This document shows, piece by piece, positions 1-64,000 of a DNA stretch of 64,000 nt. Below the pieces are notes generated by a model. It searched no databases, was not told where the DNA came from, and was given only the letters and a program-made list of their open reading frames with translations. The position numbers and the translations under genes are program-made. Positions within the stretch are counted from its first letter, which is position 1. Every line of letters begins with the position of its first letter. Location: the NCBI GenBank assembly GCA_903834765.1, contig CAILKE010000003.1, positions 1 to 64,000 of the forward strand, in the 5' to 3' direction. This stretch comes from an uncultured Bacteroidota bacterium (GTDB taxonomy: Bacteria > Bacteroidota > Bacteroidia > B-17B0 > Aurantibacillaceae).

Positions 1-84
1 CAGCTTCATCCCGCTTCACTCCAAACTTGAATCCTTTTTGCCGCTGATAACACAGGTTTAGCTACAAAATTGTATATTATTAAT
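1..84. other. Unassigned 84-base edge
   Basis: This is the window edge downstream of the minus-strand phosphatase gene. I see no start codon, terminator or recognisable protein fragment in it. It could be intergenic sequence or the end of a gene lying outside the window. Confidence 0.3.
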
Positions 85-1746
85 TTAATGGTTAATAATA
101 ATTTTTTTATTTAAATGAATTCTTTCATTATCTAAATTTAAGAAATAGATTCCATTTGCAATTTGACTTACATCTATTTCTTTAGAAATAGTTTGCACTA
201 AAGTTTGGCCAAGAGCATTGCGTAAAATAAAATTTGAATTCGTAATATTTTCTGTTGAATTAATGATTAATTTATTGGAAACAGGATTAGGAAATACTTT
301 AATTAAATCATCCGCATTTTGATTATTTAATCCAGTTGATAAACAGCTGCCAACGGTATAAGAAAATGCAACTTCTCCATTATGGTGCAAACCATTTAAG
401 GTATCAGCTGGTAAATAAGCTCTAATATAATCTACTTTAACGCAATTTTGGGAAACTTTGACTCTTATGTGACCTGTGCCATCTAATGTATCAGATACAT
501 AGGCTGAAGCGTTTGCTAAAAACCCTATTTGATAAGTTGAATCACTTGGCATCGGAACTGCTTGATAAGTAACGCCATTTAATTGTTCATGAGCAAATAC
601 ATGGTCATGCCCTTGAAAGAAAATATTAACACCATTATCAATAAACAATTTATGGATTGGTTTTGCCCAACCTGGTCTATGAGTTGGAAACGTATAGTTT
701 GTTAACGAAGAATTTTGATATCCACCCCATTCGTCAAGTTGCGCATTTAATATACCGCCTCGCCCTTGTCCTCTTATGTGATGAGCAAATACAAACTTAA
801 ATTGAGCGTTACTTCCTTCTAAGGTGTTTTTTAACCATGTATATTGAGGTAAACCTAAACTCCAATTCCAGCCAGTTGGTTTATCTGAAGTATCACATTG
901 ATCTCTATAAACGTCTAAAACTACAAATAAAGCATTACCCCATTGCCAGGAGTAATAATTTTCAGGATTACCAATTCCAAAAGGTTCATTATCAGTATTA
1001 CCACTATAAAAAGCATTTGGATATGGATTTGGATAGTAATACTTTCTCCATTGTGTACCCCAAACACAAAGATTATTTCCTGGATTTAAATTGTAGTAAT
1101 AATCATTTTCTCCTTCGTGATTTCCTAAACAAACATAAAACGGTACCGAATGACAAATGTTTCCTAAGAAAGACCTATAAGCACAATGTAAAGAGTCTAA
1201 TTCGTGAGAAGTAATTGTTAATGCATTATGATCATCTCCAAATATATCTCCTAACGACATCATAAAATCAGGTTTATCATTCAATTGATTTTGTAAACAT
1301 ACTTTATACATATTCGCAACACCTTTTTTATCATATAAATGTTCGTCAGCCTCTAAAGTGAATGTAAACTCATCGCCAATTATACGTTGGGTATGAAAAG
1401 AATATTCAGGTGTTGAAGTATAAACACTTGCCGATGTGAGTTTATATTTTAATTGATAAAAATACTGAGTTCCGGCTGTTAAATTAATTAAATCAATTTC
1501 ATCGGGTGTATTTGCTGTATTAGTATATATAACAGTTGTATTTGTATAAACCCCAGATGTTGTTCCATACGAAATATAATATTGTACGCTTTGGTTAAAT
1601 AATAAGCTTGCGGTTACAGAATTATTGGTAGGACGTCCTAAAATAATAGATTTTGTTTGAGCATTTGAAACATTGAACCAAGCAATAATGCATATTAGAA
1701 GATTTAGCACTTTTTTGTCAGAAATGAACTGTAATTTTTTTTTCAT
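85..1746 (-). CDS. Secreted metallophosphoesterase with T9SS sorting tail
   Basis: This 553-residue protein is predicted to be exported and to hydrolyse phosphate esters outside the cell, like purple acid phosphatase-type enzymes. A hydrophobic signal peptide ends near SNAQ30. A fibronectin-III-like region (about 33-120) is followed by a calcineurin-like metallophosphoesterase domain with the expected metal ligands in order: DEH at 134-136, SLGD near 163, LGNHE near 206, a histidine pair in AHHIRGQ near 323, and GHDH near 379. The last 75 residues have the type A T9SS sorting layout: VFPNPV, then RNALGQ, then NGIYFL, ending KKIIINH. The gene is monocistronic and divergent from the ureohydrolase gene. 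The substrate is unknown. The family and the export route are clear. Confidence 0.9.
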   Translation of the reverse strand: MKKKLQFISDKKVLNLLICIIAWFNVSNAQTKSIILGRPTNNSVTASLLFNQSVQYYISYGTTSGVYTNTTVIYTNTANTPDEIDLINLTAGTQYFYQLKYKLTSASVYTSTPEYSFHTQRIIGDEFTFTLEADEHLYDKKGVANMYKVCLQNQLNDKPDFMMSLGDIFGDDHNALTITSHELDSLHCAYRSFLGNICHSVPFYVCLGNHEGENDYYYNLNPGNNLCVWGTQWRKYYYPNPYPNAFYSGNTDNEPFGIGNPENYYSWQWGNALFVVLDVYRDQCDTSDKPTGWNWSLGLPQYTWLKNTLEGSNAQFKFVFAHHIRGQGRGGILNAQLDEWGGYQNSSLTNYTFPTHRPGWAKPIHKLFIDNGVNIFFQGHDHVFAHEQLNGVTYQAVPMPSDSTYQIGFLANASAYVSDTLDGTGHIRVKVSQNCVKVDYIRAYLPADTLNGLHHNGEVAFSYTVGSCLSTGLNNQNADDLIKVFPNPVSNKLIINSTENITNSNFILRNALGQTLVQTISKEIDVSQIANGIYFLNLDNERIHLNKKIIINH

Positions 1747-1917
1747 AAAATATGTTTTCGGTTAATTATCATTTGACTAACATTTATTCTAAAAGTTTAA
1801 ATCTGAATGATTAATAAATTGATTTTTATTTCATTATAAATTAATAAATTAGATAATTGAGTATTTAAAAAGTTCACAGCTACTTTTAAAAATGAGATGA
1901 TTATATTTGTCATTACT

Positions 1918-2952
1918 ATGAGTTACTTATTCGTTTATTCTCAAAAAGATCTTTCTCAATTTACGCGCAGTAGGAGAAATGAAACAAAAATAGGACAAGA
2001 AGTATTAACGATTTCGGATGCTAAAAACTGGCAACAAGAATTATCTGGCTTACCCTGTAAATTTGTGTTGTTAGGCATTCCTGAAGATATTGGCGTAAGG
2101 GCTAATTATGGTCGAGGAGGAGCACATACTGCCTGGAAACCAGCATTGGAAGGATTTTTGAATCAACAAAGTAATGGGTTTTTAAGTGGAAAAACTTGTT
2201 GTGTATTGGGTCATATTGAGGTAAATGATTTAATGGAAAAAGCAAATGCCATAACAACTAAAACAGCAGAAGATATTGCAATATATAGAGCTTTAGTGTC
2301 TGAAATTGATACCCGAGTATGTGACGTCATAAAGTTTATTTCTGCTTGTGGTAAAGTCCCAATTGTTGTTGGTGGTGGACATAATAACGCTTACCCTATC
2401 ATTAAAGGCTGTTCGCAAGGATTATCTCAAAAAATAAATGTAATTAATTGTGATCCTCATACTGATTTTAGACCCATAGAAGGCCGACACAGCGGTAATG
2501 GATTTAGTTATGCTTATAAAGAAAATTACATTGATAAATATGCTGTGTTTTGTATGCACGAACAATACAATACAGCTCAAGTATTAAATGATTTTACAAA
2601 AGATAATGCACACTTGTATTTTAGTACATATGAAGATGTATTTGTACGCGAGTCAAAATCATTTTCAGCCACATTAAATCAAACTATTGGTTTTGTAAAA
2701 CAGAATATTTGCGGAGTGGAAATAGATTTGGATGCCATTACTAACGTGCCATCTAGTGCTAAAACTAGTAGTGGATTATCACCTGTACAAGCGCGCCAAT
2801 TTGCTTATCAATGCGGAAAGCAATTAAACGCTTTATATTTTCATATTGCAGAAGGAGCACCAATATTGTCTCACATTAAAGCTGATAACAAAACAGGGAA
2901 ATTAATAGCCTATTTAATTTCTGATTTTATCAAGGGAGTGAATGAAAATTAA
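1918..2952 (+). CDS. Arginase/agmatinase/formimidoylglutamase family ureohydrolase
   Basis: This is a manganese-dependent ureohydrolase acting on a guanidino or formimino substrate, probably in arginine or histidine catabolism. With the ATG at 1918 it has 344 residues. The frame is open back to an ATG at 1897, but those seven hydrophobic residues look spurious, and MSYLFVYSQ resembles other family starts. Metal ligands are visible as GGGHNN (H155), DPHTDFR (D179, H181, D183) and EIDLD (D270, D272). The sequence does not tell arginase from formimidoylglutamase. The stop codon overlaps the stop of the convergent tcdA by two bases. A truncated ornithine aminotransferase gene lies at the far end of the window, so an arginine route is possible but unproven. 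Confidence 0.85.
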   Translation: MSYLFVYSQKDLSQFTRSRRNETKIGQEVLTISDAKNWQQELSGLPCKFVLLGIPEDIGVRANYGRGGAHTAWKPALEGFLNQQSNGFLSGKTCCVLGHIEVNDLMEKANAITTKTAEDIAIYRALVSEIDTRVCDVIKFISACGKVPIVVGGGHNNAYPIIKGCSQGLSQKINVINCDPHTDFRPIEGRHSGNGFSYAYKENYIDKYAVFCMHEQYNTAQVLNDFTKDNAHLYFSTYEDVFVRESKSFSATLNQTIGFVKQNICGVEIDLDAITNVPSSAKTSSGLSPVQARQFAYQCGKQLNALYFHIAEGAPILSHIKADNKTGKLIAYLISDFIKGVNEN

Positions 2953-3692
2953 AATCGTTCCTTCCAATCCGTTAAATCCCTTATTACTACTGAAGCGCAC
3001 GTCATACCAAAAACTGCAGGTATATATGAAATCGTTCCGTAAGCCGATTTTTTAAAATTACTTCCATCCGTTGTCATGATCGAATTTTTATCAGGCAATT
3101 CAGTTGAAAATACAGCTTTTACGCCATGTTTGATGCCGACGTATTTTAAGCGTTTTCTTAAATAATAAGCCATCGGGCAATTATGTGTTTTAGAAATATC
3201 AACTACCTTTAATTGCGTAGGATCCATTTTTCCCCCAGCACCCATCGATGACACAATTCGGTGTCCCATTTCTAAGGCTGTTTTGATGAGATGTACTTTT
3301 GGAGAAATACTATCAATAGCGTCAATAACATAATCAAACGGATTTTTCAAAAGTGTAATGATCATTTCCGGATCTTGAAATTCTGATACGACATTTAATT
3401 TCACGTTTGGATTAATAGCTAATAAACGTTCTTTCATCAACAATGCTTTACTTTGCCCATGTGTGGTTGATAAGGCTTGTAATTGACGATTACGGTTTGT
3501 AGGATCTACCACATCCCCATCAACAATAGTCATTTCTCCAATGCCTGCGCGGCATATCGCTTCAGAAGCATAAGAGCCTACGCCACCTAAGCCCACAATT
3601 AAAACATGTGCTTTTTGTAAATTAGCAATGCCATCATCACCTATTAATAGGCGTGTACGTTGCATCCAATGATTATCTGTTGTTTGTGTCAT
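2949..3692 (-). CDS. tcdA: tRNA threonylcarbamoyladenosine dehydratase
   Basis: This 247-residue ThiF/MoeB-type E1-like enzyme is expected to cyclise the t6A modification at position 37 of ANN-decoding tRNAs, using ATP. The nucleotide-binding glycine loop GLGGVG is at residues 34-39. It is followed by the family pattern DGDVVDPTNRNRQ (58-70), which carries the conserved D, N and R residues of the adenylation site. The length matches TcdA/CsdL rather than the longer MoeB. It starts inside the last codons of the upstream tatD-like gene (4-base overlap), so the two are co-transcribed and probably translationally coupled. It is convergent with the ureohydrolase gene. Confidence 0.9.
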   Translation of the reverse strand: MTQTTDNHWMQRTRLLIGDDGIANLQKAHVLIVGLGGVGSYASEAICRAGIGEMTIVDGDVVDPTNRNRQLQALSTTHGQSKALLMKERLLAINPNVKLNVVSEFQDPEMIITLLKNPFDYVIDAIDSISPKVHLIKTALEMGHRIVSSMGAGGKMDPTQLKVVDISKTHNCPMAYYLRKRLKYVGIKHGVKAVFSTELPDKNSIMTTDGSNFKKSAYGTISYIPAVFGMTCASVVIRDLTDWKERF

Positions 3693-4330
3693 AAAAATAG
3701 AGTTTCAAAATTACGGTTAATTTGTGTTTTCAATGCATCAAGCTCCATATTTAATTTTAAAGCAAAGTCTTTATAAACTTCTTCTATCAATAAATGAGCG
3801 TTATCATCCGTTTCAAAAAATAATTTATCTAATGGCAAAGATTGAATATTAAAATCTGGTTTTAATAAAAGATTATGATGTAAGGATAAGTAAAACCCTT
3901 TATCAATCAACTGTTTCGCTAGGTTTTCAGATTTATTGAATCCATGGACAATAAGAGATGTACGATTATGATATGGCTTACAAATTTCTATAAGTTCGTC
4001 AAAGGCTTTCACACAATGGATTATCAAAGGTTTATTATAGTTGATAGCTAATTGTAAGTGCTGTTCGAATACCTTTTTTTGAATTTCAATAGGAGTTGTT
4101 ATTAGTTTATCTATTCCACATTCGCCAATAGCAATGCAATTAGGATGAGTTAAAAATTGTTCTAGTTTAGATAAAAATAAGTCATTATTTTGGTCAATAT
4201 CCCAAGGATGCAAGCCAACCGAAAACAAATGGGTATTATCAATTACTTTATCATGTCCTATCCGATAATTTAACACAAACAGGCTATGATCCATTGCAAT
4301 ATGATGAGTATGAAGGTTTATGAAACGCAT
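3689..4330 (-). CDS. TatD-family metal-dependent hydrolase
   Basis: This 213-residue TIM-barrel hydrolase is expected to act as a metal-dependent deoxyribonuclease or related phosphoesterase in the cytoplasm. The family ligands are present: HTH at 7-9, GLHPW at 39-43, GECGID with E70, IIHC with H105, VHGF with H129, and FETDD with D175. At 213 residues it is shorter than the usual 250-265, because the loops after the first beta strand are compact. This is common in Bacteroidota. It is the first gene of an overlapping pair with tcdA. Its physiological substrate is uncertain for the whole family. Confidence 0.85.
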   Translation of the reverse strand: MRFINLHTHHIAMDHSLFVLNYRIGHDKVIDNTHLFSVGLHPWDIDQNNDLFLSKLEQFLTHPNCIAIGECGIDKLITTPIEIQKKVFEQHLQLAINYNKPLIIHCVKAFDELIEICKPYHNRTSLIVHGFNKSENLAKQLIDKGFYLSLHHNLLLKPDFNIQSLPLDKLFFETDDNAHLLIEEVYKDFALKLNMELDALKTQINRNFETLFL

Positions 4331-4372
4331 ATTTCAAGGATAAAAGCCAAATTTAATGAAAGAATAATTGTT

Positions 4373-4403
4373 TTTGGTATATAAATAAAAAGTTATATAT
4401 TTG
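4373..4403 (+). promoter_or_regulatory. rplS promoter, TTTG-N19-TATATTTG
   Basis: The -33 element TTTG (4373-4376) and the -7 element TATATTTG (4396-4403) are separated by exactly 19 bases, the Bacteroidota housekeeping sigma layout. Transcription should begin near 4410. This leaves a leader of about 68 bases before the rplS ATG, with a small TGCA-containing hairpin around 4428-4436. Confidence 0.8.
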
Positions 4404-4477
4404 CCCTCCACTTTTTAGCCTCTGGTTGCATGGTGCAGCGAATGCCAAAAATGATAAATTATTTTAAATAAGAAACA

Positions 4478-4843
4478 ATGAGTTTATTATTAGATTACGT
4501 AAAAAAACAATTAGCAACAGAAGTTGCGCATCCTAAATTTAAAGCTGGAGATACTGTTACAGTTCACTACAAAATTAAAGAGGGAGATAAAGAACGTATC
4601 CAACAATTTTCTGGATTAGTTATTCAACGTAAAAACGAACCAGCTACAGCATCTTTTACAGTGCGTAAAATTTCTAATGGAGTAGGTGTAGAGCGTATTT
4701 TCCCTGTATCATCTCCTTTTATTGATAAAGTAGAATTGAATAAAGTAGGTATTGTTCGTAGAGCAAAATTATACTATATCCGTACGCGTACTGGTAAAGC
4801 AGCTCGTATTCGTGAAAAATTAGCTAAAAAAGCAACTTCTTAA
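4478..4843 (+). CDS. rplS: 50S ribosomal protein L19
   Basis: L19 sits at the 30S-50S interface of the ribosome. The 121-residue length and the blocks [40 protein letters not shown] and [18 protein letters not shown] identify it without doubt. The gene stands alone here, not in the rpsP-rimM-trmD-rplS order found in many bacteria. It has its own strong promoter and a rho-independent terminator just after the stop. The ATG follows an A-rich stretch with no Shine-Dalgarno sequence, as is usual in this phylum. Confidence 0.98.
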
Positions 4844-4864
4844 TTTATTAATTAAATAATATAT

Positions 4865-4899
4865 AACCCTTTTGCATTAATTTGTAAAAGGGTTTTTTT
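4865..4899 (+). terminator. Rho-independent terminator after rplS
   Basis: AACCCTTTT (4865-4873) pairs with AAAAGGGTT (4886-4894), and the T-run reaches 4899. It ends the single-gene rplS transcript. Confidence 0.9.
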
Positions 4900-5015
4900 A
4901 TTTAAAATAGCTTAATATTAATCATCTATAGTTTTTAGACTTTAAATGTTATTAATTTCAAGTTTATGTAACTTTTTGTTAGCAATACTTGTATAACTTA
5001 GCATAAAATAAACTT

Positions 5016-5600
5016 ATGTCCGAGCTAGACCTTATTTCGGCCTGCATTAAAAATGATAAAGCAGCTAAACAGCAGTTTTTTGAGAAGTATTATTGCTCAT
5101 TAGCTTATGTTGCTTTGCGATACTCTAAGAATAAACAACAAGCCGAGCCTGCTATATTAAGTGGATTTTCTCATATATTTTCTCAATTACCTCAGTTTAA
5201 GTCTCAACAAAAACTTTCGTTAGATGAGTTTCTGAATAAGCAATTTATTAAACACATAGTAGCCTACATTAAAAGTATCAGAAATGAATATTATGTAGCA
5301 AGTACTATTAAAGCAGTTGAAAAAACAAACAATTCGTATGATTTATTTTTGGACAGCAAATACATCGATGTTAGAAATATCAATCAGCAAGTTTTATTAA
5401 AATCCATACAGCAATTAGTACCATCGCAACGAGTTGTTTTTAATTTGAATGTTGTTGATGGATATACTTTGACGGAAATGTCTGACTTACTTGAAACAAG
5501 CGAGCAAACAATCAAAGCTAATTTAGAGAAAGCAAGATTTAATTTACAAAAAGCAATTGAACAGAATTTAAAATTAAATAGTGATGAACAACCAGTTTAG
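5016..5600 (+). CDS. ECF-like RNA polymerase sigma factor
   Basis: This 194-residue protein has the two-region layout of extracytoplasmic-function sigma factors. The C-terminal region 4 is clear: LVPSQRVVFNLNVVDGYT, then an acidic helix-turn-helix with SEQTIKANLEKARFNLQKA near the end. The N-terminal region 2 (about 5-65) starts like a sigma factor (LISACIKNDKAAKQQFFEKY) but lacks the usual DxxDLxQExF core, having NKQQAEPAILSGFSHIF instead. The last 20 bases overlap the start of the next gene, which encodes a one-helix membrane protein, as expected for a sigma/anti-sigma pair. The regulon is unknown. The divergent region 2 means promoter recognition may be unusual. Confidence 0.8.
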   Translation: MSELDLISACIKNDKAAKQQFFEKYYCSLAYVALRYSKNKQQAEPAILSGFSHIFSQLPQFKSQQKLSLDEFLNKQFIKHIVAYIKSIRNEYYVASTIKAVEKTNNSYDLFLDSKYIDVRNINQQVLLKSIQQLVPSQRVVFNLNVVDGYTLTEMSDLLETSEQTIKANLEKARFNLQKAIEQNLKLNSDEQPV

Positions 5601-6213
5601 TTACGAATTAGACGAGCGCCAAATTCGAATATTGATGCAAAACGCTAAGTTGGAATACGATGAAAGTGCTTGGCAAAAGTTTTCAGCAATACCTGTCATT
5701 GATCATAAACAAAATATTTCGGCTGTGATTCCTAAAATAAATATTGGAATTAGTCGTTCTGTTATAGTACCCATATTTTTCATATTGATGATAGGAGGCT
5801 TATCCGCTCTTTTATTCAGTTTTGTTGATTTTAAGAAAAAAGAAGAAGTAGTAAATGAAATTCCTTTAACTAAACCCACTATCACAAAAAAGGTTATCCC
5901 ACCCGCACCTGTTATTACTAAGCCTGCAGTAATAGATTCTGTTGAAAAAGAAATAGTAATTGACTCTTCAGAAACAATTGCATCAGTTAAAGAGTTACCC
6001 ATAGTTGATAAAAAAAATGAGCAAATTGATAAAGCAAATTCTTTAGAACCTGTTGTTTCTATTAGTAATGAGCAAAAAGGAACTGCTCATGGTGTTTCTA
6101 AAAAGAAAAAGAAACATATTCGGAAACAAATTATAGAGGAGTTGCCTATTATAAATGCTAGAACAACCAATTTAAATGAAGGTTCTTCTGAACCAGCATT
6201 GGAAATAAAATAG
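5581..6213 (+). CDS. Single-pass membrane protein, putative partner of the sigma factor
   Basis: I do not recognise a named family. The protein has about 60 soluble residues, one transmembrane helix (VPIFFILMIGGLSALLFSF, about 60-80), and a proline/lysine-rich tail with a strongly basic stretch (KKKKKHIRKQ) before the end. The start is GTG at 5581 or ATG at 5584. Both lie inside the sigma gene, so the two proteins are almost certainly co-translated. This order and overlap suggest a membrane-bound anti-sigma factor. I cannot see a zinc-binding HxxxCxxC motif, so the role is inferred from context only. The gene is convergent with the SatD-like gene, with one base between the two stop codons. 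Confidence 0.6.
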   Translation: MMNNQFSYELDERQIRILMQNAKLEYDESAWQKFSAIPVIDHKQNISAVIPKINIGISRSVIVPIFFILMIGGLSALLFSFVDFKKKEEVVNEIPLTKPTITKKVIPPAPVITKPAVIDSVEKEIVIDSSETIASVKELPIVDKKNEQIDKANSLEPVVSISNEQKGTAHGVSKKKKKHIRKQIIEELPIINARTTNLNEGSSEPALEIK

Positions 6214-6214
6214 T

Positions 6215-6838
6215 TTATTCAATAGATGATAGAATCATTTCTTTTATCGTGTAGTATTGTTTCATTTTAAGGCTTTTTTCTCGACGCCAACCGCTCGATA
6301 AATTAATATTGAATTGTTCTGAAACCTCTTTATAATTTAGATTATTCAAAAAGGCTCGAACATATTGATAATCGGATTTTTTCCAAGAATCAATATAGTC
6401 TTCATAAATATAAAAGAGGTTATTTAAATTCAGACTTTGCTTTTCATTGTTTGTCACCATCAAAAATCGGCTTTCTGTTTTTTTTATGAGCTTAAGCCTT
6501 TCTCTCGCATCAATTAATCCAAAACCTAGCCTTTCATATGCTAATTGTTTGCTTTGAAGTGTTTCAATAGTATCATGATATAATACATGTTTTAATTTAA
6601 AATCAAAACCATGTTCAATAATACATTCTTCTATATCAAAAATAAGTTCGACACTACCCTGAAGGTTGTTCGTGATTCCCTGAAACTCATCCTGCATAAC
6701 CATATTTAATGGTGTAATGATGTCTTTCTTATGAAGTTTATTTATAACACTAATTACATTTTTTAATTCTGTATTGAAAGTTTCTTTACTACCTTTACCA
6801 AGGTATTTTAGATCAGACATTAAGATGAAATGTTCCAT
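6215..6838 (-). CDS. SatD-like protein
   Basis: This 207-residue cytoplasmic protein resembles the SatD family, named from a streptococcal acid-tolerance locus and of unknown biochemistry. Matching blocks are the start (FILMSDLKYLGKGS), the central MVMQDEFQGITNNL near residues 67-80, and GFGLIDARERLKLIKK near 125-140. The C-terminal third (about 160-205) has a helix-turn-helix-like segment, NYKEVSEQFNINLSSGWRRE, that could bind nucleic acid. It is divergent from rplM, with a 21-bp palindrome in the shared upstream region. The usual membrane-protein neighbour of some satD genes is absent here. The family call is moderately sure and the function is unknown. Confidence 0.6.
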   Translation of the reverse strand: MEHFILMSDLKYLGKGSKETFNTELKNVISVINKLHKKDIITPLNMVMQDEFQGITNNLQGSVELIFDIEECIIEHGFDFKLKHVLYHDTIETLQSKQLAYERLGFGLIDARERLKLIKKTESRFLMVTNNEKQSLNLNNLFYIYEDYIDSWKKSDYQYVRAFLNNLNYKEVSEQFNINLSSGWRREKSLKMKQYYTIKEMILSSIE

Positions 6839-6897
6839 TGAGAGCTTACTAAATTAGGAGTTAGTATTTAATAGAGTTGCGACAAATATCTTTATTA

Positions 6898-6918
6898 TTT
6901 TGCGCATATTGCGCAAAA
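6898..6918. promoter_or_regulatory. 21-bp palindrome between satD-like gene and rplM
   Basis: TTTTGCGCA (6898-6906) and TGCGCAAAA (6910-6918) are perfect inverted repeats around TAT. The site lies about 33 bases upstream of the rplM -33 element, and on the other strand just upstream of a possible satD promoter (a GATATTTG-like -7 at 6883-6890). It looks like a dimeric operator, but the binding protein is unknown. Confidence 0.5.
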
Positions 6919-6950
6919 GTGAAAAATTATTTAAAAAAGTATGTAATTAG

Positions 6951-6981
6951 TTTGCTAATGATAAAAAAAGACTTACATTTG
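6951..6981 (+). promoter_or_regulatory. rplM operon promoter, TTTG-N19-TACATTTG
   Basis: TTTG (6951-6954) and TACATTTG (6974-6981) are spaced by 19 bases. Transcription is expected to start near 6988, giving a 29-base leader to the rplM GTG. Confidence 0.8.
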
Positions 6982-7016
6982 CACCCCTTATTGGAAAAAA
7001 ATTAAAAATTTAAGAA

Positions 7017-7475
7017 GTGGACGCATTAAGTTATAAAACAAAATTTGTTAGCAAAGCTACTGCTGAAAAAGAGTGGTTATTAGTTGACGCAGAAAATGAA
7101 GTTGTAGGTCGTTTGGCCTCTAAACTAGCGTATTTAATACGTGGTAAGCATAAAACAAGTTTTACTCCTCATTCAGATTGTGGAGCTAACATTATTGTTA
7201 TCAATGCCGAAAAAGTTCGTTTTACGGGCGCAAAAATGGAAGATAAAGAATACGTTCGTTATACTGGTCATCCAGGTGGACAACGTTTTGCTACTCCAAA
7301 AGAAATGTTAGCTAAAAAACCAGAAGAGGTTATTAAACATGCTGTTCACGGTATGTTGCCTAAAGGTCGTTTAGGAAGAGCATTAAATACAAATTTATTT
7401 GTATTTGCTGGAGCAGAGCATGATCATGCAGCTCAACAACCAAAAAAAGTAGATTTAACAACAATTATTGCATAA
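7017..7475 (+). CDS. rplM: 50S ribosomal protein L13 (GTG start)
   Basis: L13 is an early-assembly large-subunit protein. The 152 residues include WLLVDAENEVVGRLAS near the N-terminus and AVHGMLPKGRLGRALN near 110-125, which are diagnostic. The start is a GTG, chosen because it gives MDALSYKT, the usual Bacteroidota L13 N-terminus. No ATG lies upstream in frame. It heads the rplM-rpsI-rpsB transcript, and rpsI begins 4 bases after its stop. Confidence 0.97.
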   Translation: MDALSYKTKFVSKATAEKEWLLVDAENEVVGRLASKLAYLIRGKHKTSFTPHSDCGANIIVINAEKVRFTGAKMEDKEYVRYTGHPGGQRFATPKEMLAKKPEEVIKHAVHGMLPKGRLGRALNTNLFVFAGAEHDHAAQQPKKVDLTTIIA

Positions 7476-7479
7476 CTAA

Positions 7480-7866
7480 ATGGAAGTAATCAACACATCA
7501 GGTCGCAGAAAATGTTCGGTAGCTCGTGCTTATGTATCAGCAGGTACAGGAGTAATTACTATCAACAAAAGAGATTATAAAGAGTATTTTAAAACTCCTA
7601 CTTTACAGTATTACGTTTTACAATCATTAACCAATGCTAAAGCGGTTGGTCAGTATGATGTGAAAATAAATGTAAATGGTGGAGGAACTACAGGACAAGC
7701 TCAAGCAGTGCGTTTAGCAATTGCAAAAGCGTTAGTAGAAATAAATCCAGATTTGAAAAAAGAATTACGTGCAGAAGGATTAGTTACTCGTGATCCACGT
7801 ATGGTTGAACGTAAGAAATTCGGTCAGAAAAAAGCTCGTGCACGTTTTCAATTCAGCAAACGTTAA
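7480..7866 (+). CDS. rpsI: 30S ribosomal protein S9
   Basis: S9 reaches the ribosomal P site with its basic C-terminal tail. The 128-residue protein shows GRRKCSVARAYV at the start, NGGGTTGQAQAVRLAIAKAL in the middle, and the terminal KKFGQKKARARFQFSKR, which ends in the invariant K-R. It is the second gene of the operon, 4 bases after rplM, and is followed by rpsB after 23 bases. Confidence 0.98.
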   Translation: MEVINTSGRRKCSVARAYVSAGTGVITINKRDYKEYFKTPTLQYYVLQSLTNAKAVGQYDVKINVNGGGTTGQAQAVRLAIAKALVEINPDLKKELRAEGLVTRDPRMVERKKFGQKKARARFQFSKR

Positions 7867-7889
7867 TATTTATAATAGATACTACAAAC

Positions 7890-8735
7890 ATGTCAAATAC
7901 AAAATTCAACGATTTATTAGAAGCAGGTGCTCATTTTGGTCACTTAAAAAGAAAATGGAATCCAGCAATGGCTCCTTATATTTATGCCGAGAAAAACGGT
8001 ATTCATATTATTGACTTAAACAAAACAGTTGCTAAAATTGATGAAGCTTCAGCTGCATTAAAACAAATTGCTCGTTCAGGTAAAAAAATATTATTCGTAG
8101 CTACTAAAAAACAGGCTAAGGACATCGTAGCAGAAAAAGTTAAAGGTGTTAATATGCCTTATGTTACTGAGCGTTGGCCAGGTGGTATGTTAACTAATTT
8201 CGCAACTATCCGTAAGGCTGTTCGTAAAATGGCTCAAATTGATAAAATGGCTACTGACGGAACATTTGATAATATTTCTAAAAAAGAAAAATTACAAATT
8301 TCTCGTGAGCGTGCTAAACTAGAAATTAACTTAGGTTCTGTAGTTGATTTAACTCGTTTACCTTCAGCTTTATTTATTGTTGATATCACTAAGGAACATA
8401 TCGCAGTTGCAGAAGCAAAACGTTTAAATATTCCAATTTTTGCAATTGTTGATACGAACTCTAATCCTAACTTTGTGGATTATGCAATTCCAGCTAATGA
8501 TGATGCTTCAACTTCTGTAGCATATATTGTTGACTTAATGTGTAAATCAATTACTGAGGGTATAGGTGAACGTAAAATTGATAAAGAATCAGGTGTTTTA
8601 GAAGAAAAAGAAGGACACAGCTCTAAAGAAGAAGCAGAGGAATTAGCTGAAGGCATTAGTGTAAAAGGCGCTAAACCTGAAGACGAAAATTCTCGTAAAA
8701 CAACGGCACGTAAAAGAACAACAGCGAAAAAATAA
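7890..8735 (+). CDS. rpsB: 30S ribosomal protein S2
   Basis: S2 binds the 30S subunit head-platform junction and is needed for S1 docking. The diagnostic blocks are LLEAGAHFGHLKRKWNP (residues about 7-23), ERWPGGMLTNF near 93, and NIPIFAIVDTNSNP near 180. The 281 residues exceed the usual core by about 40, forming an acidic and then strongly basic tail (EEAEELAEG, later KTTARKRTTAKK) that is seen in many Bacteroidota. It is the last gene before a strong terminator, so tsf is at least partly separated from rpsB, unlike the common rpsB-tsf cotranscription. Confidence 0.97.
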   Translation: MSNTKFNDLLEAGAHFGHLKRKWNPAMAPYIYAEKNGIHIIDLNKTVAKIDEASAALKQIARSGKKILFVATKKQAKDIVAEKVKGVNMPYVTERWPGGMLTNFATIRKAVRKMAQIDKMATDGTFDNISKKEKLQISRERAKLEINLGSVVDLTRLPSALFIVDITKEHIAVAEAKRLNIPIFAIVDTNSNPNFVDYAIPANDDASTSVAYIVDLMCKSITEGIGERKIDKESGVLEEKEGHSSKEEAEELAEGISVKGAKPEDENSRKTTARKRTTAKK

Positions 8736-8755
8736 TTTTTCACTACTATAATTTT

Positions 8756-8790
8756 AACGGCCGTTCCTATAAGGGAAGGCCGTTTTTTTT
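8756..8790 (+). terminator. Terminator between rpsB and tsf
   Basis: AACGGCC (8756-8762) pairs with GGCCGTT (8778-8784), extended by TTCC with GGAA inside the loop, and followed by eight T residues. It may act as a partial terminator or attenuator, because tsf follows 38 bases later with no convincing promoter of its own. Confidence 0.85.
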
Positions 8791-8827
8791 AAATATAAAT
8801 TAATAATAAAAATTAAAAATAAATACA

Positions 8828-9652
8828 ATGGCAGTAACAGCACAAGAAGTAAACAAATTACGTCAACAAACCGGAGCAGGTATGATGGATTGCAAAAAAG
8901 CATTAGAAGAAAATAATGGCGATTTTGAACAAGCAATTGATTATTTACGTAAAAAAGGCGCTAAAGTAGCGGCTAATCGAGGAGATAGAGATTCTAAAGA
9001 AGGAGTTGTTTTAGCTAAAACAACGACTGATGGAAAAAGAGGCGTATTAATATGGATAAACTGCGAAACTGATTTCGTTGCTATTAATGCTGACTTTATC
9101 GCTTTTGCTGATTCTATTGCAACAATTGCTTTAGATAAAAATGCAAAAACTAAAGAAGAAATTTTGACGTTACCATATAACAACGACATTACTGTTGGTG
9201 ATAAATTTATGGAGCAAGTTGGTAAAATTGGAGAGAAAATTGAAATAGGATTTTATGAAGTAATCACTGCTGAAAAAGTTTCTGCTTATATTCACCCAGG
9301 AAACCGTGTGTCTGTAATCGTTGGCTTTAACAAAGATGTAGCTGATGAAGTTGGACGTAACGTAGCAATGCAAGCAGCAGCTATGGCTCCTGTAGCTTTA
9401 GATAAAGAAGGTGTTACTCCAGAAATGTTAGAAAGAGAATTAGAAATTGCTCGTGAAGTAATTCGTGCAGAAGGTAAACCAGAAGATATGGTTGAGAAAA
9501 TTGCTCAAGGCAAAATCGCTAAGTTTTATAAAGAATCTACTTTATTAAACCAAGAATTTATTAAAGATAATAAAATGACAGTTGCTCAATACTTGCAAAG
9601 TGTTGATAAAGGATTAACAGCAACAGCATTTAAGCGTTACGCATTATCTTAG
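8828..9652 (+). CDS. tsf: Elongation factor Ts
   Basis: EF-Ts exchanges GDP for GTP on EF-Tu. The 274-residue protein begins with the UBA-like N-domain carrying LRQQTGAGMMDCKKAL (12-27) and continues with the DRDSKEGVV and INCETDFVA signatures. It has the short form with a single dimerisation insertion. The start ATG is 38 bases after the rpsB terminator, in AT-rich sequence without a clear -7 element, so read-through from rpsB is likely. Its own terminator follows directly. Confidence 0.97.
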   Translation: MAVTAQEVNKLRQQTGAGMMDCKKALEENNGDFEQAIDYLRKKGAKVAANRGDRDSKEGVVLAKTTTDGKRGVLIWINCETDFVAINADFIAFADSIATIALDKNAKTKEEILTLPYNNDITVGDKFMEQVGKIGEKIEIGFYEVITAEKVSAYIHPGNRVSVIVGFNKDVADEVGRNVAMQAAAMAPVALDKEGVTPEMLERELEIAREVIRAEGKPEDMVEKIAQGKIAKFYKESTLLNQEFIKDNKMTVAQYLQSVDKGLTATAFKRYALS

Positions 9653-9661
9653 TTTTATTAA

Positions 9662-9688
9662 AATCCCGATTTATTCGGGATTTTTTTT
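9662..9688 (+). terminator. Terminator after tsf
   Basis: AATCCCGA (9662-9669) pairs with TCGGGATT (9675-9682) and runs into eight T residues. Confidence 0.9.
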
Positions 9689-9770
9689 GACCTTTTTTTT
9701 CTAAATTATTTAACATCACTTTTCCTAAGCAATGCTAAATTCTCTGCATTATTTAGCTAAACCAATTACT

Positions 9771-10478
9771 ATGAAATATAAACGTATTCTTTTAAAATTA
9801 TCAGGTGAAGCCCTTATGGGAAATAAAGGTTTTGGAATCGATCAAGAACGCTTGATGGAATATGCCAAAGAAATTAAATTAGCTTATGATGCTGGTTGCC
9901 AAGTAGCCATTGTTATTGGTGGTGGTAACATATTTAGAGGCATACAAGCCGAAAAAGGCGGAATGGACCGAGTTCACGGCGACTATATGGGCATGTTAGC
10001 TACTGTAATTAACTCTATGGCAATACAATCAGCTTTAGAAGGATTAGGTGTGCAAACTCGCTTACAAAGCGCAATTAAGATGGAGCAAATTTGCGAACCA
10101 TTTATTCGCCGAAAAGCTGTTCGTCATTTAGAAAAAGGACGAGTGGTTATTTTTGGTGCAGGCACCGGAAACCCTTATTTTACAACTGACACGGCTGCAA
10201 CGTTACGTGCAATTGAAATTGAAGCAAATGTTATTTTAAAAGGTACACGTGTAGATGGCATTTATACGGCTGATCCAGAGAAAGATCCTACTGCTACAAA
10301 ATACGATACGGTAAAGTTTGAAGAGGTTTATAATAAAGGCCTTGAAGTTATGGATATGACAGCCTTTACACTTTGTAAAGAAAATAATTTACCTCTGATT
10401 GTGTTTGATATGAACAAAAAAGGGAATTTACAAAATTTATTGATGGGTGAAAAAGTAGGCACGTTAGTTGTTGCATAA
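9771..10478 (+). CDS. pyrH: UMP kinase
   Basis: UMP kinase of the amino-acid-kinase fold makes UDP from UMP in pyrimidine synthesis. The frame is open from 9732, but the ATG at 9771 gives [17 protein letters not shown] and 235 residues, the family's normal start and length. Visible motifs are the phosphate-binding [15 protein letters not shown] near 50, and [13 protein letters not shown] near 130-142, followed by [15 protein letters not shown]. It lies after tsf, a conserved neighbourhood (rpsB-tsf-pyrH) in many bacteria. Confidence 0.96.
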
Positions 10479-10521
10479 TCAATAATCCTATTAATACAAA
10501 CTTTAATAATTTTCTAGAAGC

Positions 10522-11166
10522 ATGTGTAAAGCGATTGTATTAGGTGCTACTGGATTAACAGGACATTCATTAGTTATTCAATTATTAAATGATGAATTTT
10601 TTAAAGAGATTGTATTATTTTCTCGAAAGAAAATCCCCTTAGAACATGCCAAGTTAACGCAGTACGAAATTGATTTTAATTGTTTAGAAAATTACGTTAC
10701 ACTTATTAGCGGTGATGTTGTTTTTTGTTGTTTAGGCACAACAATTAAAGTTGCTGGTTCTCAAGAATCGTTCAGAAAGGTTGATTTTACTTACTCTTCA
10801 GCGTTCGCTGAAATTGCAAAACAACAAGGCATTCATACGTTTTGTTTGCAAAGTTCATTAGGCGCAGATGCCTCATCTTCTAATTTTTATTTAAAAACGA
10901 AAGGAGAAATTGAACATGCAATTGAACAATTACATTTTAATTCGTTTATAGTACTTAGACCATCTATGTTATTAGGTAATCGCCTTGAATTTAGGTTAGG
11001 AGAAACTATTGGTAAAGTTGTGATGCGATCTTTATCTTTTTTATTTATTGGAAAATTAAAACGTTACAAAGCGATACACGTTGATAAAGTAGCTGAGGCT
11101 ATGATTAAAGCTGTGAAATTAAATAAATCTGGATTTGTTATTATAGAAAACGAAGAGATGATTTAA
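10522..11166 (+). CDS. NAD(P)-binding Rossmann-fold oxidoreductase (HTATIP2-like)
   Basis: This 214-residue short atypical dehydrogenase-like protein has the dinucleotide-binding GATGLTG at residues 8-14, VVFCCLGTT near 70-78, and LRPSMLLGNR near 150. This layout matches bacterial relatives of human HTATIP2/TIP30 and of NmrA-like proteins. It lacks the YxxxK pair of classical short-chain dehydrogenases, so its catalytic role, if any, is unknown. It follows pyrH by 43 bases and is convergent with efp, with a shared 20-bp-stem terminator. Confidence 0.75.
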   Translation: MCKAIVLGATGLTGHSLVIQLLNDEFFKEIVLFSRKKIPLEHAKLTQYEIDFNCLENYVTLISGDVVFCCLGTTIKVAGSQESFRKVDFTYSSAFAEIAKQQGIHTFCLQSSLGADASSSNFYLKTKGEIEHAIEQLHFNSFIVLRPSMLLGNRLEFRLGETIGKVVMRSLSFLFIGKLKRYKAIHVDKVAEAMIKAVKLNKSGFVIIENEEMI

Positions 11167-11194
11167 ATACGATTAAAATATATTAGATATTTTT

Positions 11195-11237
11195 AAATTG
11201 AAAAGCCTTAACAATTTTTGTTAAGGCTTTTCAATTT
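11195..11237. terminator. Bidirectional terminator, 20-bp perfect stem
   Basis: The arm at 11195-11214 pairs perfectly with 11218-11237 around a TTT loop. A-rich and T-rich flanks on both sides make it work for the oxidoreductase gene on the plus strand and for efp on the minus strand. Confidence 0.9.
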
Positions 11238-11259
11238 ATATTTTTTAGTAAAAATAAAT

Positions 11260-11808
11260 TTATTTTACTCGCTCCATATATTCTCCTGTTTCAGTATTGA
11301 TTCTAATTTTTTCACCTTGTTCAATAAATAAAGGAACTAATATTTTAGCACCATTGCCAATTTCTGCTGTTTTTAATGATTTACCAGCACCTGTTTCTGT
11401 GTATGTAACTAAAACCTCTACGTGCTTAGGTAATTCAGCATTAATAGGCTCGTTATTATCATCAAAAAATACTTTCACAATCATTTCTTCTTGTAAAAAG
11501 CGAATGGCATCTCCAAATAAATATTTAGGTATTGCTTGTTGTTCGTAAGACTCTTGATTCATACATACAAGTGAATCACCTTCTTCAAATAAATATTGTA
11601 ATTCGTGCAGTTCTACTCGAACAAATTCAATTTTTTCTCCAGAGCGAAAACGAATTTCACTTTGCTTACCTGTTTTTACATTTCTGCTTTTAACAGAGTA
11701 AATCGCATTTCCTTTTCCTGGAGTAATGTGATCGTAATCAACAATCATTACTAATTCGTTGTTGTATCTAATGAATGCGCCTTTTGAAATATCTGATGTT
11801 GTAGCCAT
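11260..11808 (-). CDS. efp: Elongation factor P
   Basis: EF-P relieves ribosome stalling at polyproline stretches by binding near the E site. The 182 residues form the three-domain pattern, starting with a KOW-like domain. The loop DHITPGKGNAI places lysine 32 at the tip that is modified in many bacteria. The C-terminal signature GAKILVPLFIEQGEKIRINT and the end YMERVK fit the family. The body is fairly divergent from the common Bacteroidota sequence. No EpmA-like or rhamnosyltransferase modification gene is in the window. It is preceded by era on the same strand (45-base gap). Confidence 0.92.
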   Translation of the reverse strand: MATTSDISKGAFIRYNNELVMIVDYDHITPGKGNAIYSVKSRNVKTGKQSEIRFRSGEKIEFVRVELHELQYLFEEGDSLVCMNQESYEQQAIPKYLFGDAIRFLQEEMIVKVFFDDNNEPINAELPKHVEVLVTYTETGAGKSLKTAEIGNGAKILVPLFIEQGEKIRINTETGEYMERVK

Positions 11809-11853
11809 GTGTTTGTGTTAAATTGTAATTATAAAAAGTTAGTAAAGTAAGTG

Positions 11854-12786
11854 TTAGTATCCAAAGTGTTTTAAATTCATATCGTTATTACGCCAGTCTT
11901 TAGCAACTTTGATAAATATTTCTAAAAATATTTTTTTGCCAAAAAAAGTTTCTGCTTCTAAACGGGCTCTGGTAGCCATTTTTTTGAGAGCTTCGCCTTT
12001 ATGACCTATGATAATTCCTTTTTGGCTTTCGCGTTCTACTAAAATATCAGCTTGTATTTTAATAATCGTTTCTTCGTCTTTAAACGAATTAACGATTACT
12101 TCCACGCTATAAGGAATTTCTTTTTTGTATTGTAATAATATTTTTTCACGAATAATTTCTGATACGAAAAACTTTTCCGGCTTATCTGTTAACGTATCTT
12201 TGTCATAAAATGCCTCGCCAAAAGGCAGTAATTCAGTAATTCGGTACATCACCGTTTCTAAATTAAATTTCTTTAAGGCAGAGATAGGAATAATTTCAGC
12301 GTTTGGTAATTTTTCTTTCCACTCAGCTAATTTTGTATCAAGCACTTCTTGGGTAGCTAAATCTATTTTATTTAATAATAATAAAATAGGAGTTGAAGTG
12401 TTTTTTAATTTTTCTAGGTAGGAATCTTCAAGATGAATATCTTCGTATATATCCACAATCAATAAAAATACATCCGCATCACTAAATGCCGAAATCACAA
12501 ATTGCATCATTTTTTCTTGCAATTTATAATTGGGTTTTAAAATACCTGGCGTATCAGAAAACACTATTTGATAGTTTTCTCCGCTTACAATTCCCATAAT
12601 GCGATGGCGGGTGGTTTGCGCTTTTGATGTAATAATACTTAAGCGTTCGCCCACTAATACGTTTAGAAGGGTTGATTTACCTACATTAGGGCAACCAATA
12701 ATGCTTACAAAGCCTGATTTATGAGTAGAAAGTGAAATAGTTCTGTTTTTTATTTGTTTACAAAGAAAAGAATTATATCTTTGCAC
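11854..12786 (-). CDS. era: GTPase Era
   Basis: Era is a 16S rRNA-binding GTPase needed for 30S maturation. G1 is GCPNVGKST (31-39), G3 is DTPG near 78, and G4 is NKID near 141, followed by a C-terminal KH domain with GHKGEALKKMATRAR. Its start is uncertain. The longest frame begins at a GTG (12784-12786) and adds about 24 residues before the expected N-terminus THKSGFVSIIG. No ATG, GTG or TTG lies between, so either the GTG is used or initiation is at a rare codon such as ATT. The upstream sequence is also the tRNA promoter on the other strand. Confidence 0.93.
   Translation of the reverse strand: MQRYNSFLCKQIKNRTISLSTHKSGFVSIIGCPNVGKSTLLNVLVGERLSIITSKAQTTRHRIMGIVSGENYQIVFSDTPGILKPNYKLQEKMMQFVISAFSDADVFLLIVDIYEDIHLEDSYLEKLKNTSTPILLLLNKIDLATQEVLDTKLAEWKEKLPNAEIIPISALKKFNLETVMYRITELLPFGEAFYDKDTLTDKPEKFFVSEIIREKILLQYKKEIPYSVEVIVNSFKDEETIIKIQADILVERESQKGIIIGHKGEALKKMATRARLEAETFFGKKIFLEIFIKVAKDWRNNDMNLKHFGY
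12753..12783 (+). promoter_or_regulatory. Initiator tRNA promoter, TTTG-N19-TATCTTTG
   Basis: TTTG (12753-12756) and TATCTTTG (12776-12783) have 19-base spacing. The promoter lies inside the 5' end of the longest era reading frame. Transcription from about 12790 gives a 64-base leader that contains a hairpin with a cTTCGg tetraloop (arms 12829-12834 and 12839-12844), probably removed during tRNA processing. Confidence 0.75.
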
Positions 12787-12853
12787 CGCAATAAAATAAC
12801 GTTCTTTTTGAAATTAAATTTTTACCCTAAATGCTTCGGCATTTTACACATAT

Positions 12854-12928
<75 letters not shown>

Positions 12929-12931
12929 TTG

Positions 12932-12962
12932 AAAAAGCCTCAGTTTTACTGAGGCTTTTTCA
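12932..12962 (+). terminator. Terminator after tRNA-fMet
   Basis: AAAAAGCCTCAG (12932-12943) pairs with CTGAGGCTTTTT (12949-12960). It starts four bases after the CCA end. Confidence 0.92.
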
Positions 12963-12964
12963 TT

Positions 12965-13407
12965 TTTATAACTTTTTATCATTCGATCTTATTTACTTGG
13001 AGTAAGGAACTCTATTAAGGAAGTTACATTTTTTGAATATTTCGAAGCTATTTCTCATCTTATTTTTCACATGAGTCTTTTCGAAAAAATATTTTTCTCT
13101 AAATAATAAGTCTTAGTTTTGAAAATGTTTTTCTAAGATTTTTAAATTTCAAATTTTTATTTTTATCTGTTTTTGAAAAAAAGAAATTAAATGATAATTA
13201 ATTTCAAGTTATGATTTAAATTAAAAGAGTTGTATCACAGCCAATATTTATTTTAAATGATGATTTTAAAATAGGTTAATTGCTAGTATAATTCCAAATA
13301 TTTATTACAAATGATGATTAAACAATTTTGTTTTTTTTGATGAGTAATAGTGGTTTCCACATTTTGGAAATTATTTTTTAAAAAAATATTTTTTTTCTTT
13401 TAATAAT
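12965..13407. other. Long AT-rich intergenic stretch with an imperfect direct repeat
   Basis: No gene is visible in this stretch. It holds two copies of an approximately 25-base unit, CCAATATTTATTTTAAATGA... at 13241-13265 and CCAAATATTTATTACAAATG... at 13294-13320, 53 bases apart. They could be binding sites upstream of the surface-protein gene or leftovers of a repeat. The rest is low-complexity A/T sequence. Confidence 0.4.
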
Positions 13408-13415
13408 TATGTTTG
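13408..13415 (+). promoter_or_regulatory. Candidate -7 element TATGTTTG
   Basis: TATGTTTG lies 24 bases before the start of the surface-protein gene. No matching TTTG is found at the -33 position, so the promoter may need an activator. Confidence 0.45.
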
Positions 13416-13439
13416 TTTCAAATAAATCATATCATTTAA

Positions 13440-15332
13440 ATGAAAAATATTTCACAATCTCTATTAGTTATTTTACTTTTTATTTCTCAATTTTTCTTCG
13501 CACAAAATGTAGGTATTAATTCCACAGCTGCTAACCCTGATAATAGTGCTATGTTGGACATTGTTTCTTCAAACAAAGGTTTGCTAATTCCCCGTGTAAC
13601 CTTAACAAGCATTTCCGATGTTAGTACTATTCCTAATCCAGCAATAAGCCTTTTAGTATATAATACTGCAGCAGCTGGTATTGCACCTAATAATGTTATT
13701 CCCGGGTATTACTATTACAATGGAACTGCTTGGGTGATATTAACAACAGGAACTTTCAATGATTGGAAGCTAGCTGGTAATGCAGGTACAACCGCTGGCA
13801 CCGATTTTATTGGCACTACGGATGTGCAAGATGTCGTATTTAAACGCAATAATGCTGAAATTGCCAGAATTACGCAAGATGGAATTGGTATTGGCTCAAC
13901 CTCACCCACTGTGGGTGTAACTTCTAATGCTTATTTACATTTTGGTAATGCGGCTAATATTACCAGTACTTCTGGTTTAGATATTATCATTGATAACGAT
14001 AATACATCATCAACTGTAAATTTTAGAGTAAGGAAAGATGGAGCTACTACCTTAATGCAAATTCAAGAGGATGGAACAGTATCAATGGGCATTAGTAATA
14101 CTAGCCCTGATGTATCTGCTATACTTGATATTAAATCTAATACAAGAGGTGTTTTGTTACCTCGAATATCACTTACTAGCATTACCGATGCTGCAACTAT
14201 TCCTACTCCAACAACAAGCTTGTTAGTATACAATACTAATTCATCAATTACAAATGGTAATGGTGTAGGTTATTATTATAACAGCGGTACTTCTGCATCA
14301 CCAAATTGGGTTAAATTATATGCATCTAATGCTAAGCCTTGGGAAACTTCTGGCAATGCAGGAACTACAGCTGGAACAAATTTTGTTGGTACTACGGATG
14401 CAGTTGATTTTGTTACAAAAACTAACAACACAGAAAGAATGAGAATTTTATCAACTGGTAATGTTGGTATTAATACTGCTTCACCTGGCTCCGCTTTAGA
14501 TGTAAAAGGAACTTTGCGTTTAAGCGGGTCAACATCTGGATATGTAGGCCTCGCTTCTGCCGCAACCGCAGGTTCAACCACATATACATTGCCTACTGCT
14601 GATGGTACCGCTGGTCAAGTTTTAACAACAAATGGTTCGGGTGTATTGAGTTTTGGTTCTTTAGGTGCACTATTAAATATTCAAACACTTACATCTGGTA
14701 CACTATATACACCTACTACTGGCACAACTCGTGCCCTACTTATACTTATTGGTGGTGGTGGTGGTGGTGGTGGTGCAAAAGCAGATGTTACCAATTGGGA
14801 TGGCTATAGTTCCGTTGGTGGTTGCGGCGGTGGTGGTGGTGTTGTTCATGCCTTCATCAACAATATAAGTGGAACATATGCATACGCTATTGGGGCGGCC
14901 GGAACTTTAGGAGCTAATACTCCTGCAAATGGAGGTAATGGTGGTAATACAACTTTTACTAATGGCGCTACTACATATACTGCAGGTGGAGGTAGCGGCG
15001 GTGCAAGTTGCATCATACAAAATCCTTCGCAGGCAAGCGGTGGAGGAGGAGGAACTGCTGCGAACGGATTAATTAATATTGCCGGTGAGCCTGGAGATCA
15101 TGGTAGTGTATATCTCCAAAATTGGGGTGGTGGTGGTTTTACTAAAGGTGGAGGTACCCCATTTGGTAATGGAGGTCGAGCTGGTATTTGTGCCTACGCT
15201 TCAACAAGCGTTGGTGCACCAGGCACAGGTTATGGCGCAGGAGGTGGAGGCGGTCTCTCTAATTCATCAAATTCAGGTGTTGCAGGTGCAGCAGGTACTG
15301 CGGGTGCAATAATCATCTATGAGTACAAGTAG
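13440..15332 (+). CDS. Exported modular surface protein with glycine-rich C-terminal domain
   Basis: A signal peptide (LLVILLFISQFFFAQ) leads into two copies of a module common in Bacteroidota surface proteins. Each copy contains SAxLDI, then a GLLIPR or GVLLPR block, then LLVYNT, and later an AGNAGTTAGT- or SGNAGTTAGT-type block followed by a receptor-tip-like NVGI motif. The copies cover about 25-150 and 215-345. After about residue 420 the protein becomes a glycine-rich domain with many GGGGG runs. The end (GAIIIYEYK) resembles the glycine-rich tip domain of phage tail fibres. No T9SS sorting tail is visible, so the anchoring mechanism is unknown. A role in adhesion or surface contact is an inference. 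Confidence 0.75.
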   Translation: MKNISQSLLVILLFISQFFFAQNVGINSTAANPDNSAMLDIVSSNKGLLIPRVTLTSISDVSTIPNPAISLLVYNTAAAGIAPNNVIPGYYYYNGTAWVILTTGTFNDWKLAGNAGTTAGTDFIGTTDVQDVVFKRNNAEIARITQDGIGIGSTSPTVGVTSNAYLHFGNAANITSTSGLDIIIDNDNTSSTVNFRVRKDGATTLMQIQEDGTVSMGISNTSPDVSAILDIKSNTRGVLLPRISLTSITDAATIPTPTTSLLVYNTNSSITNGNGVGYYYNSGTSASPNWVKLYASNAKPWETSGNAGTTAGTNFVGTTDAVDFVTKTNNTERMRILSTGNVGINTASPGSALDVKGTLRLSGSTSGYVGLASAATAGSTTYTLPTADGTAGQVLTTNGSGVLSFGSLGALLNIQTLTSGTLYTPTTGTTRALLILIGGGGGGGGAKADVTNWDGYSSVGGCGGGGGVVHAFINNISGTYAYAIGAAGTLGANTPANGGNGGNTTFTNGATTYTAGGGSGGASCIIQNPSQASGGGGGTAANGLINIAGEPGDHGSVYLQNWGGGGFTKGGGTPFGNGGRAGICAYASTSVGAPGTGYGAGGGGGLSNSSNSGVAGAAGTAGAIIIYEYK

Positions 15333-15343
15333 TTTTCTAAATA

Positions 15344-15690
15344 TGAATTTTTTTTCTTTATAGTTCTATTTTTGAGTTTTGTTTCTTTCTCTCAAAAAAA
15401 CAGAAACAAAATTAATTTTATGTTCTATTGCGAAAAAAAGAAAAAACTTTTAAAGATTCACAAAAACAAGAACTTCATAATTCTGATACCGAAATAAAAA
15501 AATCAAAAAAGGAGTCGTTCAAAAAATGCTTAAAAAGGAAAAAGAACTGCTCAAGGCTATGAATGAGAAAATAAATAAAGCATTCGAAGTGTTGGCTCTA
15601 AAAAAAGGCTATGCGCAAATAATATGAATTTTTTAAACAGATAATGTTATATTAGTTGATTACATTGGTATTTCTTACCCTCATGGTTTT
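15344..15690 (+). pseudogene. Decayed OmpH/Skp-like periplasmic chaperone gene
   Basis: Fragments of an OmpH-type coiled-coil protein are readable but are split between frames. A signal-like stretch ending SFVSFSQ begins near 15372. A second piece in another frame, at 15526-15627, reads MLKKEKELLKAMNEK followed by a KGYAQII block. The expected continuation DNVILVDYIGI (from 15640) is separated from it by two in-frame stop codons. This order matches the C-terminal half of OmpH family members. I see no intact start-to-stop frame, so the copy is probably inactive. The assignment rests on motif memory, not on an alignment. Confidence 0.5.
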
Positions 15691-15805
15691 AGATTTAAGT
15701 CCACTAAATTTTTCTATAATTTTCGCGAGTTATCGAAGGATTAAAGTAATTTTATATCCACATAATTAGATAATTTCAAATTACACTCACGAGACTTAAT
15801 AAAAG

Positions 15806-16378
15806 ATGAACATTGCCAAATACATTCTATTATTAGTATTTTTAAGTTACAAATCTTTTGCTTGTCAATGCCCTTTAACAGCATTAAACGAAACAGAGAC
15901 GAATAAATATGACATAGTATTTAAAGGAAAAATTACTTCCGTTAAATTATCCAAAGAACGAAGCGAAGCACTATTTACTATACAGGAATTGTACAAGGGT
16001 CCTGTTGGAGAGACATTCACGATTTTATTTAATGACGCCGATGAATGTAAGTTAGAGCTTCAGGTAGGAGACGAATGGATTATTTATGCTAATTTCAGAC
16101 AAGTAAATAATGCACAGTTAGATTTTTGTAGTCGTAGTCGCAAGTTTTTTAAAAACACAAAAGAAGATTTTTTTGCTGTAACCACGGGCATCTCGTTCGA
16201 TGAAGAAATGACATACTTGCAAACGAAATTGGGTTTGCATACTTGCTTAAAGACTAAGCCAAATATGTCGGAAAATAGAAATATCATTCCAAATAGCTGG
16301 CAGTTTATTGTTTTTATTGTTTGCTCCATCATAGGCCTTATCTTTTTTTATTGGTTAGTCAATAAATTTTTAAAATAA
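15806..16378 (+). CDS. Exported TIMP/NTR-like protein with C-terminal membrane helix
   Basis: A signal peptide ends at SFA19, so the mature protein would start C20-Q-C22-P. This CxC start is the hallmark of the tissue-inhibitor-of-metalloproteinase (NTR) fold. The following VFKGKITSVKLS, FTIQELYKGPVGE and further cysteines (near 82 and 110) fit an OB-fold NTR domain. A transmembrane helix near 168-187 (FIVFIVCSIIGLIFFYWLV) holds it in a membrane. C20 could instead be a lipidation site. Function in bacteria is unknown, and protease inhibition is only a family-based idea. It ends 27 bases before ppa. Confidence 0.6.
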   Translation: MNIAKYILLLVFLSYKSFACQCPLTALNETETNKYDIVFKGKITSVKLSKERSEALFTIQELYKGPVGETFTILFNDADECKLELQVGDEWIIYANFRQVNNAQLDFCSRSRKFFKNTKEDFFAVTTGISFDEEMTYLQTKLGLHTCLKTKPNMSENRNIIPNSWQFIVFIVCSIIGLIFFYWLVNKFLK

Positions 16379-16405
16379 TTATATCATTCTCAATATTTAA
16401 AACAC

Positions 16406-17041
16406 ATGAAAGTTCAACAGCACAAAGCACATCCTTGGCACGGAATTTCTTTCGGCGAAAACGCACCAGATATTATTACCTGTTATATTGAAATGGTTCC
16501 AGCTGACCAAATAAAATATGAAATAGATAAAACATCAGGTTACCGTAAAGTAGATAGACCGCAAAAGTTTTCTAATATTGTGCCAGCCTTATATGGCTTT
16601 GTACCACAAACTTATTGTGGCGAATCAGTAGCTGAGTTAGCTAATATTAAAACCAACAGAACTACGATTATTGGTGATGGAGATCCCTTGGATATTTGTG
16701 TATTGACAGAACGAAATATACCTACTGGAGACATCATCATGGAAGCTATACCAATTGGCGGTTTTCGAATGATTGATAAAAATGAAGCAGATGATAAAAT
16801 CATTGCCGTGATGGCAAAAGATGAAATATACAATAAGTGGAAAGATATTTCGGATGTACCAGAGACTATTATTAATCGTTTACGCCATTATTTTTTAACT
16901 TATAAAAATATTCCTGGTGAATCGAATGCAATTGTTGAAATTACGGAAACCTACGGACGAGAAGTAGCGCACGATGTCATCAGACGAAGTATGGCTGATT
17001 ACAATAAAACTTTTAAGTCCTTTATGGATTTGGGAATGTAA
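16406..17041 (+). CDS. ppa: Inorganic pyrophosphatase (family I)
   Basis: This soluble pyrophosphatase hydrolyses PPi to drive biosynthetic reactions. The catalytic signature DGDPLDICVL is at residues 91-100, with D91, D93 and D96 as metal ligands. The substrate-binding KYEIDKTSG (about 37-45) and YGFVPQTYC are also present. At 211 residues it is slightly longer than the E. coli enzyme and matches Bacteroidota homologues. It is convergent with mutS, with a repeat element in between. Confidence 0.95.
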   Translation: MKVQQHKAHPWHGISFGENAPDIITCYIEMVPADQIKYEIDKTSGYRKVDRPQKFSNIVPALYGFVPQTYCGESVAELANIKTNRTTIIGDGDPLDICVLTERNIPTGDIIMEAIPIGGFRMIDKNEADDKIIAVMAKDEIYNKWKDISDVPETIINRLRHYFLTYKNIPGESNAIVEITETYGREVAHDVIRRSMADYNKTFKSFMDLGM

Positions 17042-17063
17042 TACCAATCGTAATAAATATTCC

Positions 17064-17133
17064 AAACCACATAGGAACATAGTTCACATAGAATGTATGT
17101 TTTACTTATGTTTCCTATGTGTCTATGTGGTTT
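17064..17133. repeat. Inverted intergenic repeat built on ACATAG/CTATGT units
   Basis: AAACCACATAG (17064-17074) is inverted as CTATGTGGTTT (17123-17133). Further ACATAG units lie inside at 17078 and 17086, and CTATGTGT at 17114. It sits between the convergent ppa and mutS genes and could also stop transcription. Repeats with this CACATAG/CTATGTGG core are familiar in Bacteroidota intergenic DNA. Confidence 0.65.
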
Positions 17134-17145
17134 AAATAAGAAAAA

Positions 17146-19797
17146 TTAACCTCCAATCAAACGTTTAATGTCATTGAGTTTCATCAAGGCTTCTATAGGA
17201 GTGAGTGTATTGATATCCGTTTTTAAGAGTTCATCTTTTACTTGCTCTAATACAGGATCGTTAAGTTGAAAAAAACTTAATTGATAATCACTTTTGCTTT
17301 TTGTTTTAGAAGCTAATTGTTGAATAGCATCCGTAGAAACTGTATGTGTTAATTCAACATCAGACAGTTCTAACTCATGATCTTTTTCTAATTTCTTTAA
17401 AATGTCGTTTGCTCTATCTATCACTTGTTTAGGCATACCTGCCATACGCGCTACATGAATACCGAAGCTATGTTCGCTGCCACCTTCTTGTAATTTACGT
17501 AAGAAAATAATTTTATTGTTTACTTCTTTCACAGACACATTAAAGTTTTTAATGCGAGGGAAATAAGTGGTCATTTCATTGAGCTCGTGATAATGCGTTG
17601 CAAATAATGTTTTTGCACGGTTCTTTGGCTGAGAATGAATATACTCTGCAATAGCCCAAGCAATGGATATACCATCGTAAGTAGAAGTACCGCGACCAAT
17701 TTCATCCAATAAAATTAAACTGCGTTCACTTAAATTGTTTAAGATACTGGCAGTTTCGTTCATCTCCACCATAAAGGTTGATTCGCCGGATGAGATGTTA
17801 TCGCTGGCGCCAACACGGGTAAATATTTTATCTACGATACCAATGTGTGCTTTCTTAGCAGGCACATAGCTGCCAATTTGAGCCATTAACGTAATTAAGG
17901 CAACTTGACGCAATAACGCAGATTTACCGCTCATGTTCGGGCCTGTGATCATCATTAATTGTTGTGTGTCATTATCCAAGTATACTGAGTTACTGACATA
18001 ATCAGTTCCCAATGGTAATTGCTTTTCAATAACAGGATGACGACCTTCGGTAATGTCGATCACAAATTCATCAGATAAGGTTGGACGAACATACTGATTA
18101 TCCTGCGCTAATTTAGTAAATGACACCAAGCAATCAAGTTTGGCTATCAGTGAGGCATTAAGCTGAATAGGAATAATGTAATCAATCAAATCACGCACTA
18201 ACGCTTCATACAAGGTCTGTTCTAATACGGCAATTTTATCTTCGGCACCTAATATTTTTTCTTCGTATGTTTTTAATTCAGGAGTGATATAACGTTCAGC
18301 GGTGGTTAGTGTTTGCTTGCGAATCCAATCCGTTGGCACTTTATCTTTATGTACGTTAGTTACTTCTAAATAATATCCAAATACATTGTTGTAGGATACT
18401 TTAAGAGAAGTAATGCCCGTTCGCTCTATTTCACGTTTTTGTATTTGTAATAAATAATCTTTACCTGAAAAAGCGATTGCTCTTAACTCATCCAATTCTT
18501 CGTTAACGCCTTTACTAATAACGGATCCTTTAGATAGCACTACAGGCGCTTCTTCATTTAATTCGTTTTGTAAACGATCGCGCATCAAGATGCAGGGGTT
18601 TAATTGTTCTGCAATCTTTTTTAACGAATGATTTTCACAAGGCGAAATAAAATGTTTGATTGATTCTATCAACGTAAGCGAACGTTTTAATTGCACTAAC
18701 TCGCGAGGATTTATTTTCCCAGCAGCTACTTTAGATATTAAGCGTTCCAAATCTCCTATCTCATCAAACTGTGTTCGGAGTTGAGATTTTAAATCTGAAT
18801 TGGTGGTGAAATAATGAACAACCTCTAAACGTTCATTAATTAAATCTAATTGTTTTAAGGGCAAAGCTAGCCAACGTTTCAAAAGCCTTGACCCCATTGG
18901 TGTTACGGTGTCGTCAATAATATCAATTAAACATTTTCCGTTATCATGACTTGATCCGAATAATTCTAAATTGCGAACTGTGAAACGATCTAACCATACA
19001 AAATTATCTTCTTCTACACGCGATACATTAGTAATGTGTTGTAATTTATCGTGTTTGGTTTCCCCTAAGTAGTGTAAAATAGCCCCACAGGAAGCAATGG
19101 CTAAACTTAAATGTTCAATACCAAATCCTTTTAAAGAGACTGTACCAAATTGTTTGGTAAGGGCTTCGTATCCGAAATCCTGCGTAAAAGCCCAATCGTC
19201 TAATCCAAATAAGTAAAATTTATCACCGATTAAATTCAATAAGGTTTGACGCTTATTTTTCTCAAATAATAATTCATTGGGTTTAAAACTCTGAATCAGT
19301 TTTTCAATGTAGGTCAAAGAGCCTTCTGCTAAAAGGAATTCGCCGGTAGATACATCTAAAAATGAAATGCCTGCTTTTTCTTTATCAATATGAATTGAAG
19401 CCAGGAAGTTATTACTGCGATGTTCCAATACTTTATCATTGAAACTAACTCCTGGCGTAACAAGCTCTGTAATACCTCTTTTAACAATGGTTTTGGTAAG
19501 TTTAGGATCTTCTAGTTGGTCGCAAATAGCAACACGGTAACCAGCACGAACTAATTTTGGTAAATACGTATCAATCGAATGATGCGGAAAACCTGCCAGT
19601 TCAATGAATGAAGCAGAGCCATTGGCACGCTTGGTTAGTGTGATACCAACTATCTTAGCCGTTTTAATGGCGTCTTCCCCAAAGGTTTCATAAAAATCGC
19701 CTACTCGAAATAATAAAATAGCATCAGGATATTTCGCCTTAATGTCGTTGTATTGTTTCATTAATGGGGTCTCTTTAACCTCTGTTGTTTTAGCCAT
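17146..19797 (-). CDS. mutS: DNA mismatch repair protein MutS
   Basis: MutS recognises mismatches and small loops and recruits MutL. The N-terminal mismatch-binding motif F35-Y-E37 lies in [11 protein letters not shown]. The C-terminal ATPase has a Walker [10 protein letters not shown] (near 618-626), in which the common GGKST is replaced by SGKSA, and a Walker [15 protein letters not shown], near 693. A beta-clamp-binding-like QLSFFQL lies near residue 830. The length of 883 is normal for MutS1. It is transcribed alone, and its start is 143 bases from the divergent gene at 19962. Confidence 0.97.
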
Positions 19798-19948
19798 AAT
19801 AGTAGGCTAAGATAGGGGATTGGCTTATGGTTTGGCAACATTATTTTTAAACATTAGCTAGGTATTTATTAATAGTTCTTAAGCAAAATCAATTCTCTGT
19901 TTCAAAAACATATTATAGCAACTTCTATAAATACATCAATATGCTTAT

Positions 19949-19956
19949 TATATTTG
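19949..19956 (+). promoter_or_regulatory. -7 element TATATTTG immediately before a start codon
   Basis: TATATTTG ends five bases before the ATG at 19962. Initiation 6-7 bases after the element would make the mRNA leaderless. The element lies within the longer reading frame that starts at 19941, so that upstream ATG cannot be on this transcript. Confidence 0.6.
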
Positions 19957-19961
19957 CAACG

Positions 19962-20417
19962 ATGTCTCTTCATTTTAAAAATAAAATTATCACTGCCTGT
20001 AAAGAAGTATTAGATGCTAAAATCAAATTTTTGAAAGATGCCTTGCATGAGGCTACAGACGCTGGAAATAACGAAACTAAAAGTACGGCCGGAGATAAGC
20101 ACGAAACGGGTAGGGCTATGATGCAATTAGAACAGGAAAAATTAGGAAACCAATTAGTGGATTTAGAATCTCAAAAAAATGATTTTGATAAGATTGATTT
20201 TTCAATTAGCCATAGAGCCATTGCGAATGGGAGTTTGATAGAAACGAGCAAGGGATTTTTTTTATTAGCAACGGCTATTGGTAAATTAGAAGTAGATGAA
20301 ATTACATTATTTGTTATTTCAAATAAATCTCCTTTAGGCTTGAATTTATTGGGATTAGAACCAAAAAGTAAAATAACTTTTAATGGTATGAGTTACGAGA
20401 TAAAAGCTATTTATTAA
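19962..20417 (+). CDS. GreA/GreB C-domain-like small protein
   Basis: This 151-residue protein matches a Bacteroidota family that databases often mislabel as 3-oxoacyl-ACP synthase. The N-terminal helical half contains KSTAGDKHETGRAMMQLEQE (about 38-57), like the GreA coiled coil. The C-terminal half (LLATAIGKLEV, then SPLGLNLLG) resembles the GreA/GreB FKBP-like domain. It may bind RNA polymerase, but that is inferred from the fold similarity. I chose the ATG at 19962 because the -7 promoter element overlaps the earlier ATG. Its stop is 8 bases from the convergent lon stop. Confidence 0.65.
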   Translation: MSLHFKNKIITACKEVLDAKIKFLKDALHEATDAGNNETKSTAGDKHETGRAMMQLEQEKLGNQLVDLESQKNDFDKIDFSISHRAIANGSLIETSKGFFLLATAIGKLEVDEITLFVISNKSPLGLNLLGLEPKSKITFNGMSYEIKAIY

Positions 20418-20424
20418 CTCGTTT

Positions 20425-22842
20425 TTACTTTAATAACGCCAATTCCAATACTTCTGTCATTTGATTGACATATTTAAATTGTAGGCCTTTCAAATAATCA
20501 GATTTGATATCATCAATGTCCTTTTTATTTTCGGCACACAAAATAATTTCTTTAATACCTGCACGTTTAGCTGCTAATATTTTTTCTTTAATACCGCCAA
20601 CGGGTAATACTTTTCCGCGTAAGGTAATTTCACCAGTCATAGCTAAGTGTTTTTTTACCTTACGTTTGGTTAAAGCAGATACTAAAGAAGTTAACATCGC
20701 TATACCCGCACTTGGCCCATCTTTTGGAGTAGCGCCTTCAGGTACGTGAATGTGTATGTTATAGTTTTCAAACACATCCGCATCAATATTTAGTTCCTCA
20801 TTGTGTGATTTAATAAACTCTAAAGCTAAGGTAGCACTCTCTTTCATGACGTCGCCTAAGTTTCCTGTAAGCGTTAATTTAGCGCCTTTTCCTTTAGATA
20901 AGCTTGTTTCTATAAATAGAATGTCGCCACCAACTTGTGTCCAGGCCAAACCAGTTACTACTCCAACCACATCGTTACCTTGGTATTTGGCTTTTTCATG
21001 TGATGGACCTAATATTTTAGCAATGGCTTCTTCATTTATTTTTGGAATCGCAGTATCTTTTGCTACATGAACTGCCACAAAACGAGCTATTTTAGATAAA
21101 CGTTTTTCAAGTCCACGCACGCCACTTTCGGCAGTATAGTTTTCTATTACAAACTCTAACTGTTTGTCGCTTAATTTTAGTTGAGCTTTTTTTAAGCCGT
21201 TCTCTCCAATTTGTTTTGGTAATAAATGTTGCTTCGCAATTTCTATTTTTTCTTCTACAGTATAACCACTTACGTCTATAATCTCCATTCTATCTCGTAA
21301 AGCAGGTTGTATGGTTGCTAAATTATTACAAGTAGCAATAAATAAAATTTTACTTAAGTCGAAATCATTCTCTAAGAAATTATCGTAAAAGGTAGAGTTT
21401 TGTTCTGGATCAAGCACTTCTAATAGGGCAGAGGAAGGGTCGCCGTGATAATCCGACCCTACTTTATCAATTTCATCTAAAATGAAAACAGGGTTAGCGG
21501 ATTGTACTTTTTTCAAGTTTTGTAAAATACGTCCTGGCATAGCGCCAATGTATGTTTTACGATGTCCTCGAATTTCGCTTTCATCTTTTAAACCACCTAA
21601 ACTCATGCGCACGTACTTACGACCCAAGGCTTTTGCAATACTTTTTCCTAAAGATGTTTTACCAACGCCTGGAGGTCCGTATAAACACAAAATAGGTGCT
21701 TTTAAATCACCTTTTAATTTCAATACAGCCAAATGTTCCAAAATACGTTCTTTCACTTTATCTAACCCAAAATGATCTTCGTTTAAAGTGTCTTCAGCAT
21801 TTTTTAAATTAAAGTTATCAGTTGTAAACTCTTCCCATGGCAAGTCTAATAAAAGTTCTACATAATTGGTTTGTATGCCGTATTCGGCTGCATGTGGGTT
21901 CATGCGAGACAACTTACCAATGCTTTTATCAAAAACTTCAGCTATTTCCTTATTCCACTTTTTAGTTTTGGCACGGGTTTTAAAATCTTCAATGTCTTGC
22001 TCAAAGCTTTTTTCACCTAATTCTTCTTGGATAGTTTTAATTTGTTGATGCAAAAAGTAATCGCGTTGTTGCTTATCCATATCCACTTTTACTTTATTTT
22101 GGATTTGGTTTTTAAGTTCCAACATCTGCAAATCTTTAGTAAGATGCGATAATACAGCGGTTGCTCTTTCTTTTAAATCAGGCAATTCTAGTAATTCCTG
22201 TTTTTCGGCAGAGGTTGCATTCATGTTTGATGAAATAAAATTCACCATAAAATTCTGACTCTCAATATTGTTTAAAGCAAAGCCTGCCTCAGTAGGAATG
22301 TGTTGTGATTTTTGAATAATTAATAAAGCAGTATCTTTTAAGCTTGAAACGATTGCTTGAAATTCTTCATCGTTTTTTTCAGGACGAGTTTCTTCAAAGC
22401 GCTCAGTATTAGCTTTATAGTAGGGTTCAGTTTGAGTAAATTCTTTGATGCGGAAACGCTTTTTGCCTTGAATAATGACGGTAGTATTACCATCAGGCAT
22501 GCGTAACATTTTAATAATATGAGCTACCGTACCAACAGAATGAAGGTCTTCGGCTTGCGGTTCTTCGATGCCATCATTCTTTTGAGTCACAACTCCAATA
22601 ATACGGTCGCCTTTGTAGGCATCTTTAATTAAATTAATGGATTTATCGCGTCCAACCGTAATTGGAATAACTACACCCGGAAATAAAACGGTGTTACGCA
22701 ACGGTAAAATTGACAGTGTTTCGGGGATGCTTTCGGCATGCATATTATCTTCGTCTTCAGCAGATAGTAAAGGGATAAAATCAGTATCGTCGTCAAGCAT
22801 TGGTTCTTGTGACAAATTATTATGTTCGTTGAAGAAAATCAT
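20425..22842 (-). CDS. lon: ATP-dependent protease La
   Basis: Lon degrades misfolded and regulatory proteins in the cytoplasm. The 805 residues comprise an N-terminal LON substrate domain (about 40-240, with LPLRNTVLFPGVVIP near its start), an AAA+ module with Walker A GPPGVGKTS near 387, and a C-terminal serine-lysine protease. The catalytic serine lies in PKDGPSAGIAM near 710 and the lysine in GGIKEKILAAKRAG near 753. An acidic N-terminal extension (about 1-40) precedes the domain, as in other Bacteroidota. It is monocistronic, and no heat-shock element is recognisable to me. Confidence 0.97.
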   Translation of the reverse strand: MIFFNEHNNLSQEPMLDDDTDFIPLLSAEDEDNMHAESIPETLSILPLRNTVLFPGVVIPITVGRDKSINLIKDAYKGDRIIGVVTQKNDGIEEPQAEDLHSVGTVAHIIKMLRMPDGNTTVIIQGKKRFRIKEFTQTEPYYKANTERFEETRPEKNDEEFQAIVSSLKDTALLIIQKSQHIPTEAGFALNNIESQNFMVNFISSNMNATSAEKQELLELPDLKERATAVLSHLTKDLQMLELKNQIQNKVKVDMDKQQRDYFLHQQIKTIQEELGEKSFEQDIEDFKTRAKTKKWNKEIAEVFDKSIGKLSRMNPHAAEYGIQTNYVELLLDLPWEEFTTDNFNLKNAEDTLNEDHFGLDKVKERILEHLAVLKLKGDLKAPILCLYGPPGVGKTSLGKSIAKALGRKYVRMSLGGLKDESEIRGHRKTYIGAMPGRILQNLKKVQSANPVFILDEIDKVGSDYHGDPSSALLEVLDPEQNSTFYDNFLENDFDLSKILFIATCNNLATIQPALRDRMEIIDVSGYTVEEKIEIAKQHLLPKQIGENGLKKAQLKLSDKQLEFVIENYTAESGVRGLEKRLSKIARFVAVHVAKDTAIPKINEEAIAKILGPSHEKAKYQGNDVVGVVTGLAWTQVGGDILFIETSLSKGKGAKLTLTGNLGDVMKESATLALEFIKSHNEELNIDADVFENYNIHIHVPEGATPKDGPSAGIAMLTSLVSALTKRKVKKHLAMTGEITLRGKVLPVGGIKEKILAAKRAGIKEIILCAENKKDIDDIKSDYLKGLQFKYVNQMTEVLELALLK

Positions 22843-22950
22843 AGTTAAATGTGTATAAGTGACAATTAGTGTACGATTATTATGCCATCTAATTAATAGG
22901 ACTTTGTGGCAGAATAAAGTGTTTTTCTAAAATAGTTGATAATAGAAAAA

Positions 22951-23454
22951 TTAAACCAAATAAACCGCTTCTTTGCCTTTTTTTGAGAAATCGGTGTCAA
23001 TTCGTTCTTGCAATGTTGTAGATAAGGAAAGCCCCACAAAATCAGCCTTTACAGGGAAACGCGTATGACTTCTATCTACTAATACTAATGTGTTTAGCTG
23101 TTTTACAGGCTTGTTTAAAAAGAGTTTTACGGCGTACATCAAGGCTTTTCCGCTATTTAAGACGTCATCAACTAATATCACTGATTTATTTTCGTAATCT
23201 TTCTCCTTGAAATCAGTTTTAGGCTCAAATAACCAAGGGTTTTCTTTATCTAATTTTATTTTTCCTATTTTTATTTTTATGGTTGAAATTGATTTTAAAA
23301 TATCAACAATACGCTCTGCAACCTTATATCCATTGCCATCTATGCCCACTATCAATAATTCTTTTTCATTGAAATTATTTTCATAAACTTGATAAGCCAT
23401 TCGATTTAACTTCTGATTAATTTGAATGGCATCTAATATTTTAGTTTTTTGCAT
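22951..23454 (-). CDS. PyrR-like phosphoribosyltransferase
   Basis: This 167-residue type I phosphoribosyltransferase has the PRPP-binding motif VILVDDVLNSGKAL (92-105) with the acidic pair D96-D97. A PyrR-like stretch follows (LVDRSHTRFPVKADFVGLSL). PyrR proteins bind pyr mRNA and can also convert uracil to UMP. RNA-binding residues cannot be judged here, and no pyr operon is adjacent, so it may act only as a phosphoribosyltransferase. It stands alone between lon and the divergent TPR-like gene. Confidence 0.7.
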   Translation of the reverse strand: MQKTKILDAIQINQKLNRMAYQVYENNFNEKELLIVGIDGNGYKVAERIVDILKSISTIKIKIGKIKLDKENPWLFEPKTDFKEKDYENKSVILVDDVLNSGKALMYAVKLFLNKPVKQLNTLVLVDRSHTRFPVKADFVGLSLSTTLQERIDTDFSKKGKEAVYLV

Positions 23455-23537
23455 AGAGAAAGGCTTTCTTTTTTTAACACACTAAAAATACTATAAATTA
23501 TTTTAAAAATAATTATGGCTTATCACATATTCTCGTT

Positions 23538-23545
23538 TAATTTTG
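23538..23545 (+). promoter_or_regulatory. -7 element TAATTTTG
   Basis: TAATTTTG lies 20 bases before the TTG start at 23566. It fits the TAnnTTTG consensus, but no -33 TTTG is at the right distance. Confidence 0.5.
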
Positions 23546-23565
23546 TGTCCTAAAATATAGTATTC

Positions 23566-24234
23566 TTGAAAACCAATATCTTTTGTATAATATGTTTCGT
23601 AAGTATTGTTGCTTCCTTTAGTTTGACTGCTCAATCTGCTTACGACATAAAAATGATGCAAGCTCAGCAAAAACTAAATAGTTCAAAAACAGAAGCAGAT
23701 TATAACGCAGCAGCTGATTTATTTAGTGAAATAGCATCTTCTCAAAAAACAAAATGGTTACCTTTTTACTATGCAGGCCTTTGTAAGGCTTTAGCAGCAA
23801 TCAAATTAAAGACCAAAAGTGCTGATATTCTTTGTAATCAAGCGGATGCATTTATTCATAAATGTGATAGTTTAAATAAAGATAATGCCGAATTATACAT
23901 CTTAAAATCCTTGAATTTTTCGGCACGTTTAAATGTCAATCCTGCTGCCAGAGCCATGAAGTATAATAAGCAAATACATCATGCCAATGAAATGGCGCTT
24001 AAATTAGATAGTTCAAACCCACGGGTTTTTTTACAAAAAGCGCAAGCGGTTTATTATACGCCTGAATCTTTTGGTGGTGGCGCTAAAAAAGCGTTACCTC
24101 TGTATGAAGTAGCCTTGGAAAAATTTAAAGCCTATAAGTCAGATAATTCCGTGATGCCTCATTGGGGCAAAGACATTGCCGAAAAAATGATTGACGAATG
24201 CAAGGCGAAGTTATTACAAAGTTCTAAAAAATAA
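23566..24234 (+). CDS. Exported TPR-like protein (TTG start)
   Basis: This 222-residue protein has a signal peptide (CFVSIVASFSLTAQ) and helical repeats resembling tetratricopeptide units: AADLFSEIASSQKTKWLPFYYAGLCK, HKCDSLNKDNAELYILKSL, and the last near ALPLYEVALEKFKAY. These suggest a periplasmic scaffold. The start is TTG, the only plausible start in front of the signal sequence. The gene is followed by a 134-base MITE-like element. I do not recognise a specific function. Confidence 0.6.
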   Translation: MKTNIFCIICFVSIVASFSLTAQSAYDIKMMQAQQKLNSSKTEADYNAAADLFSEIASSQKTKWLPFYYAGLCKALAAIKLKTKSADILCNQADAFIHKCDSLNKDNAELYILKSLNFSARLNVNPAARAMKYNKQIHHANEMALKLDSSNPRVFLQKAQAVYYTPESFGGGAKKALPLYEVALEKFKAYKSDNSVMPHWGKDIAEKMIDECKAKLLQSSKK

Positions 24235-24243
24235 GTACATTTA

Positions 24244-24377
24244 GTGTCAGCAAGAAAACTCCAATTTCATCGTTATGCTAGCCTTAAAAATGGTCATTTG
24301 CGAAAAGCAAACTCCCATTATTTATACCGCTGTAGCGGTATCGCAAGCCTCGAACTTGAATTTTTCTAATCTGACAC
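24244..24377. repeat. 134-base MITE-like element with terminal inverted repeats
   Basis: The element begins GTGTCAG (24244-24250) and ends CTGACAC (24371-24377), exact inverted copies. Inside are a perfect hairpin, ATACCGCT-GT-AGCGGTAT (24324-24341), and a smaller one, TTTGC-GAAAA-GCAAA (24297-24311). No open reading frame of note is present. The layout fits a miniature inverted-repeat transposable element or a structured intergenic repeat. Target-site duplications are not obvious. Confidence 0.5.
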
Positions 24378-24444
24378 GATTTTTTCTTGCAAACATTTAG
24401 TAGAGTATATACTTTTTAATTTTTTTATAATTTAATATTGAATA

Positions 24445-24714
24445 ATGGAAACGGAAAGAGAACGAGAGCTTTGGAAAATTGCTAAAAAACGTGTTGGTTT
24501 TAAAAGACACTTAGCATCATATATAGTGATTAATAGCTTTTTGTGGCTGTTATGGTATTTTACGGATCGTAATGAAGAACAGGCTGGTGTGCCGTGGCCC
24601 ATTTTTCCAATGTTAGGTTGGGGTGTAGGACTGATGTTTAATTTTCTAAAAGCTTATATGTTTGTTAGTCACGATGCTGTAGAAAAAGAATATGAAAAGT
24701 TGAAGGGAAAGTAA
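24445..24714 (+). CDS. 2TM domain-containing protein
   Basis: This 89-residue protein belongs to the small 2TM family. It has a basic, helical N-terminus (ELWKIAKKRVGFKRHL), a first membrane helix around SYIVINSFLWLLWYF, a loop with PWPIFPMLGWGVG, a second helix (GLMFNFLKAYMFV), and a charged end. In this phylum such domains also occur fused to histidine kinases, but here it is stand-alone. The function is unknown. Confidence 0.8.
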   Translation: METERERELWKIAKKRVGFKRHLASYIVINSFLWLLWYFTDRNEEQAGVPWPIFPMLGWGVGLMFNFLKAYMFVSHDAVEKEYEKLKGK

Positions 24715-24761
24715 GATGGCTTTTATTCTAAAGCAAAACAGATGATTCGGAGCGTGATGTA

Positions 24762-25241
24762 TTATTTCTTATTACTATAAAAGTCAAAGTCAAAATAGTG
24801 TCTTTTATTATGTTCCCAAATTGAACCAATAATTCCTTTTTCGCATAGGTCAACTGGTATTGCCTTTTTTTCTCCTAATTCTGCTAATGTTCCGAAATAT
24901 ATTGAAAAGGTTGTATTGTCAAATTGAATTGCCATCCAATGAGCAACTGCGTTATGTTTTTTTTCAGAAGCTAACGCTTTTAAATGAGAATTAGTCCCAA
25001 GATTATATCTGGAATTTAAAGTGCCTTTTTTCTCATATTTATTTCGAGCTTTTACACTAATAATAATTTTTATTCCATTCTTTTCACATTCAAGGTCGGC
25101 AAATGGTTCGTTTAAGCTTTTGTCATTTAAGTTTCGAATTCTGTCATAGCCTCTGTCAACAAGCGCTTTAATTGCAAATAATTCTCCAAGTTCTCCTAAT
25201 GATTTTTTTCTAGCAGCTTCTTTTTTGTTAACGTCGCTCAT
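24762..25241 (-). CDS. Putative PD-(D/E)XK-like nuclease, unknown family
   Basis: This 159-residue protein has the pattern of a restriction-endonuclease fold: an early glutamate helix (LGELGELFAIKALVDRGYD), then FADLECEKNGIKIIISVKAR near 48-67. D50 and the K in SVK occupy the catalytic D...xxK spacing, but the usual glutamate of ExK is a serine. It has a well-formed promoter of its own on the minus strand. I see no methyltransferase or toxin partner next to it, so a role as an isolated nuclease is only tentative. Confidence 0.4.
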   Translation of the reverse strand: MSDVNKKEAARKKSLGELGELFAIKALVDRGYDRIRNLNDKSLNEPFADLECEKNGIKIIISVKARNKYEKKGTLNSRYNLGTNSHLKALASEKKHNAVAHWMAIQFDNTTFSIYFGTLAELGEKKAIPVDLCEKGIIGSIWEHNKRHYFDFDFYSNKK

Positions 25242-25281
25242 TTTTATAAATTTATTGTAGTCGTCAAACGCTTGTTTCTAA

Positions 25282-25312
25282 CAAATATATAGCATTTATA
25301 ATCATTCACAAA
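25282..25312 (-). promoter_or_regulatory. Minus-strand promoter, TTTG-N19-TATATTTG
   Basis: Read on the minus strand, TTTG (25312-25309) and TATATTTG (25289-25282) are separated by exactly 19 bases. The start codon at 25241 lies about 34 bases after the expected transcription start. Confidence 0.8.
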
Positions 25313-25327
25313 CAAGGTTTATAATGT

Positions 25328-25367
25328 AAAAAAAAAATCCTTCAAGGTTTTAATACCTTGAAGGATT
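25328..25367 (-). terminator. Minus-strand terminator after the DoxX-like gene
   Basis: The 13-base arms 25336-25348 and 25355-25367 pair perfectly. On the minus strand the stem is followed by about ten T residues (25337-25328). Confidence 0.9.
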
Positions 25368-25391
25368 GAATTAATAGTTTATACCTGATTT

Positions 25392-26723
25392 CTATTTCAT
25401 GTATTTCTGTTTCACATCGCTGTAACTTGGGAAATTATTGTGATGCCAGTTCATAATAATGGTTCCGTCTTTAATCAAGATCAATCCCGGGTTAGAACGC
25501 ACCATTGTTTTTAATACCACGCCATCAGCATTAGCAAAGTCATATAATGCTTGGTGTTTGTGCTTGTATTCATCAATCATTTTAGCATCGTTTTGTGTCA
25601 ATGCTAATATTTTAATTTTATCAGATGATGCTAATTTGTATAAATCATTCATTTTAGCGTGCAAGGTTTCATCATCATCTGTTTGCGTTAAATCCCAACA
25701 AATTAATAGGAACATATAGTCTTTGTTATTCAACACAGAGTCTTTCAAATCATAGCCATCTAAGGAAGTAATAGAAAAATCAACGATCTTAGGAGGATTA
25801 ATCGCATCGTGAATTAATTTATTATTGGTTGCTTCCCATTTCCAAGTCAGTGTATCTTCCCATATTTTTAAGCGATTATATTCTTCATTCGAAAACTCTT
25901 TTGATTCGCCTGTTTTTAAATTTTTATAAACTAACATGGATTCATATTTCGCAGGCTCGTAACCAGCGCCTGGTTCCATATTTTTTTTAATGTTATCGCC
26001 AATTTTGTATGCTCTGAAATCGAACACAGGCAAGTTTCTGTAAGTATGGATAGGGAATAGAACCGATAATACGATGGCAATAATGGTAAAGGTGATGGTA
26101 AGTAAGGGTGAAAATAATTCATTGATACTTTCTTTTCCAGCATATAGCAAGGTAATGAGAATTAATAAGACTATGTCTTTCCAAAAACTTTCCCATGGTT
26201 TTAGTACCAAGAAATCGCCAAAACAACCGCAGGTTGTTACTTTATTGAAGCAAGCAGAGTAAAAAGTTAGGAAGGTAAAAAAAGAAATTTGTGTTAATAA
26301 TAAACCGAGTGTTAAGTTTTTTCGATACCCTACTAATAACATAAAGCCTAAGGCCATTTCGCTCACGCATAGTAAAATAGCCAATGGTAGAGCAATGTGT
26401 GCAAAGCTTTCGAAAATGCCTAAGCCACTGTCTTCTTTAAATACTTCAAAATATTCTTTTAATTTATAGCTAAAACCTAATGGATCGTTTGCTTTGATAA
26501 AGCCAGAAAAAATAAATAAGCCTCCCACTAAAAAGCGCGAAACATGAGTAATAATAGGTGCTTTAGCTAATAAAGGAGAGCTGTTTACTAAGATAACCAA
26601 TATGCCTAATACAATGGCAAGTGTGGTTTTGCTAAAGCAAGGAGGACATACATAGTATAATAAGGCTGCTAAACCTAGTGACCAGATAGCGCGGAATAGT
26701 TTGGATGATAGGAATTTTTTCAT
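25392..26723 (-). CDS. DoxX/MauE-like membrane protein with thioredoxin-like domain (BT_3928 type)
   Basis: About 220 N-terminal residues form seven or eight membrane helices. These include the GLFIFSGFIKANDPLGFSYK block of DoxX proteins and an ACFNKVTTCGCFGD segment, the MauE-type cysteine motif CGCFGD, near 155-170. A soluble domain of about 220 residues follows with a thioredoxin-like core (DYMFLLICWDLT and KIKILALTQ) ending in a parvulin/AhpC-like LILIKDGTIIMNW. The redox CxxC is missing in the soluble part. A role in membrane redox chemistry is inferred. The gene has its own strong terminator. Confidence 0.75.
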   Translation of the reverse strand: MKKFLSSKLFRAIWSLGLAALLYYVCPPCFSKTTLAIVLGILVILVNSSPLLAKAPIITHVSRFLVGGLFIFSGFIKANDPLGFSYKLKEYFEVFKEDSGLGIFESFAHIALPLAILLCVSEMALGFMLLVGYRKNLTLGLLLTQISFFTFLTFYSACFNKVTTCGCFGDFLVLKPWESFWKDIVLLILITLLYAGKESINELFSPLLTITFTIIAIVLSVLFPIHTYRNLPVFDFRAYKIGDNIKKNMEPGAGYEPAKYESMLVYKNLKTGESKEFSNEEYNRLKIWEDTLTWKWEATNNKLIHDAINPPKIVDFSITSLDGYDLKDSVLNNKDYMFLLICWDLTQTDDDETLHAKMNDLYKLASSDKIKILALTQNDAKMIDEYKHKHQALYDFANADGVVLKTMVRSNPGLILIKDGTIIMNWHHNNFPSYSDVKQKYMK

Positions 26724-26822
26724 AGTTGTGTTGGCTTGTAATTTTTTTCTAATGTATATGGTATAAAGTTACTATAAAAATGATTTAAGTTTTTTTAACG
26801 AGTTTTTATAAAGCTAACATAT

Positions 26823-29147
26823 TTATTCTGGCTCATTTTTGTGCATATTTTTTAACGTCGACATCGCAAATCTAATTTCAGAATACGTATAGTCATCTCC
26901 AAGCTCTTGTTTGATGGGGCCAAACAAGCCTTCTTCATGTTTTTTAGCAACTTCAATTACTTTTTGATATTTCTCATGTGTAATGAATTGAGTGACGGGT
27001 ATCATCCCTAACCCAACATAGTGCGCTAAATGCCCTTCAATGGTGGTAGCTGCCATGCCTCGTTCAGTAGCAATTTCCGAAAGGGTTTTACCTTCTTTAT
27101 ATAAATTAAAGGTTGTTAATTTAGTATCAGGCTTGGGCGTTTTAGGTTCTTTCTTTCCTTTCGATCCTCTTGTTTCTAATGCGTTTTTGACTTTAGTAGT
27201 TTTTTTTGTTTTACTTGTAGAATCTGCTTTTTCAACTGAAGCGATACTTTGCTTTACTAATTCTAAACGTTCCTGTTGATTTGCATTGTGTTTCAATTCT
27301 TGTTTATTGAATTCTTTGTTTAATAAGATGGTTTCTACAACGGATGTTACTCTGTCTAATTGTTGTAAATGCTTGTATACTAAGCCTTCTAGCTCTAAAA
27401 GTTCTTCTAAATATGTTTTTACTTGCTTTTCTTCACGCAAATTTTCAATGTGAATTAAAATGCGTTTGGATAAGTCTTTTAATAAAGGATAGAAATAATT
27501 TTTAGCGGCCGTATTGCGCGTATGTATTTGAGTTAAATAATCAGGTTGATTGCTGTCAAATATGGTAATAAGTTGATTGGTGAATTTAGCGGCATTTAAG
27601 TGTAAGGGCTCAAAATCCTTTAATAACGATAGACTCCAAGCATGGTGTTTTTGTTTGTTTGATTTATTTTCTTCTTTATCGTAACTATCGGTATGATTTT
27701 TAATACAAGTATACAACCAATTAAAATCGTAAGCCTTTAACACAAACTGACGTAGAAACGCACCAGTTTCTTGTTGTATCAATTGACTGATGGCTTCTGT
27801 TTTTGGCTTATTTTCAGCGTACGTCGTTAATGCTTTATCTTGAGAGATGGCATTAAAAACTATAGGAGATGTTAAAATCAAGCCGTCTAAAGATTTTAAT
27901 CGCGAAAGAGCTACATAAGCTTGTCCAGGGGCAAAAGCATGATTGATATCTAGTATTGCTTTTTCAAAGGTTAAACCTTGGCTTTTATGAACCGTGATGG
28001 CCCAAGCCAATTTAATTGGGAATTGAGTGAAGGTTCCTACTACTTTTTCTTCTATTTCGTTTGTAACTTCATTCAGTTCGTATTTAATATTTTCCCATTG
28101 ATGTGTTTCAATTTCAAAAGGTCTTGAACCATCTTTAAAATCAACCTCTATGGCGTTTTCTTTTAGGGAAGAAATATTGGCTATTTTTCCATTAAAGAAT
28201 TGCCCTTTACCAGAGGAATCATTTTTAATGAACATAATTTGTGATCCTACTTTTAATTCTAAATTGGTTTCAACAGGGTAGGCGTATTCATTAAATTCGT
28301 CTTCAATTTTGGCGCCATAATAAAATGATTTTCCTTGTAAAGCTGTTAATGCTGTTCGGTTTAAGTTGTCGGCTTTATTGTTATGTGTTGTTAAAGTTAT
28401 AGTGTTTAACGCAGCTGACGCATTAAAATTTGGTTTGTAATAGGTATTTAATAAATCAATATTAGCTTGAGTTACCTTATTATTTCGGAGGTTATTTAAT
28501 AGATCAATAAAACGGTTATCCGATTGTCGGTATATTTTATCTAGTTCTATATAAACAGGTTTTTCGTTTCTCAAACACTGCGCATCAAAAAAATAAATAG
28601 AGTTATAGTAAGCTTTTAAAATATGCCATTCTTCTTCTTTAACTACTGGCGGCAATTGCATTAAATCGCCTATAAACAGGACTTGTACACCACCAAATGG
28701 TAAATGATTTTTCCGACGAATGTGTCTCAGAACCATATCAATCACATCTAATAAATCGGCACGTAACATGCTCACTTCATCGATTATGAGTAGTTCTAAT
28801 TCTTGTAATAATTTTCTTTTTTGATCACGCATATTCAAATGCTTGATCATTGTTTTTGGTGTATTTATTTTTACTTGAAAGGTATCAACCACAAAGCTAC
28901 TATCTGGAATAAATAATCCGAATGGTAATCCAAACTGAGAGTGTATCGTTACGCCTCCGGCATTTATTGCTGCTATTCCTGTAGGCGCAACAATGATGGC
29001 ATTTTTGTGAGTCTTTGCAATAATTTGCCGTAAAAACGTTGTTTTTCCAGTACCTGCTTTTCCAGTCAAAAAAACAGGTTTGTTAGTTTGGTTAATACAT
29101 TTAGCAGCTAACTCTGCAGGACTATATTCTTCGAGTAAATGATTCAT
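26823..29147 (-). CDS. Pif1-like superfamily 1 helicase with C-terminal HTH domain
   Basis: This 774-residue DNA helicase has Walker A GKAGTGKTT at 29-37, Walker B IIDEVSMLRADL near 118, and the superfamily 1B motifs GDLMQLPPV, HKSQGLTFEKAIL and VALSRLKSLDGL. After a poorly conserved middle, the C-terminus has a helix-turn-helix (about 680-735: LYKEGKTLSEIATERGMAAT) of the HTH_40 type, often attached to helicases. It may act in replication or recombination. It is divergent from the TerB-ABC gene at 29259, and neither has a clear consensus promoter. Confidence 0.88.
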   Translation of the reverse strand: MNHLLEEYSPAELAAKCINQTNKPVFLTGKAGTGKTTFLRQIIAKTHKNAIIVAPTGIAAINAGGVTIHSQFGLPFGLFIPDSSFVVDTFQVKINTPKTMIKHLNMRDQKRKLLQELELLIIDEVSMLRADLLDVIDMVLRHIRRKNHLPFGGVQVLFIGDLMQLPPVVKEEEWHILKAYYNSIYFFDAQCLRNEKPVYIELDKIYRQSDNRFIDLLNNLRNNKVTQANIDLLNTYYKPNFNASAALNTITLTTHNNKADNLNRTALTALQGKSFYYGAKIEDEFNEYAYPVETNLELKVGSQIMFIKNDSSGKGQFFNGKIANISSLKENAIEVDFKDGSRPFEIETHQWENIKYELNEVTNEIEEKVVGTFTQFPIKLAWAITVHKSQGLTFEKAILDINHAFAPGQAYVALSRLKSLDGLILTSPIVFNAISQDKALTTYAENKPKTEAISQLIQQETGAFLRQFVLKAYDFNWLYTCIKNHTDSYDKEENKSNKQKHHAWSLSLLKDFEPLHLNAAKFTNQLITIFDSNQPDYLTQIHTRNTAAKNYFYPLLKDLSKRILIHIENLREEKQVKTYLEELLELEGLVYKHLQQLDRVTSVVETILLNKEFNKQELKHNANQQERLELVKQSIASVEKADSTSKTKKTTKVKNALETRGSKGKKEPKTPKPDTKLTTFNLYKEGKTLSEIATERGMAATTIEGHLAHYVGLGMIPVTQFITHEKYQKVIEVAKKHEEGLFGPIKQELGDDYTYSEIRFAMSTLKNMHKNEPE

Positions 29148-29258
29148 TTGCTTGAGTAAAATTAATCCTTTTATAAAATAGTTTATGATTATTTGTTAAA
29201 TGCTTAATATTTAATATCTTGCGTACTTATACAATACAATTACTTTAATTAATAAACT

Positions 29259-32200
29259 ATGAGTGAACGAATTCTAAGAGCCTTAATGCAAATGTTTGCC
29301 ATCATTGCCAAAGTTGATGGAATTAGTAATACAGGCCGATCTATTGTTGAATCTTTTTTAAAGCAACAATTAAATAAGGAACAGGTAGAAAAATACTTAC
29401 ACATTTTTGATGAATATATAGAAGCTCAACAAGCGAGTACTAAAAAGAAGGATGGAAGCGCTAAGCGTACATCGCTTAACTCAGTTAAAGTATTAAAGAT
29501 TTGTACTCAAATTAATCAAGAACTTGAGCAACCACAAAAAGTAATCGTACTAATTCGTTTATTAGAATTTATTTATTCGTCTGATGAAATTTCAGAGCAA
29601 GAGAATGAGTTTGTTGTAACGGTTGCTGACACTTTTAACATTTCAATCGACGAGTTTAATCAGTTAAGAGCCTTTGTTGAGGATACAGCTGAAAAGATTC
29701 CGAATACCGCGCATATACTTGTTATTAATAATAAAGAAAACGGTTATAATAATAACTGTAAACACATTTATTGTGATACGTTAACATCTGACATTCGTGT
29801 TATTCAAATTGGTAGCGTGGGAATGTATGCATTACGTATTTATGGTAATGTTGAATTACAGCTAAATGGACAGGGTATTTCTAAAGGTAGAGTTCATATT
29901 TTAACGCCGGGCTCATCTTTAAGAAGTAGTAAATTGAAACCAATTTATTATAGTGATATAATTGGTAGATTTTTAGAAGATAGCTCTAAAGCGCGTATTT
30001 CGTTTGAAGCAAAGAACATTGATTACAAATTTAAAGGCGGTAAATTAGGATTAAGAAATATTAATATTCGTGAAGAAAGTGGTAAATTAATAGGTATCAT
30101 GGGCGGTTCTGGGGCTGGTAAATCAACCCTTCTTAATGTTTTGAATGGAATAGAAGTTCCTTGTGGCGGTCAAGTTTTAATAAACGGCAAAGATATTCAT
30201 AAAGATTCTAAAGCAGTTGCTGGGGTTATTGGACACGTTACTCAAGATGATTTATTGATTGAAGAATTAACGGTTTACCAAAATTTATTTTATAATGCCA
30301 AACTTTGTTTTGGTAATTTGAATGATGAAGATATCGCTAAAAAGTGCCATTCCTTATTAGCTGATTTAGGATTAACAGAAACCAAAGATTTAAAAGTAGG
30401 TTCTCCATTAGAAAAAACAATTTCCGGCGGACAGCGTAAGCGTTTAAATATAGGATTAGAGCTTATTCGCGAGCCTTCTGTTTTATACGTAGACGAACCT
30501 ACGTCTGGTTTGTCATCAAGAGATTCAGAGAACATTATGGACCTTTTAAAGGAATTATCTTTAAAAGGTAAATTAATTTTTGTGGTTATTCATCAACCAT
30601 CTTCCGACATTTTCAAAATGTTTGATAAGTTGCAAATCCTTGATGTAGGAGGTTATCCAATTTATTATGGTAATCCAATTGATGCTGTTTCATATTTCAA
30701 AAAATTAGTTGAACATGTTAATTCAGAAGAAAGTGAATGTTGGAATTGTGGTAATGTAAATCCCGAACTTATTTTTAATATTATTGAAAGTAAAGTATTG
30801 GACGAATACGGTAACTTGACGCATATTCGTAAAAATAGTCCAGCAGAGTGGAATAAAAGCTACATTGAAAAAATTGAATCTACTATTGGTGAGATTAAAC
30901 ATCACGATAAAATACCAGAAGCAATATTTAAAATACCAAATGCATTTAAACAATTCAAAGTATTTATTATTCGTGATATATTAAGTAAATTAACAAATAC
31001 GCAATATTTATTAATTAACTTTTTGGAAGCACCAGCTTTAGCTTTAGTATTGGCTTTTTTAATTCGTTTTTTCAATACCGATGCCGATAATAAAAAGGGA
31101 TATATCTTCAGAGAAAATGAAAATTTACCAGCTTATTTATTCATGTCTGTTGTGGTTGCTTTATTTATTGGGCTTACGGTGAGTGCTGAAGAAATAATTA
31201 GAGATCGTAAAATTCGTAAACGCGAATCATTTTTAAATTTAAGTAAGGCAAGTTATTTGTGGAGCAAAATTACCATCATGTTTGCATTATCAGCTATACA
31301 AACATTTTGTTTTGTAATTGTTGGTAATTCTGTATTAGGAGTGCACGGTATGCTTACCGATTATTGGATGGTACTATTTACAACGTCTTGTTTTGCAAAT
31401 ATGTTAGGACTGAATATTTCAAGTGCTTTTAATAGTGCGGTTACTATTTACATTTTAATTCCATTTATAATTATTCCTCAATTATTATTAGCTGGTGTAG
31501 TTGTAAAATTTGATAAGTTAAATCCAGTAATGGCTGAGCAAGGTGGTGTTCCTTTGGTTGGTGAAGCAATGGCAAGTCGTTGGGCATACGAAGCTTTAGC
31601 AGTAAATCAGTTCAAAGCAAATAAATTCGAAAAAAACTTTTATAAGTTTGACAAAGTAATTAGTATTGCTGGCTATAAAAAGGTGTATTGGATTCCCAAA
31701 ATCGAAAAAGTAATTACGAAAATAAGTTCTGATATAAAAGATGTATCTAAAAAAAGTGAAATAGAAACGGAATTTACACTTATCAAAAATGAGCTTTTAA
31801 AAGAACAAGCTGTTTTGCATGATAAGTACAAGTTTGAAAATATAGCTAAATTAAACACAAAAGATTTCACACCTGAAATAGCCAAATCGCTTAAAGATTT
31901 CTTGGCTAGAATAAATGAACATTATATAAATAGAGAAAATAAATACAGAAAAGAGAGAGACCAACTCGTTCAAAGTATGACAAAAGACTCTATTTCTAAG
32001 GCTAATTATATTTTATTGGAAGATGATTATACTAATGATATTCTTAAACAAACCATGCTTAATAGTAACGACTTAGGCGAAAGATGTTTAGAAAAAGATG
32101 GTAAATTAATTCAGCGTATTGATCCAATTTACTTAGATCCAACTGAATCAAATTTTGGTAGAGCTCATTTTTTAGCTCCTAATAAAAAATTTATGGGGCA

Positions 32201-32336
32201 CATGTATTCAACTTTTTGGTTCAACCTTTCTGTCATTTGGTTGATGAGTATTAGTTTAATTATAATGTTATACTTTGATGTATTTATGCGAGTATTGAAC
32301 TTGTTTGGTAAAATAAGTTTCAAAAAGAGAGCTTAG
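29259..32336 (+). CDS. ABC-2 type half-transporter with TerB-like N-terminal domain
   Basis: This 1025-residue fusion begins with a TerB-like helical domain (about 1-150, MFAIIAKVDGISN and later SDEISEQENEFVV). A small beta-rich linker domain follows (150-250). The ABC ATPase has Walker A GGSGAGKST near 283, signature ISGGQRKRL near 387, and Walker B VLYVDEPTSGL near 408. Five membrane helices occupy about 580-770, then a soluble region with a coiled-coil character (about 810-960), and a last helix near 990. The layout is that of a PDR/ABCG-like half-transporter that would dimerise. The transported substrate is unknown. TerB fusion suggests metal or envelope-stress sensing. Confidence 0.8.
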   Translation: MSERILRALMQMFAIIAKVDGISNTGRSIVESFLKQQLNKEQVEKYLHIFDEYIEAQQASTKKKDGSAKRTSLNSVKVLKICTQINQELEQPQKVIVLIRLLEFIYSSDEISEQENEFVVTVADTFNISIDEFNQLRAFVEDTAEKIPNTAHILVINNKENGYNNNCKHIYCDTLTSDIRVIQIGSVGMYALRIYGNVELQLNGQGISKGRVHILTPGSSLRSSKLKPIYYSDIIGRFLEDSSKARISFEAKNIDYKFKGGKLGLRNINIREESGKLIGIMGGSGAGKSTLLNVLNGIEVPCGGQVLINGKDIHKDSKAVAGVIGHVTQDDLLIEELTVYQNLFYNAKLCFGNLNDEDIAKKCHSLLADLGLTETKDLKVGSPLEKTISGGQRKRLNIGLELIREPSVLYVDEPTSGLSSRDSENIMDLLKELSLKGKLIFVVIHQPSSDIFKMFDKLQILDVGGYPIYYGNPIDAVSYFKKLVEHVNSEESECWNCGNVNPELIFNIIESKVLDEYGNLTHIRKNSPAEWNKSYIEKIESTIGEIKHHDKIPEAIFKIPNAFKQFKVFIIRDILSKLTNTQYLLINFLEAPALALVLAFLIRFFNTDADNKKGYIFRENENLPAYLFMSVVVALFIGLTVSAEEIIRDRKIRKRESFLNLSKASYLWSKITIMFALSAIQTFCFVIVGNSVLGVHGMLTDYWMVLFTTSCFANMLGLNISSAFNSAVTIYILIPFIIIPQLLLAGVVVKFDKLNPVMAEQGGVPLVGEAMASRWAYEALAVNQFKANKFEKNFYKFDKVISIAGYKKVYWIPKIEKVITKISSDIKDVSKKSEIETEFTLIKNELLKEQAVLHDKYKFENIAKLNTKDFTPEIAKSLKDFLARINEHYINRENKYRKERDQLVQSMTKDSISKANYILLEDDYTNDILKQTMLNSNDLGERCLEKDGKLIQRIDPIYLDPTESNFGRAHFLAPNKKFMGHMYSTFWFNLSVIWLMSISLIIMLYFDVFMRVLNLFGKISFKKRA

Positions 32337-32350
32337 TTTTTTTCGATCTA

Positions 32351-32429
32351 GTCATTCTGAACTTGTTTCAGAATCTCATTAATAGAAAAATCAACCAACT
32401 TAGTGATGCCGAATCAAGTTCGGCATGAC
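32351..32429. repeat. REPIN-like inverted doublet
   Basis: Two REP-like units of 27 bases face each other: GTCATTCTGAACTTG... at 32351-32377 and, on the opposite strand, GTCATGCCGAACTTG... at 32429-32403. Each forms its own hairpin (arms ATTCTGAA/TTCAGAAT and ATGCCGAA/TTCGGCAT), and the compensating changes keep the stems paired. This is the typical layout of a REP doublet. It also follows the ABC gene and may help end its transcript. Confidence 0.7.
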
Positions 32430-32456
32430 AATTATTGGATTTTTGAACAGAATTTT

Positions 32457-32912
32457 TTATTTAAATAATTCAACTTTATCAGTATAATTGACGTTGAACT
32501 TCTTTTTAAAAAAGAATTTACCAGCTTTCAGATCGCCTTTGATTTCTATTTTACCAATATTGCCAGTATTTAGAAGTCGCATGACATCAAATATATTCAA
32601 ATCACCTAAATTCGATTTTAAATTAAATGAATAAATACGTTCGGTATTCCCATCTATATGAACTCGCTTATCTAATTTAGCTTTGCCTAATCGTATTCCG
32701 CTGAATATAATATCAAATTCAGATGGATAAATTGAGAACCCAAAATTATTAGTGTTTTTAATTTTTAAGTTTAAATCTGCGTCAATGCCTTCTCCGTTTA
32801 TGTTTTTTATATAAAAATGGTCGACACCTGTCACGGAAGCTTCTTTCAAATCTTTGCATGAAAATATTAGAAAGCTTAAAAGAACTAATAAAATGATTGA
32901 TCTGAATTTCAT
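32457..32912 (-). CDS. LEA14-like lipoprotein
   Basis: This 151-residue protein has a lipoprotein signal with lipobox LIFSC (C19). It is followed by a beta-sandwich pattern typical of LEA type 2/WHy domains: DLNLKIKNTNNFGFSIYPSE, FNLKSNLGDLNIFDV, and an end rich in K and F. Such proteins are found as small envelope lipoproteins in Bacteroidota, with no fixed function. The gene is transcribed toward the REP doublet and stands alone. Confidence 0.75.
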   Translation of the reverse strand: MKFRSIILLVLLSFLIFSCKDLKEASVTGVDHFYIKNINGEGIDADLNLKIKNTNNFGFSIYPSEFDIIFSGIRLGKAKLDKRVHIDGNTERIYSFNLKSNLGDLNIFDVMRLLNTGNIGKIEIKGDLKAGKFFFKKKFNVNYTDKVELFK

Positions 32913-33128
32913 AACGGTAATTGGAATATTATTTATAAATTTTGAATAAGTTTTTATATGCGCACAAATTAGTTACAACAACTATGCAGAAAATATATTT
33001 TAACAATATGCGGCTTAATAATTGACGTTAAATTTATATAAAAGTAAGGTTTGTGTAAGATATTTTGTTAAAATGGTTTTTTTTACACAGTTTATTATTT
33101 TATATTTACAATAACTAAAAAAAAGATT

Positions 33129-35600
33129 ATGAAAAAACTACTATTATCAATTATTTGTATAATTGTTTTGTCTGTATTTAAGATGAATGCAACGACCTAC
33201 TATTTAAGAACTACCGCAACATCCTGCACTGTTTTAGCTTCTTGGACAACAGATCCAACTGGCCTTACCGCAGCTGGAACTCCAACAATATTTACAGGTG
33301 CTCATGATTGGAATATTCAAAACGTAACCTCTATATCATTAATTAATCAATGGGGTATTTCGAATACTTCTACGGTAAATATAGGTAATGGAAGTACAGC
33401 GATAACATTCTCATTAACAGGAAGTGGTAAAATAGGATCTGCAGCAGCAGCCCCTTCAATTAATATTCTTAATAATTCAACTTTTGTTATGAATAAAAAT
33501 ACTAATATTTCTGACGCTCAAACCAACTTTATGACTGGCAGTACAATGGTTTACACTTCGCTGTCAACTTCCACTGGAATTATAACCGACACATATTATA
33601 ATTTGAATATAATTGCATCTAATAGCTTAAGAGGCAATGTTAATGTAAACGGAGCGTTAACAATATCAGCAGGTCAAACATTTAATATAGACACATCTCC
33701 TTTTATTTTAACGTTGAATGGATCCATAGCTAATTCAGGATCTTTATCAGGAGGGGCAAGTAGTCTTTTGGTTTTACAAGGTACTGGAAATATGGGAACA
33801 TTAAATTTCACTCCTGGCTTCGAATCTTTAGGGGCTTTAGATGTAAATTTAGCTAATTCGGCAAGTTCAATTACGTTAGGTACAAATTTAACTATAGATG
33901 GTGCTTTTGATTTAACACAAGGCTTGTTAAACATAAATGCAAAAACTTTTACAACTACAACTGCTACCGCACTTAATTTTGTTGCTGGTATGTTTGTTGG
34001 CTCACCAAGCACATCATTGTTTTTAGGAACTAATGCAGTAACTGGCTCGTTATTAATGGACCCCGCCAACAAAAGATTATTAACCCTTGTTTATGATGAT
34101 GGAGGAGCAGGCGCAACGTTAACTTTAGGGAATGCTTTAGATATTTTAGATTCGGTAAAGGTTTATGCAGGGACTTTAGATTGTGCTGGTTTTTTAAAGT
34201 TAAAATCAACTGCAGCTTTAAAGGCTCGTATTGCGGAAATAGGTGGAACGGTTACTGGTAATATTACTGTTGAAACATTCATACCAGGTACAACAGCCGG
34301 ATGGAGAAATTTAGGACCATCTGGTGTAAGTGGATTAACAGTTTCTAACTGGGATGGCGGTAGCGGAAGTGCTACAGGTTTTGCAATGACATGTTCTGGT
34401 TGTATTAACGATGCTATATCAGCTGGTGGATATTTTGTATCTATACAAAGTGATCCGGCAGGAAACGGTACCTATACCGAGTTAATAAGTACGGATGCAT
34501 TAACTCCCGGCACTGGATATTGGGTATATGATGGTAGTAGTCCTACTGCAGCTATCAATATAACTCAAACAACGTCAGGACCTGTTGTAACGGGCTCAAT
34601 TCCCTCAGGTACTGGTTTTATGTCAAATCCATATCCTTCACCAATTTCTGTTGATCGTTTAAAAACTCATACAAGTATTACTCAAGTAGATTTATATAAC
34701 GAAAATACAGGAACATATACTTCATACAATGGAGGTATTCCCTCAAATGCTGTAATTCCTATGGGACAAGGATTTTATGCTTCAGGTGCCACTAATATTA
34801 CATTTCAAGAGTCTGATAAAGTATCCTATAATACTGCATCATTTAGTATTTTAAAAACAGCTACTTCATCTTCAATTGGAACTGTATTTCAATTAAATGT
34901 TGCTGGTGCAAGTAGTGGTGATTTTGATCAAACTTATATTCGTTTTCACGGTAACGCAACTCCTTCTTTCGATAATGATTTAGATGCTTATAAGCGTTTT
35001 GCAACACCAGGCTATTTAGGCTATCCTGGAGCTTATTCTCAATACACAACTATTAATACGTTAGCTTCAAATATGGATTATGCAATCAATAGTTTGCCAT
35101 ATGCAACTACTTCAAATGTTGTAATCCCTGTCCGAGTAAAGGTATCAATAACTGGGACATATAGTATTATGCCAATTGGCGTTGCTAATTTTCCAGCAAC
35201 TGCTTGTATTACATTAAAAGATAAATTATTAAATATTACGCATGATTTAATAACTGGTAATTATGTGTGTTCAATTAATGACACAACATCAGCTGCTCGT
35301 TTTGAATTAACTATTTGTGCTGATATTACAACTGGTATTAATAACGCAATTGTTAATATTGATAATACTATAATAAATCAAGATTTAAATGGTGCTTATG
35401 TAAAAACAAGTTTTGAAACTAATACCAAAGCTACTATTAGCGCATACAATGTAATGGGTCAGAAATTAATGGCTGATAAAGAAATAGAAGGTAAGGACTT
35501 AACTACATATTTAGATTTAGGTGATGTTCACAGCCAAGTAGTTATTATTAGAGTTACGACTTCTAAAACGAATACAACTAAAAAAATATTTATCAATTAA
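33129..35600 (+). CDS. Large secreted T9SS cargo protein
   Basis: This 823-residue exported protein has a signal peptide (LLLSIICIIVLSVFKMNA) and a long body rich in T, S, G and N with beta-helix-like repeats (about 70-420, e.g. NSGSLSGGASSLLVLQGTG). A second region contains SGTGFMSNPYPSPISVDRL, typical of Bacteroidota surface proteins. It ends with a type A sorting domain: YNVMGQKLM, DLTTYLDLG, and TTKKIFIN at the very end. It probably leaves the cell through the T9SS and remains attached or is released. The function is unknown, and adhesion or matrix formation is plausible. Confidence 0.8.
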   Translation: MKKLLLSIICIIVLSVFKMNATTYYLRTTATSCTVLASWTTDPTGLTAAGTPTIFTGAHDWNIQNVTSISLINQWGISNTSTVNIGNGSTAITFSLTGSGKIGSAAAAPSINILNNSTFVMNKNTNISDAQTNFMTGSTMVYTSLSTSTGIITDTYYNLNIIASNSLRGNVNVNGALTISAGQTFNIDTSPFILTLNGSIANSGSLSGGASSLLVLQGTGNMGTLNFTPGFESLGALDVNLANSASSITLGTNLTIDGAFDLTQGLLNINAKTFTTTTATALNFVAGMFVGSPSTSLFLGTNAVTGSLLMDPANKRLLTLVYDDGGAGATLTLGNALDILDSVKVYAGTLDCAGFLKLKSTAALKARIAEIGGTVTGNITVETFIPGTTAGWRNLGPSGVSGLTVSNWDGGSGSATGFAMTCSGCINDAISAGGYFVSIQSDPAGNGTYTELISTDALTPGTGYWVYDGSSPTAAINITQTTSGPVVTGSIPSGTGFMSNPYPSPISVDRLKTHTSITQVDLYNENTGTYTSYNGGIPSNAVIPMGQGFYASGATNITFQESDKVSYNTASFSILKTATSSSIGTVFQLNVAGASSGDFDQTYIRFHGNATPSFDNDLDAYKRFATPGYLGYPGAYSQYTTINTLASNMDYAINSLPYATTSNVVIPVRVKVSITGTYSIMPIGVANFPATACITLKDKLLNITHDLITGNYVCSINDTTSAARFELTICADITTGINNAIVNIDNTIINQDLNGAYVKTSFETNTKATISAYNVMGQKLMADKEIEGKDLTTYLDLGDVHSQVVIIRVTTSKTNTTKKIFIN

Positions 35601-35620
35601 ACTTTTGTTATTTAAATTTT

Positions 35621-35653
35621 AAAAGCGCGTTCATTTAGAAGGCGCTTTTTTTG
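35621..35653 (+). terminator. Terminator after the T9SS cargo gene
   Basis: AAAAGCGC (35621-35628) pairs with GCGCTTTT (35642-35649), with the T-run to 35652. Confidence 0.8.
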
Positions 35654-35661
35654 TACCTTTA
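35654..35661 (+). promoter_or_regulatory. -7 like element TACCTTTA six bases before an ATG
   Basis: TACCTTTA differs from TAnnTTTG only at its last base and ends six bases before the ATG at 35668. If used, the mRNA would start at or very near the start codon. The element directly abuts the terminator of the previous gene. Confidence 0.5.
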
Positions 35662-35667
35662 GTTTTT

Positions 35668-38600
35668 ATGCAATCCAAAAACTTCATCGTTTATAAGTCA
35701 TCTGCAGGTAGCGGTAAAACATTTACTCTTGTAAAAGAATATTTAAAATTAGCATTAGTAAATAAGACAAGTTTAACGAAAGACTATAAAGGCATATTAG
35801 CGATAACCTTTACGAATAAAGCGGCTTCAGAAATGAAATGGCGCATTATTAAAGCATTAAAAGAAATCAGTACAGATAGTAATACGACTCTAACCGATTT
35901 AGTTGCCAAGGAATTAACTATTAAATCTTCGGAATTAAAGAATAGGGCTGAAACAGTTCTGACCGACATTTTACACAACTATTCCGATTTCTCTATTGGA
36001 ACTATAGATAGCTTTACTCATCGCATCATCAGAACATTCGCCTTAGATTTGAAATTACCCATTAATTTTCAAATAGAATTAGATGTCGAATTAGTATTTA
36101 AAAAAGTAATTTCTTTACTTATTAATAATTTAGGTAAAGACAAATTAATTACTGATTATTTAGTTTCTTTTTCATTGGAGCAAGTTGAAGAAAATAAAAG
36201 TTGGGACCCTGAAGCATCGCTTATTGAGTTCATTAAAGAAATAAATAAAGAAGGTGTTGGCGAATTAATTCATCAGCTTCATTCGTTTAACATTTCTGAT
36301 TTTGAAAATATAAAAAATCAACTGCAATCTGTAGTTAAAGAATACGAGAAAACACTCAAAGAAAATGGAGAAAAGGCTCTTAAATTAATTAACGATAAAG
36401 GATTAAAAGGAGAGAGTTTTGCAAATGGAGATAAAGGAATCTACAATTTTTACCATAAATTAATTAAGCTAGAGAAAATTTCTATAACAGATTTATTTAT
36501 ACCAACTGTTATTAAAACCTTAACTGAAGATAAATGGCATTCGGCAAAGGCTACTGCTGATGATAAGCAAGCTATAGATTCCATTAAGTCAGAACTTACA
36601 AATATTACTTTATTTATTGAAAATTATCTAAAAGCGAATGAACAGCGTTATAATGTATTTAAACTAATTGACAAAAACATTTATGCCATGGGCTTGGTTA
36701 ATGAATTAGCCAAGCTTACAGAAGAGTATAAGCAAGATGAAAATATTTTATTTATTTCGGAGTTTAATGAGCGAATAGCAGAAGTTGTTAATGAAGAGCC
36801 TACGCCATTTATTTTTGAAAGATTGGGTGATAAATACAACCATTTTTTATTAGATGAGTTTCAGGACACATCAGGCATGCAATGGAAGAATATGCTGCCA
36901 TTAATAGATGATTCTTTAGGTAAAGGGAAATTGAATTTAATAGTAGGGGATGGTAAGCAATCCATATATCGTTGGCGGAATGCAGATGTTGAGCAATTTG
37001 TAAATTTACCATTTATTAATTCTGGAAAGAAAAATCAACTATTAATTGAAAGAGAAGATTCACTTATTAGAAATTTTAGAGAAGAAGTTTTAAATAAAAA
37101 TTACCGAAGTGAATCGGTTATTGTGAAATTTAATAATAGTTTGTTTGAGTATTTATCAAATACCATTTTAAACGAAGGCAATAAAAAAATATACCATAAT
37201 CAATTACAAGATTTTAAAGAGAGCGATGAAGGTTATGTAAGTATTGATTTTCCTGAGTTAGTAGACGATGATAGAGATGAAACGAATTTAGATTATATAC
37301 ACACATATATAAAGCAAGCTCAAGCTGACGAATACAAATATGCAGATATTTGTATCATCGTTAGAACAAATACACAAGGTAATACTATTGCCAATTACTT
37401 GATAGAACAGGGTATTCCGGTAGTATCTAATGAATCATTGTTACTTAATAATGCTAATGAAGTAACGGTTATATTATCCTTTTTGAAATATGTTTCTAAT
37501 CAAAAAGATCTCGTTTCAGCTTCTGTTATTATAAATTATTTATTTAAAAATAATTTTTGTAATGAGGAACAATACATCATTTTTTTAAGGGAATTAAATT
37601 CGTTAAGGCCTAAAACTTTATTTAAACTTTTAAATGAATGTAAGTTAACGGTTGATGTTTTAAAAATCACCTCATCTAATTTATTTGATTGCTGTTTAGA
37701 GATTATAAATACATTAAGTTTAAATAAAAAAAATCCGCAATACGTTCGCTTCTTTTTGGACGAAATATTATTTTATCTTCAATCTAACACATCTAATATT
37801 AAATTGTTTTTAGATTGGTGGGAAAGAAGATGTTCTAAAGCTTCTGTAGTTATTCCAGAAGGTATCAATGCCGTCAATATTATGACTATTCATGCATGCA
37901 AAGGTTTAGAGTTTCCAATAGTTATTACACCGTATTTAGCATGGGGAATTGAAAAACCTCAATCTGTATGGGTTAGTGTTGATGAAGTAGGACTTGATTT
38001 ACCTGTAGCACTTATAAATACAACCAAAGAAGCTGATGTAACAATTTATAAGGAAATTGCTGAACACGAAAGACAACAACAAACATTAGATAGTTTAAAT
38101 TTATTGTATGTAGATTTTACAAGAGCGGTTGATCGTTTACATATTATTTCTCCCTTACCAAAAAAATTAGCAGAGAAAAATATTCATACATGGTTACAAA
38201 ATTTCGCTTCTAATCAAGCTCATTTTGATATAGAAAAACGACAATTAGTATTTGGAGAATTAAAGAAAAAAATATCTGAAAACATTGCTAAAAAAGGTTT
38301 AGAACAATTACCAATTGATCAATTACAGTTTAGTAGCAATAAGCATTTAGTCAAAATAAAAGGAGCTTCAACCTATAATTCTAATGAAGAAATTAACAAA
38401 GCACGTGAATATGGAATTTTAGTGCATTATATTTTATCTCAAATAAAAACTTTAGAGGATATTGATTCTGTTGTTTTAAATTCAGTGTTAAGTGGCGATG
38501 TGACTGATGCTGAAGCAGAGAAAATGAAAACTGATATTAAACATATTTTGTCTATCAAGTCTATTTCTAGGTACTTCGAAAAAGGAGTAGAAGTGAAAAA

Positions 38601-38826
38601 TGAATTAGAAATATTAACACAATTAGGAACGATATTACGTCCTGACAGGGTTGTTATTACTGATAATAATGCTGTTGTTATAGATTATAAAACAGGAAAA
38701 AAGAATGCTCAAAAATATCATTCGCAAATGCAGGATTATGAGCAAGCCTTATTGAGTTTAGGTTATTCATCTGTAAAAAAAATATTACTTTACATACACG
38801 AACAAGAAGTGGAAGTGTTGAGTTAA
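35668..38826 (+). CDS. AddA/RecB-like helicase-nuclease
   Basis: This 1052-residue UvrD-type superfamily 1A helicase has a C-terminal nuclease. Walker A is SSAGSGKTFT (11-20). The DEFQDTS motif near 396-402 is the Walker B of this family. GDGKQSIYRWRNADVEQF, NYRSE, MTIHACKGLEFP and LNLLYVDFTRAVDRLH are helicase motifs III-VI. The end has a PD-(D/E)XK nuclease (DRVVITDNNAVVIDYKTGKK near 990-1010). It should act in double-strand break resection. AddA normally pairs with AddB, and no addB-like gene lies next to it, so its partner must be elsewhere or absent. Confidence 0.85.
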   Translation: MQSKNFIVYKSSAGSGKTFTLVKEYLKLALVNKTSLTKDYKGILAITFTNKAASEMKWRIIKALKEISTDSNTTLTDLVAKELTIKSSELKNRAETVLTDILHNYSDFSIGTIDSFTHRIIRTFALDLKLPINFQIELDVELVFKKVISLLINNLGKDKLITDYLVSFSLEQVEENKSWDPEASLIEFIKEINKEGVGELIHQLHSFNISDFENIKNQLQSVVKEYEKTLKENGEKALKLINDKGLKGESFANGDKGIYNFYHKLIKLEKISITDLFIPTVIKTLTEDKWHSAKATADDKQAIDSIKSELTNITLFIENYLKANEQRYNVFKLIDKNIYAMGLVNELAKLTEEYKQDENILFISEFNERIAEVVNEEPTPFIFERLGDKYNHFLLDEFQDTSGMQWKNMLPLIDDSLGKGKLNLIVGDGKQSIYRWRNADVEQFVNLPFINSGKKNQLLIEREDSLIRNFREEVLNKNYRSESVIVKFNNSLFEYLSNTILNEGNKKIYHNQLQDFKESDEGYVSIDFPELVDDDRDETNLDYIHTYIKQAQADEYKYADICIIVRTNTQGNTIANYLIEQGIPVVSNESLLLNNANEVTVILSFLKYVSNQKDLVSASVIINYLFKNNFCNEEQYIIFLRELNSLRPKTLFKLLNECKLTVDVLKITSSNLFDCCLEIINTLSLNKKNPQYVRFFLDEILFYLQSNTSNIKLFLDWWERRCSKASVVIPEGINAVNIMTIHACKGLEFPIVITPYLAWGIEKPQSVWVSVDEVGLDLPVALINTTKEADVTIYKEIAEHERQQQTLDSLNLLYVDFTRAVDRLHIISPLPKKLAEKNIHTWLQNFASNQAHFDIEKRQLVFGELKKKISENIAKKGLEQLPIDQLQFSSNKHLVKIKGASTYNSNEEINKAREYGILVHYILSQIKTLEDIDSVVLNSVLSGDVTDAEAEKMKTDIKHILSIKSISRYFEKGVEVKNELEILTQLGTILRPDRVVITDNNAVVIDYKTGKKNAQKYHSQMQDYEQALLSLGYSSVKKILLYIHEQEVEVLS

Positions 38827-38852
38827 ATTTTTAATAAGATATAAGTTGTAAT

Positions 38853-39494
38853 TTATTTCTTGGCAAATTTGTTTTTAGCAACCGAAATTAAAATAGGAAG
38901 AACTGAAACTCCAACAATACCAATACAAACAATATCAACGTGTTTTGCTATAATATCGACATTACCTAGTAAATAGCCCGCAGTTAATAAACTTCCAATC
39001 CACAAAACTCCACCAATTACGTCGAATAATAAATATTTTTTATAATCCATTTTTCCAATGCCTGCTGCGAAAGGGGCAAAGGTTCTTACAAACGGAACAA
39101 AGCGCGCCATGATAATGGCTTTAGTTCCATGCTTTTCAAAAAAGACATGCGTATTATCGAGATATTCTTTTTTTACTAAAGCTTTACCTTTTAGTTTGAA
39201 GTCGAATATTTTAATTCCTATTTTTCTGCCTATCCAGTAATTACAGTTATCTCCTAACACCGCGGCAATAAATAATAAAATAAACAAATAATGTAACTCT
39301 AAAAGTCCTTTATGAGCAAATAAACCAGCTAAAAATAACAATGAATCCCCCGGAAGAAAAGGCATCGCCACTAGCCCCGTTTCTATAAAAATAACTAAAA
39401 ACAAAATGGCATATATTGCTGTGCCATAATGTTCAAATATCCATGTAAAGTTTTCGTCAGTTAATGGAAGTAGGTGTTTAAATAATTCAATCAT
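38853..39494 (-). CDS. DedA family membrane protein
   Basis: This 213-residue DedA/Tvp38-type protein is probably a lipid transporter or scramblase affecting membrane homeostasis. Signature stretches are FIETGLVAMPFLPGDSLLFLAGLFA near 36-60 and ARFVPFVRTFAPFAAGIGKM near 138-157. It is a member of a minus-strand run with the rhodanese gene (78 bases upstream), phosphosulfolactate synthase and TPR gene. Confidence 0.9.
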   Translation of the reverse strand: MIELFKHLLPLTDENFTWIFEHYGTAIYAILFLVIFIETGLVAMPFLPGDSLLFLAGLFAHKGLLELHYLFILLFIAAVLGDNCNYWIGRKIGIKIFDFKLKGKALVKKEYLDNTHVFFEKHGTKAIIMARFVPFVRTFAPFAAGIGKMDYKKYLLFDVIGGVLWIGSLLTAGYLLGNVDIIAKHVDIVCIGIVGVSVLPILISVAKNKFAKK

Positions 39495-39516
39495 GTTCTG
39501 TTTCTTGTTATGAGTT

Positions 39517-39557
39517 AAAAGTTTCTAGTTGTTGCTTTCCAACATGAAACTAGAAAC
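39517..39557 (-). terminator. Inverted repeat between rhodanese and DedA genes
   Basis: GTTTCTAGTT (39521-39530) and AACTAGAAAC (39548-39557) form a 10-bp stem, and a short T-run follows on the minus strand. It may weaken transcription between the two genes. Confidence 0.5.
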
Positions 39558-39572
39558 CTCAAATAAATAATA

Positions 39573-39875
39573 TTACAATCCTACTTCGTCAATATAGGCT
39601 AATATACCGCCTTTTAAATTATATAAATTAGTAAAAGCATGTTGAGCTTCTAAGGCATTGATAACTGTAGCACTTCGTTTTCCGCTGCGGCAATGAACCA
39701 CCACTTGTTTGTCTTTTGATATTTTATCAATATTATCCATTATATCTCCCATGGGTATAAGTTCACCGTTAATATTTGCTTCATCAAATTCATATTCTTC
39801 ACGAACATCAATTAATTGAAAATCTTTTTTCTCGTCGATTAATTTTTTTAATTCTAAAACAGTTATTTCTTTCAT
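39573..39875 (-). CDS. Rhodanese-domain sulfurtransferase
   Basis: This 100-residue single-domain rhodanese has the catalytic loop HCRSGKRSA, with C62 as the persulfide-carrying cysteine, and the LIDVREEYEFDEANI block (21-35) of the fold. Such small rhodaneses move sulfane sulfur in cytoplasmic sulfur metabolism or act as sulfide/cyanide detoxifiers. It lies 34 bases downstream of phosphosulfolactate synthase, another sulfur gene, so a link between them is possible but not shown. Confidence 0.88.
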   Translation of the reverse strand: MKEITVLELKKLIDEKKDFQLIDVREEYEFDEANINGELIPMGDIMDNIDKISKDKQVVVHCRSGKRSATVINALEAQHAFTNLYNLKGGILAYIDEVGL

Positions 39876-39909
39876 TATATTTATTATTAGTAATTTGTAT
39901 ATGTTTTTT

Positions 39910-40701
39910 TTAAAATATTTTTTCTTTTATTCCTTCTGGCATATAATTAAAGAAAGTGTCTCCTCTTAAGCCGATGCGAAGTGTTTCTAAAGGAATTACA
40001 TCATCAACACTTATATTACCAACATTTACATTAGCTCCAAATAAATTAATAAAATATACTTGTTGCGCTTTTTGAGGTGTTTCCCATATAATATCAGTTG
40101 GCTTAATTTTATTGGTAATACGAGTAATCAACATACTATGAGCACTACCATTTTTATGAAAAATACCAACAGTTCCGCTTTCTCTTGCTTCGGCAATAAC
40201 TTTAAATGAACCAGCTTCTAATTCGGCTTTCATCATACTTACCCATTTGGCGGGATGAATGATGATTCCTTCTTCTTTAGAACCAACTTCTGAAAGGACT
40301 GTGAAGTTTTTAGCTAAGGTGCTAATGAATTTACATTTACTATCGTGCGCAATGTTAATGCTACCATCAGAAACCTCGGCAGTATCTAAGCCATAAGCAT
40401 CAATAAATTTTTGATACTCATCAAATTTTCCCCGAGCAACAAAGGCTTCGAATAATGTACCGCCTAAGTATGTTTTTATTCCTGCTTTTTGGTAAATTTT
40501 AATTTTTTCTTTCACATGCTTAGATACCAGTGATGTTCCGAAACCAAGCTTTACAAAATCAACATAGTCAGCGTAGCTTTCTACAAAGTCTTCAGCGCTT
40601 TTTAGAGATATCCCCTTATCCATTACCATTGTTATTCCACTTTCGCGAGGCCTTTCAGTGCGTTCAGGTAAATGTGTAAGTGTTACATTATAGTTTGGCA
40701 T
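39910..40701 (-). CDS. Phosphosulfolactate synthase (ComA family)
   Basis: This 263-residue TIM-barrel enzyme is expected to add sulfite to phosphoenolpyruvate to make (2R)-phosphosulfolactate. Visible blocks are the N-terminal PERTERPRESGITMVMDKG (12-30), DFVKLGFGTSLV near 47, YLGGTLFEAFVARGKFDEY near 78, and a C-terminal GLRGDTFFNYMPE. In archaea the product feeds coenzyme M. In this bacterium it could serve sulfolactate or sulfonolipid precursors, which is inference. The next genes in the sulfolactate route are not in the window. It is downstream of the TPR gene by 59 bases. Confidence 0.88.
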   Translation of the reverse strand: MPNYNVTLTHLPERTERPRESGITMVMDKGISLKSAEDFVESYADYVDFVKLGFGTSLVSKHVKEKIKIYQKAGIKTYLGGTLFEAFVARGKFDEYQKFIDAYGLDTAEVSDGSINIAHDSKCKFISTLAKNFTVLSEVGSKEEGIIIHPAKWVSMMKAELEAGSFKVIAEARESGTVGIFHKNGSAHSMLITRITNKIKPTDIIWETPQKAQQVYFINLFGANVNVGNISVDDVIPLETLRIGLRGDTFFNYMPEGIKEKIF

Positions 40702-40760
40702 AGTTGTAATTAGTTTATGTAGTGTTTTATTTTTCTATGTTCATTTTGAATTGGATATAT

Positions 40761-42173
40761 TTATTCTTTATTTTTAAAAGAATGAATAAGTTCCATTACC
40801 AATGGATCATGCTCTAATACAGGTAAATATTCAAGTAATTCAGTATGTTTATTATAATCTAATTCCAGGGCATGTTCTAAAAAAGTCATTCCTTCTTTTT
40901 TTCTTCCGAGTTCCATTTGTAAACCACTCATGCGATAATACAGCTCAGGAGTCTCTGTAAATTTAAGCATCCCCTCTGCTAATATTTTTTCACAATCTTT
41001 ATAATATCCTCCATCATAAAGCAGTTTGGCGTAATCGATGTAAATATCAAAATCATCATATCCAATTTCTATTACTCGCTGATAAGCAGCTGCAGCTTCT
41101 TCTAAAAAGCCTAATTTATGTTGAACCTCACCAAAGACGTACCAATACTCAGCCATATTAGGATTTATCTCTAATGCTTTTTTAATGTAATGAATACTTT
41201 CCGTCATACGGTTTTGGTAATCCAATACAATACCAACACCAAGCCATGCATCTGCATAAGCAGGATCGAGTTTAATTGCACGATTATAATTTACTAAAGC
41301 ATCCTCGTATTGAGTCAAATTTTCGTAACATTCTCCTATATAGTAATATGTACTTGCATCTGGTTCTTCGTGTTTAAATGTTTCTTTATAAACTTCAATG
41401 GCATCAACATATCTGTCTAATTGAGCTAAAGAGTTTGCTTTATTAAAATAAGCTGATGAGAAATCTTCTTTAATTGCTATAGCATAATCATAAGCATCAA
41501 TTGCTTTTTCAAATAAGCTTAATCGATTATAGCTAATGCCTAAATTAAACCATGCAAAGTGATTATAAGGATGCTCCTCAATATAGGTTTCGTAAAAGGT
41601 AATTGCTTCTTCGCTTCTTCCAGTCATTTCAAAGCAAAGAGATAGTTCGTTTAATGCAACATCGTTTTTAGAATTAAACTTAATGGCTTTTTTTAAATAA
41701 TATAAAGCATCGTTTGCTTTTTCAGTATTTAAAAATTCAATTCCAATTGCTACATATACTTCATCTTTAAATTCTGATAAAGGCAATGCTTTTTTATAAT
41801 TTTCAATGGCTTGTTCGCTTAAACCAGTTTGACTGTATATATAACCACGCGTCATATATAATTCACTATTCGTACTTTCAACTTCTTCTATTTCGTTCAA
41901 TAAATCTAAGGCTTCGCGTGTTTTATGCTGAGATGACAAATATTGAGCTAATTTAATTTTTATTGCTGAAGAGTAGGGGTATTGTTCTAGGGCAAAATCC
42001 AAAGCTTTTTTTGCAAGCTCTAAATTAAACCATTGCATATAATAATCTATAATTTCTTCCAGCTCATCAGCATCAAAAAAATAATGAGCACCCGCAGAAA
42101 TCATATCTTCAAAGCGCTTTAAACTTTTTTCAAAATCTTCGTTACTTAATCCATCTCCTTCAAATTCACTCAT
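40761..42173 (-). CDS. Tetratricopeptide repeat protein
   Basis: This 470-residue soluble protein consists almost entirely of TPR units. At least ten 34-residue repeats are seen from about 60 to 430, e.g. NSELYMTRGYIYSQTGLSEQ and AWFNLGISYNRLSLFEKAID. The acidic N-terminus has no signal peptide, so it works in the cytoplasm as a protein-interaction scaffold. It is the first gene of the minus-strand run leading to the sulfonate gene. A -7 element lies 24 bases upstream of its ATG. Confidence 0.85.
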   Translation of the reverse strand: MSEFEGDGLSNEDFEKSLKRFEDMISAGAHYFFDADELEEIIDYYMQWFNLELAKKALDFALEQYPYSSAIKIKLAQYLSSQHKTREALDLLNEIEEVESTNSELYMTRGYIYSQTGLSEQAIENYKKALPLSEFKDEVYVAIGIEFLNTEKANDALYYLKKAIKFNSKNDVALNELSLCFEMTGRSEEAITFYETYIEEHPYNHFAWFNLGISYNRLSLFEKAIDAYDYAIAIKEDFSSAYFNKANSLAQLDRYVDAIEVYKETFKHEEPDASTYYYIGECYENLTQYEDALVNYNRAIKLDPAYADAWLGVGIVLDYQNRMTESIHYIKKALEINPNMAEYWYVFGEVQHKLGFLEEAAAAYQRVIEIGYDDFDIYIDYAKLLYDGGYYKDCEKILAEGMLKFTETPELYYRMSGLQMELGRKKEGMTFLEHALELDYNKHTELLEYLPVLEHDPLVMELIHSFKNKE

Positions 42174-42196
42174 AGATGTTTTCTTTATAATACTTA

Positions 42197-42204
42197 CAAA
42201 TTTA
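42197..42204 (-). promoter_or_regulatory. -7 element TAAATTTG before the TPR gene
   Basis: Read on the minus strand, TAAATTTG lies 23 bases before the ATG of the TPR gene. No TTTG lies at the standard -33 distance. Confidence 0.5.
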
Positions 42205-42426
42205 AGGTTAATAAAACATATTATAAATACTTATTTTTAACAAATAAAATGCTATTTTGTAGAAAAGTAATTCTCAGAACTATAGGGTGTAATTGTATAT
42301 TTGCTAATAGAAAAGATATTAAAGTGATTTGACCAAATATAAAGATTGAAAGGACGAAAGAAATTGATATTTTATTCATGAAAATCTGAGAATATTTACA
42401 AAATTTGCTACAAAAAACACAAAAGT

Positions 42427-43821
42427 ATGACCTTAATAAAAAGTATTTCAGGAATTAGAGGAACTATTGGTGGTAAACCTGGTGATGGATTAAGCCCATT
42501 AGATATCGTTAAATTTGCATCTGCTTATGGTACTTGGATAAAGAGTAATAATCCAACCAAAAAGTCGTCTATCGTTATCGGTAGAGACGCTCGATTATCT
42601 GGCGAAATGGTTAATAATATAGTTTGTGGAACATTAATAGGGTTAGGCATTGATGTGATTGATGTTGGTTTAAGCACAACTCCTACTGTGGAAGTTGCAG
42701 TTACAATGCTTAATGTTGATGGTGGTATTATCCTAACAGCGAGTCATAATCCTAAACAATGGAATGCCCTTAAATTATTAAATAATAAGGGAGAATTTAT
42801 TTCTGATAGTGAAGGAAAATACATTTTAGAATTAGCTGATAATGAAGATTTTTTATACAGTGAGGTAAACGATTTAGGTACATATACACAACGTCATGAT
42901 TTAATCCAATTACACATCGATAAAGTATTGGAATTACCTTATGTGGATGTCGAAGCGATTAAAAAAGCAAACTTTTCTGTAGCGGTTGATGCTGTCAATT
43001 CAAGTGGTGGTATTGTTATACCGATGCTTTTGGAAGCACTTGGTGTAAAAACGATTCATAAAATCCACTGTGAGCCAACAGGTCATTTCGCTCACAATCC
43101 TGAACCATTACCTGAGCATTTGAAAGACTTGTCTGTTGCGGTTATAAAAAATAAAGCTGATGTAGGAATTAGTGTTGACCCAGATGTTGATCGTTTAGCG
43201 CTTGTTTGCGAGGATGGAGAAATGTTTGGAGAAGAATATACCTTAGTTACTGTTGCTGATGCTGTTTTAAATTATCATAAAGGTGGAAACACGGTCTCTA
43301 ATTTATCATCTACCAGAGCTTTACGCGATGTTACTGAAAAATTAGGAGGTTCTTATTCCGCTTCAGCTGTTGGAGAAGTTAATGTAGTAAATATGATGAA
43401 AGCGACTAATGCCATTATTGGCGGCGAAGGTAACGGTGGCGTTATTTTACCCGAAATACATTATGGAAGAGATGCTTTAGTTGGAGTTGCCATCTTTTTA
43501 TCGCATTTAGCAAAATACGGTAAAACAACTTCTATGTTGCGTAAATCATATCCAAACTATCACATCTCTAAAAATAAAATTGAATTAACTCCAGAAATAG
43601 ATGTAGATAAAGTGTTGGTTAGTGTTAAAGATAAATATGCTAAACAACCTGTAAATACAGTAGATGGTGTGAAAATTGAATTTGATAAAGAATGGGTTCA
43701 TTTACGTAAATCAAATACTGAACCAATTATCAGAATATATAGCGAAAGTGAAAGTATGAATACTGCTGATGCCTTAGCCAAAAAAATTATTGAAGATATC
43801 AAGGAAATTATCAAACTCTAA
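42427..43821 (+). CDS. glmM: Phosphoglucosamine mutase/phosphomannomutase family
   Basis: This 464-residue alpha-D-phosphohexomutase has the phosphoserine loop TASHNPKQWNALK with active S106, the metal-binding DPDVDRLAL near 252, and the phosphate-binding RKSNTEPIIRIYSE near the C-terminus. The RKSNTEP ending and the GEGNGGVILP block fit Bacteroidota GlmM, which makes glucosamine-1-phosphate for cell wall synthesis, but phosphomannomutase activity cannot be excluded. It is followed by a tiny lipoprotein gene after 4 bases. Confidence 0.88.
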   Translation: MTLIKSISGIRGTIGGKPGDGLSPLDIVKFASAYGTWIKSNNPTKKSSIVIGRDARLSGEMVNNIVCGTLIGLGIDVIDVGLSTTPTVEVAVTMLNVDGGIILTASHNPKQWNALKLLNNKGEFISDSEGKYILELADNEDFLYSEVNDLGTYTQRHDLIQLHIDKVLELPYVDVEAIKKANFSVAVDAVNSSGGIVIPMLLEALGVKTIHKIHCEPTGHFAHNPEPLPEHLKDLSVAVIKNKADVGISVDPDVDRLALVCEDGEMFGEEYTLVTVADAVLNYHKGGNTVSNLSSTRALRDVTEKLGGSYSASAVGEVNVVNMMKATNAIIGGEGNGGVILPEIHYGRDALVGVAIFLSHLAKYGKTTSMLRKSYPNYHISKNKIELTPEIDVDKVLVSVKDKYAKQPVNTVDGVKIEFDKEWVHLRKSNTEPIIRIYSESESMNTADALAKKIIEDIKEIIKL

Positions 43822-43825
43822 AACA

Positions 43826-43957
43826 ATGTTTATAAAAAAAACCTCGCTATTTATTATGACTTTACTAATGATAGTATTAGTTAGTTCTTGTCATCATCAC
43901 AAAGATTGTAAGGGAAAGCGAAAGCGTGCCAAAACAGGCATGGGTACTTGGTTATAA
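43826..43957 (+). CDS. Very small lipoprotein (43 residues)
   Basis: The ORF encodes MFIKKTSLFIMT..., a hydrophobic segment ending in the lipobox LVSSC (C22). A short tail of 21 residues follows that is rich in His, Lys, Arg (HHHKDCKGKRKRAK) and ends TGMGTWL. It begins 4 bases after the hexosephosphate mutase stop, so they are likely co-transcribed. The function is unknown. The lipobox makes the start and the export likely. The His and Cys residues might bind metal, but that is a guess. Confidence 0.6.
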   Translation: MFIKKTSLFIMTLLMIVLVSSCHHHKDCKGKRKRAKTGMGTWL

Positions 43958-44043
43958 ATCATTGTAATTTTTATCAAATACTCTCGTATTATTTGACATA
44001 ATTATTATTAATTTAGCCTTTCTAAAAACTAAATTACATTCTT

Positions 44044-45117
44044 ATGTCAAAAGTTCATAATTTTAGCGCTGGTCCTGGTATTTTGCCTTCAGAAGTTTTA
44101 AAAGAAGCTTCAGAATCTTGTCTTAATTTCGATAATATGAATTTATCGTTATTAGAAATATCTCATCGTAGTAAAAATTTCGAAGCAGTTATTGATGAAT
44201 CACGTTCTTTAGTAAAAGAATTATTTGAAGTAGGTGACGAATATGAAGTATTGTTTTTAGGAGGCGGAGCTAGCACTCAATTTGCAATGGTGCCATATAA
44301 TTTATTGACAGATACTGGTTATGCTGCTTATGTAAACACAGGTGTTTGGGCTAGCAAAGCCATCAAAGAGTCAAAAATAATTGGTAACACAAAAGTAATT
44401 GCATCTTCAGAAGATACTAATTTCAACTACATTCCCAAAGGATATGAAGTTCCAAAAGATGCTGATTTTTTGCATATTACATCAAACAATACTATTTATG
44501 GGACACAAATGAAAAGCTTTCCTAAAAGCGATGTGCCGGTAGTATGTGATATGAGCTCAGATATTTTTAGTAGAAAAATCAATGCAAAAGACTTTTCTTT
44601 GATTTATGCTGGTGCTCAAAAAAACATGGGACCTGCGGGAAGCACTATGATAATGGTTAAGAAAGATATACTTGGTAAAACTGGCCGTAAAATGTTATCC
44701 ATGTTAGATTACCAAGTGCATATTAAAGGAGGAACGATGTATAATACTCCTCCTGTATTTCCTATATATGTATCGATGCTTACATTACGTTGGTTAAAAA
44801 AACATGGTGGAATTAGCTGGATTGAAAAAATAAATCAACAAAAAGCAGATTTATTATATAATGAGATTGACCGAAATTCTTTATTTATAGGCACTACAGC
44901 TGTTGAAGATAGAAGTAACATGAATGCTTGCTTCTTATTAAAAGATGCTTCACATGAACCTGAGTTTGATAAATTATGGAAAAGTATGGGTATTGATGGT
45001 ATTCGTGGACATCGTGATGTGGGTGGTTACCGCGCATCAATGTATAATGCATTACCAATTGAAAGCGTGCAAGTATTAGTAGATGCAATGAAAGCATTTG
45101 AAACCAAGTTTGCATAA
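44044..45117 (+). CDS. serC: Phosphoserine aminotransferase
   Basis: SerC makes phosphoserine from 3-phosphohydroxypyruvate and glutamate in serine synthesis. It is a class V PLP enzyme of 357 residues, with the N-terminal HNFSAGPGILP (5-15), HRSKNF near 41, and the PLP lysine in AGAQKNMGPAG near 195. The C-terminal GGYRASMYNALP is diagnostic. The typical serA gene is not adjacent. The next gene, on the same strand, encodes an unrelated beta-barrel protein. Confidence 0.97.
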   Translation: MSKVHNFSAGPGILPSEVLKEASESCLNFDNMNLSLLEISHRSKNFEAVIDESRSLVKELFEVGDEYEVLFLGGGASTQFAMVPYNLLTDTGYAAYVNTGVWASKAIKESKIIGNTKVIASSEDTNFNYIPKGYEVPKDADFLHITSNNTIYGTQMKSFPKSDVPVVCDMSSDIFSRKINAKDFSLIYAGAQKNMGPAGSTMIMVKKDILGKTGRKMLSMLDYQVHIKGGTMYNTPPVFPIYVSMLTLRWLKKHGGISWIEKINQQKADLLYNEIDRNSLFIGTTAVEDRSNMNACFLLKDASHEPEFDKLWKSMGIDGIRGHRDVGGYRASMYNALPIESVQVLVDAMKAFETKFA

Positions 45118-45170
45118 ATTTTTTCAAAAAAAACAGGACAATAATAATGTATCATTAACGTTAATCATGA

Positions 45171-45830
45171 GTGAAATCTATAGCATTTAGTTTATTATTA
45201 TTGAGTAGTGTTTTACTGAATGCTCAGGATAAAGCTCCTCCATTACCACGTTTTTCGATACGTGCTAGTTGTGGTATTCCTAAATATGTTTCAAGTCAGT
45301 TATTACAGCATGCGTTTTCGGGCGTTATTACTGGTGATGCCACGGTCAATTATAAATTATTTTCTAATTTTTTTGTAGGTGTGGGTTATTCATATACGTA
45401 TTTACAAGCACAAAAAGCATTACGAGATCAGCGTGTTAATACCTATACAGAAATTCAAAATGGATATTTAAAAGTTGGGTATGATCGTTTTTTTAGTGAC
45501 AATGCTTTTACAACTTTATCAATTAATGCAGGATATGGACTAACTTCTTATAAAGGGATTACTTATTATAATGACACTTTAAAAGGAAAATTCCCTACTT
45601 ATTATAATAGTGCATTTGTAGAGACGCAATTAGGTGTTTATTTTTTGGTTGATCCAAACATAGCCATTGGCGGGCATATTGGCTATAATTTTAATTTCTC
45701 AAAATTTGATTTAAATAAGCCTTCAATAGATAAATGGTTACCAAATCAAACAGGAGTTACTAATAAATGGGACATCAGTTCTATAACCTTATGTTTTGGT
45801 TTTTATTATGGTATTGGAAAAAAGAAATAA
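45171..45830 (+). CDS. Outer-membrane beta-barrel-like protein (GTG start)
   Basis: This 219-residue protein has a signal peptide (LLLLSSVLLNAQ) and alternating aromatic/polar strands typical of an eight- to ten-stranded outer-membrane barrel (FVGVGYSYTYL, SINAGYGLTSYKGITYY, and the end ITLCFGFYYGIGKKK). The start is GTG at 45171. The ATG at 45167 is in another frame and stops after seven codons. The function is unknown. It converges with the sigma-partner gene, with one base between the stop codons. Confidence 0.7.
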   Translation: MKSIAFSLLLLSSVLLNAQDKAPPLPRFSIRASCGIPKYVSSQLLQHAFSGVITGDATVNYKLFSNFFVGVGYSYTYLQAQKALRDQRVNTYTEIQNGYLKVGYDRFFSDNAFTTLSINAGYGLTSYKGITYYNDTLKGKFPTYYNSAFVETQLGVYFLVDPNIAIGGHIGYNFNFSKFDLNKPSIDKWLPNQTGVTNKWDISSITLCFGFYYGIGKKK

Positions 45831-45831
45831 C

Positions 45832-47586
45832 TTAAATACCCAATGCTTTTTTTAAATCATTAACATCGTTAATCGCTATACTAAATTCTAATAAAGGAAA
45901 TTTATTTCGGTTCTCTTTTGCAAGAGTCGAAAATATTTCTTTGCTACAGGTGTAAAGCTTACCATTTGCAATTACACATAAACTATAAGTATCCTCGGGA
46001 TTATATGATAATGGAGCGCCAGAAATTAAATTGTAAACTATATTTTTGGTGTGACATACTAAATAGGTAGTAGTTGGCGTAATCGAATTAGTGCCATTAT
46101 TTATAACATAAATTGGATTAATGCTTGCTCCTTTAGGCATACTATTTGGGCAATCAGAATTATAAATTCCAAAGTTACTTACCTGAAATGTTCTCATGAT
46201 GCATTGTTGATTTCCCATCGTTGAAAATTGTTCAGCAAATTGCTTATCTTGTTCTTGCCTTATTTTAATACGTTCTCGAACCAGCTCTTCATTTAATTTT
46301 TTCTGTTCGGCTAAGTAAACTTGTTGCTTGGCTTCAAATTCTTCCTTTAGTTTTTTCTCGTCGGCCTCACGATTCGTTACTAAATTTTTATACTCTCCAA
46401 ATTTTTTCTCGTATGTAGCAATCGCTTTATCATAGTTTGCACCCGTTAATGCCGGATAAACAATTAATTTCTCAACACGTTCTCTTAATCTTAGCGTTAC
46501 TAAATAGTTTTTTCCTTTTTGCGGACCTTCCGAAATTTCTGCGCTACTCCAAGTAATGTCTGATAGTTTAGCGTTGTAATTTTTATTTTCGGACCCAACT
46601 TCAAATACGGCATTTTTAAAAGCCTCTAATTCAGGAAATTCTTTATAGTTCACATCTAATTCAAATTGAGGTCTGCCTTCGGTTGATTTTATTGGCTTAG
46701 TAGGCTGAACAGTCTTAGGTAAAAGATTTACTTTTTTAGTATAAACCACTTTTTCTGCTTCAATTTTTGGTGGAATATCATCTAGTTGTTTTTGTAATTG
46801 TTGCGTTTTAAAATTAGTTTCTTTCGTCTCTTTAGTCTTTTCTATCCCTTTAGTCCCTAAAACATCATGCTTCATATAAACCCAATTTTCGGCAACAGTA
46901 TCTAATACGTATTGATTGAATTTATCGGTTATATTGTTAGACGCTAATTCTACTGTAAGAACTTTCTTAGGATTGACGTACACTTGTTCACCATTCTGAA
47001 ACCCTTTAATGTCAAACATTCCAGCACTTTCTAATGTTGATTTAATACCTGCGCTATCGTAAGCCATGGGAATGCCACTTGCAATAATATCAACTTGATC
47101 ATGAAATTCACGGTATTGAATGTCGACATCTCCAATAATATCTTGCCCTTGTTTATTAACAAAGGCATTTTTAGGAATATAAATTTTGGATTGCTTATGT
47201 TCGATTTTCGCACCTTGTTCAGCTTTTACTTTATAAGAAGTATAAGGAACATTTAGTTTGGAGATGGGTGGTGCGATAAAAGCCTTATTTGGCTTAATTT
47301 TAGGAGTATTTGATATGTTTTTTTGTGAAGTAATTATAGTATCATTGGCTGTTTGTTTTGGTGGATTTTTTTTAAATACGGCAAAATATGTAACGGTGCA
47401 AATAACAGTAACGCCTGTTATAATGGCTGTATAGGTTGCTTTTTTACTCTTTAAAAAACTTACATCGCTTCGGGCCTTTTGTATGCTTTCAGCTTTAAAT
47501 TTATTGACGAGTTCTCCAAAATCTTTATGTGAGTTTATTTCTTCATCAGGAACAGCAGGGCGATTCAAATTAAATTTAGTTGCCAT
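45832..47586 (-). CDS. Large membrane-anchored partner of the sigma factor
   Basis: This 584-residue protein has a short cytoplasmic N-terminus, one membrane helix near 50-70 (ATYTAIITGVTVICTVTYFA), and a long exported part. An immunoglobulin-like/ZU5-like region (about 120-235: GAKIEHKQSKIYIPKNAFVN, then DVDIQYREFHDQVDIIASGI) is followed by coiled-coil rich in KE (near 375-455), and a final globular domain. It overlaps the sigma gene by 11 bases. By position it is a candidate anti-sigma factor sensing something in the periplasm. The ZU5 resemblance is from pattern only. Confidence 0.55.
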   Translation of the reverse strand: MATKFNLNRPAVPDEEINSHKDFGELVNKFKAESIQKARSDVSFLKSKKATYTAIITGVTVICTVTYFAVFKKNPPKQTANDTIITSQKNISNTPKIKPNKAFIAPPISKLNVPYTSYKVKAEQGAKIEHKQSKIYIPKNAFVNKQGQDIIGDVDIQYREFHDQVDIIASGIPMAYDSAGIKSTLESAGMFDIKGFQNGEQVYVNPKKVLTVELASNNITDKFNQYVLDTVAENWVYMKHDVLGTKGIEKTKETKETNFKTQQLQKQLDDIPPKIEAEKVVYTKKVNLLPKTVQPTKPIKSTEGRPQFELDVNYKEFPELEAFKNAVFEVGSENKNYNAKLSDITWSSAEISEGPQKGKNYLVTLRLRERVEKLIVYPALTGANYDKAIATYEKKFGEYKNLVTNREADEKKLKEEFEAKQQVYLAEQKKLNEELVRERIKIRQEQDKQFAEQFSTMGNQQCIMRTFQVSNFGIYNSDCPNSMPKGASINPIYVINNGTNSITPTTTYLVCHTKNIVYNLISGAPLSYNPEDTYSLCVIANGKLYTCSKEIFSTLAKENRNKFPLLEFSIAINDVNDLKKALGI

Positions 47587-48160
47587 AATTTTGTTTTTTA
47601 GTTAGCGTTTTTTTTACTCTGTCAAGTATTCTATATAGTTTTACTTTAGCATTAGTTTCAGTAATGTTAAGTATTTCAGCAATTTCTTTAAAAGCTCTTT
47701 TTTCAAAGAAACGTAATTCGATGAGTTGTAAATCATCTTCAGGTAAATCTTTAATAACGGTCATTAGGATTTTTTGATACTGTTCTAAGTATTCTTCCTC
47801 TACTTCTTCACAAATATTTTTCAAATCACCAATATCCGCATTTACCGTACGAAGATTCTTTTTGGTTCTAAATAATTGCATCACTTCACTATGGGCAATA
47901 CGGTATAACCAACTTGCAAATGGCACTCCTTTATACTCATATTTTTCAATATTAGTTAAGGCTTTCAAAAATACCTGAGAGGTTAAATCGAAGGCTGTGT
48001 CTTTACAATCCATTCTTTGGTATACATACCCAAATATTTGTTTGTAATATTTATCATACAATGGCCCGAAATTTTCTGGGTTTTGTTTTGCAGCTTCAAT
48101 TATTTGTTGTTCGTTCAACAACATTTCAGAAGTATGGTGGTATCTTGGTGAAAATTCCAT
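47576..48160 (-). CDS. ECF-type RNA polymerase sigma factor
   Basis: This 194-residue protein has both sigma regions. Region 2 covers about 28-95 (NFGPLYDKYYKQIFGYVYQRMDCKDTAFDLTSQVFLKAL, split here across the family core), and region 4 about 130-185 (DLPEDDLQLIELRFFEKRAFKEIAEILNITETNAKVKLYR). This is a canonical ECF factor, in contrast to the divergent one at 5016. The downstream partner overlaps it by 11 bases, so the pair is co-translated. It resembles sigma factors that control envelope-stress regulons. Confidence 0.9.
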   Translation of the reverse strand: MEFSPRYHHTSEMLLNEQQIIEAAKQNPENFGPLYDKYYKQIFGYVYQRMDCKDTAFDLTSQVFLKALTNIEKYEYKGVPFASWLYRIAHSEVMQLFRTKKNLRTVNADIGDLKNICEEVEEEYLEQYQKILMTVIKDLPEDDLQLIELRFFEKRAFKEIAEILNITETNAKVKLYRILDRVKKTLTKKQNYGN

Positions 48161-48526
48161 AAATAAACTGCGTATTAGAGCATTGTGAAGTTATAATGTA
48201 AAACCTAAGTAAAAGTTACAGTCAAATCAAGATTAAATGTTAGCTACTTGTTAATTGCCTGAGTATCAAGCCGATTATTTTTAATCAAATTGAGTGAATG
48301 ATGGTTTAAAATAGGCGAAATACTACTTTCGATGAGTGAATGAATTAATTTTGAGGTGAAATTCTTTAAATAAAAGGTGTTTTTTGATCTTAAATTAATT
48401 AAAATATTTAAAATTTGACTTCTGAAGACTTAATTTTTTAGTTCAAAATCGACGAAATTATATTTAAAAGCGAAGTAAATTCTCATTCATAAAAACCTTA
48501 CTTTAGCCTCGCAAAAAACAAACGTT
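48161..48526. other. Intergenic stretch between sigma operon and mgtE
   Basis: This region between divergent genes is AT-rich. I see a TTACTTTAG element near 48497-48505 that may be the mgtE -7 box, and no ORF, tRNA or riboswitch that I can recognise. An M-box-like magnesium riboswitch could be sought here, but I see no clear consensus. Confidence 0.35.
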
Positions 48527-49882
48527 ATGCAATTTGAGTTAAGTTTAGAGTTTATTGAACATTTGCAAGATGCCATCTTAAAAAAAGATGTGGCATATTT
48601 GCAAGCGCAACTCAAAGAGCTTTATCCTGTTGATATAGCTTTAGTTTTAAATCGACTTGATGTAGAAGAAGCTAATTACCTATACGATATTATTGATGAG
48701 GAAATTGCCTCAGACGTATTATTGGAAATGGAGGAAGATAAGCGAGAGGCTTTATTAGCAACTTTCAGTACTAAAGAAATTGCCGAACAGCTTGATAACA
48801 TGGAGTCCGATGATGCGGCCGATATGATTAATGAGCTCCCCGAAGAGATTCAAGATGAGGTACTGTCGCAAATTGAGGATATTGAACAAGCTAGTGACAT
48901 TGCCGATTTATTAAATTTTGAAGAAGGTACAGCAGGATCCTTAATGGCAAAGGAATTAGTGAGTGTTTATGCTCATGAAACCGTAGGTGCTTGTATTGAT
49001 GAAATACGTAAGCAAGCTGAAAGCGTGGATGTGATGTACGCGGTTTATGTGGTTGATGAAAATGAGAAATTAATAGGAATGTTATCTCTCAAAAAATTAA
49101 TCATTTCTCATCCTTTGGCTAAGATTGAAGAAATATATGACGCCGATATTATTTCAGTAAAAACATCTTCATCAAGTGAAGAAGTTGCTGAGTTAATTCA
49201 AAAATACGATTTGGTTGTAATCCCAGTTATAGATCAATTAGGCAGATTAGTTGGCCGAATTACAATTGATGATGTTGTTGATGTGATGCGTGAAGAAGCC
49301 GAAAAAGACATTCAGCGTATGAGTGGTATTACGGACGATGTTGATAGTAATGACAATATTTGGCGTTTATCAAAAGCACGTATTCCTTGGTTATTAGTTG
49401 GCATGTGTGGTGGTATTATTGGATCCCGCATCATTAGCAGTTACGAAGGACAAATTCATTTACGACCAGAAATGGCTTTCTTTATCCCTTTAATTGGAGC
49501 TACTGGTGGAAATGTAGGCGTGCAATCGTCTTCCATCATTGTTCAAGGATTAGCTAATAACACCATGATTAGTGAAAAAATTGCTCCTAAATTATTGAAA
49601 GAATTAAGCGTTGGTTTGATCAATGGAATTATTTGTTCGGGTTTGATTTTGGGATATAATATGCTTATTAGCGAGTCGTGGGCATTAGCAGCTACAGTGA
49701 GTGTGGCATTATTTACGGTAATTATTTGCGCATCATTTTTAGGAACGTTTGTGCCATTAACAATGCATCGTTTTAAAATAAATCCTGCATTAGCTACTGG
49801 TCCTTTTGTTACAACATTAAATGATATTATTGGAATTTCGATTTACTTTTTAGTTGGTCGATTATTGTATGATATTTTTTAG
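48527..49882 (+). CDS. mgtE: Magnesium transporter MgtE
   Basis: MgtE is a dimeric Mg2+ channel gated by internal Mg2+. The 451 residues carry the N-terminal superhelical domain (about 15-130, with DAADMINELPEEIQ near 98), a tandem CBS pair (about 135-250), and five membrane helices from about 280 to the end (VGMCGGIIGSRIISSYEG at the start of the pore domain). The conserved GATGGNVGVQSSSIIVQGLA, which shapes the pore, is near 326-345. It stands alone, upstream of the leaderless gene at 49945. Confidence 0.95.
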   Translation: MQFELSLEFIEHLQDAILKKDVAYLQAQLKELYPVDIALVLNRLDVEEANYLYDIIDEEIASDVLLEMEEDKREALLATFSTKEIAEQLDNMESDDAADMINELPEEIQDEVLSQIEDIEQASDIADLLNFEEGTAGSLMAKELVSVYAHETVGACIDEIRKQAESVDVMYAVYVVDENEKLIGMLSLKKLIISHPLAKIEEIYDADIISVKTSSSSEEVAELIQKYDLVVIPVIDQLGRLVGRITIDDVVDVMREEAEKDIQRMSGITDDVDSNDNIWRLSKARIPWLLVGMCGGIIGSRIISSYEGQIHLRPEMAFFIPLIGATGGNVGVQSSSIIVQGLANNTMISEKIAPKLLKELSVGLINGIICSGLILGYNMLISESWALAATVSVALFTVIICASFLGTFVPLTMHRFKINPALATGPFVTTLNDIIGISIYFLVGRLLYDIF

Positions 49883-49930
49883 TTTTATTTAGTAATTGTA
49901 ATTTCAACTTATTTAATAAGAATAATATTT

Positions 49931-49938
49931 TAACTTTG
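49931..49938 (+). promoter_or_regulatory. -7 element TAACTTTG six bases before an ATG
   Basis: TAACTTTG matches the TAnnTTTG consensus exactly and ends six bases before the ATG at 49945. This predicts a transcript without a 5' leader. The TTG at 49936 that extends the frame lies within this element and so cannot be the start. Confidence 0.6.
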
Positions 49939-49944
49939 GTTATT

Positions 49945-50502
49945 ATGACTGAAAGTCCTTATAAAATAACGATTTCTGAACATATTAATTTACAAGAATT
50001 ATCTAAACATACTTGGATAGTTATTTCGCATGCGTCACGAATTCCCCCACACGTAGGCATTTTAATTGATGGTAATTATAATTCATTAACGATTAAAGGT
50101 CATGAGTTAAATGTGCGCTTGGAAGTATTATTAAAAACCATTCAACAAAAAAAAATAGAAACTCTATTTATTAAACTCGCAAAACATCCTGTATTTAGTG
50201 GACAATACCAATTAGAGGTCTTTCAACATCAAATTCAGCAGTTTACTCAAGTTAATGATGAAACCTCATGCTTAAGTCCTGTTAAGCATTACTTACAAGA
50301 GTTTTATGTAATCCCTTTGCAAGAGTCACAATTATTATTTGAGTTAGTTGAACGTTTAAAACAAAATCAGTATATTCATAAAACTATTGGTTTAAACATA
50401 GATAATAAACTAAAAGGCGAAGATTTTGAGTTGCCCATTTATTCATCCGAGCAATTAAGGTTGGTGATTCAAACTGAGAGAGCTATTTTTTATAAAAAAT
50501 AA
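49945..50502 (+). CDS. Conserved hypothetical protein, possible leaderless start
   Basis: I recognise no family. The 185-residue protein is soluble, with no signal peptide. Visible features are HTWIVISHASRIPPHVGILIDGN (about 22-44) and a leucine-rich C-terminal half (LLFELVERLKQN). It ends one codon before the GNAT gene (stop TAA at 50500-50502, ATG at 50503), so the two are translated together. The earlier in-frame TTG at 49936 is inside the promoter, so the ATG at 49945 is preferred. It could be the substrate or regulator of the acetyltransferase, which is inference. Confidence 0.55.
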   Translation: MTESPYKITISEHINLQELSKHTWIVISHASRIPPHVGILIDGNYNSLTIKGHELNVRLEVLLKTIQQKKIETLFIKLAKHPVFSGQYQLEVFQHQIQQFTQVNDETSCLSPVKHYLQEFYVIPLQESQLLFELVERLKQNQYIHKTIGLNIDNKLKGEDFELPIYSSEQLRLVIQTERAIFYKK

Positions 50503-51024
50503 ATGTTTATACAAACCGAACATATTTATTTAAGAGCACTAGAACCTTCTGATCTAGAGCTGTTATACGCATTTGAAAACAATCGAGAGGTATGGAAAGT
50601 GAGCAATACAATTGCTCCATTCAGTAAGCATATTTTAATGCAATATTTGGAGACTGTCCAAAACGATATTTATACTAATAAACAATTACGATTAATGATT
50701 TGTAAAGTCCAATCGCATCAATGCATTGGAACGATTGATTTATTTGACTTCGAACCATTTCATGCTAGAGTGGGAGTAGGGATTTTAATTTTCGAAGAAT
50801 TTCGTAAACAAGGATCTGCCATTGAAGCTATTGATTTAGTAAAACAATATGTATTTGATACTTTACTTCTTAAACAATTATATTGTAATATTAGCTCATC
50901 AAACAAAGAAAGTATTGCATTATTTGAAAAATGTGGGTTTAAACAAATAGGTCTAAAAAAACAGTGGAATCGTTTATCTAGCAAAGAATATGAAGATGAG
51001 TGGTTGTATCAATTGATTAATTAG
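50503..51024 (+). CDS. GNAT N-acetyltransferase (RimJ/RimL-like)
   Basis: This 173-residue acetyltransferase has the GNAT motifs: LRALEPSDLELLYAFENNREVW (10-31), the CoA-binding GVGILIFEEFRKQGSAIEAI near 90-109, and the C-terminal SNKESIALFEKCGFKQIGLKK. It could acetylate the N-terminus of a ribosomal protein or of spermidine, as RimJ/L or SpeG do. The gene starts right after the stop of the preceding unknown gene, suggesting a two-gene operon. Confidence 0.85.
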   Translation: MFIQTEHIYLRALEPSDLELLYAFENNREVWKVSNTIAPFSKHILMQYLETVQNDIYTNKQLRLMICKVQSHQCIGTIDLFDFEPFHARVGVGILIFEEFRKQGSAIEAIDLVKQYVFDTLLLKQLYCNISSSNKESIALFEKCGFKQIGLKKQWNRLSSKEYEDEWLYQLIN

Positions 51025-51076
51025 TTGTTTATTGAACAGAACCTTTATATGGTTTGTAGTTTTTAGCAAAAAAATG

Positions 51077-51106
51077 TTTGTGATTACAATAAAAATCTTA
51101 TTTTTG
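51077..51106 (+). promoter_or_regulatory. sucC promoter, TTTG-N18-TATTTTTG
   Basis: TTTG (51077-51080) and TATTTTTG (51099-51106) have 18-base spacing. The expected start of transcription is near 51113, about 20 bases before the sucC ATG. Confidence 0.7.
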
Positions 51107-51132
51107 GGTGCAAATTTAGACCCATCCCAATT

Positions 51133-52332
51133 ATGAATATTCATGAATACCAAGGTAAAAGTATATTAAAAAGTTTTGGCGTAGCCATTCAAGAAGGAAT
51201 TGTAGCGGAAACTCCCGAGCAAGCTGTTGAAGCTGCTAAGGAAATGAAAGCTAAATACAACAGCGACTGGGTTGTAGTTAAGGCTCAAATACATGCAGGT
51301 GGACGTGGAAAAGGTGGTGGTGTTAAGTTAGCAAAAAACTTGGACGAAGTAAAACAAAAAGCTAATGATATTATTGGTATGCACCTAATTACACCTCAAA
51401 CAAGTGCAGAAGGAAAATTAGTAAATAAAGTATTAGTTGCTCAGGATGTTTATTATCCTGGAGAATCTCCAACTAAGGAATTTTATATGAGTATTTTATT
51501 AAACCGTTCTACTGGTCGTAATATTATTATGTACAGCACAGAAGGTGGAATGGATATTGAGCAAGTTGCAGAAGCAACTCCACATTTAATTTGGAAAGAA
51601 GAAATTGATCCTAAAGTTGGATTACGTGATTTCCAATGCCGTAAAGTAGCATTTAACTTAGGTTTAAGTGGAAATGCATTTAAGGAAATGACAAAATTCG
51701 TAGCTGCTTTATACAAAGCTTATGATTCAATTGATTCTTCAATGTTTGAAATTAATCCTGTATTAAAAACATCTGATGATAAAATTATTGCTGTTGATGC
51801 TAAAGTAACTTTAGATGATAACGCATTATACCGTCACAAAGATATTGAAGCGATGCGTGATGAAACTGAAGAAAATCCAGTTGACGTTCAAGCTCGTAAA
51901 GCAGAATTAAACTATGTTAAATTAGACGGCAATGTTGGTTGCATGGTTAATGGTGCTGGTTTAGCAATGGCGACTATGGATATCATTAAATTATCAGGTG
52001 GTGAGCCAGCTAATTTCTTAGATGTTGGTGGAACTGCAAATGCCGAACGTGTTGAAAAAGCATTCCATATTATTTTAGGAGATAAAAATGTAAAAGCGAT
52101 TTTAGTAAATATTTTTGGAGGCATTGTTCGCTGCGACCGTGTTGCACAAGGTGTTATTGATGCATATAAAAATATGGGTAACATAACTGTTCCAATCATT
52201 GTTCGTCTGCAAGGAACGAATGCAGAAGCGGCTAAAAAGTTAATTGATGAATCTGGATTAAAAGTATATTCAGCCATTCAATTGCAGGAAGCAGCTGATT
52301 TAGTAGCTAAATTAATAGGAAATAATAATTAA
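51133..52332 (+). CDS. sucC: Succinate-CoA ligase, ADP-forming, beta subunit
   Basis: SucC forms the nucleotide-binding half of succinyl-CoA synthetase in the TCA cycle. MNIHEYQGKSILKSFGV at the start, the ATP-grasp RGKGGGVKLA near 58, and the C-terminal NIFGGIVRCDRVAQGVIDA are diagnostic. At 399 residues it is standard. As in many Bacteroidota, sucD is not adjacent. The following genes (two exported proteins) are unrelated in function but lie close, the first starting 10 bases later. Confidence 0.96.
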   Translation: MNIHEYQGKSILKSFGVAIQEGIVAETPEQAVEAAKEMKAKYNSDWVVVKAQIHAGGRGKGGGVKLAKNLDEVKQKANDIIGMHLITPQTSAEGKLVNKVLVAQDVYYPGESPTKEFYMSILLNRSTGRNIIMYSTEGGMDIEQVAEATPHLIWKEEIDPKVGLRDFQCRKVAFNLGLSGNAFKEMTKFVAALYKAYDSIDSSMFEINPVLKTSDDKIIAVDAKVTLDDNALYRHKDIEAMRDETEENPVDVQARKAELNYVKLDGNVGCMVNGAGLAMATMDIIKLSGGEPANFLDVGGTANAERVEKAFHIILGDKNVKAILVNIFGGIVRCDRVAQGVIDAYKNMGNITVPIIVRLQGTNAEAAKKLIDESGLKVYSAIQLQEAADLVAKLIGNNN

Positions 52333-52342
52333 AAACATCATT

Positions 52343-53242
52343 ATGCTAATCAAAAAACACTTTTTTTTAATTGTTCCATTTGCCGCATCTATTATGCTAA
52401 CCTCTTGTGGTGGCGATAAAACAGAAGCAGTAGATGAAATTGCTGGAGTTGATTCTACAAAAACGGAAGCAACAGACAGCAAAATGTCTGAGACTTTTTT
52501 CCAAGTGCCATCTCCAGGAGAGATGCTAACGTTTATTAAAATGGTAGGCGGTAAAAATAATAAAAATGTTAGTTTTTTAAATAATCCTGACAATCAAAAA
52601 AATTACAGCGATAATAAATCTAAAGCTTTAAATTTTGGTATTTATAGCTGTGATTTAAGCTATTGCTCTATTTTTGAAATAGGGTCGGAAGCAATAAAGT
52701 ATTTTAAAACAGTAAAACAATTAGGTGATCAAATTGGTGTTTCTACTGCTATTAAGCCAGAAGTAATGAAGCGCTTAGAAAGTAATTTAGGGAATCCGGA
52801 TTCGTTGTCAGTTATTACTGACGACGTTTATTTTTCTTCTTTTGAAACACTTGAAGCAAGTAAACAAGGACCAACTTTGTCGTTAGTAGTTGCTGGTGGC
52901 TGGATAGAAAGTTTATATATAGCTATTAATTTAGGTAAGTACGGAGAAAAAAGTCCAATTGTTGAGCGTTTAGCTGATCAAAAATACACATTAGATAATT
53001 TAAATGAATTTCTGAAAAAATATCAAAGCGACGCAAGCGTAGCAGAAGTATTAGTTAAATTTACTGAATTACAAAATGAGTTTAATAAAATAAATGAAAA
53101 AGATGCGGCTACTGTTTCTTCAAGTGATAAAACTAAAAAAATAATAGGTGGTGGTAAAGAATTAGTATTATCTAAAGATCAATATAATGTTATTGTTGAA
53201 AAGATTAAATCAATTCGTAACTCATTTACTTTAACTAAATAA
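52343..53242 (+). CDS. Lipoprotein of unknown function
   Basis: This 299-residue protein has a lipobox (MLTSC22GG) followed by a flexible acidic linker (about 25-50) and an all-helical domain with LNFGIYSCDLSYCSIFEIGSE near 95-115. A C-terminal helix includes SKDQYNVIVEKIKSIRNSF. It is exported and lipid-anchored. I do not recognise a characterised family. It is 10 bases after sucC, in the same direction, and 38 bases before another exported protein, so the three could share a transcript. Confidence 0.6.
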   Translation: MLIKKHFFLIVPFAASIMLTSCGGDKTEAVDEIAGVDSTKTEATDSKMSETFFQVPSPGEMLTFIKMVGGKNNKNVSFLNNPDNQKNYSDNKSKALNFGIYSCDLSYCSIFEIGSEAIKYFKTVKQLGDQIGVSTAIKPEVMKRLESNLGNPDSLSVITDDVYFSSFETLEASKQGPTLSLVVAGGWIESLYIAINLGKYGEKSPIVERLADQKYTLDNLNEFLKKYQSDASVAEVLVKFTELQNEFNKINEKDAATVSSSDKTKKIIGGGKELVLSKDQYNVIVEKIKSIRNSFTLTK

Positions 53243-53280
53243 ACTTATTTCTGATATTTTATAAAACAAAACACATAATT

Positions 53281-53766
53281 ATGAAAAAAATAGCATCAAT
53301 CATTTTTATTTTAAGCACAACTATTGCTCTTGCTCAAACAGGGGTTTGTAGCCAATTTCATCGTAAATATTGTTCGGTAGATGGTGGGGAAAAAGGAGTA
53401 ACTTGGAATTATAATGCACAGTCAAAAAGTGGATTATTTAATCAAGGTATGACTTCAAAAATCCGCTGTGTTATTTATAAAGGAATGGATTATAGAATTA
53501 ATGTTTGTTGCGAAACAGCACTTGGAGATAAAGTTAATTATAAAATTTTTGACGCTCGCACTAATGAGTTATTATTTGATAACGCAACTGCAGAAAACAT
53601 TCCATTATTTGAGTTTCAAAGTACTTCAACTCGCCAATTAATTATTGAGGTAACGGTTCCAAAAGGTGCTACAGATTCTAACAAACACAAGCCTGTGGAT
53701 GCGGCATGTGTAGGATTATTAATTGAAAATAAAGTAACTGCGAAGCAAGGTTTTTCTGTATATTAA
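53281..53766 (+). CDS. Small secreted protein of unknown function
   Basis: This 161-residue protein has a signal peptide (MKKIASIIFILSTTIALAQ). The mature part has cysteines in CSQFHRKYC near 23-31 and in the RINVCCE and DAACVG stretches, and beta-rich segments (GMDYRINVCCET, LLFDNATAENIPLFEFQ). A disulfide-stabilised beta sandwich is likely. The function is unknown. It is followed by an imperfect hairpin with a T-run that ends the sucC run. Confidence 0.6.
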   Translation: MKKIASIIFILSTTIALAQTGVCSQFHRKYCSVDGGEKGVTWNYNAQSKSGLFNQGMTSKIRCVIYKGMDYRINVCCETALGDKVNYKIFDARTNELLFDNATAENIPLFEFQSTSTRQLIIEVTVPKGATDSNKHKPVDAACVGLLIENKVTAKQGFSVY

Positions 53767-53785
53767 TAAGTTTCTCATTACATTT

Positions 53786-53833
53786 AAAGGCCATGAATTT
53801 ACAGATATTAAATCTGAAATTTGTGGCTTTTTT
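53786..53833 (+). terminator. Terminator after the secreted protein gene
   Basis: An imperfect long stem (AAAGGCCATGAATTT... with AAATTTGTGGCTTT) ends in a run of seven T residues at 53827-53833. Confidence 0.6.
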
Positions 53834-53904
53834 AGTATACATGAATAATTTAAGTGTTAATATTTAAACATTGATTAAACATAATTGTTAATGTAAAAAG
53901 TAGT

Positions 53905-54291
53905 ATGGCAGGAATAAATAAGGTAATATTAATAGGTAATTTAGGTAAAGACCCAGAAATTAAATATTTGGAAGGCAATATAGCGAAAGCAAATTTTAGT
54001 ATTGCAACAAGCGAATGGTATAAAGATAAACAAGGTAATAAAGTAGAACAGACCGAATGGCATCATATTGTTCTTTGGAGAAGTATGGCTGAAAGCGCTG
54101 AAAAAATGCTTAAAAAGGGTACACAAGTCTATATAGAAGGCAAATTACAAACTCGCCAATGGATTGATAAAGACAATATAAAAAGAAATATTACAGAAAT
54201 AGTTGGCGAATCATTTTTAATATTACATAAAAAAGACATTACGAATAATTCACCCCCAAGTTCAGAAAATGTTGATTCTGATAATAGTTAA
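53905..54291 (+). CDS. ssb: Single-stranded DNA-binding protein
   Basis: This 128-residue OB-fold protein binds ssDNA in replication and repair. The N-terminal GINKVILIGNLGKDPEIKYL, FSIATSEWYKD near 30, and EWHHIVLWRSMAESAEKMLK near 50-70 are typical. It is shorter than the usual replicative SSB, and the tail ends SENVDSDNS instead of the acidic DDDIPF tip used to recruit partner proteins, so it may be a second, specialised SSB. A DUF3276 gene, also nucleic-acid-binding, lies 91 bases downstream. Confidence 0.88.
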   Translation: MAGINKVILIGNLGKDPEIKYLEGNIAKANFSIATSEWYKDKQGNKVEQTEWHHIVLWRSMAESAEKMLKKGTQVYIEGKLQTRQWIDKDNIKRNITEIVGESFLILHKKDITNNSPPSSENVDSDNS

Positions 54292-54382
54292 TAAAACCTT
54301 AGTTTTCAACTAATTTTCAACAGTATAGTTAGTTGTGATAAAAAATATAAATATTTGTTACGAACTTTAAAAATGTATTAAA

Positions 54383-54712
54383 ATGAGTGAAGAGAGAGAA
54401 AGAACAGAAAGAGAAGATTTGTTTTCCAAGGCTGTAAAGGCTGGTAAACGTACGTATTTTTTTGATGTCAAATCAACACGTGGTAATGATTATTATTTAA
54501 CTATTACGGAAAGTAAGAAACGTTTTGGCGACGATGGTAAATTTACTTACGAAAAACACAAAATATTTTTGTACAAAGAGGACTTTGAGAAATTTATGGA
54601 AGGTTTAAACGAATCTATTGATATCATTAAGGAAAATGCTCCTCCGATTTTAGAACGTGAGACATACCACGAAAACAAAGGAGATGTAAACTTCGAAGAT
54701 TTAGGTAAATAA
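54383..54712 (+). CDS. DUF3276 (Pur-alpha-like) nucleic-acid-binding protein
   Basis: This 109-residue cytoplasmic protein of the DUF3276 family has the PUR-domain pattern RTYFFDVKSTRGNDYYLTI (23-41), followed by FTYEKHKIFLYKEDFEKFM (51-70). Related PUR-like proteins in spirochaetes and Bacteroidota bind nucleic acids and affect gene expression. It lies just after ssb in the same direction, a suggestive pairing of two ssDNA/RNA binders. It has a strong terminator of its own. Confidence 0.85.
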   Translation: MSEERERTEREDLFSKAVKAGKRTYFFDVKSTRGNDYYLTITESKKRFGDDGKFTYEKHKIFLYKEDFEKFMEGLNESIDIIKENAPPILERETYHENKGDVNFEDLGK

Positions 54713-54732
54713 ATCTTTTTTAAAAAAATATT

Positions 54733-54773
54733 AAAAGCAGTTATTTAGCGCAAGTTAAATAACTGCTTTTTTT
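54733..54773 (+). terminator. Terminator after DUF3276 gene
   Basis: A 15-base perfect stem, AAAAGCAGTTATTTA (54733-54747) with its inverse at 54756-54770, is followed by a T-run. Confidence 0.9.
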
Positions 54774-54796
54774 ATAAAAAAATGTTAAACCCTATT

Positions 54797-54835
54797 GTAT
54801 ATTAAAAATAAAACAATAACTTTGTATCACAAAGT
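54797..54835 (+). promoter_or_regulatory. Promoter with overlapping operator ACTTTG-N5-CAAAGT (copy 1)
   Basis: The -7 element TAACTTTG (54817-54824) is overlapped by the palindrome ACTTTG-TATCA-CAAAGT (54819-54835). A TTG near 54795-54797 serves as the -33 element, 19 bases upstream. A repressor bound here would block RNA polymerase directly. A second copy with the same flanks lies at 55862. Confidence 0.7.
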
Positions 54836-54855
54836 ACTTTTAATATTTTAAAAAT

Positions 54856-55536
54856 ATGACAACAGAAAACACTAATCACCTCGAAGCGATTCAAGATATT
54901 CGTAATATGATGAAAAAATCAACTCGTTTTTTATCATTGAGTGGTTTGTCGGGCGTTTTTGCTGGTATTTACGCTCTTTTTGCGGCTTACGTATCTTACT
55001 TATATTGTCAATCTATTATTAATGATATGATTAATGGTAGATCTGAAAATATTGATGCAAATAAAATTTATTTAAATTTTATTTTGATTGCAGCATGTAC
55101 TTTATTTTTATCCATCATAACTGCTTATTATTTCTCTAATCGTAAAGCTAAACGGATGGGGCAAAATTTATTTGATGATACAGCTATCAGAGTGTTGATT
55201 AATTTATGTATTCCCTTAGTAGCAGGCGGTATTTTTTGTTTAGCATTGCTATACCATGGATCTATCGTATATATTGCTCCAGCTATGTTGTTATTTTATG
55301 GCCTAGCTTTAATAAATGCGAGTAAATATACGTATGATGATATTCGCTATTTTGGTATTTGTGAAATTGTATTAGGTTTGATCAATGCTTTTAATTTAGG
55401 AAATGGGTTGTTGTATTGGGCTATTGGCTTTGGATTTCTTCATATAGTATACGGAGCTACCATGTGGTTTAAATACGAAAAAGGTGTGCATAGTAAACCT
55501 GTTATTAAAGAGAGCGAAGGCACTATTAATTTTTAA
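54856..55536 (+). CDS. Six-helix membrane protein of unknown function, regulator-linked
   Basis: This 226-residue protein begins with a soluble stretch (HLEAIQDIRNMMKKSTRFLSLS) followed by six hydrophobic helices, e.g. SGLSGVFAGIYALFAAYVSYLY (37-58), FILIAACTLFLSIITAYYF, LCIPLVAGGIFCLALLYHG and AIGFGFLHIVYGATMWF. It is typically encoded next to a winged-helix regulator, as here, where the TTG of the next gene lies 8 bases after its stop. No catalytic motif is visible. The palindromic operator in front of it suggests autoregulated expression. Confidence 0.65.
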   Translation: MTTENTNHLEAIQDIRNMMKKSTRFLSLSGLSGVFAGIYALFAAYVSYLYCQSIINDMINGRSENIDANKIYLNFILIAACTLFLSIITAYYFSNRKAKRMGQNLFDDTAIRVLINLCIPLVAGGIFCLALLYHGSIVYIAPAMLLFYGLALINASKYTYDDIRYFGICEIVLGLINAFNLGNGLLYWAIGFGFLHIVYGATMWFKYEKGVHSKPVIKESEGTINF

Positions 55537-55544
55537 GTATTAAC

Positions 55545-55841
55545 TTGAAGAACTATATACATAATTTAAATAAAGCTTTTGAGAATCGTATTCGTTTAGG
55601 GTTGATGAGTGTATTGATGGTGAATGATAGTGTCGATTTTAGTGCGATGAAAGAGATGTTGGATATAACAGATGGTAATTTAGCAAGCCATGTTACCGCA
55701 TTGGAAAAGGAAGGTTATATACATATTAAAAAAGAATTCGTTGGCAAAAAACCATTAACAACTTATTCTGCTACAAAGATTGGTATGAAAGCATTTAACG
55801 ATCATTTAGATGCACTTGAAAAATTATTAAAAGGACGATAA
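55545..55841 (+). CDS. Winged-helix transcriptional regulator (HTH_34-like, TTG start)
   Basis: This 98-residue regulator has a winged-helix fold: LNKAFENRIRLGLMSVLMVND (8-28), the recognition region DGNLASHVTALEKEGYIHIKK (about 43-63), and the wing around KPLTTYSATKIGMKAF. It is a MarR/ArsR-like family (HTH_34). The start is TTG at 55545. It probably binds the two palindromes ACTTTG-N5-CAAAGT that flank its transcription unit, which is inference. Its terminator overlaps the stop codon. Confidence 0.85.
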   Translation: MKNYIHNLNKAFENRIRLGLMSVLMVNDSVDFSAMKEMLDITDGNLASHVTALEKEGYIHIKKEFVGKKPLTTYSATKIGMKAFNDHLDALEKLLKGR

Positions 55842-55852
55842 TCCTTTTTTTT
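55829..55852 (+). terminator. Terminator overlapping the regulator stop codon
   Basis: AAAAGGA (55829-55835) pairs with TCCTTTT (55842-55848), and the loop contains the TAA stop. A T-run follows. Confidence 0.75.
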
Positions 55853-55859
55853 TGAACAA

Positions 55860-55878
55860 TAACTTTGAAATTCAAAGT
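55860..55878 (+). promoter_or_regulatory. Promoter with overlapping operator ACTTTG-N5-CAAAGT (copy 2)
   Basis: TAACTTTG (55860-55867) is the -7 element, and the palindrome ACTTTG-AAATT-CAAAGT occupies 55862-55878. The flanks (AATAACTTTG before, CAAAGTACTTTTAA after) match the first copy at 54817. No clear -33 TTTG is present. Confidence 0.7.
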
Positions 55879-55890
55879 ACTTTTAAATAA

Positions 55891-56400
55891 ATGATTACTA
55901 AAACTAAAATCATGAAAACGACACAAATAACAAAAATCAGACGAGTAGTAGTGGTATTTATCATACTGTTAGTTTTAAGCGGTATAACTGCGTTTCCATT
56001 GACATCAGAGCTTGATTGGATGATTACTCATCTCAATTCATTTCCTAAATTTTTTCATCATTGGATTATAAATGTGTCTGATTCGATTCATAAAACCCCA
56101 GTTATTGTTTTGTACGGAACAGATTGGTTAGCCTTTGCACATATTATCATAGCTGTCTTTTTTGTTGGTGTATATATCAATCCTGTAAAAAACAAATTCA
56201 TCATTACTGTGGGAATTATAGCTTGTATAGCCGTCTTTCCCATAGCCTTTATTTGTGGGCCAATAAGAGGTATTCCATTTTATCATCAATTGATTGATTG
56301 TTCTTTTGGTGCAATTGGATTGATCCCATTAATATACGTTAGAAATAAAATAAAAAGGATAGAAGATATTAATGGGACAGACGAGATAATAGAGATTTAA
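55891..56400 (+). CDS. Four-helix membrane protein of unknown function
   Basis: This 169-residue protein has four predicted membrane helices: VVVVFIILLVLSGITAFPL (19-37), TDWLAFAHIIIAVFFVGVYI near 77-96, IITVGIIACIAVFPIAFICG near 104-123, and FGAIGLIPLIYV near 139-150. A long loop lies between helices 1 and 2. An internal ATG at codon 8 (MKTTQITK) is an equally good start. It is the first gene behind the second palindromic promoter, and the COQ4-like gene follows after 21 bases. Confidence 0.6.
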   Translation: MITKTKIMKTTQITKIRRVVVVFIILLVLSGITAFPLTSELDWMITHLNSFPKFFHHWIINVSDSIHKTPVIVLYGTDWLAFAHIIIAVFFVGVYINPVKNKFIITVGIIACIAVFPIAFICGPIRGIPFYHQLIDCSFGAIGLIPLIYVRNKIKRIEDINGTDEIIEI

Positions 56401-56421
56401 AAAACAATACAATAATTACAT

Positions 56422-56925
56422 ATGAAAACTATTAGAAAAAAACTCAAATTAATATTTGATTATTTGATCAAGTTACATCTGAAAATATCCTCTTTGGTAG
56501 CTGGTATTATAGGACCAATGGTTTTTGAGATTGGATCAAAAGATAAAAATTGGAATCTATGCACATCTCAATTGCTTCAATATCCAGAAGGAAGTCTAGG
56601 TAAAACATTGGGTGAATTTTTGAAGAAACAACAAGTAGAACTACTTGTTGGAGCAGAGTATCACGACATTCATCATGTGCTTTTTGATTATTCCATTTCA
56701 TTTAAAGATGAAGTAGCTTTGCAGTTCTTTTTGCATGGCAATGGCAATAAGTCTATTGCATCTATCAGTACTCGTATTGGAGCGTGGTGTCTACTGCCTA
56801 AAGACTGGAAGTATCTAAAAGCCTCATACGAAAGAGGCAAAAAATGTAAAGACGTCTCTGTACTTAATTTTAAAATGATGTTACATCAAGATCTTACACA
56901 AGTGAAGGCATATCTATTTGCCTAA
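56422..56925 (+). CDS. COQ4-like protein with HDxxH-x11-E motif
   Basis: This 167-residue protein matches the COQ4 family, which in mitochondria supports coenzyme Q biosynthesis by binding zinc and removing C1 carboxyl/hydroxylating the ring. The defining motif is intact: H81-D82-I-H-H85, then eleven residues, then E97. The upstream YPEGSLGKTLGEFLKK (54-69) also follows the family pattern. Since Bacteroidota usually make menaquinone, a ubiquinone role is unlikely, and another lipid substrate may be bound. It sits in the operon behind the second palindromic promoter, after the membrane protein gene. Confidence 0.7.
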   Translation: MKTIRKKLKLIFDYLIKLHLKISSLVAGIIGPMVFEIGSKDKNWNLCTSQLLQYPEGSLGKTLGEFLKKQQVELLVGAEYHDIHHVLFDYSISFKDEVALQFFLHGNGNKSIASISTRIGAWCLLPKDWKYLKASYERGKKCKDVSVLNFKMMLHQDLTQVKAYLFA

Positions 56926-56960
56926 TGTTAAAGTTAAATCAACAATAAAATATAACCCCT

Positions 56961-58436
56961 ATGAAAAAAAACGATTATCTTTTGCTAATAGCTACAGGTG
57001 CTTATAGCATATTATTTTTCCAACAAAATGCTGGGATTAATTTTTTAATTTTTTCGGTGGTATTAATCACCATACTTATTTTTAAAAATAAGCATTTACT
57101 AAAGCATAAAAAATGGTTATGGTCTGCGGCATTATGTCTCATTTCAGCGACGAGTGTTTTTGTTCATTCGAGCGCTTTGGCTATTATCGCCAATATCATT
57201 AGTTTATTATTAGTTTCAGCTTTTTCATTTAACATCGTCACTTCAAGTATTTTTTCGTTTCTATTTAGCTGTTATACGGTTATTTCTTGCATAATATATA
57301 TTATTATTGATTCTATTGCCAGACTGCAGCCTAAGCCAGATGCTATTGCTTCTAAGCGTGGATATAAGATATTGGCAACCGTTATTGTGCTTATATTAAG
57401 TATATTATTTTTGAATTTATATCAATCGTCAAATCCTTTATTTGCTGCAAACACCAAGTGGATTAATTTTGATTTTATTTCTGTTACATGGATCTTCTTT
57501 ACTCTTGGCGGTTTTTTATTGATGTATTCCTTTTTGTATCATCAAACAATTAAACCAATAGAAGTATGGGAAAATAATTTATCACTAAAAAATGCATTAA
57601 TTGATGAAAACGAAACTATTGGAGAGCATTATGAAACCGAACGTTTTGGAGGATTACTCTTATTTATGGTTTTAAATGTAATGCTCATAGTTTTAAATGT
57701 GGGAGATATACAAACACTTTATTTTGGCGGCGGTTTGCCTAAAGGCGTTACGCATTCTGATTTTGTGCATAATGGAGTAGGGGTAATTATTTTTTCCATC
57801 ATCATTGCCACGAGTTTAATGCTATTTTTATTTCGTAAAGAATTTATTGCTATAAAAAATAACAAAGCCTTAATTGCTTGTATTTACTTATGGATTGGAC
57901 AAAACATCCTCATGCTTTCATCAACAGCCATTCGTAATCAATTGTATATACATGATTATAATTTCACCTATAAACGCATAGGAGTATATGTTTGGTTATT
58001 ATTAGCGGTGATAGGATTATTAATTATGTTTTTGAAAATATATAAAAAACGATCTAATTGGTATTTGATAAAAACGAATGTCGCTGTTTGGTTTACTGTT
58101 TTAGCTTTAAGTAGTGTGGTTAATTGGGATATAGTAATCACGCGTTATAATATCAGTAATAAGCCATTGAAAGATGTTGATTTTTATTATTTATTCTCTT
58201 TATCAGATGCTAATTTACCTGATTTACTGGCTATCTCGAAGAAACCAGAATGTATACAATTTAAAGATAGTTTAAGAAATTATTCAGATTTAAACCAGCG
58301 TTATTATAACGAATCTTATGATCAATTATTAAACGCGAAGCTTCAGCATTATTTATCCGATTACACAAACGATTGGCGTAGTTTCGATTTAAGAGATCAA
58401 GATATTATCAACAGTATTTATTCATTTAAAAAATAA
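56961..58436 (+). CDS. DUF4173-type multi-pass membrane protein
   Basis: This 491-residue protein has about twelve membrane helices and the DUF4173 block NPLFAANTKWINF near 155-170, followed by GGFLLMYSFLYHQT. A later GVTHSDFVHNGVGVIIFSI near 270-290 is highly conserved in the family. The C-terminal 80 residues are soluble. The function is unknown. It lies 35 bases after the COQ4-like gene in the same direction, so it likely belongs to the regulated locus. Confidence 0.8.
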   Translation: MKKNDYLLLIATGAYSILFFQQNAGINFLIFSVVLITILIFKNKHLLKHKKWLWSAALCLISATSVFVHSSALAIIANIISLLLVSAFSFNIVTSSIFSFLFSCYTVISCIIYIIIDSIARLQPKPDAIASKRGYKILATVIVLILSILFLNLYQSSNPLFAANTKWINFDFISVTWIFFTLGGFLLMYSFLYHQTIKPIEVWENNLSLKNALIDENETIGEHYETERFGGLLLFMVLNVMLIVLNVGDIQTLYFGGGLPKGVTHSDFVHNGVGVIIFSIIIATSLMLFLFRKEFIAIKNNKALIACIYLWIGQNILMLSSTAIRNQLYIHDYNFTYKRIGVYVWLLLAVIGLLIMFLKIYKKRSNWYLIKTNVAVWFTVLALSSVVNWDIVITRYNISNKPLKDVDFYYLFSLSDANLPDLLAISKKPECIQFKDSLRNYSDLNQRYYNESYDQLLNAKLQHYLSDYTNDWRSFDLRDQDIINSIYSFKK

Positions 58437-58441
58437 AAAAT

Positions 58442-58909
58442 ATGGAAAATTATTCATCTACAGAAAATGACTTTATATATATGTTATTAGTAGGATTATT
58501 TATAGCAGAATTTGCAATTGGCGCCATTCAGATAATTGGTGCTTTTATCAGAACAGCTATTTTGTTTAATAAAAATAAACCACTTGGTAAATTGAAAATG
58601 TATTGGATAATGGTACTTATTTATTTTATCATTTTTGGTGCCTTATATTTCACACAGCAATATATTCTTAGTGGTATTTGGTTTAAAGATTTCAATCAAT
58701 ATAATTCAGAAGATTATCTTCTTAAAATAAAATTATATAGCTATTTCATGTATGCTTACATTATTTGGATTGCAATGGCGTGGCTTATTGCCATTTGGTA
58801 TTCCTTTCATATTGTTTTTAATAAAAAGAGTTATAATTTGTCAGCCTCTCATGAGGCGATAAATGTAATCGCTGAAAATGATGATTCGAGCGATTCAATC
58901 AGTCATTAA
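58442..58909 (+). CDS. Small membrane protein of unknown function
   Basis: This 155-residue protein has three or four membrane helices: FIYMLLVGLFIAEFAIGAIQIIGAF (11-35), MYWIMVLIYFIIFGALYFTQ (52-71), and YFMYAYIIWIAMAWLIAIWYS (near 100-120). The C-terminus is acidic. It begins 5 bases after the DUF4173 gene's stop codon, so the two are co-transcribed. I do not recognise a family. Confidence 0.6.
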   Translation: MENYSSTENDFIYMLLVGLFIAEFAIGAIQIIGAFIRTAILFNKNKPLGKLKMYWIMVLIYFIIFGALYFTQQYILSGIWFKDFNQYNSEDYLLKIKLYSYFMYAYIIWIAMAWLIAIWYSFHIVFNKKSYNLSASHEAINVIAENDDSSDSISH

Positions 58910-58942
58910 ATTTTTTATAGTAATTTAAAAAATAATCATAAA

Positions 58943-59560
58943 ATGAAAACCTTTAAGCAACTCATTTATACCTTTACCTTGTTTAGTTTAATGTTATTAA
59001 CCTATCGCATCATTAAAAGTGATGGATTAAGCTATATATTTTTAGTTTGGAATTTATTTTTAGCTTTTATTCCTTGGTGGATAAGCGATTACATAAAGCG
59101 TCAACATAAAATAACTATTATACACCTTCCAATTGTATTAGTATGGTTATTATTTTTGCCTAATGCGCCTTATATATTAACGGATTTGTTTCATTTAAAA
59201 CCTCGACCTGATTTGCCATTATGGTATGATTTAATCTTAGTATTATCGTTTGCTTTAACAGGAATGATGGTGTTTTTCAAATCATTGAAAGAGATGCTTA
59301 CATTATTAAATGAACGTATTGGTAAATTTTATGTTACAATTATTACACCTCTATTATTTTGGTTAGTTTCTTATGGCTTATATTTAGGAAGATATTTGCG
59401 CTTTAATAGTTGGGATATAGTCCACCCATTTACATTGTTAAAAGCCAGTTTTGGAATCTTTTTTGAAAAAGATACTATTGGTTTTACAGTTATTTTTACT
59501 GTATTTATGTGGTTTTTGTATGTAATGATTTCTAACTTTAATCAGCAAGAAAAAGTGTGA
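58943..59560 (+). CDS. DUF1361 membrane protein
   Basis: This 205-residue protein of the DUF1361 family has six membrane helices and the signature FLPNAPYILTDLFHL (72-86), followed by WYDLILVLSFALTGMM and a conserved GRYLRFNSWDI near 150. The function is unknown. It is the last gene of the run that starts behind the second palindromic promoter, 33 bases after the preceding membrane protein gene. Confidence 0.85.
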   Translation: MKTFKQLIYTFTLFSLMLLTYRIIKSDGLSYIFLVWNLFLAFIPWWISDYIKRQHKITIIHLPIVLVWLLFLPNAPYILTDLFHLKPRPDLPLWYDLILVLSFALTGMMVFFKSLKEMLTLLNERIGKFYVTIITPLLFWLVSYGLYLGRYLRFNSWDIVHPFTLLKASFGIFFEKDTIGFTVIFTVFMWFLYVMISNFNQQEKV

Positions 59561-59587
59561 ATTTTTTGCCGGAAAATTTCGCTGAGC

Positions 59588-59595
59588 TAAATTTG
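59588..59595 (+). promoter_or_regulatory. -7 element TAAATTTG upstream of dgkA
   Basis: TAAATTTG matches TAnnTTTG and could drive dgkA with a leader of about 105 bases. The -33 position lacks a TTTG. Confidence 0.4.
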
Positions 59596-59706
59596 TTTAT
59601 TTACAATCATTTTAATTTATGTTCTTAATCTGCGCTCATCTTCGAACGGGCTATTATTTATTTTTTACTTATCTTGTTATTTATTTTAAAGCTTTAAAAT
59701 TTAGTT

Positions 59707-60066
59707 ATGCATCCATTTATTAAATCATTTACATATGCTTATAAAGGTATTAAACTGTCACTTTCTCAGCGTAATATGAAAGTACATATTGCCTGTGCAT
59801 CGTTGGTTATTTTAATAGGATTTGTATTTCATATTAACAATGTTGAATGGTGCATCGTAAGTCTTTGCATTGGCTTGGTAATCGCTTTTGAAATGATTAA
59901 TACAGCTATCGAATATATTGTGGATATGATTAGCCCAGATTTTAATGAAAAGGCTGGTAAAATTAAAGACATTGCTGCAGGCTCTGTTTTAGTGATATCA
60001 ATTATTGCTTTTATATGTGGTATCTTGGTTTTTGGAAAATATATAGTAGCTTTACTATTCGCTTAA
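59707..60066 (+). CDS. dgkA: Diacylglycerol/undecaprenol kinase
   Basis: This 119-residue integral membrane kinase of the DgkA family has three helices. The family motif FEMINTAIEYIVDMISPDFNEKAGKIKD is present, split here as FEMINTAIEYIVDMI (62-76) and AGKIKDIAAGSVL, with catalytic E and D residues. It recycles diacylglycerol or phosphorylates undecaprenol. It follows a 140-base spacer after the DUF1361 gene and precedes the nucleoside phosphorylase gene by 35 bases. Confidence 0.93.
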   Translation: MHPFIKSFTYAYKGIKLSLSQRNMKVHIACASLVILIGFVFHINNVEWCIVSLCIGLVIAFEMINTAIEYIVDMISPDFNEKAGKIKDIAAGSVLVISIIAFICGILVFGKYIVALLFA

Positions 60067-60101
60067 AATCTATAAAATAACAGTATTTTAAAATCAGTTG
60101 T

Positions 60102-60974
60102 ATGTATCAATTTCCAGAAACAGAATTAATTCTAACGAGTGATCATCGTTTATATCATATTAACCTGAAGGGGGAAGATATTGCTGATGATGTGATTTTA
60201 GTTGGTGATCAACACCGCGTTGCACAAATATCAGCACATTTCAGTAAAATAGAATTTAAAACTGAACATAGAGAGTTTGTAACCCACACAGGGATTTATA
60301 ATGGAAAGCGCATAACGGTATTGTCTACAGGCATTGGTACAGATAATATTGATATTGTGTTGAACGAGTTAGATGCTGCTGTTAATATAAATCTTGAAAC
60401 TCGTCAATTAAATCCAAACCATCGCTCGCTAAATATTATTCGTTTAGGGACGAGTGGCGCACTTCAAGCAGAAATACCAGTAAATGGTATTGTTGTAAGT
60501 TCTCATGGTTTGGGATTAGACGGGTTATTGAATTTTTATGATAATTGGCAAAGCATTAATGAAGACGAGATTAGTAACTCTTTCATTAAACATACTGGAT
60601 GGTTACCAAACTTACCCTTTCCATATTGCGTAAAAGCTTCTAATCAATTAATTCAAAGGTTTAAGGAAGGCACTCATATAGGTATTACAGCTACAGCCCC
60701 TGGTTTTTATGGACCTCAAGGTCGTCAAATAAGATTGAAGGCTGCAATGCCTGATTTAAATGAGTTATTAACTAATTATAAATTGGGAGAACACCGTATT
60801 ACGAACTTCGAAATGGAAACATCTGCACTTTATGGTTTAGGAAAGTTATTAAACCATCAGTGTTTAACAGCATGTGTGATCATTGCAAACCGTGTTCGTA
60901 AGGAGTTTACCAGAGATTACAAGAAAAGTGTAGAGATATTAATACAAGAAAGTTTACAACGATTAACAACGTAA
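60102..60974 (+). CDS. Nucleoside phosphorylase (uridine phosphorylase-like)
   Basis: This 290-residue trimeric/hexameric phosphorylase of the PNP/UDP family cleaves nucleosides with phosphate. The phosphate-binding GDQHRVAQI near 37-45, STGIGTDNIDIVLNEL near 76-91, IRLGTSGALQ near 113, and the signature NFEMETSALYGLG near 238 are present. The Bacteroidota versions are closest to uridine phosphorylase, but purine specificity cannot be excluded. The next gene follows closely. Confidence 0.85.
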   Translation: MYQFPETELILTSDHRLYHINLKGEDIADDVILVGDQHRVAQISAHFSKIEFKTEHREFVTHTGIYNGKRITVLSTGIGTDNIDIVLNELDAAVNINLETRQLNPNHRSLNIIRLGTSGALQAEIPVNGIVVSSHGLGLDGLLNFYDNWQSINEDEISNSFIKHTGWLPNLPFPYCVKASNQLIQRFKEGTHIGITATAPGFYGPQGRQIRLKAAMPDLNELLTNYKLGEHRITNFEMETSALYGLGKLLNHQCLTACVIIANRVRKEFTRDYKKSVEILIQESLQRLTT

Positions 60975-61022
60975 TTGTTAAAAAAAACAAATTGAACAAT
61001 GAAAATGGCTCCAATAAGGGGC

Positions 61023-61030
61023 TATTTTTG
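61023..61030 (+). promoter_or_regulatory. -7 element TATTTTTG six bases before an ATG
   Basis: TATTTTTG matches the consensus and ends six bases before the ATG at 61037, again predicting a leaderless message. The longer frame from the TTG at 60992 contains this element. Confidence 0.5.
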
Positions 61031-61036
61031 TTTTGT

Positions 61037-61927
61037 ATGAGACCTAAAAAAAATGAAATGAACCTAAAGGAAGTAATTGCCTTAATTACTTTATTAGATG
61101 ATCCAGATGATGGAATTTATTCTGAGGTAAAAAATAGGTTTATTATTCTAGGACCACCTGCTATACCTCATTTAGAAACTGCTTGGGAAAATAGTTTTGA
61201 TGCATTAATGCAAAAACGAATTGAAGGCATTATTCACACCATACAATTTAAGGCGCTTCAAAATGCTCTTAAATATTGGTCAGAAAATGAGCAGGATGAT
61301 TTATTTAAGGGCTGTTGTATTATTTCTCGATATCAGTATCCTGATTTAGATGAAGCTAAACTCAAAAAACAACTTCAGCAAATCAAACAAGATGTGTGGT
61401 TGGAATTGCATGATGATTTAACCGCTATAGAAAAGGTTAAAATAATTAATCATATTTTGTTTGAAGTGCATCAGTTTGGTGGTAATATTTCTAATTATCA
61501 TGCACCTCAAAATTCTTTTATTAATGTTGTATTAGAAACTAAAAAAGGTAATCCGGTTATGTTAAGTGTTGTTTATGCACTTATCTGTAAAGAGCTTGGT
61601 ATTCCTGTATATGGTGTTAATTTACCACAACATTTTGTGTTGGCTTATATAAATGATTTTGCCAATTTAATTGATCCATCTGACAAAACATTATCGGATA
61701 ATATTTTATTTTATGTTAATCCATTTAGCAAAGGTTTAATTTTTAATCATCAAGATGTTGATGCTTTTATTAAGCAATTAAATATTGAGCCAGAAACGAA
61801 ACATTATCTACCCTGCAGTAATTTGGATATTATTAAACGAATTATTAATAATCTAATTTTCTCATTTGATAAAATGGGTTATGCTGAAAAAGTAAAAGAA
61901 TTAAAAGACTTAGAAAAACAATTATAG
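61037..61927 (+). CDS. SirB1/transglutaminase-like family protein
   Basis: This protein of 296 residues (from the ATG at 61037) contains the SirB1-type transglutaminase-like core: NSFINVVLETKKGNPVMLSVVYALI near 170-195, followed by LGIPVYGVNLPQHFVLAY. The catalytic cysteine of true transglutaminases is replaced here by serine in the MLSVVYA segment. The N-terminal 100 residues are helical. The frame is open back to a TTG at 60992, but the -7 element at 61023 favours the ATG at 61037, or the one at 61058. Its function is unknown. Confidence 0.75.
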   Translation: MRPKKNEMNLKEVIALITLLDDPDDGIYSEVKNRFIILGPPAIPHLETAWENSFDALMQKRIEGIIHTIQFKALQNALKYWSENEQDDLFKGCCIISRYQYPDLDEAKLKKQLQQIKQDVWLELHDDLTAIEKVKIINHILFEVHQFGGNISNYHAPQNSFINVVLETKKGNPVMLSVVYALICKELGIPVYGVNLPQHFVLAYINDFANLIDPSDKTLSDNILFYVNPFSKGLIFNHQDVDAFIKQLNIEPETKHYLPCSNLDIIKRIINNLIFSFDKMGYAEKVKELKDLEKQL

Positions 61928-61938
61928 TTATTTGCTAT

Positions 61939-61964
61939 ATAGATTTCATGATAGTGAAATCTAT
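61939..61964 (+). terminator. Hairpin after the SirB1-like gene
   Basis: ATAGATTTCA (61939-61948) pairs with TGAAATCTAT (61955-61964). The stem is perfect, but the T-run is weak. Confidence 0.5.
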
Positions 61965-62047
61965 TACATTTAAATCTTTATTCTAAAATTATTGACAACT
62001 AAATCAATCATTAAATTATCAAATTGACTCACAGTCAAATTTAATAT

Positions 62048-62923
62048 ATGAATCCAAAAGGAAAATTAGTCATTATAGGTGGCGCTGTAGATAAAGGTAG
62101 TTTTACTGAGAAAAACTTTGATAAGCAGGTAGAGAAAAACTTAAACTTTTTTGAAACTGGCATTTTGCGCCGTATAATCAACGAATCTAAGCATAAAGAA
62201 AAATCCAGAATAGAAATTGTTACAACAGCTTCAAAAATTCCAAAAGAAGTTGGACCAGAGTATGCACGTGCATTTGAATTTTTAGGGGCAAAAAATGTTG
62301 ATGTATTATATATAGAAAATCGTGAACAGGCCTTAGATCAAAGTTCTGTAGATAGATTGCAAGCGGCAGATGTCGTTATGTTTACGGGGGGTGACCAATT
62401 GCGATTAACTTCTATTTTAGGAGGAACACCTTTTCACGATTTGCTTCTTGATAAGTATCAACATGATGATTTTATTTTTGCGGGTACATCAGCTGGAGCC
62501 GCTGCCGCTTCTAATAACATGATTTATCAAGGTAGTAGTAGTGAAGCTTTATTAAAAGGTGAAGTGAAAATTACTAGTGGTTTGGGTTTAATTGATGATA
62601 TGATTATTGATACTCATTTTGTTCATCGTGGTCGTATTGGTCGTTTATTTCAGGCAGTAGTTGGTAATCCAAGAGTATTAGGTATTGGTTTAGGTGAAGA
62701 TACAGGAGTTATCATTACTAACAAATCGCAAATGGAAGCAATTGGTTCAGGACTAATTATTTTAGTAGATGGTAGACATATTAAAGACACTAATCTTACT
62801 CAAATAGAAATGGGTCAACCAATTTCTATTAAAAATTTAGTTGTTCATGTGATGAGTATGGGAGATTATTATAATCTTGCCACTCATGAAATGACGATTG
62901 ATGGTGTGAAAATGCACAGCTAA
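62048..62923 (+). CDS. cphB: Cyanophycinase
   Basis: This 291-residue serine peptidase of family S51 is expected to cut cyanophycin (multi-L-arginyl-poly-L-aspartate) to beta-Asp-Arg dipeptides. The nucleophile S148 is in AGTSAGAAA, and TGGDQLRL (113-120) and IIDTHFVHRGRIGRLFQAV are characteristic. No signal peptide is present, so it is intracellular, fitting a storage-polymer role. Cyanophycin synthetase is not in the window. Arginine-catabolic genes (the ureohydrolase at 1918 and rocD at the end) are. Confidence 0.9.
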   Translation: MNPKGKLVIIGGAVDKGSFTEKNFDKQVEKNLNFFETGILRRIINESKHKEKSRIEIVTTASKIPKEVGPEYARAFEFLGAKNVDVLYIENREQALDQSSVDRLQAADVVMFTGGDQLRLTSILGGTPFHDLLLDKYQHDDFIFAGTSAGAAAASNNMIYQGSSSEALLKGEVKITSGLGLIDDMIIDTHFVHRGRIGRLFQAVVGNPRVLGIGLGEDTGVIITNKSQMEAIGSGLIILVDGRHIKDTNLTQIEMGQPISIKNLVVHVMSMGDYYNLATHEMTIDGVKMHS

Positions 62924-62945
62924 ATCTACCTTCAGTTAGATTTAG
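62920..62945. terminator. Hairpin overlapping both stop codons of a convergent pair
   Basis: CTAAATCTA (62920-62928) pairs with TAGATTTAG (62937-62945). The left arm contains the cphB stop and the right arm contains the stop of the convergent gene. The flanking T-run is weak. Confidence 0.5.
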
Positions 62946-63406
62946 TCAAATTTCTTTTTAAAATTAAAAATGTTTTTTAGCATACCTACCGGGGTTGTTG
63001 CTCTATCCCCATCTTCATGAATACGACCTAGTATTGCTTTAGACAACCCAATAAAATGAAGTTTACCAGCAGCTTTTAATGCCTTTTCAGCTTTATCATC
63101 ACCATTTATAATATTTGCGCAAGCTGCCCAATCAAAGGCTTTAGAGTCAATTAAGAATTTGAATGCTTTTTCGTCATCCCATATTGTATTTACAAAGGCT
63201 GCTAATACAAAGTGTTTCCCGTCAATTAAAAATTTAAATGCTTTTTTATCATCACGCACAGCATCAATAACAGCAACTAATTCGGGATAACCATTATTTA
63301 TCAGCCAATTAAAGGCGGAAATATCGCCTTGTATATGATTAGCTAATTGTTCTATTGCGAAGGGTGAGTAATATTTCATGGTAAATCTTATTATATTTTT
63401 TTTCAC
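62942..63406 (-). CDS. Repeat protein of unknown function
   Basis: This 154-residue protein (146 if started at the internal ATG near 63379) is built of about three helical repeats of around 35 residues, e.g. DDKKAFKFLIDGKHFVLAAF and DDEKAFKFLIDSKAFDWAAC, with the common core KAFKFLID. The C-terminus is basic. No signal peptide is clear. I do not recognise a family. It lies between cphB and rocD, and its stop overlaps the shared hairpin with cphB. Confidence 0.55.
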   Translation of the reverse strand: MKKNIIRFTMKYYSPFAIEQLANHIQGDISAFNWLINNGYPELVAVIDAVRDDKKAFKFLIDGKHFVLAAFVNTIWDDEKAFKFLIDSKAFDWAACANIINGDDKAEKALKAAGKLHFIGLSKAILGRIHEDGDRATTPVGMLKNIFNFKKKFD

Positions 63407-63540
63407 TAATAGAATTCATTCAAAAAAATAACTTTTTAAATTTTACTTAACATATAAAAAATAAATATTATTCGTAATTTCTATAATAAAATAAAAATTT
63501 ATAAAACAGTCTTTATGGATAATAAAGTTAATATTAGAGC

Positions 63541-64000
63541 TTAAGCAAAACTTTCTATGGTGTTTTTTATAATACTAACGCAATCTAATAATTGTTCTTT
63601 GGTTATTACTAAAGGTGGAGCAAAGCGAATGATATCACCATGAGTAGGTTTTGCTAATAAGCCATTTTCAGCTAATTTTAAACAAACTTCCCAAGCTGAA
63701 ATACCATCTTTTTCTTTAATGATAATGGCGTTTAATAAGCCTTTTCCACGCACAGTCGTTATTCTATCTGAGTTAATTGCTCTTAATTCGTTTCTGAATA
63801 ATTCACCAAGTGCTTGAGCGTTATCTGCTAATTTTTCATCTAAAACTACATTCATAGCAGTTATAGCCACTTTACAACCTAATGGATTACCACCATATGT
63901 CGAACCATGTTGACCAGGTTTGATGCACATCATAATATCGTTATTGGCTAAAACAGCTGATACAGGGTACATTCCACCTGATAAGGCTTTCCCTAAGATT
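63541..64000 (-). CDS. rocD: Ornithine aminotransferase, 3' part
   Basis: This is the C-terminal part of a class III PLP aminotransferase. The gene enters from beyond the window end, so its start is missing. The reading frame begins [18 protein letters not shown], in which the GKALSGG lysine (codon at 63988-63990) is the PLP-binding residue. [14 protein letters not shown] and the C-terminal [17 protein letters not shown] match ornithine aminotransferase. It converts ornithine to glutamate semialdehyde, the step after arginase in arginine breakdown. Confidence 0.88.

Follow-up and report, generated by a model that had tools for sequence, protein, structure and literature searches.

Comparison of a 64,000-nucleotide stretch of DNA from an uncultured Bacteroidota bacterium of the family Aurantibacillaceae (further referred to as the window) with genomes across its phylum revealed a 22-bp operator, ACTTTG-N5-CAAAG-Y-R-CTTT, that lies on both sides of a gene for a small HTH_34 winged-helix protein and co-occurs with it. 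Judged from these sequence comparisons, the regulator and the operator probably constitute an autorepressor with a cell envelope regulon. In the mechanism proposed, the 98-amino-acid HTH_34 protein would bind the operator as a dimer. At the first copy (site 1), the bound regulator would occlude RNA polymerase at a promoter of the form TTG-N19-TAnnTTTG and so repress its own operon, composed of a membrane protein gene (memA) and the regulator gene. The second copy (site 2) would control the genes for memB, a Coq4-like protein, a DUF4153 protein, memC, and a DUF1361 protein, and further copies in other Bacteroidota would control genes for CreD, a C92 amidase with a Coq4-like protein, DUF2809 proteins, XrtN-VIT proteins, and small membrane proteins.

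Organisation of the locus

The locus is preceded by a likely intrinsic terminator (54733-54770), a strong 15-pair hairpin followed by a T-run, which probably closes the upstream DUF3276 gene; the hairpin was reported on the minus strand, is symmetric, and is followed by a T-run on the plus strand too. This suggests that the memA unit probably starts afresh at site 1. All further features lie on the plus strand. Promoter 1 comprises a -33 TTG (54795-54797), assigned from the sequence and from a TTG at a comparable place in relatives, and a -7 box TAACTTTG (54817-54824), with a predicted +1 near 54829. This box overlaps operator 1, ACTTTGTATCACAAAGTACTTT (54819-54840), which, as operator 2, ACTTTGAAATTCAAAGTACTTT (55862-55883), was located by a pattern scan and by alignment with relatives. 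Operator 1 is followed by memA (54856-55536), encoding a conserved membrane protein of 226 amino acids, and by the regulator gene (55545-55841), which has a TTG start. A weak hairpin, AAAGGA-CGATAA-TCCTTT (55830-55847; MFE -5.2, z -1.2), covers the last codons of the regulator gene; it occurs in relatives of the same genus too and is not general. A T-run (55845-55853), close behind the regulator stop codon, ends 8 bp upstream of operator 2. Thereafter come memB (55891-56400; membrane protein of 169 amino acids, no Pfam match), the Coq4-like gene (56422-56925; PF05019), the gene for the DUF4153 membrane protein (56961-58436; PF13687), memC (58442-58909; hydrophobic protein of 155 amino acids, no Pfam match), and the gene for the DUF1361 membrane protein (58943-59560; PF07099).

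The twin palindromes on which the original prediction was based are present as described, with exact ACTTTGTATCACAAAGT at 54819-54835 and exact ACTTTGAAATTCAAAGT at 55862-55878, both preceded by AATAACTTTG and followed by CAAAGTACTTTTAA; likewise, the genes placed at 54856 and 55891 were confirmed as open frames, with the 98-residue regulator encoded between the palindromes. The name DUF4173, given to one of the membrane proteins, has to be replaced, as the gene matches DUF4153. Both palindromes had also been placed on the same type of promoter, which holds for TAACTTTG, found at both sites in the window, and not for the -33 TTG, which is present 19 bp before TAACTTTG at site 1 alone and has no counterpart at that spacing at site 2.

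Rarity and extent of the operator

The exact palindrome ACTTTG-N5-CAAAGT occurred twice in the whole 3.6-Mb genome, namely at the two sites of the window, and other exact sites were not found elsewhere in this genome; the reversed control pattern gave zero matches. When one mismatch was allowed, 16 palindromes were retrieved, compared with 23 for the reversed control. Hence, scans for loose palindromes (one or two mismatches) yielded background numbers only, and it is only the exact form that stands out. Flanks of the one-mismatch palindromes were inspected singly for two of them (L003 and L004), which lacked the CTTT extension described below, and the other twelve were covered by a scan for the extended pattern (at most two mismatches), in which the two operators were the only mismatch-free entries. 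An extended copy with one mismatch (G000:C34:44324), situated within or beside large open frames (L130), was set aside as a chance match.

Alignment of the operator copies of the family indicated that the conserved unit exceeds the palindrome. Indeed, CTTT at positions 18-21, outside the palindrome, was invariant in all 81 family copies, and the base before it was A or G in 78 of these, so that the conserved unit is an asymmetric element of 22 bp, extending 5 bp beyond the palindrome through CTTT. The N5 spacer is variable, and the arms and CTTT are near-invariant. Of this extension, the original prediction had noted a shared flank only. It may represent a third half-site or, together with the right arm, an inner palindrome AAAG-YR-CTTT; a simple dimer does not explain the asymmetry.

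Conservation within the family Aurantibacillaceae

An orthologue of the regulator was found in 42 of 87 family genomes (E ≤ 1e-15); the order-level search covered the same 87 genomes and added none. All 42 loci (the window and 41 others) were compared, and every one of them had an operator on one or both sides of the gene, so that the palindrome is conserved in relatives, as the original prediction required. With at most one mismatch in the arms, site 1 was present in 41/42 and site 2 in 40/42 loci. Site 1 of L099 and site 2 of L111 are absent because of contig ends, and L089 has the sequence but no site 2. The exact 17-mer occurred in 37 of 41 copies of site 1 and in 28 of 40 copies of site 2, all 12 inexact copies of the latter carrying a C in place of the last T.

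At genome level, the exact 17-mer was encountered in 47/87 family genomes, comprising 40 of the 42 genomes with an orthologue and seven of the 45 without. Among the palindromes examined that were unlinked to the regulator gene, six of nine in orthologue-bearing genomes possessed the CTTT extension versus none of seven in orthologue-less genomes, these seven lying in six of the seven such genomes (the site of G019 being left out).

Conservation across the phylum

The phylum was represented by 395 evenly drawn Bacteroidota genomes, in which orthologues were identified by profile search (E ≤ 1e-20). The exact 22-mer was present in 92 genomes, compared with none for its reversed control, and a regulator orthologue in 133. 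Both were found in 90 genomes, the site only in two (G179 and G301), the orthologue only in 43, and neither in 260 (Fisher p 9e-53, a nominal value, since the genomes are related). Thus, 90 of the 92 genomes with the exact 22-mer carry the orthologue, contrary to the possibility, named beforehand as a refutation, that the palindrome would occur at many promoters lacking the regulator. Of the 43 genomes with an orthologue and no exact 22-mer, 31 lacked the relaxed form CTTTGN5CAAAGNNCTTT as well. Of the 114 genomes with this relaxed form, 102 had an orthologue; the reversed control of the relaxed form was found in 22 genomes, 13 of them without an orthologue, which indicates that the 12 orthologue-less genomes with the relaxed form represent background level. 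A chance origin of the operator pair was ruled out by its rarity in its own genome and by the co-occurrence in the phylum, with zero matches for the reversed controls of the exact forms.

Furthermore, the locus was examined in named genomes, for which the best 80 of at least 576 confirmed loci were taken, picked by similarity and not at random. Among these best 80, the gene-facing strand carried site 1 in 79, site 2 in 76, and both in 75 loci (at most two mismatches), one of the two sites missing in L180, L182, L184, L198, and L208; 46 copies of site 1 and 56 copies of site 2 were exact 22-mers. Genera possessing the locus include Flavobacterium, Chryseobacterium, Elizabethkingia, Hymenobacter, Pontibacter, Rufibacter, and Siphonobacter. 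Some drift among clades is visible, as many copies in Chryseobacterium and Hymenobacter have TT in place of YR.

The regulator and its neighbour memA

The regulator is the only HTH_34 protein found in its own genome. The original assignment to this family was confirmed by a match to PF13601 over domain positions 1-80 of 80, with 102.7 bits (cut-off 27). Its structure model (pLDDT 92.3, pTM 0.81) displays a wHTH fold with a long C-terminal helix. The nearest solved structure is PH1061 (PDB 1ub9; sequence E 2.7e-10, TM 0.86), with MarR and PadR proteins next. The protein is regarded as a probable MarR-like winged-helix regulator, which would act as a dimer.

The memA family is unnamed and strongly conserved, with many near-invariant Gly, Pro, Tyr, and His residues in an alignment of 108 distinct sequences, and the memA protein of the window gave no Pfam match above cut-off, with DUF308 only below threshold. 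A memA match was found upstream of the regulator gene and on the same strand in 42/42 family loci and in 80/80 named loci (the best 80 of at least 576), the distance leaving room for an intervening gene in 12 of the latter. Accordingly, memA is put forward as the leading candidate sensor or partner of the regulator. As to the derepressing signal, a tentative guess is that memA may relay an envelope or membrane signal.

Site 1: a putative operator on a predicted promoter

Promoters recognised by sigmaA in Bacteroidota include a -33 element. Their TAnnTTTG box is placed at -12 to -5 relative to +1 in excerpts of PMC9723704. Site 1 fits such a promoter, with TAnnTTTG and a TTG about 19-20 bp upstream. 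Counted from the operator, a TTG starting at -27 to -23 was present in 38/41 family and 72/79 phylum rows (distinct rows, yet with some genomes common to both sets); positions -2 and -1 were TA in 39/41 family and 40/79 phylum rows and TT in 2 and 36, respectively. Hence, site 1 looks like a Bacteroidota promoter that overlaps an operator. Given the placement of the sigmaA box, operator 1 spans approximately -12 to +12, so that a bound protein would cover both the box and the start point, which makes repression at site 1 plausible from its geometry. In the window, memA starts 37 nt after the first base of operator 1, the median being 26 nt.

Site 2: a constant copy behind the regulator gene

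At site 2, a TTG at the -33 place was present in 2/40 family and 1/76 phylum rows, and the TA of the -7 box in 3/40 and 19/76 rows, respectively; a Bacteroidota sigmaA promoter was not recognised there, the window having the TA without the TTG. Six or more consecutive T preceded site 2 in 32/40 family and 71/76 phylum rows, at about -15 to -9, versus 0/41 and 2/79 rows for site 1. A stable G+C-rich hairpin before this T-run was not general (median MFE -1.8 and median z 0.1 over 108 distinct rows; z ≤ -2 in six and MFE ≤ -5 in 22 of them). An intrinsic terminator was therefore not supported as a general explanation of site 2; the window has a weak hairpin, which was not flagged in the terminator scan. 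In six family loci (L094, L097, and L100-L103), the next gene, of the DUF6688 type (370-371 amino acids; labelled from the match of the L146 protein and clustering), has its ATG within operator 2. A promoter at this place would start transcription further downstream, which suggests read-through from promoter 1 or leaderless starts. In these loci, the letters of operator 2 also encode MQS(A/T)L.

It had been proposed that the regulator represses both units. The pairing of regulator and operator underlying this proposal is strongly supported by comparative genomics, and the geometry of site 1 makes repression plausible there, but site 2 has no recognisable -33 element, so that repression of initiation is not established at the latter. 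Site 2 has about an even chance of being a second promoter without a -33 element, the T-run partly taking over the role of the latter, that would be repressed in the same way as site 1. The TTTG of the -7 box is retained there, preceded by TA in the window, and the site stays in place while the downstream genes change, although the poor conservation of TA and the absence of TTG argue against a promoter. Alternatively, though rather unlikely, site 2 may act as a repressor-gated elongation block, at which polymerases coming from promoter 1 would stall against the bound protein, with the 3' end of the transcript in the T-run, and would then be released; the regulator would thus attenuate the downstream genes rather than block a promoter. 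The scarcity of the -33 TTG, the position of the T-run just before the operator and near the stop codon, and the lack of a general hairpin are consistent with such a block, and the DUF6688-type genes that start inside operator 2 seem to need read-through, unless their starts are leaderless. Moreover, excerpts of PMC4132739 and PMC10310618 present protein roadblocks that cut downstream transcription as established for LacI, CcpA, and CodY. What argues against an elongation block is that the third sites in Flavobacterium have T-runs at a similar distance that are part of an upstream terminator-like hairpin, and that the 22 rows with low MFE and the hairpin of the window do show some folding before site 2. 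The remaining probability falls to some other function of site 2. The most far-reaching reading, namely an envelope regulon shared among Bacteroidota under one HTH_34 protein, with a three-half-site operator built into the -7 box, initiation blocked at site 1, and elongation blocked at site 2 as a hairpin-free, repressor-gated terminator, is doubtful as a whole.

Two further explanations concern the element itself. The palindrome can pair as ACUUUG-N5-CAAAGU, with a 6-bp stem and a 5-nt loop, and lies near gene starts, so that it could be mainly an RNA hairpin of leaders that acts after transcription. However, its left arm at site 1 is the -7 box, which should not be transcribed; compensatory changes between the arms were not seen, the T to C change of the last base in family copies of site 2 being unmatched by the first base; and CTTT, which does not take part in the stem, is conserved to the same degree as the arms. 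An RNA hairpin was rejected mostly on the geometry and the lack of visible compensatory change, and is considered extremely improbable. It is also very unlikely that the sites are bound by a protein encoded elsewhere, with the HTH_34 gene being a mere neighbour, given the tight co-occurrence of site and orthologue at genome level and the presence of sites on both sides of the HTH_34 gene across the phylum. Binding of the operator by the HTH_34 protein is thus the preferred explanation.

Candidate regulon

Behind site 2, the family loci contain a varying set of genes, encoding memB, Coq4-like proteins, DUF6688 proteins, an unnamed family of the 237-amino-acid type, DUF4153 proteins, and DUF1361 proteins. 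In the named loci (the best 80 of at least 576), gene clusters were counted within -2.5 to +5 kb. A DUF4153-like cluster was present in 51/80 and a Coq4-like one in 29/80 of these, both named after the window proteins that matched by tblastn; small proteins of approximately 100 amino acids were found in 27/80, CreD in 18/80 (the representative in L170 matching PF06123 and NF008712), and a metallophosphoesterase in 7/80. According to PMC4689548, CreD is an inner-membrane protein, and its NCBIfam name is cell envelope integrity protein.

In addition, 41 extended sites unlinked to the regulator gene were examined, being a subset of such sites (35 hand-picked from the phylum list and six from the family). 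Based on mechanical open reading frame calls, the next gene was on the same strand in 38 cases and started within 120 bp in 35, whereas three sites faced a gene on the opposite strand and four were spanned by an open frame. Recurrent genes after these sites encode a membrane protein of 96-190 amino acids, a membrane protein of 110 amino acids, and a C92 amidase followed by a Coq4-like protein; DUF2809 proteins with an MpaB-like oxygenase, a DoxX-like protein (below cut-off), DUF4153-like proteins, and, behind one site (L256), CreD were found too. Extended operators also occur before genes for XrtN-system VIT proteins (L112:3259-3280, L114:876-897, and L267:2362-2383), with TIGR04477 confirmed in L112 and L267 and L114 alike by eye. 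These copies tie an exosortase-type sorting system to the candidate regulon in some genomes. Downstream genes encountered in a single case, such as those for a beta-lactamase-family protein and a radical SAM protein, may be true targets or chance. For instance, L250 has an extended operator (site 2618, reverse strand) before a B12-binding radical SAM gene, and a similar-looking protein is encoded downstream of the site in L274. Eight loci of the Flavobacterium type (L263-L266 and L268-L271), which are C92-amidase/Coq4 loci, have a further site, in which YR is replaced by AA or GA, behind the C92 gene or near the first site; several of these loci show, by eye, hairpins resembling terminators immediately before the operators.

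Taken together, these genes suggest the cell envelope as the theme of the candidate regulon. One small local regulon, as originally predicted, is not supported in this form, since some relatives have further sites elsewhere in the genome.

Significance and comparison with known systems

Apart from the gut Bacteroides, little has been described of how transcription is controlled in Bacteroidota. As the 22-bp operator can be read from the sequence in many genera, it may provide lists of candidate targets among proteins whose function is unknown, with DUF4153, DUF1361, DUF2809, DUF6688, Coq4-like proteins, CreD, and memA joined in a single candidate regulon. A promoter/operator pair for use in laboratory Flavobacterium might be derived from it as well. 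An elongation block at site 2 would, if real, represent a hairpin-free, repressor-gated terminator conserved across a phylum.

A description of the HTH_34 regulator, the 22-bp operator, or the layout was not found in the open-licence papers searched; the excerpts of PMC9723704 contain no mention of this regulator or CreD, and the regulators in those of PMC10197871 are of the TetR, OmpR, and LytTR types. The regulator class and autoregulation through an overlapping operator are of known kinds, while the regulon, its 22-bp operator, and the arrangement of the two sites are apparently undescribed.

With the CreBC-CreD system of Proteobacteria (PMC4689548), the present loci have in common the occurrence of CreD, near the regulator or behind the unlinked site of L256; that system is under two-component control, whereas any control of CreD here would lie with a wHTH protein of a single domain. 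Roadblock repression by CcpA, CodY, and LacI, as far as covered by excerpts of PMC4132739, likewise involves an operator located behind a gene within a presumed transcription unit, but here a fixed T-run, of putative role, precedes the operator. The HTH_34 protein PH1061 (PF13601; 1ub9) resembles the regulator in sequence and predicted fold, both being a single wHTH domain of approximately 100 residues; to our knowledge, no operator or regulon is known for it. OhrR, HpaR, and Rv3488, which were among the fold matches of the regulator model, are autorepressors of the MarR/PadR type with an operator overlapping the promoter. The fold class, a palindrome of approximately 17 bp, and the autoregulatory layout are common to these systems and the present one. 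Unlike in these autorepressors, the operator is here an asymmetric element of 22 bp with an extra CTTT, built into the TAnnTTTG box, and a constant second copy is located behind the regulator gene.
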